11,243 nucleotides of DNA from positions 1-11,243 of the forward strand of contig JAPJMP010000075.1 of NCBI GenBank assembly GCA_026461645.1, read 5' to 3'. This stretch comes from Burkholderiales bacterium (GTDB taxonomy: Bacteria; Pseudomonadota; Gammaproteobacteria; Burkholderiales; UBA11063). Under the pieces are notes generated by a model, which saw nothing but the letters and a program-made list of their open reading frames with translations, searched no databases and had not been told where the DNA came from. Positions 1 through 11,243 of the stretch are shown one piece after another (the first letter of the stretch is position 1; the number at the start of each line of letters is the position of its first letter). The position numbers and the translations under genes were made by a program.

Positions 1-33
1 ATATTATTGTGATAAAAATTTCTTTTACAAATA

Positions 34-51
34 TGTTATACTTGTTAACAA
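34..51 (+). promoter_or_regulatory. Candidate uxuA promoter with overlapping palindrome
   Basis: An extended -10 (TG at 34-35, TATACT at 37-42) lies 31 bp before the chosen uxuA start; I see no good -35, as is common for extended -10 promoters. The perfect 10-bp palindrome TTGTTAACAA (42-51) begins inside the -10 and covers the expected transcription start, a place where a repressor would block initiation. Upstream sequence is cut by the window edge, so the region is incomplete. Confidence 0.45.
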
Positions 52-73
52 TTAATAAAATTAAGGAATGGTT

Positions 74-1255
74 ATGAAATATGCATGGCGTTGGTTTGGA
101 CCTACTGACCCAGTTACTATTAGTGATGTTCGACAAGTTGGAGCTACAGATATAGTTTCAGCATTACATCACATAGCTAATGGTGAAATTTGGTCAATCG
201 AGGAAATACAAAAAAGACAACAACAAATTAGTTGGGATAGTTTAAATAATGAACCAAGTAATTTAGTTTGGTCGGTGGTAGAGAGTGTGCCAGTACATGA
301 AGATCTAAAGAAGCGCAGCGGAAATTTTAAACAATATATTGAAAACTATAAACAAATACTTAGAAATTTAGCCACATGTGGCATTAAAGTTGTTATTTAT
401 AACTTTATGCCGGTTATTGATTGGACTAGAACTGATTTATCGTTTCGTTTAAATAATGGTGTACGAGCACTAAGATTTGATTTTTATGAATTTGCTGCTT
501 TTGATTTATTTATTTTGCAAAGGCATAATGCACAACAAGATTATACTAATAGTCAGTATGAGCAAGCTAAACTTGTATTTGATAAGATGCAAGACCAAGA
601 TAAGCATAGATTAACTCGAAATATAATTGCTGGTTTACCTGGAGCTGAAGAAAGTTTCACTATAGAAGAATTTAGAGCGGCACTAAATCAATATAAAAAT
701 ATTGATGCTAATGTGTTGCGGCAAAATTTGTTTTTATTTTTGCAAGAAGTGATTCCAGTAGCTGCATCATGCGGTATTAAATTAGCGATTCATCCAGATG
801 ATCCGCCACGTCCAATGTTTGGCCTACCACGGATACTTAGTAATGAAAATGACATTGCTTTATTAACTGAAGAAATTAAATCACAACATTGTTGTCTAAA
901 TATTTGTGTTGGTTCACTAGGTGCAAGTGCTGAGAATGATTTAGAGCATTTTGTGCGTAAATGGGGTGATAGAATTCCTTTTGTTCATTTACGAAGTGTA
1001 AAATTAGAGCCAGATGGAAGTTTTTATGAAGATCAACATATTGCTGGAAGTACTAATTTGGCTAAAATAGTTAAAGCAATTTTTGATGTAGAACAACAAT
1101 TTAATAGTGAGATCATTATTCGCCCTGACCATGGGCATCAAATGCTCGACGATTTAAATAAAAAAACTAATCCTGGTTATTCTTGTATAGGAAGAATGAA
1201 GGGAATTGCTGAATTAAAAGGAATGGAATTAGCAATTAAAACTTTTAATTTATAA
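74..1255 (+). CDS. uxuA: Mannonate dehydratase UxuA
   Basis: Cytoplasmic enzyme that dehydrates D-mannonate to 2-keto-3-deoxygluconate (KDG). The 393-residue product matches the usual UxuA length and aligns end to end from memory with the E. coli protein: WRWFGP near the N-terminus, LHHIANGEIWSIEEI (about 31-45), WSVVESVPVHED (66-77), YNFMPVIDWTRTDL (109-122), HPDDPPRP (240-247), HLRS (305-308) and RPDHGHQMLDD (350-360). His240, Cys278, His305 and Asp352 have the spacing expected of the family's Mn2+ ligands. I chose the ATG at 74 rather than the in-frame ATG at 68: AAGGA (63-67) abuts the ATG at 68 but sits 6 nt before that at 74, and MKYAWRW is the family N-terminus. It is first in a two-gene unit with the SDR reductase (25-nt gap), which makes its substrate. 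Very sure of the family and function. Confidence 0.97.
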   Translation: MKYAWRWFGPTDPVTISDVRQVGATDIVSALHHIANGEIWSIEEIQKRQQQISWDSLNNEPSNLVWSVVESVPVHEDLKKRSGNFKQYIENYKQILRNLATCGIKVVIYNFMPVIDWTRTDLSFRLNNGVRALRFDFYEFAAFDLFILQRHNAQQDYTNSQYEQAKLVFDKMQDQDKHRLTRNIIAGLPGAEESFTIEEFRAALNQYKNIDANVLRQNLFLFLQEVIPVAASCGIKLAIHPDDPPRPMFGLPRILSNENDIALLTEEIKSQHCCLNICVGSLGASAENDLEHFVRKWGDRIPFVHLRSVKLEPDGSFYEDQHIAGSTNLAKIVKAIFDVEQQFNSEIIIRPDHGHQMLDDLNKKTNPGYSCIGRMKGIAELKGMELAIKTFNL

Positions 1256-1280
1256 AATATCTGCTAAAGGAGATGATCAA

Positions 1281-2102
1281 ATGGTGAATAAAGTTGCTGT
1301 AGTAACAGGTGGTAGTGGTGTTTTAGGACGCAAGTTTTCTTTTGCTCTTGCAGCTAATGGTTATAGTGTAGCAATTATTGGTCGTGATCAAAATAAAGCA
1401 CAGCTTATTGTTGATGAAATTATTAAACAAGGGAATACCGCTCTAGCAATATCTGCAGACGTAACAAATAAAGATAGTTTGGAAATTGCAGCGCAAATAA
1501 TTGAGCAAAAACTAGGTAGTTGTGACTTGTTGCTTAACGGTGCTGGGGGTAACCATCCACAAGGCATTAGTGAAGCAGAGTATTACTTGCCAAATAATGC
1601 AAATAATATGACAAATTTCTTTGATTTAAAACTTGAAGGAATTGATTTTGTGTTTCGCTTAAACCTAATGGGTACAATTTTACCATCTCAGGTTTTTGGC
1701 AAACAAATGGTCAATAAAAATAGTGCTAGTATAATTAATATTTCATCAATGAGTGCTATATTACCATTAACAAAGGTGGTGGCATATAGTGCGGCAAAAG
1801 CAGCTATTGATAACTTTACTAAATGGTTAGCAGTACATTTTTGTAAAACCAATATTAGAGTTAATGCTATTGCTCCAGGATTCTTTTTAACTGAACAAAA
1901 TAGAGCATTATTGGTAAATGCTGATGGTAGCTTTACTCCACGAGCGCAAAAAATTATTAATCGTACTCCAATGGGTAGACTAGGAGAGGCAGAAGAATTA
2001 ATTGGCACCTTATTATGGTTAGCAAATGAAAAGGCTTCTGGCTTTGTAAATGGTGCTGTAATTCCAGTCGACGGTGGGTTTGCCGCTTATTCAGGCGTTT
2101 AG
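1281..2102 (+). CDS. uxuB: SDR-family D-mannonate oxidoreductase (fructuronate reductase, Bacillus-type UxuB)
   Basis: Predicted to reduce D-fructuronate to D-mannonate with NAD(P)H in the cytoplasm. The 273-residue protein is a classical short-chain dehydrogenase: nucleotide-binding TGGSGVLG (9-16), NGAGGNHP (86-93), catalytic Ser in NISSMS (153-158), YSAAK (Tyr169, Lys173), and a C-terminal PVDGGF (262-267). The NGAGGNHP motif followed by a longer-than-usual segment (about 94-125) before the catalytic Ser is what I associate with the SDR mannonate oxidoreductases such as B. subtilis YjmF/UxuB, which also follows uxuA. It is unrelated to the long-chain UxuB of E. coli. A strong Shine-Dalgarno AAAGGAG (1266-1272) lies 8 nt before the ATG. 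Its stop codon overlaps that of kdgK on the other strand. The family is certain; substrate is assigned from motif and neighbours, and another sugar-acid dehydrogenase is possible. Confidence 0.87.
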   Translation: MVNKVAVVTGGSGVLGRKFSFALAANGYSVAIIGRDQNKAQLIVDEIIKQGNTALAISADVTNKDSLEIAAQIIEQKLGSCDLLLNGAGGNHPQGISEAEYYLPNNANNMTNFFDLKLEGIDFVFRLNLMGTILPSQVFGKQMVNKNSASIINISSMSAILPLTKVVAYSAAKAAIDNFTKWLAVHFCKTNIRVNAIAPGFFLTEQNRALLVNADGSFTPRAQKIINRTPMGRLGEAEELIGTLLWLANEKASGFVNGAVIPVDGGFAAYSGV

Positions 2103-3049
2103 CGCGAGCGTTGAATACTTTTACCCATAAAAGCATCTAAATTACGCCAAGTGGGATAACCAGCATTATCGCCTTTGACTAAAACAGCCATAGCACCAAT
2201 AGCGTTAGCTAATTTAGCACATTCATCTAAAGGTTTATCATCTAACATGCCGGCAATGAATCCGGCAGCAAAACCATCACCAGCCCCTGCTGTATCTATA
2301 ATATGTTCTACTTTGTAGGCACTTATTTTGACTATAGTATCACCATTACTGTATGCACAACCTTGATCGCCGAGTTTAATTACAACTATTTTACAACCAT
2401 AGCTATGAAATTTAGCACAAATTTCTTCAAGTGAATTTAGACCTAATATTAATTGCGCTTCATCAAGACCAGGAAAAATTATATCGCAACACTTAGCAAA
2501 TTCAATCATAGTTTGTTTGGCTAAATTAAGGTCAGGCCATAATTTAAATCTCAAATTCGGGTCAAAACTAATAGTTAAATTATGTGCCTTAGCATAATTT
2601 ATTGCAGTAAAACATGCACTTTTTGCTTCTTCAGTTAAGGCAGGAGTTATGCCAGTTAGATGCAAAAATTTTGCCCTAGCAATATAGTTTTCATTAATAT
2701 GTTGTGGAGTTAAAGTAGTAAATGCAGAATTTTTACGATAATAATAAACATTTGGATTATTGCTTTGATACTGTTCTTTAAATAATATAGCAGTGGAGTT
2801 ATTACTATCAAAAGTAACTTCGCTTACATCAACTCCTTCCCCTTTGAGATTAAATAGAATATAGTTACCAAATTCGTCATCACCAAGTCTTGATATCCAG
2901 CCAGTTTTAAAACCTAGTCTGGCAAGAGCAATAGCGACATTAGCTTCGGCCCCACCCATTGATTTATTAAAGTTATTAATAAAACGTAAAGGCCCTTTTT
3001 CATTTGTACTAAAAACAACTAAAGCTTCACCTAAAGTAACTAAGTCCAT
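2099..3049 (-). CDS. kdgK: 2-keto-3-deoxygluconate kinase (PfkB/ribokinase family)
   Basis: Phosphorylates KDG, the UxuA product, to KDPG using ATP, feeding the lower Entner-Doudoroff pathway. The 316-residue product is a full-length PfkB-family kinase: GEAL (7-10), the first signature GGAEANVAIALARLG (32-46), SRLGDDEFG (53-61), YYYRKNSA (102-109, the substrate-binding region typical of KdgK), FDPNLR (162-167), KLGDQG (225-230) and the anion-hole and catalytic motif DTAGAGDGF with Asp258 as the likely base. The start ATG is preceded by AAGGAA with 7-nt spacing. It is transcribed alone, convergent with uxuB and divergent from uxaC. Another sugar kinase of the family is conceivable, but the substrate motifs and the pathway context both point to KDG. 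Confidence 0.93.
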   Translation of the reverse strand: MDLVTLGEALVVFSTNEKGPLRFINNFNKSMGGAEANVAIALARLGFKTGWISRLGDDEFGNYILFNLKGEGVDVSEVTFDSNNSTAILFKEQYQSNNPNVYYYRKNSAFTTLTPQHINENYIARAKFLHLTGITPALTEEAKSACFTAINYAKAHNLTISFDPNLRFKLWPDLNLAKQTMIEFAKCCDIIFPGLDEAQLILGLNSLEEICAKFHSYGCKIVVIKLGDQGCAYSNGDTIVKISAYKVEHIIDTAGAGDGFAAGFIAGMLDDKPLDECAKLANAIGAMAVLVKGDNAGYPTWRNLDAFMGKSIQRSR

Positions 3050-3078
3050 AGCATAATTCCTTAGTAAATATAATATTA

Positions 3079-3107
3079 ATTATACCAAAATAATAAATAC
3101 TTTGTAA
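3079..3107 (-). promoter_or_regulatory. Candidate kdgK promoter
   Basis: On the minus strand a perfect TATAAT (3079-3084) stands 17 bp from a weak -35, TTACAA (3102-3107). The distance to the kdgK start codon at 3049 is about 30 bp, a normal short leader. The -35 overlaps two inverted repeats described separately, so binding there would affect kdgK transcription. Confidence 0.5.
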
Positions 3108-3140
3108 TCTATTTCTAATAGATTGCGATAGTTTTACAAA
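3101..3140. promoter_or_regulatory. Nested inverted repeats between kdgK and uxaC, candidate operator
   Basis: Inner repeat: AATCTATT (3106-3113) and AATAGATT (3117-3124), perfect 8-bp arms with a 3-nt centre. Outer repeat: TTTGTAA (3101-3107) and TTACAAA (3134-3140), perfect 7-bp arms. The left arms overlap the predicted kdgK -35. The location between divergent genes of one pathway suits a shared regulator site. Base composition makes chance AT repeats common, so this is a candidate only. Confidence 0.4.
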
Positions 3141-3155
3141 ATTTTATTTGCGATA
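3123..3155 (+). repeat. Direct repeat TTGCGATA, 25-bp period
   Basis: The octamer TTGCGATA occurs at 3123-3130 and 3148-3155, start-to-start 25 bp, in the kdgK/uxaC intergenic region. A close variant TTGTGATA is at 7-14 upstream of uxuA, and TTGCGGTA is on the minus strand at 4767-4774 upstream of the permease. It could be a binding element for a regulator of the pathway. Confidence 0.35.
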
Positions 3156-3215
3156 ATAGCACTACTAACTTCTTGTGCTTTAGTTATAAATTGCACATAT
3201 AATTTTTGAATGTTA

Positions 3216-3224
3216 TGCTATAAT
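3216..3224 (+). promoter_or_regulatory. Candidate uxaC promoter, extended -10
   Basis: TGCTATAAT (3216-3224) is a perfect extended -10 (TGnTATAAT), about 46 bp before the uxaC start codon at 3271. No convincing -35 lies at 16-18 bp. A second possible -10, TATAAT at 3198-3203, has TTGTGC (3173-3178) 19 bp upstream. I favour the downstream one. Confidence 0.5.
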
Positions 3225-3270
3225 TTCATTTTATCACAGATGCTATTTTGTTATTATGGAGCGAATTAAT

Positions 3271-4668
3271 ATGCGTGACTTTTTAAATGAAAATTTTCTT
3301 TTATATAATCCTACGGCAATTAATTTGTATCACACTTATGCCAAACATTTACCAATTATAGACTACCATTGCCATATTAAACAAAATGAAATTTATGAGA
3401 ATAAACAATTTAATAATATAACTGAAATTTGGTTACAGGAAGATCATTATAAATGGCGCTTAATGCGTTGTTGCGGAGTGCCAGAACATTTAATTACTGG
3501 TAATGCAAGTAGCTATGATAAATTTTTAGCTTGGGCTGGAGTTGTTCCTAAATTAATAGGTAATCCACTTCATCATTGGACTCATCTTGAGTTGCAACGC
3601 TATTTTGATATTTATGATTTACTTAATTTAGATACTGCTCCTAAAATATGGGATATAACTCAAAAAAAATTAACTAATGGTAAATTCAAAGTGCAAGACA
3701 TTCTTTTAAAATCGAATATTGAATTTATTTGTACCACCGATGATCCAATTGATGATTTAAATATTCATCAAAAATTAAAAGATAGTTGCACCATAGCTAA
3801 AATTATGCCGGCATGGCGACCTGATAAAGCGATAAAAATAGCTCATCCTAATTTTAATCATTGGCGCTTAAAATTATCCCAATTAGTAGATTTTGCGGTA
3901 GACAGCTATGCTAAGCTGTTACAAGCCTTAATAATTCGTATGGATTTTTTTCAGGCAAATGGATGTACAATTTCAGATCATGCTTTAGATTATGTGCCGT
4001 ATTTAAGAGCAAGTAATGAGCAATTAGAATTAATCTTTGCTAAAGCTTCGCATAATCAGCCAATTACCTTAAATGAAGAACAACAATATCGAACCGAATT
4101 ATTATTGTTTTTAGGAGAGCAATATCACAAACGTGATTGGGTAATGCAATTACATTTAAATGCTGCTCGCGACAATAATACCTATAAATTTAACCAATTA
4201 GGATCAGATACTGGATTTGACACTATTAACGACAATAATATTCAGTACCAATTGTCTAATTTACTTAATGCTCTAGAATTAAAACAAAGTTTACCTAAAA
4301 CGATTTTATATAGTTTAAATCCGCGTGATAATATTGTTATTTCAGCCTTAATTAATTGTTTTCAAGGTGAGAATATTAGCGGTAAAATGCAATTTGGTGC
4401 TGCTTGGTGGTTTAATGATCACAAGGATGGAATAGAAACACAATTACAAGATTTGGCAAATGTAGGTGTACTATCTAATTTTATTGGCATGTTAACTGAT
4501 TCGCGGAGTTTTCTGTCATATACACGCCATGAATATTTTAGACGAATTTTATGTAATTTTATTGGCACATTAGTTGAAAATGGTGAATATCCAAATGATC
4601 ATAAAATGTTAGCACAAATAGTAGAAAATATATGTTACTATAATGCAAAAGCATATTTTAAGATTTAG
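3271..4668 (+). CDS. uxaC: Glucuronate (uronate) isomerase UxaC
   Basis: Interconverts D-glucuronate and D-fructuronate (and, in the family, galacturonate and tagaturonate) in the cytoplasm. The 465-residue product matches the family length and motifs: MRDFLNENFLL at the N-terminus, DYHCH (31-35) with the metal-binding histidines of the amidohydrolase-like barrel, HYKWRLMR (59-66), GNPLHHWTHLEL (97-108), ICTTDDP (153-159), WRPDK (182-186), QLHLNAARDNN (293-303), FGAAWWFND (375-383) and DSRSFLSYTRHEYFRRILCN (410-429). An in-frame ATG at 3256 exists, but that ATG is itself part of the likely ribosome-binding sequence ATGGAG, which lies 9 nt before the ATG at 3271, and the family N-terminus starts at 3271. 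It acts on the myo-inositol oxygenase product. No uxaA or uxaB is present here, so glucuronate rather than galacturonate is the relevant substrate. Confidence 0.97.
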   Translation: MRDFLNENFLLYNPTAINLYHTYAKHLPIIDYHCHIKQNEIYENKQFNNITEIWLQEDHYKWRLMRCCGVPEHLITGNASSYDKFLAWAGVVPKLIGNPLHHWTHLELQRYFDIYDLLNLDTAPKIWDITQKKLTNGKFKVQDILLKSNIEFICTTDDPIDDLNIHQKLKDSCTIAKIMPAWRPDKAIKIAHPNFNHWRLKLSQLVDFAVDSYAKLLQALIIRMDFFQANGCTISDHALDYVPYLRASNEQLELIFAKASHNQPITLNEEQQYRTELLLFLGEQYHKRDWVMQLHLNAARDNNTYKFNQLGSDTGFDTINDNNIQYQLSNLLNALELKQSLPKTILYSLNPRDNIVISALINCFQGENISGKMQFGAAWWFNDHKDGIETQLQDLANVGVLSNFIGMLTDSRSFLSYTRHEYFRRILCNFIGTLVENGEYPNDHKMLAQIVENICYYNAKAYFKI

Positions 4669-4705
4669 ACACATTTGGGCTTAAATATATCTTGAAAGTT
4701 AATTA

Positions 4706-4735
4706 TTAGACTATTTTAATTTTTTGGTGTATAAT
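4706..4735 (+). promoter_or_regulatory. Candidate promoter of the permease-miox-galM operon
   Basis: TATAAT at 4730-4735 with TTAGAC (4706-4711) 18 bp upstream. If used, it gives a leader of about 160 nt before the permease start at 4903, unusually long compared with the other units here. I see no clear terminator between uxaC and this site, so read-through from uxaC is also possible. Confidence 0.4.
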
Positions 4736-4818
4736 TAATTTTTCTAAATAAAATATTGCAATTATTTACCGCAATTGAAGGTTAAATTCGGTATGGTAAT
4801 GTTAAATAAATTTTAGTA

Positions 4819-4855
4819 ACAATCAAATATCGTATAAACAAATATAGATGATTGT
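4819..4855. repeat. Inverted repeat in the permease leader
   Basis: ACAATCA (4819-4825) and TGATTGT (4849-4855) are perfect 7-bp arms separated by 23 nt of AT-rich sequence. It lies in the proposed leader, 48 nt before the permease start. It could be an operator pair or a weak RNA stem; it lacks the U-run of a terminator. Confidence 0.3.
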
Positions 4856-4902
4856 AGGATTTAAATAAAGTATTAAATTGCTTAATCTTTGTGGGTGTAA
4901 AA

Positions 4903-6279
4903 ATGGCTAATAACAAATCATATTTATCAATAATAATTGGAGTTGCTGCTACTTGTGGACTATTATTTGGTTTTGATACTTCGATAATTGCCGGTGCTTC
5001 ACCATTTATTCAAGCACAATTTCATGCTACAAATTTTGAATTGGAAATGGTGGTAAGTAATTGTGTATTAGGTGCATTATTTGGCTCATTAAGCAGTGGC
5101 TATATAACTGATATTTTAGGCCGACGTAAGGTGCTAATAATTACAGGATTTATTTTTATTGTTGGAACTATACTTGCAGCTACAGCCGAAAGTATTTTTA
5201 CGTTAAGTGTTGGGCGATTTGTATTGGGCTTTGGTGTTGGAGTAGGATCATTTGCTGGACCATTATTTATAGCAGAAGTAGCCCCAGCAAAAACGCGTGG
5301 TAATTTAGTATTGTGGAATGGTGCTTTTATTACTGGTGGTCAAGTAATTGCTTATATTATTAGCTCTCTTCTTACTGAAAATCAAAGTTGGCGTTTAATG
5401 ATTCTAACAGGGATACTGCCAGCAATTATTTTAACTATTGGCATGTTGTGCATGCCAGAGTCGCCAAAATGGTTGGCTCTTAAGGGATTTGAAGATAAGG
5501 CGTTAGATATTTTAACTAAAATTCGCGGAAACCTTAATGATGCTAATACAGAATTATTAAATATTAAAAACACACTCTTGCATAATAATAAAATCAAATT
5601 AAAAGAAATATTTTCTAAAACATTAAGGCCAGTATTAATTATTGGACTTGTTTTAGGAGTGGGGCAGCAATTTATGGGGATTAATACAGTAATGTATTAT
5701 GGTCCACATATTATGAAAAGTATTGGCTTTAGTAATTCCTTAACACAAATGTTTGGAACTCTTGGCTTAGGTACAACCAACTTTGTGTTTACAATTGTTA
5801 CTTTATTATTTATTGACCGAATTGGTCGAAGAAAATTTTTACTTATGGGGTCTATGATTGCCGCTATAAGCTTATTTATGATGATATGGCTACTAACCAA
5901 TATTAGTGATAGTCAAGTTAGTGCCTATTTGGCTTTTGTATGTCTTATTACTTATATTATTGGTTATTGTATCAGTGTGGGTTCATTGTTTTGGTTGATG
6001 GCGGCTGAGATATTTCCCTTAAATGCTCGTGGTAGATGCATGAGTTTTGTGGTAGCAATGCAATGGGGCGCAAATTTTATAGTTACATCTACGTTTCTAA
6101 CTATTTTAAGCACTTTGGGAATGAAAGTGGCTTTTGGTATTTATGGTGTAGTTGCTATATTAATATTTTTATTTACTTTAGTAAAAATCCCTGAAACTAG
6201 AGGAGTTACGCTTGAGGTTATCGAATCTAATTTAATTAAAGGTGTCCCAAGTAGATATTTAGGACAAAAAGAAATTTAA
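4903..6279 (+). CDS. Sugar-porter MFS permease, probable myo-inositol:H+ symporter
   Basis: Inner-membrane 12-helix carrier of the sugar porter (GLUT/XylE/IolT-like) family, 458 residues. Diagnostic motifs are visible in order: FGFDTSIIAGA in helix 1 (22-32), DILGRRK (70-76) in the loop 2-3, GRFVLGFGVG (105-114), PESPKWL (185-191) after helix 6, GQQFMGINTVMYYGP (254-268) in helix 7, DRIGRRKF (305-312) in loop 8-9, NARGRC (374-379), and the C-terminal PETRG (430-434). I prefer the ATG at 4903 over the in-frame GTG at 4891, because MANNKSYL leads directly into helix 1 and GTGGGTG provides a weak ribosome site upstream. It is followed after 14 nt by the myo-inositol oxygenase gene, so inositol is the best guess for the substrate. 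The family also transports xylose, glucose and galactose, and I cannot fix the substrate from sequence alone. Confidence 0.9.
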   Translation: MANNKSYLSIIIGVAATCGLLFGFDTSIIAGASPFIQAQFHATNFELEMVVSNCVLGALFGSLSSGYITDILGRRKVLIITGFIFIVGTILAATAESIFTLSVGRFVLGFGVGVGSFAGPLFIAEVAPAKTRGNLVLWNGAFITGGQVIAYIISSLLTENQSWRLMILTGILPAIILTIGMLCMPESPKWLALKGFEDKALDILTKIRGNLNDANTELLNIKNTLLHNNKIKLKEIFSKTLRPVLIIGLVLGVGQQFMGINTVMYYGPHIMKSIGFSNSLTQMFGTLGLGTTNFVFTIVTLLFIDRIGRRKFLLMGSMIAAISLFMMIWLLTNISDSQVSAYLAFVCLITYIIGYCISVGSLFWLMAAEIFPLNARGRCMSFVVAMQWGANFIVTSTFLTILSTLGMKVAFGIYGVVAILIFLFTLVKIPETRGVTLEVIESNLIKGVPSRYLGQKEI

Positions 6280-6293
6280 ATGGAGAATTAATC

Positions 6294-7262
6294 ATGGAAC
6301 AACAAAATAATTTTGGGAATCTTCGTAATTATGTTAATTCCGCACGCAAAGAAATAGTTGAAAAAACTTACCAAAACATGCAAATAAACCAATCTTTAGC
6401 TTTTGTTAAAGCCAAGAAAGATAAATATTACCAATTAAACCATGGCAAAATGAATGTGTTTGAAGTATTTAAGCTGCTGGAGACAATGGTTGATGATAGT
6501 GATCCAGATAATGATTTACCGCAAGTATTTCATGCCTATCAAACAGCGGAATCCATCTTTCAATATGCGATGGAAAATGCAACACAATTAAAAAACAATT
6601 TAAGTATAAGAGATTTATTTCGTGACCATGAGTGGCAAGCAGTGCCACCAAAGTGGCAAACAATTTATAGTCAAAATACAATAGCCACCTTATATGACCA
6701 TATTAAAGATTGGTCATGGTTACCAGTAGTTGGTTTTGTTCATGATTTAGGTAAAGTAATGGCATTGGAACATTTTGGCAAATTGCCGCAGTGGTGTGTT
6801 GTGGGTGATACATTTCCTGTAGCTGCCCCATTTAGCAAATCAAATGTATTTTACGGTAAAGGGTTCTATAAAGATTCAGAAGATTTTAATAAATATAATG
6901 TAGAAAATAATGAATATTATGGTGTTTATCATAAGCATTGTGGTTTTGATAATGTTGATATGAGCTGGGGACATGATGAATATATTTATGAAGTTATGCG
7001 TAAAGGTAGCACTATTGTAAAAGAAGGTTTATATTTATTGCGATTCCACTCTTTTTATCCATGGCATACACCGCAAAATGGAAGTTTAGGCTATATTGAA
7101 TTAGCTTCTGAATATGACTGGAAAATGTTACCTTTAGTTAAAGCTTTTCAAAAAGGTGATCTTTATTCAAAATCGACAGTTATTCCTACTATGGAGCAAA
7201 TTGAACAAAAGTATAAGCCATTATTAGCAAAGTATATTCCTAGTCCTAGTATTGATTGGTAA
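6294..7262 (+). CDS. miox: Myo-inositol oxygenase (MIOX)
   Basis: Di-iron oxygenase that cleaves myo-inositol with O2 to D-glucuronate in the cytoplasm. The 322-residue protein carries every motif I know from animal MIOX: ESDPD-like DDSDPDNDLPQVFHAYQTAE (67-86) with ligand His80, VHDLGKVMAL (149-158) with His150, Asp151 and substrate-contacting Lys154, VVGDTFPV (169-176), CGFDNVDMSWGHDEY (216-230) with His227, RFHSFYPWHTP (250-260) with His252, and YDWKMLP (274-280) with Asp275. All six iron ligands are therefore present. It even ends in Trp, like the mammalian enzyme. It is about 35-40 residues longer than animal MIOX because of an insertion at about 91-138. GGAG lies 8 nt before the ATG. 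Its position between a sugar permease and galM, next to glucuronate catabolism, fits the role. The family call is essentially certain. Confidence 0.97.
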   Translation: MEQQNNFGNLRNYVNSARKEIVEKTYQNMQINQSLAFVKAKKDKYYQLNHGKMNVFEVFKLLETMVDDSDPDNDLPQVFHAYQTAESIFQYAMENATQLKNNLSIRDLFRDHEWQAVPPKWQTIYSQNTIATLYDHIKDWSWLPVVGFVHDLGKVMALEHFGKLPQWCVVGDTFPVAAPFSKSNVFYGKGFYKDSEDFNKYNVENNEYYGVYHKHCGFDNVDMSWGHDEYIYEVMRKGSTIVKEGLYLLRFHSFYPWHTPQNGSLGYIELASEYDWKMLPLVKAFQKGDLYSKSTVIPTMEQIEQKYKPLLAKYIPSPSIDW

Positions 7263-7267
7263 TTTGA

Positions 7268-8305
7268 ATGAAGATAATTAAAAAATTCGTTACTAATTAT
7301 GCTAATCAAGATGTGTATAAATATTCTTTAATTGCTGACAATAAGTTTCAAGTAGACGTGCTTAATTATGGAGCAATTATTTGCGGAGTTTATACTCCAG
7401 ATAAAAACAATACTTGGGAAAACGTTATTTTAGCGTACGATGATTTTAATGATTATATTACTAATATTGGTTATTTTGGTGCTGTAGTTGGTCGGCATGC
7501 TGGAAGAATTGGTAGTGGTCGCTTTAGTATCGATGGAATTGAATATCAGGTAGCTACCAATCGTAATGGCAATAATTTACATGGCGGCAACATTGGTTTA
7601 GATAAAAGAATTTGGCAAGTTAGTGAAATTACTAATGGAATTCAATTAAAATATTTAAGCCCGCATCTAGAAGAAGGTTTTCCGGGTAATATTGAGTTTA
7701 CAGTGACTTATTTAATCGATGAAGATAATACTTTAACTATTACTTATGATGGAATGCCAGATCAAAAAACTTTAATTAATTTAACTAATCATACTTCGTT
7801 TAATTTATCTGGTGGCAAAATTGCGGCAGCAGAGCACCGCTTATATTTGAACGCAAATAAATTTTGTGCAGTTGATAATACTGGTTTGGTCACTTCAGAA
7901 TTTGTCGCAGTTAAAAATACTCCATTTGATTTTACTCAGGCTAAGAAAATTAGCACTGATATTGCCTCAGATGATTCACAATTAAAAATTGTTGGTGGTG
8001 GCTATGATCATCCGTTTATATTAAATAAGAGTCAGGATCCGCAAATTGTTTTAGCAGACGACCTAAGCGGTAGAACTGTACAAATTACGACTACAGAAAA
8101 TGCGGTTGTATTTTATAGCGGTAATTTTTATACCCCTGGTGGTAAAATTAATCATAAATACTATGCAAGTAAACATTTTGGCGTGTGTTTAGAAACACAG
8201 AATATACCCAATGCTATTAATTTAAATAATTATGCGGATAAAAGTTTATTTACAGCTACTACACCGTACCATGCTGAAACTAAATGGCGTTTTGCTTTAG
8301 GTTGA
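7268..8305 (+). CDS. galM: Aldose 1-epimerase (galactose mutarotase family)
   Basis: Cytoplasmic mutarotase of the GalM family, 345 residues, a normal full length. Family motifs seen: LNYGAII (32-38), VVGRHAGRIGSGRF (73-86), NNLHGG (102-107) with His105, TNHTSFNL (173-180) with catalytic acid His175, GYDHPF (245-250) with Asp247, and CLETQ (307-311) with catalytic base Glu309. The usual GRxANRI motif reads GRHAGRI here, with Gly in place of Asn. It starts 5 nt after the MIOX stop with only a weak ribosome site, which suggests translational coupling and a shared operon with the permease and MIOX. In general the family interconverts alpha and beta anomers of glucose or galactose. In this context it could act on D-glucuronate, which needs the right anomer or open chain for UxaC; that is inference. 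Confidence 0.94.
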   Translation: MKIIKKFVTNYANQDVYKYSLIADNKFQVDVLNYGAIICGVYTPDKNNTWENVILAYDDFNDYITNIGYFGAVVGRHAGRIGSGRFSIDGIEYQVATNRNGNNLHGGNIGLDKRIWQVSEITNGIQLKYLSPHLEEGFPGNIEFTVTYLIDEDNTLTITYDGMPDQKTLINLTNHTSFNLSGGKIAAAEHRLYLNANKFCAVDNTGLVTSEFVAVKNTPFDFTQAKKISTDIASDDSQLKIVGGGYDHPFILNKSQDPQIVLADDLSGRTVQITTTENAVVFYSGNFYTPGGKINHKYYASKHFGVCLETQNIPNAINLNNYADKSLFTATTPYHAETKWRFALG

Positions 8306-8361
8306 AATAAGAGTTGTACTTTTTAGCGCTTTAAATATTATTTATGTCCATAAACCAATAG

Positions 8362-8880
8362 TTAAAGTTTTTTCTTCTCAAAAATTCTAAAAATAATTAA
8401 ATATACAATTGATAATATAATAGTTGAAATTATTAAAGAAGTTTTGTTGGTCACGCCAATATTACCAAAATTAAATATATTGGTAAATATAGCTATATGA
8501 GGAATTATTTTTGTGCCAAGAATACACCCTAGAGTAATACCAATCAAGCCAAAAACGCTGTCAATTTTACCTGTTGCCGCAGCTCCGGTACAGGTGCCAG
8601 GACAATAACCCAACATGCCCCATCCTACGCCAAAAATTAAGCCACCAATAATTGAATTAAAAGCATTAAATACTAGATGGTTGATGCCAATATAGCCTGA
8701 GACATATAAAATGGTTAAACAAATCGAGCCAACTAACTGAGCTGACATAAAATATTTAAATAGCATCATATTCTTTAGTTGCATAGTAGCAACTTGATTG
8801 TCATAACTTAACATTTTAGCTTTAAAGAGAATGATGCCAAAAACAAATCCTACGCCTAAACCAATAAATACTACATTCAT
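8362..8880 (-). CDS. YeeE/YedE family half-transporter (DUF6691 type, GYCPGT motif)
   Basis: Small integral membrane protein of 172 residues, about four to five hydrophobic segments (roughly 1-20, 45-62, 68-90, 106-128, 147-166). The motif GGLIFGVGWGMLGYCPGT (79-96), with Cys93 and a second Cys97, is characteristic of the YeeE/YedE sulfur-transport domain, in which conserved cysteines line the path for thiosulfate or related sulfur species in TsuA. It is the second gene of a pair: its ATG is 6 nt beyond the stop of the upstream gene and its ribosome site (AGAGG, 8891-8895) lies just upstream of that stop. The two short proteins together correspond to the two halves of a full-length YeeE, so they probably form a heterodimer. 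The C-terminal tail is basic (EKKKL). Substrate is inferred from the family only. Confidence 0.9.
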   Translation of the reverse strand: MNVVFIGLGVGFVFGIILFKAKMLSYDNQVATMQLKNMMLFKYFMSAQLVGSICLTILYVSGYIGINHLVFNAFNSIIGGLIFGVGWGMLGYCPGTCTGAAATGKIDSVFGLIGITLGCILGTKIIPHIAIFTNIFNFGNIGVTNKTSLIISTIILSIVYLIIFRIFEKKKL

Positions 8881-8886
8881 ATTTTG

Positions 8887-9408
8887 TTAACCTCTATAAA
8901 TTATGCGATTTATTATAACGGTACCAACAAAGAAGAAAATAAAGGTAACAAATCCCGTAACATCAAAACGTGATATTGAAGATATACCGTAATAAATACT
9001 GCATCCTGATGCCACCATGCCACCAAATCCCATTATTAAACCACCAATAAAGGCCATAAAAATTCTTAATCCTACTTTATCACCAAATCGAGCTTTAAAT
9101 AATTCAGGCACCTCTGAGGTAAATTTAAATTTACCCGACATAACAGCAGCAACAAAAGCTCCCAATACCATCCCTAAAATCAAAAATACTTGAAAATTAA
9201 ATAATGATGTTGAAGCAATTTCTTTAATATAGTGTAAATCAATACCTATATTTTTAACCGAAATCATTGTAGATGATGCAGAGACAGAATCGCCAATAGA
9301 TTTAAAAGCACTTAACGGGGCTAAATCTTTATCCCATAGAGCTACCGACACGGTCAAGATCAGACCAGTTAAACCACCAAATATGTACGGTTGTTTAGTA
9401 TTTTTCAT
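8887..9408 (-). CDS. YeeE/YedE family half-transporter (GCSxxxG motif)
   Basis: Integral membrane protein of 173 residues and first gene of the YeeE/YedE pair. It has an N-terminal hydrophobic segment (about 8-25), a polar stretch (26-65) probably outside the membrane, then hydrophobic segments at about 70-92, 114-134 and 150-170. The motif GGLIMGFGGMVASGCSIYYG (122-141) with Cys136 is the family's signature for a sulfur-relay cysteine. Paired short YeeE/YedE genes are widespread in proteobacteria, often beside sulfide- or persulfide-responsive regulators; no such regulator, rhodanese or persulfide dioxygenase is visible in this window. The ribosome site is weak (GGGA about 8 nt before the ATG). 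Import of thiosulfate or another reduced sulfur compound is the family-based expectation. Confidence 0.9.
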   Translation of the reverse strand: MKNTKQPYIFGGLTGLILTVSVALWDKDLAPLSAFKSIGDSVSASSTMISVKNIGIDLHYIKEIASTSLFNFQVFLILGMVLGAFVAAVMSGKFKFTSEVPELFKARFGDKVGLRIFMAFIGGLIMGFGGMVASGCSIYYGISSISRFDVTGFVTFIFFFVGTVIINRIIYRG

Positions 9409-9454
9409 GATATTTTTCCCATTTAACTTTTATGTATACAAATGACCTGTAAAA

Positions 9455-9494
9455 TTACACTTCAAATATATTATATATATATTACACTATATTT
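9455..9494. promoter_or_regulatory. AT-rich promoter/operator region of the YeeE/YedE pair
   Basis: Contains the direct repeat ATTACACT (9455-9462 and 9481-9488, 26-bp period) and the inverted repeat AAATATA (9464-9470) with TATATTT (9488-9494). A minus-strand TATAAT lies at 9470-9475 inside this interval, about 62 bp before the start codon at 9408; no good -35 is seen. Repeats centred on the -10 suggest repressor control. Confidence 0.35.
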
Positions 9495-9507
9495 AGAGTA
9501 ACTGTTA

Positions 9508-9542
9508 AATAATTTTGTGTAAGCAATTGAGTAAAAATTATT
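9508..9542 (-). other. AT-only inverted repeat just after the fumarase gene
   Basis: AATAATTTT (9508-9516) and AAAATTATT (9534-9542) form perfect 9-bp arms with a 17-nt loop, beginning 5 nt after the fumarase stop codon. It might help end the fumarase transcript, but the stem has no G-C pair and no clean U-run follows, so it is not a standard intrinsic terminator. Confidence 0.25.
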
Positions 9543-9546
9543 ACTG

Positions 9547-11061
9547 CTACAAATTTTGTTGTTGAATTTTCTGTGCCCAAATAATTGGTGCGGTTTGATG
9601 AATTGATTCACCTTTAGTATCAACTGCAACAGTTACTGGCATATCTAACACATCAAATTCATATATAGCTTCCATTCCTAAATCAGCAAAAGCAACCACT
9701 TTAGCCGCTTTAATCGCTTTTGAAATTAAATAAGCGGCACCACCAACAGCAATTAAATATACGGCTTTATTATCTTTAATGGCATCAATGGCAATTTGTC
9801 CCCGCTCAGATTTGCCTATCATACCAATAATTCCAGTCTGTTCTAGCATTTGGCGCGTGAATTTATCCATACGTGTTGCAGTGGTTGGACCAGCTGGACC
9901 AACAATTTCATTACGTACTGGATCAACTGGTCCAACATAATAAATGAATTTACCGCTAAAATCAACGGGTAATTTTTCATTATTGTTTAGCATATCAATA
10001 ATTCTTTTATGAGCAGCATCCCGACCTGTAAGTATTTTACCTGTTAGTAATAAAGTTTCACCTGTTTTCCATTGCGCAATTTGTTCTTTAGTGATGCTGT
10101 TTAAATTAACTGTTTTAGATTGTACTTGTGCCGCTGTATCTAATATTGGGTAGTCTTTAAGTTCAGGTGCAATAAGTTGTGCTGGGCCTGAACCATCTAA
10201 AGTAAAATGAATATGTCGCGTAGCGGCACAATTAGGAATTAAAGCAATTGGTTTACTGGCGGCATGAGTTGGGTAATCTAAGATTTTGATATCTAAAACT
10301 GTGGTTAAGCCACCCAGACCTTGAGCGCCAATACCTAAGGCATTTACTTTGTTATATAATTCAATTCTTAGTTCTTCAATTTTATTTTTAGGTCCATCAG
10401 TTATTAACTGTTGCATGTTAATTGGTTGCATTAATGATTTTTTCGCTAATAGCATTGCCTTTTCTGCAGTTCCACCAATTCCGATACCAAGGATTCCAGG
10501 AGGGCACCAACCAGCTCCCATAGTAGGTACAGTTTTTAATATCCATTCAATAATAGAATCGCTAGGGTTTAACATCGCAAATTTAGCCTTATTTTCTGAG
10601 CCGCCACCTTTAGCCGCTATTTCAACCTCAATATTAGAGCCAGGAACCATTTCAATATGAACCACTGCTGGCGCATTGGTTTTGGTGTTTTTTCGTGTAA
10701 AAGCCGGATCATCAAGAATCGAGGCCCTAAGTTTATTATCAGGAAAATTATAGGCAAGTTCAACTCCGATATCTACCATTTCTTGAATTGATTGATTCAC
10801 CTTATCAAATCCAACATCCATTCCAATGGTAACAAAAACACAGACAATTCCAGTATCTTGACATATAGGGCGTTTGCCTTCAGCCGCCATTTTCGAATTC
10901 AATAAAATTTGACCAATAGCATTCTTAGCAGCAATCGATTGCTCCTTGTTATAAGCCTCAGTCATGGCGATAATAAAATCGCGCGGATGATAGTAAGATA
11001 TAAATTGTAAACTATCAGCTATTGATTGAATAAAATCCTGTTGTTTAATTATTACTGTCAT
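9547..11061 (-). CDS. fumA: Fumarate hydratase class I, [4Fe-4S] type
   Basis: Cytoplasmic TCA-cycle enzyme that interconverts fumarate and (S)-malate using an oxygen-sensitive [4Fe-4S] cluster. The 504-residue single-chain protein contains both the alpha and beta domains. The three cluster cysteines are Cys67 in CQDTG, Cys186 in GWCPPG and Cys278 in NCAATRH, with spacings close to those of E. coli FumA. Other motifs include GGGSENKA (residues 152-159), LTGRDAAHKR in the beta domain, and GPAGPTTATRMD. An upstream in-frame TTG at 11073 would add four residues, but the ATG at 11061 has an excellent GGAG (GGAGAAGG, 11064-11071) 6 nt away, and the TTG overlaps the upstream edge of that site, so I take 11061. 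It appears monocistronic and unrelated to the inositol genes. The symbol fumA is by class; tartrate dehydratase-like activity cannot be excluded. Confidence 0.96.
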   Translation of the reverse strand: MTVIIKQQDFIQSIADSLQFISYYHPRDFIIAMTEAYNKEQSIAAKNAIGQILLNSKMAAEGKRPICQDTGIVCVFVTIGMDVGFDKVNQSIQEMVDIGVELAYNFPDNKLRASILDDPAFTRKNTKTNAPAVVHIEMVPGSNIEVEIAAKGGGSENKAKFAMLNPSDSIIEWILKTVPTMGAGWCPPGILGIGIGGTAEKAMLLAKKSLMQPINMQQLITDGPKNKIEELRIELYNKVNALGIGAQGLGGLTTVLDIKILDYPTHAASKPIALIPNCAATRHIHFTLDGSGPAQLIAPELKDYPILDTAAQVQSKTVNLNSITKEQIAQWKTGETLLLTGKILTGRDAAHKRIIDMLNNNEKLPVDFSGKFIYYVGPVDPVRNEIVGPAGPTTATRMDKFTRQMLEQTGIIGMIGKSERGQIAIDAIKDNKAVYLIAVGGAAYLISKAIKAAKVVAFADLGMEAIYEFDVLDMPVTVAVDTKGESIHQTAPIIWAQKIQQQNL

Positions 11062-11092
11062 TGCCTTCTCCAAACGAATCGTGATAAGTAGT

Positions 11093-11137
11093 ATTATATA
11101 CTATTTCTTGTTTGGCGCTGCTACTGATGTAGTGCCA
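11093..11137 (-). promoter_or_regulatory. Candidate fumarase promoter with upstream dyad
   Basis: Minus-strand TATAAT at 11093-11098 lies about 32 bp before the fumarase ATG at 11061. There is no recognisable -35. Instead an imperfect dyad spans 11113-11137: TGGC/GCCA outer arms (11113-11116, 11134-11137) and CTAC/GTAG inner arms (11121-11124, 11129-11132) around TGAT. It covers the -35 position, so an activator site is possible. The rest of the window to 11243 is AT-rich and shows no gene. Confidence 0.4.
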
Positions 11138-11243
11138 TTCTTTGTTATTTAGTTGTAGCTTAAATAATAATAACGCCGCAAAAATAAAAATTAATATAAA
11201 AATTTAGATGAAAGAATATTTTTAAAGTGTGCTAAAATTAAAT

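Follow-up and report, generated by a model that had tools for sequence, protein, structure and literature searches.

Seven intact open reading frames (ORFs) lie at positions 68-8305 of the window, by which we mean the whole stretch of 11,243 nucleotides that was analysed, and in a Pfam scan of ten window ORFs each of the seven scored far over the curated cut-offs (Table 1). The seven-gene set put forward in the initial annotation is therefore borne out, and its span of 74..8305 is correct at the end but not at the start, uxuA beginning at 68. The gaps between uxuA and the SDR gene, between the permease and MIOX genes and between the MIOX and GalM-like genes are 25, 14 and 5 bases, respectively, and the layout suggests transcription units of uxuA-SDR, kdgK on the minus strand, uxaC, and permease-MIOX-galM; no motif was established in the kdgK/uxaC intergenic region. 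The genome carrying the window (G000; 1.52 Mb in 242 contigs, 88.75% complete) is that of a betaproteobacterium of the Aquella group, kin of a tap-water species. Its genus-level group comprises 22 relatives, including the single-contig genome G016 (2,820,660 bases), putatively assigned by kinship to Aquella oligotrophica P08.

Table 1. Features of the window, with strand and the models or layout on which each call is based.
Feature	Position	Strand	Basis
uxuA / UxuA, D-mannonate dehydratase (mannonate -> KDG)	68..1255	+	PF03786, TIGR00695
SDR-family D-mannonate oxidoreductase (fructuronate -> mannonate)	1281..2102	+	PRK08277
PfkB-family kinase, probable 2-keto-3-deoxygluconate kinase (KdgK)	2099..3049	-	PF00294
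Divergent intergenic region kdgK/uxaC, likely promoters	3050..3255	.	gene layout
uxaC / UxaC, glucuronate isomerase (glucuronate -> fructuronate)	3256..4668	+	PF02614, PRK02925
Sugar-porter (SP) MFS permease, proposed myo-inositol importer (putative substrate)	4891..6279	+	TIGR00879
MIOX, myo-inositol oxygenase, long form	6294..7262	+	PF05153
GalM-like aldose 1-epimerase, role uncertain	7268..8305	+	PF01263, PRK11055
Two sulphur-transport-family (PF04143) membrane proteins, beyond the seven genes	8362-9408	-	
Fumarase, class I type	9547-11073	-	

The MIOX protein scored 240.4 bits against PF05153 (cut-off 25 bits), with no NCBIfam match, and its solved relatives are mouse and human MIOX, the fold comparison placing it close to the substrate complex. 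In mouse MIOX the iron ligands are H98, H123, D124, H194, H220 and D253, and the inositol contacts are R29, D85, K127, G141, D142, S221 and K257. Alignment to the mouse enzyme places the six ligands of the window protein at H80, H150, D151, H227, H252 and D289, in agreement with the earlier call of a MIOX with six iron ligands; these four histidines and two aspartates are invariant in 24/24 aligned homologues, and the inositol-contacting residues are likewise kept in the window protein and invariant in all 24. Between H80 and H150 the protein carries an insert of ~45 residues, which defines the long form and gives a spacing of 70 residues from the H to the HD motif, versus 24 in 63/73 short-form loci (10 not measurable with the motif). 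The insert, and the fact that to our knowledge no long, insert-bearing bacterial MIOX has been assayed in purified form, could be taken to mean that the homologue has a different cyclic polyol as its substrate or is inactive, but the invariant ligands and inositol contacts and the close match to the substrate complex make this very improbable.

The insert-bearing form is also found in eukaryote transcripts (P0046, P0087 and P0115, judged by source) and in many metagenomic proteins. In a quick tree of 83 rows, hand-chosen from 120 proteins and 84 loci, the window MIOX falls with those of a Francisella locus (L025) and a Gammaproteobacteria MAG locus (L024) in one clade of 43 rows (SH-aLRT 100), a grouping from which no direction of transfer follows. 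Relatives in genome contigs were found by an alignment-based scan, a single-sequence scan of the contigs having found none, and the matches extend to Acidobacteria, Planctomycetes, Verrucomicrobia, Bacteroidetes and others. The short-form MIOX proteins of these bacteria are 34-38% identical to the window MIOX, and in their loci (3.0 to 20.8 kb each) neither UxaC nor SP was matched at E 1e-8, and UxuA was matched in 1/73. This wide bacterial occurrence contradicts the initial annotation, which had taken MIOX for the animal and plant route. Inositol oxygenase is treated as an animal route in a passage of PMC6353982 as well, and a review mentions that the Flavobacterium johnsoniae MIOX is reported to be active in yeast (PMC12076931).

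The lower pathway begins with UxaC (PF02614, 676 bits; PRK02925 equivalog, 597 versus a cut-off of 387 bits), whose best solved relative is the glucuronate isomerase 3iac, and UxuA (PF03786, 408 bits; TIGR00695 equivalog, 512 versus 199.6 bits) is matched best among solved structures by the mannonate dehydratase 4eac. The SDR scored 145 bits with Pfam and 413 bits against the NCBIfam D-mannonate oxidoreductase model PRK08277 (cut-off 281 bits); its best solved relative, 4wuv, is annotated as a 2-hydroxycyclohexanecarboxyl-CoA dehydrogenase, and counterparts 69-71% identical lie within ~8 kb of uxuA in the four relatives with full MIOX. The kinase matched PfkB (PF00294) with 220 bits, and its best NCBIfam model, KDG/KDGal kinase (NF040938), gave 235.2 bits, below the cut-off of 400, so that KDG as its substrate follows from context; its best four solved relatives comprise a PfkB protein and then ones named fructokinase and KDG kinase. 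A counterpart 58-62% identical is encoded directly after uxaC in four relatives (G002, G014, G016 and G022), in three of which a LacI-family gene comes next (Pfam-checked in G022). We therefore class the enzyme as a PfkB-family kinase that probably works like KdgK, which preserves the family of the earlier KdgK call, though not at the KDG-kinase cut-off, and places the gene on the minus strand. KDPG aldolase is encoded outside the window (G000:C31:2931-3503; PF01081, E 9.2e-66) and, with KDG as the putative kinase substrate, completes the lower route to pyruvate and glyceraldehyde-3-phosphate in this genome. The aldolase gene adjoins a clpB-like gene and, with a small ORF between, a lipB-like gene (names by eye).

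A shared LacI-type operator, the palindrome TGTTANCGNTAACA, was considered and rejected, as a control pattern was at least equally frequent. It had been built from sites upstream of uxuA in both G022 and G014 and upstream of the SP gene in G022, and we do not rely on it because it was derived from the very sites it would explain. Exact matches numbered two each in G022, G014 and G002, one in G019, and none in G016 or G000; at ≤1 mismatch the reversed control equalled or exceeded the pattern in all six genomes (pattern 9 vs control 12 in G022, 18 vs 18 in G002). The window holds no site with <2 mismatches, and at ≤3 mismatches it holds 14 versus 7.7 expected, a number reached by 7/200 shuffles.

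The permease belongs to the sugar porters (Pfam, 354 bits; TIGR00879, 344 versus a cut-off of 237.8 bits), as had been annotated. Its gene stands directly before MIOX in G019, G022, G002:C92, L024 and the Francisella locus L025, and one gene from MIOX in G002:C50; G014 has MIOX and no close SP. SP relatives 60-61% identical occur in G021 and G015, and the one in G015 (60%) lies between two glycosyltransferase genes in a genome rated 100% complete that has no MIOX match. We therefore dropped exclusive linkage as proof of a dedicated inositol carrier. The GalM-like protein, whose solved relative is an aldose 1-epimerase, matched PF01263 (244 bits) and narrowly passed PRK11055 (245 versus 240 bits) but failed the galM equivalog TIGR02636 (276 versus 398 bits), so that the mutarotase of the initial annotation stands at the level of the family and not of the equivalog. 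It could quicken the anomer exchange of glucuronate; its membership in a conserved cassette was rejected, since none of the 84 loci compared gave a match at E 1e-8.

Across the genus-level group UxuA and UxaC track MIOX. Genomes with full MIOX have UxuA in 5/5 and UxaC in 4/5 cases, whereas among those without it the counts are 2/18 (one a partial gene at a contig end) and 1/18, respectively, G021 with its MIOX fragment at a contig end being counted as without; when G021 is recounted as MIOX-positive, the co-occurrence has p values of 0.0034 (UxuA) and 0.0078 (UxaC). KDPG aldolase, unlike these two, is widespread (16/22 relatives). UxaC was not found in G019 (81% complete), nor KDPG aldolase in G002 (87% complete). 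The KduI/IolB family (PF04962) gave no match in G000, at its 88.75% completeness, or in the 15 of 22 genus relatives searched, and G000 encodes a haem-copper oxidase, as an O2-using route requires. In two Aquella-group genomes the neighbours of MIOX are instead genes for an aldehyde dehydrogenase and a GMC oxidoreductase, of choline-oxidation-like character, at one of these sites also with a calcineurin-type phosphoesterase gene, and such neighbours would fit the stripping of head groups from eukaryotic phospholipids.

It could be argued that the cluster mainly serves external glucuronate or glucuronides, with MIOX as a side entry or a source of glucuronate for other uses and the permease carrying a hexose or uronate. 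The nearest solved relatives of the permease, GlcP and XylE, carry glucose and xylose, and the G015 permease without MIOX points the same way, as do the GalM-like gene directly after MIOX and the use of glucuronate by A. oligotrophica without MIOX. Likewise, in G002:C92, G014, G019 and G022 uxuA and the SDR gene are separated by genes for a large hydrolase and a further MFS transporter (GH31 and MFS_2 by Pfam in G002), and at the long-form MIOX locus of an Alteromonadaceae MAG a GH115-family gene lies close by and SP, UxaC and UxuA have no match. However, the SP-MIOX adjacency is kept in the Aquella group, in Francisella and in another gammaproteobacterial genome, none of the ten scanned window ORFs encodes a glycoside hydrolase (the contig begins 67 bases upstream of uxuA, leaving genes further upstream unseen), and inositol use is reported in Francisella strains with an inositol cluster (PMC7564102, PMC12701580). 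On balance we regard a mainly glucuronate-directed cluster as unlikely.

We hold with considerable confidence that the locus is an aerobic myo-inositol catabolic cluster of the Francisella type in an Aquella-group betaproteobacterium. In the proposed route the SP permease would import myo-inositol, MIOX would open its ring with O2 to give D-glucuronate, UxaC would convert this to D-fructuronate, the SDR would reduce it to D-mannonate, UxuA would dehydrate the latter to KDG, the PfkB kinase would form KDPG, and the aldolase encoded on the other contig would cleave it to pyruvate and glyceraldehyde-3-phosphate; flux along these steps and their regulation, like the substrates of permease and kinase, are predictions. 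The sequence of intermediates from inositol to KDPG, already proposed in the initial annotation, is well supported by the enzyme families, the MIOX fold, the co-occurrence and the Francisella gene run, but nothing tested supports the host- or protist-associated life proposed with it, and the one cultured group member identified comes from tap water. Counter-points to an inositol cluster are the SP without MIOX in G015, MIOX without SP in G014, the gaps in G019 and G002, the kinase score below its cut-off, the lack of a shared operator in the window and, in G016, the frame-split uxaC and aldolase genes described below.

The scheme itself is known from Francisella. Strain TX07-7308 carries a glucuronate/inositol oxygenase operon (F7308_1388-1396) with RhiT, alpha-glucosidase, UxuB, UxuA, KdgK, KdgA, UxaC, XylT and inositol oxygenase, and similar operons are mentioned in Fx1 and 3523 (PMC3479022). 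A route from inositol through glucuronate to Entner-Doudoroff was proposed there in 2012, in a study that at the time found no bacterial homologues of the Francisella MIOX outside Francisella (PMC3479022). An inositol gene cluster and the use of inositol are reported for Francisella sp. W12-1067 (Allofrancisella heilbronnii), and Fx1 can likewise grow on this compound; the passages on W12-1067 do not state that the cluster starts with MIOX, and their finding that glucose is not sent through Entner-Doudoroff has no bearing on KDPG from inositol (PMC7564102, PMC12701580). The window shares with Francisella the proposed route and the SP-MIOX pair, which lies with UxaC and UxuA within 68-7262. In W12-1067 the inositol cluster reportedly begins with MIOX, as Chen et al. 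are said to have described in 2020. MIOX, SP and UxuA are 56%, 58% and 55% identical to those of L025 and 59%, 57% and 55% identical to those of L024, whereas UxaC reaches 28 and 27% and the kinase 24 and 23%, respectively. The mannonate oxidoreductase is an SDR in the window versus a member of the mannitol-dehydrogenase family (PF01232/PF08125) in L025, whose sole SDR match is 31% identical and >8 kb beyond MIOX; unlike Francisella, the window also has its aldolase outside the cluster, kdgK on the other strand and a GalM-like gene after MIOX. The same proposed route and SP-MIOX pair therefore indicate a system of the same kind as in Francisella in a new lineage; what is new is the proposed MIOX inositol route in a betaproteobacterial group, built from partly different parts.

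The set of UxaC, UxuA, mannonate oxidoreductase, KDG kinase and KDPG aldolase is that of the hexuronate pathway of E. coli and B. subtilis, but in the window MIOX would supply the route from inositol, in place of glucuronate import or in addition to it. Like the Iol pathway (IolG, IolE, IolD, IolB, IolC, IolJ), it would lead from inositol to central metabolites, whereas the first step of MIOX uses O2 and that of Iol uses NAD, and the IolB family was not found, as described above. With these results the MIOX-based inositol route reaches beyond Francisellaceae into a betaproteobacterial group. Predictions of inositol degraders from Iol genes alone would miss such bacteria. Our literature search on bacterial MIOX and Francisella inositol, with subscription journals mostly uncovered, gave no recognised report of the route outside Francisella; isolates that grow on inositol without Iol clusters are described in PMC12838507, where another route is suspected and the Francisella work is cited.

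The relation of the SP-MIOX pair to the rest of the pathway can be followed in G019 and G016. The two genomes are collinear over 6,410 bases (91.7% DNA identity), up to a point shortly beyond an aroB-like gene, and over a second block of 1,250 bases around uxuA (91.4%); between the blocks lie ~2.6 kb with SP-MIOX in G019 versus 69 bases in G016. The second block starts inside the MIOX gene of G019, so that G016 has a match to the final 35 bases of that gene, and the shuffled region never matched as well (0/1000 trials). Since G016 keeps this MIOX 3' tail ahead of uxuA, A. oligotrophica appears to have lost the pair, and our first reading, a gain at the aroB/uxuA site of G019, was dropped. The GEN III panel includes myo-inositol. 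The tap-water isolate P08 is described as able to use D-glucuronic acid or glucuronamide as its sole carbon source, with inositol scored API-negative and the remaining GEN III substrates given as unused (PMC6612550). The API result for inositol is weak, because glucose was also API-negative despite being GEN III positive (PMC6612550). The G016 sequence has both uxaC and the gene for KDPG aldolase split over two frames, which is at odds with growth on glucuronate and possibly a sequencing error.

Two differently assembled glucuronate pathways, in Francisellaceae and in the Aquella group, are joined to SP-MIOX, and the pair is probably a separable two-gene entry onto a glucuronate pathway able to stand without it. 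With these two pathway hosts, and A. oligotrophica as a natural loss mutant, we tentatively raise the possibility, for now a doubtful one, that SP-MIOX is a separable, perhaps transferable module making glucuronate users into inositol users. G019 and G016 provide a natural pair with and without it at one chromosomal site.

Upstream of uxuA, Aquella oligotrophica carries a 35-base stretch that matches the 3' terminus of MIOX in its relative G019, and on this sequence match the stretch appears to be a remnant of a lost pair of sugar-porter permease (SP) and MIOX genes. In the same genome uxaC is broken across two reading frames and the KDPG aldolase gene is likewise split, although glucuronate use is reported for this strain.

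In G002, a metagenome-assembled genome (MAG) of the Aquella group, MIOX, SP, UxuA and the mannonate oxidoreductase (SDR) are each present in two copies, on contigs G002:C50 and G002:C92. The MAG is 87% complete with 6% contamination, and the double set therefore reflects either a duplication or a mixture of two strains. A calcineurin-type phosphoesterase gene sits between SP and MIOX in G002 (L026), and the aldehyde dehydrogenase/GMC oxidoreductase pair that follows MIOX in both G002 and G014, another relative, has a betB-betA-like look, as judged by eye. In the window, the inositol/glucuronate cluster is adjoined by tandem PF04143 membrane-protein genes.

Features at and around the compared loci
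Feature	Location	Basis
Aldehyde dehydrogenase and GMC oxidoreductase genes after MIOX, G002	L026, 6550-12055	Pfam (both)
MIOX, then the same two genes, G014	L023, 7932-12215	
Two half-size sulphur-transport-family membrane proteins, in tandem	window, 8362-9408	PF04143
Long-form MIOX among large genes, Alteromonadaceae MAG	L021, 4796-17229	
UxuA match beside short-form MIOX, Bacteroidetes genome	L061, 5530-8298	
Split uxaC, A. oligotrophica	L128, 8408-9801	
Split KDPG aldolase gene, A. oligotrophica	G016:C1:1666882-1667468	
35-base MIOX-end match	L127, 8663-8806 region between aroB-like gene and uxuA	DNA match to G019

The large genes at the Alteromonadaceae locus include one for a glycosyl hydrolase of family 115, and no match to SP, UxaC or UxuA was obtained there. 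Only one of the 73 short-form loci has a UxuA match beside MIOX, with an SDR match adjoining it, and in P0089 (448 aa) MIOX is fused to a second Pfam domain, PF05995.
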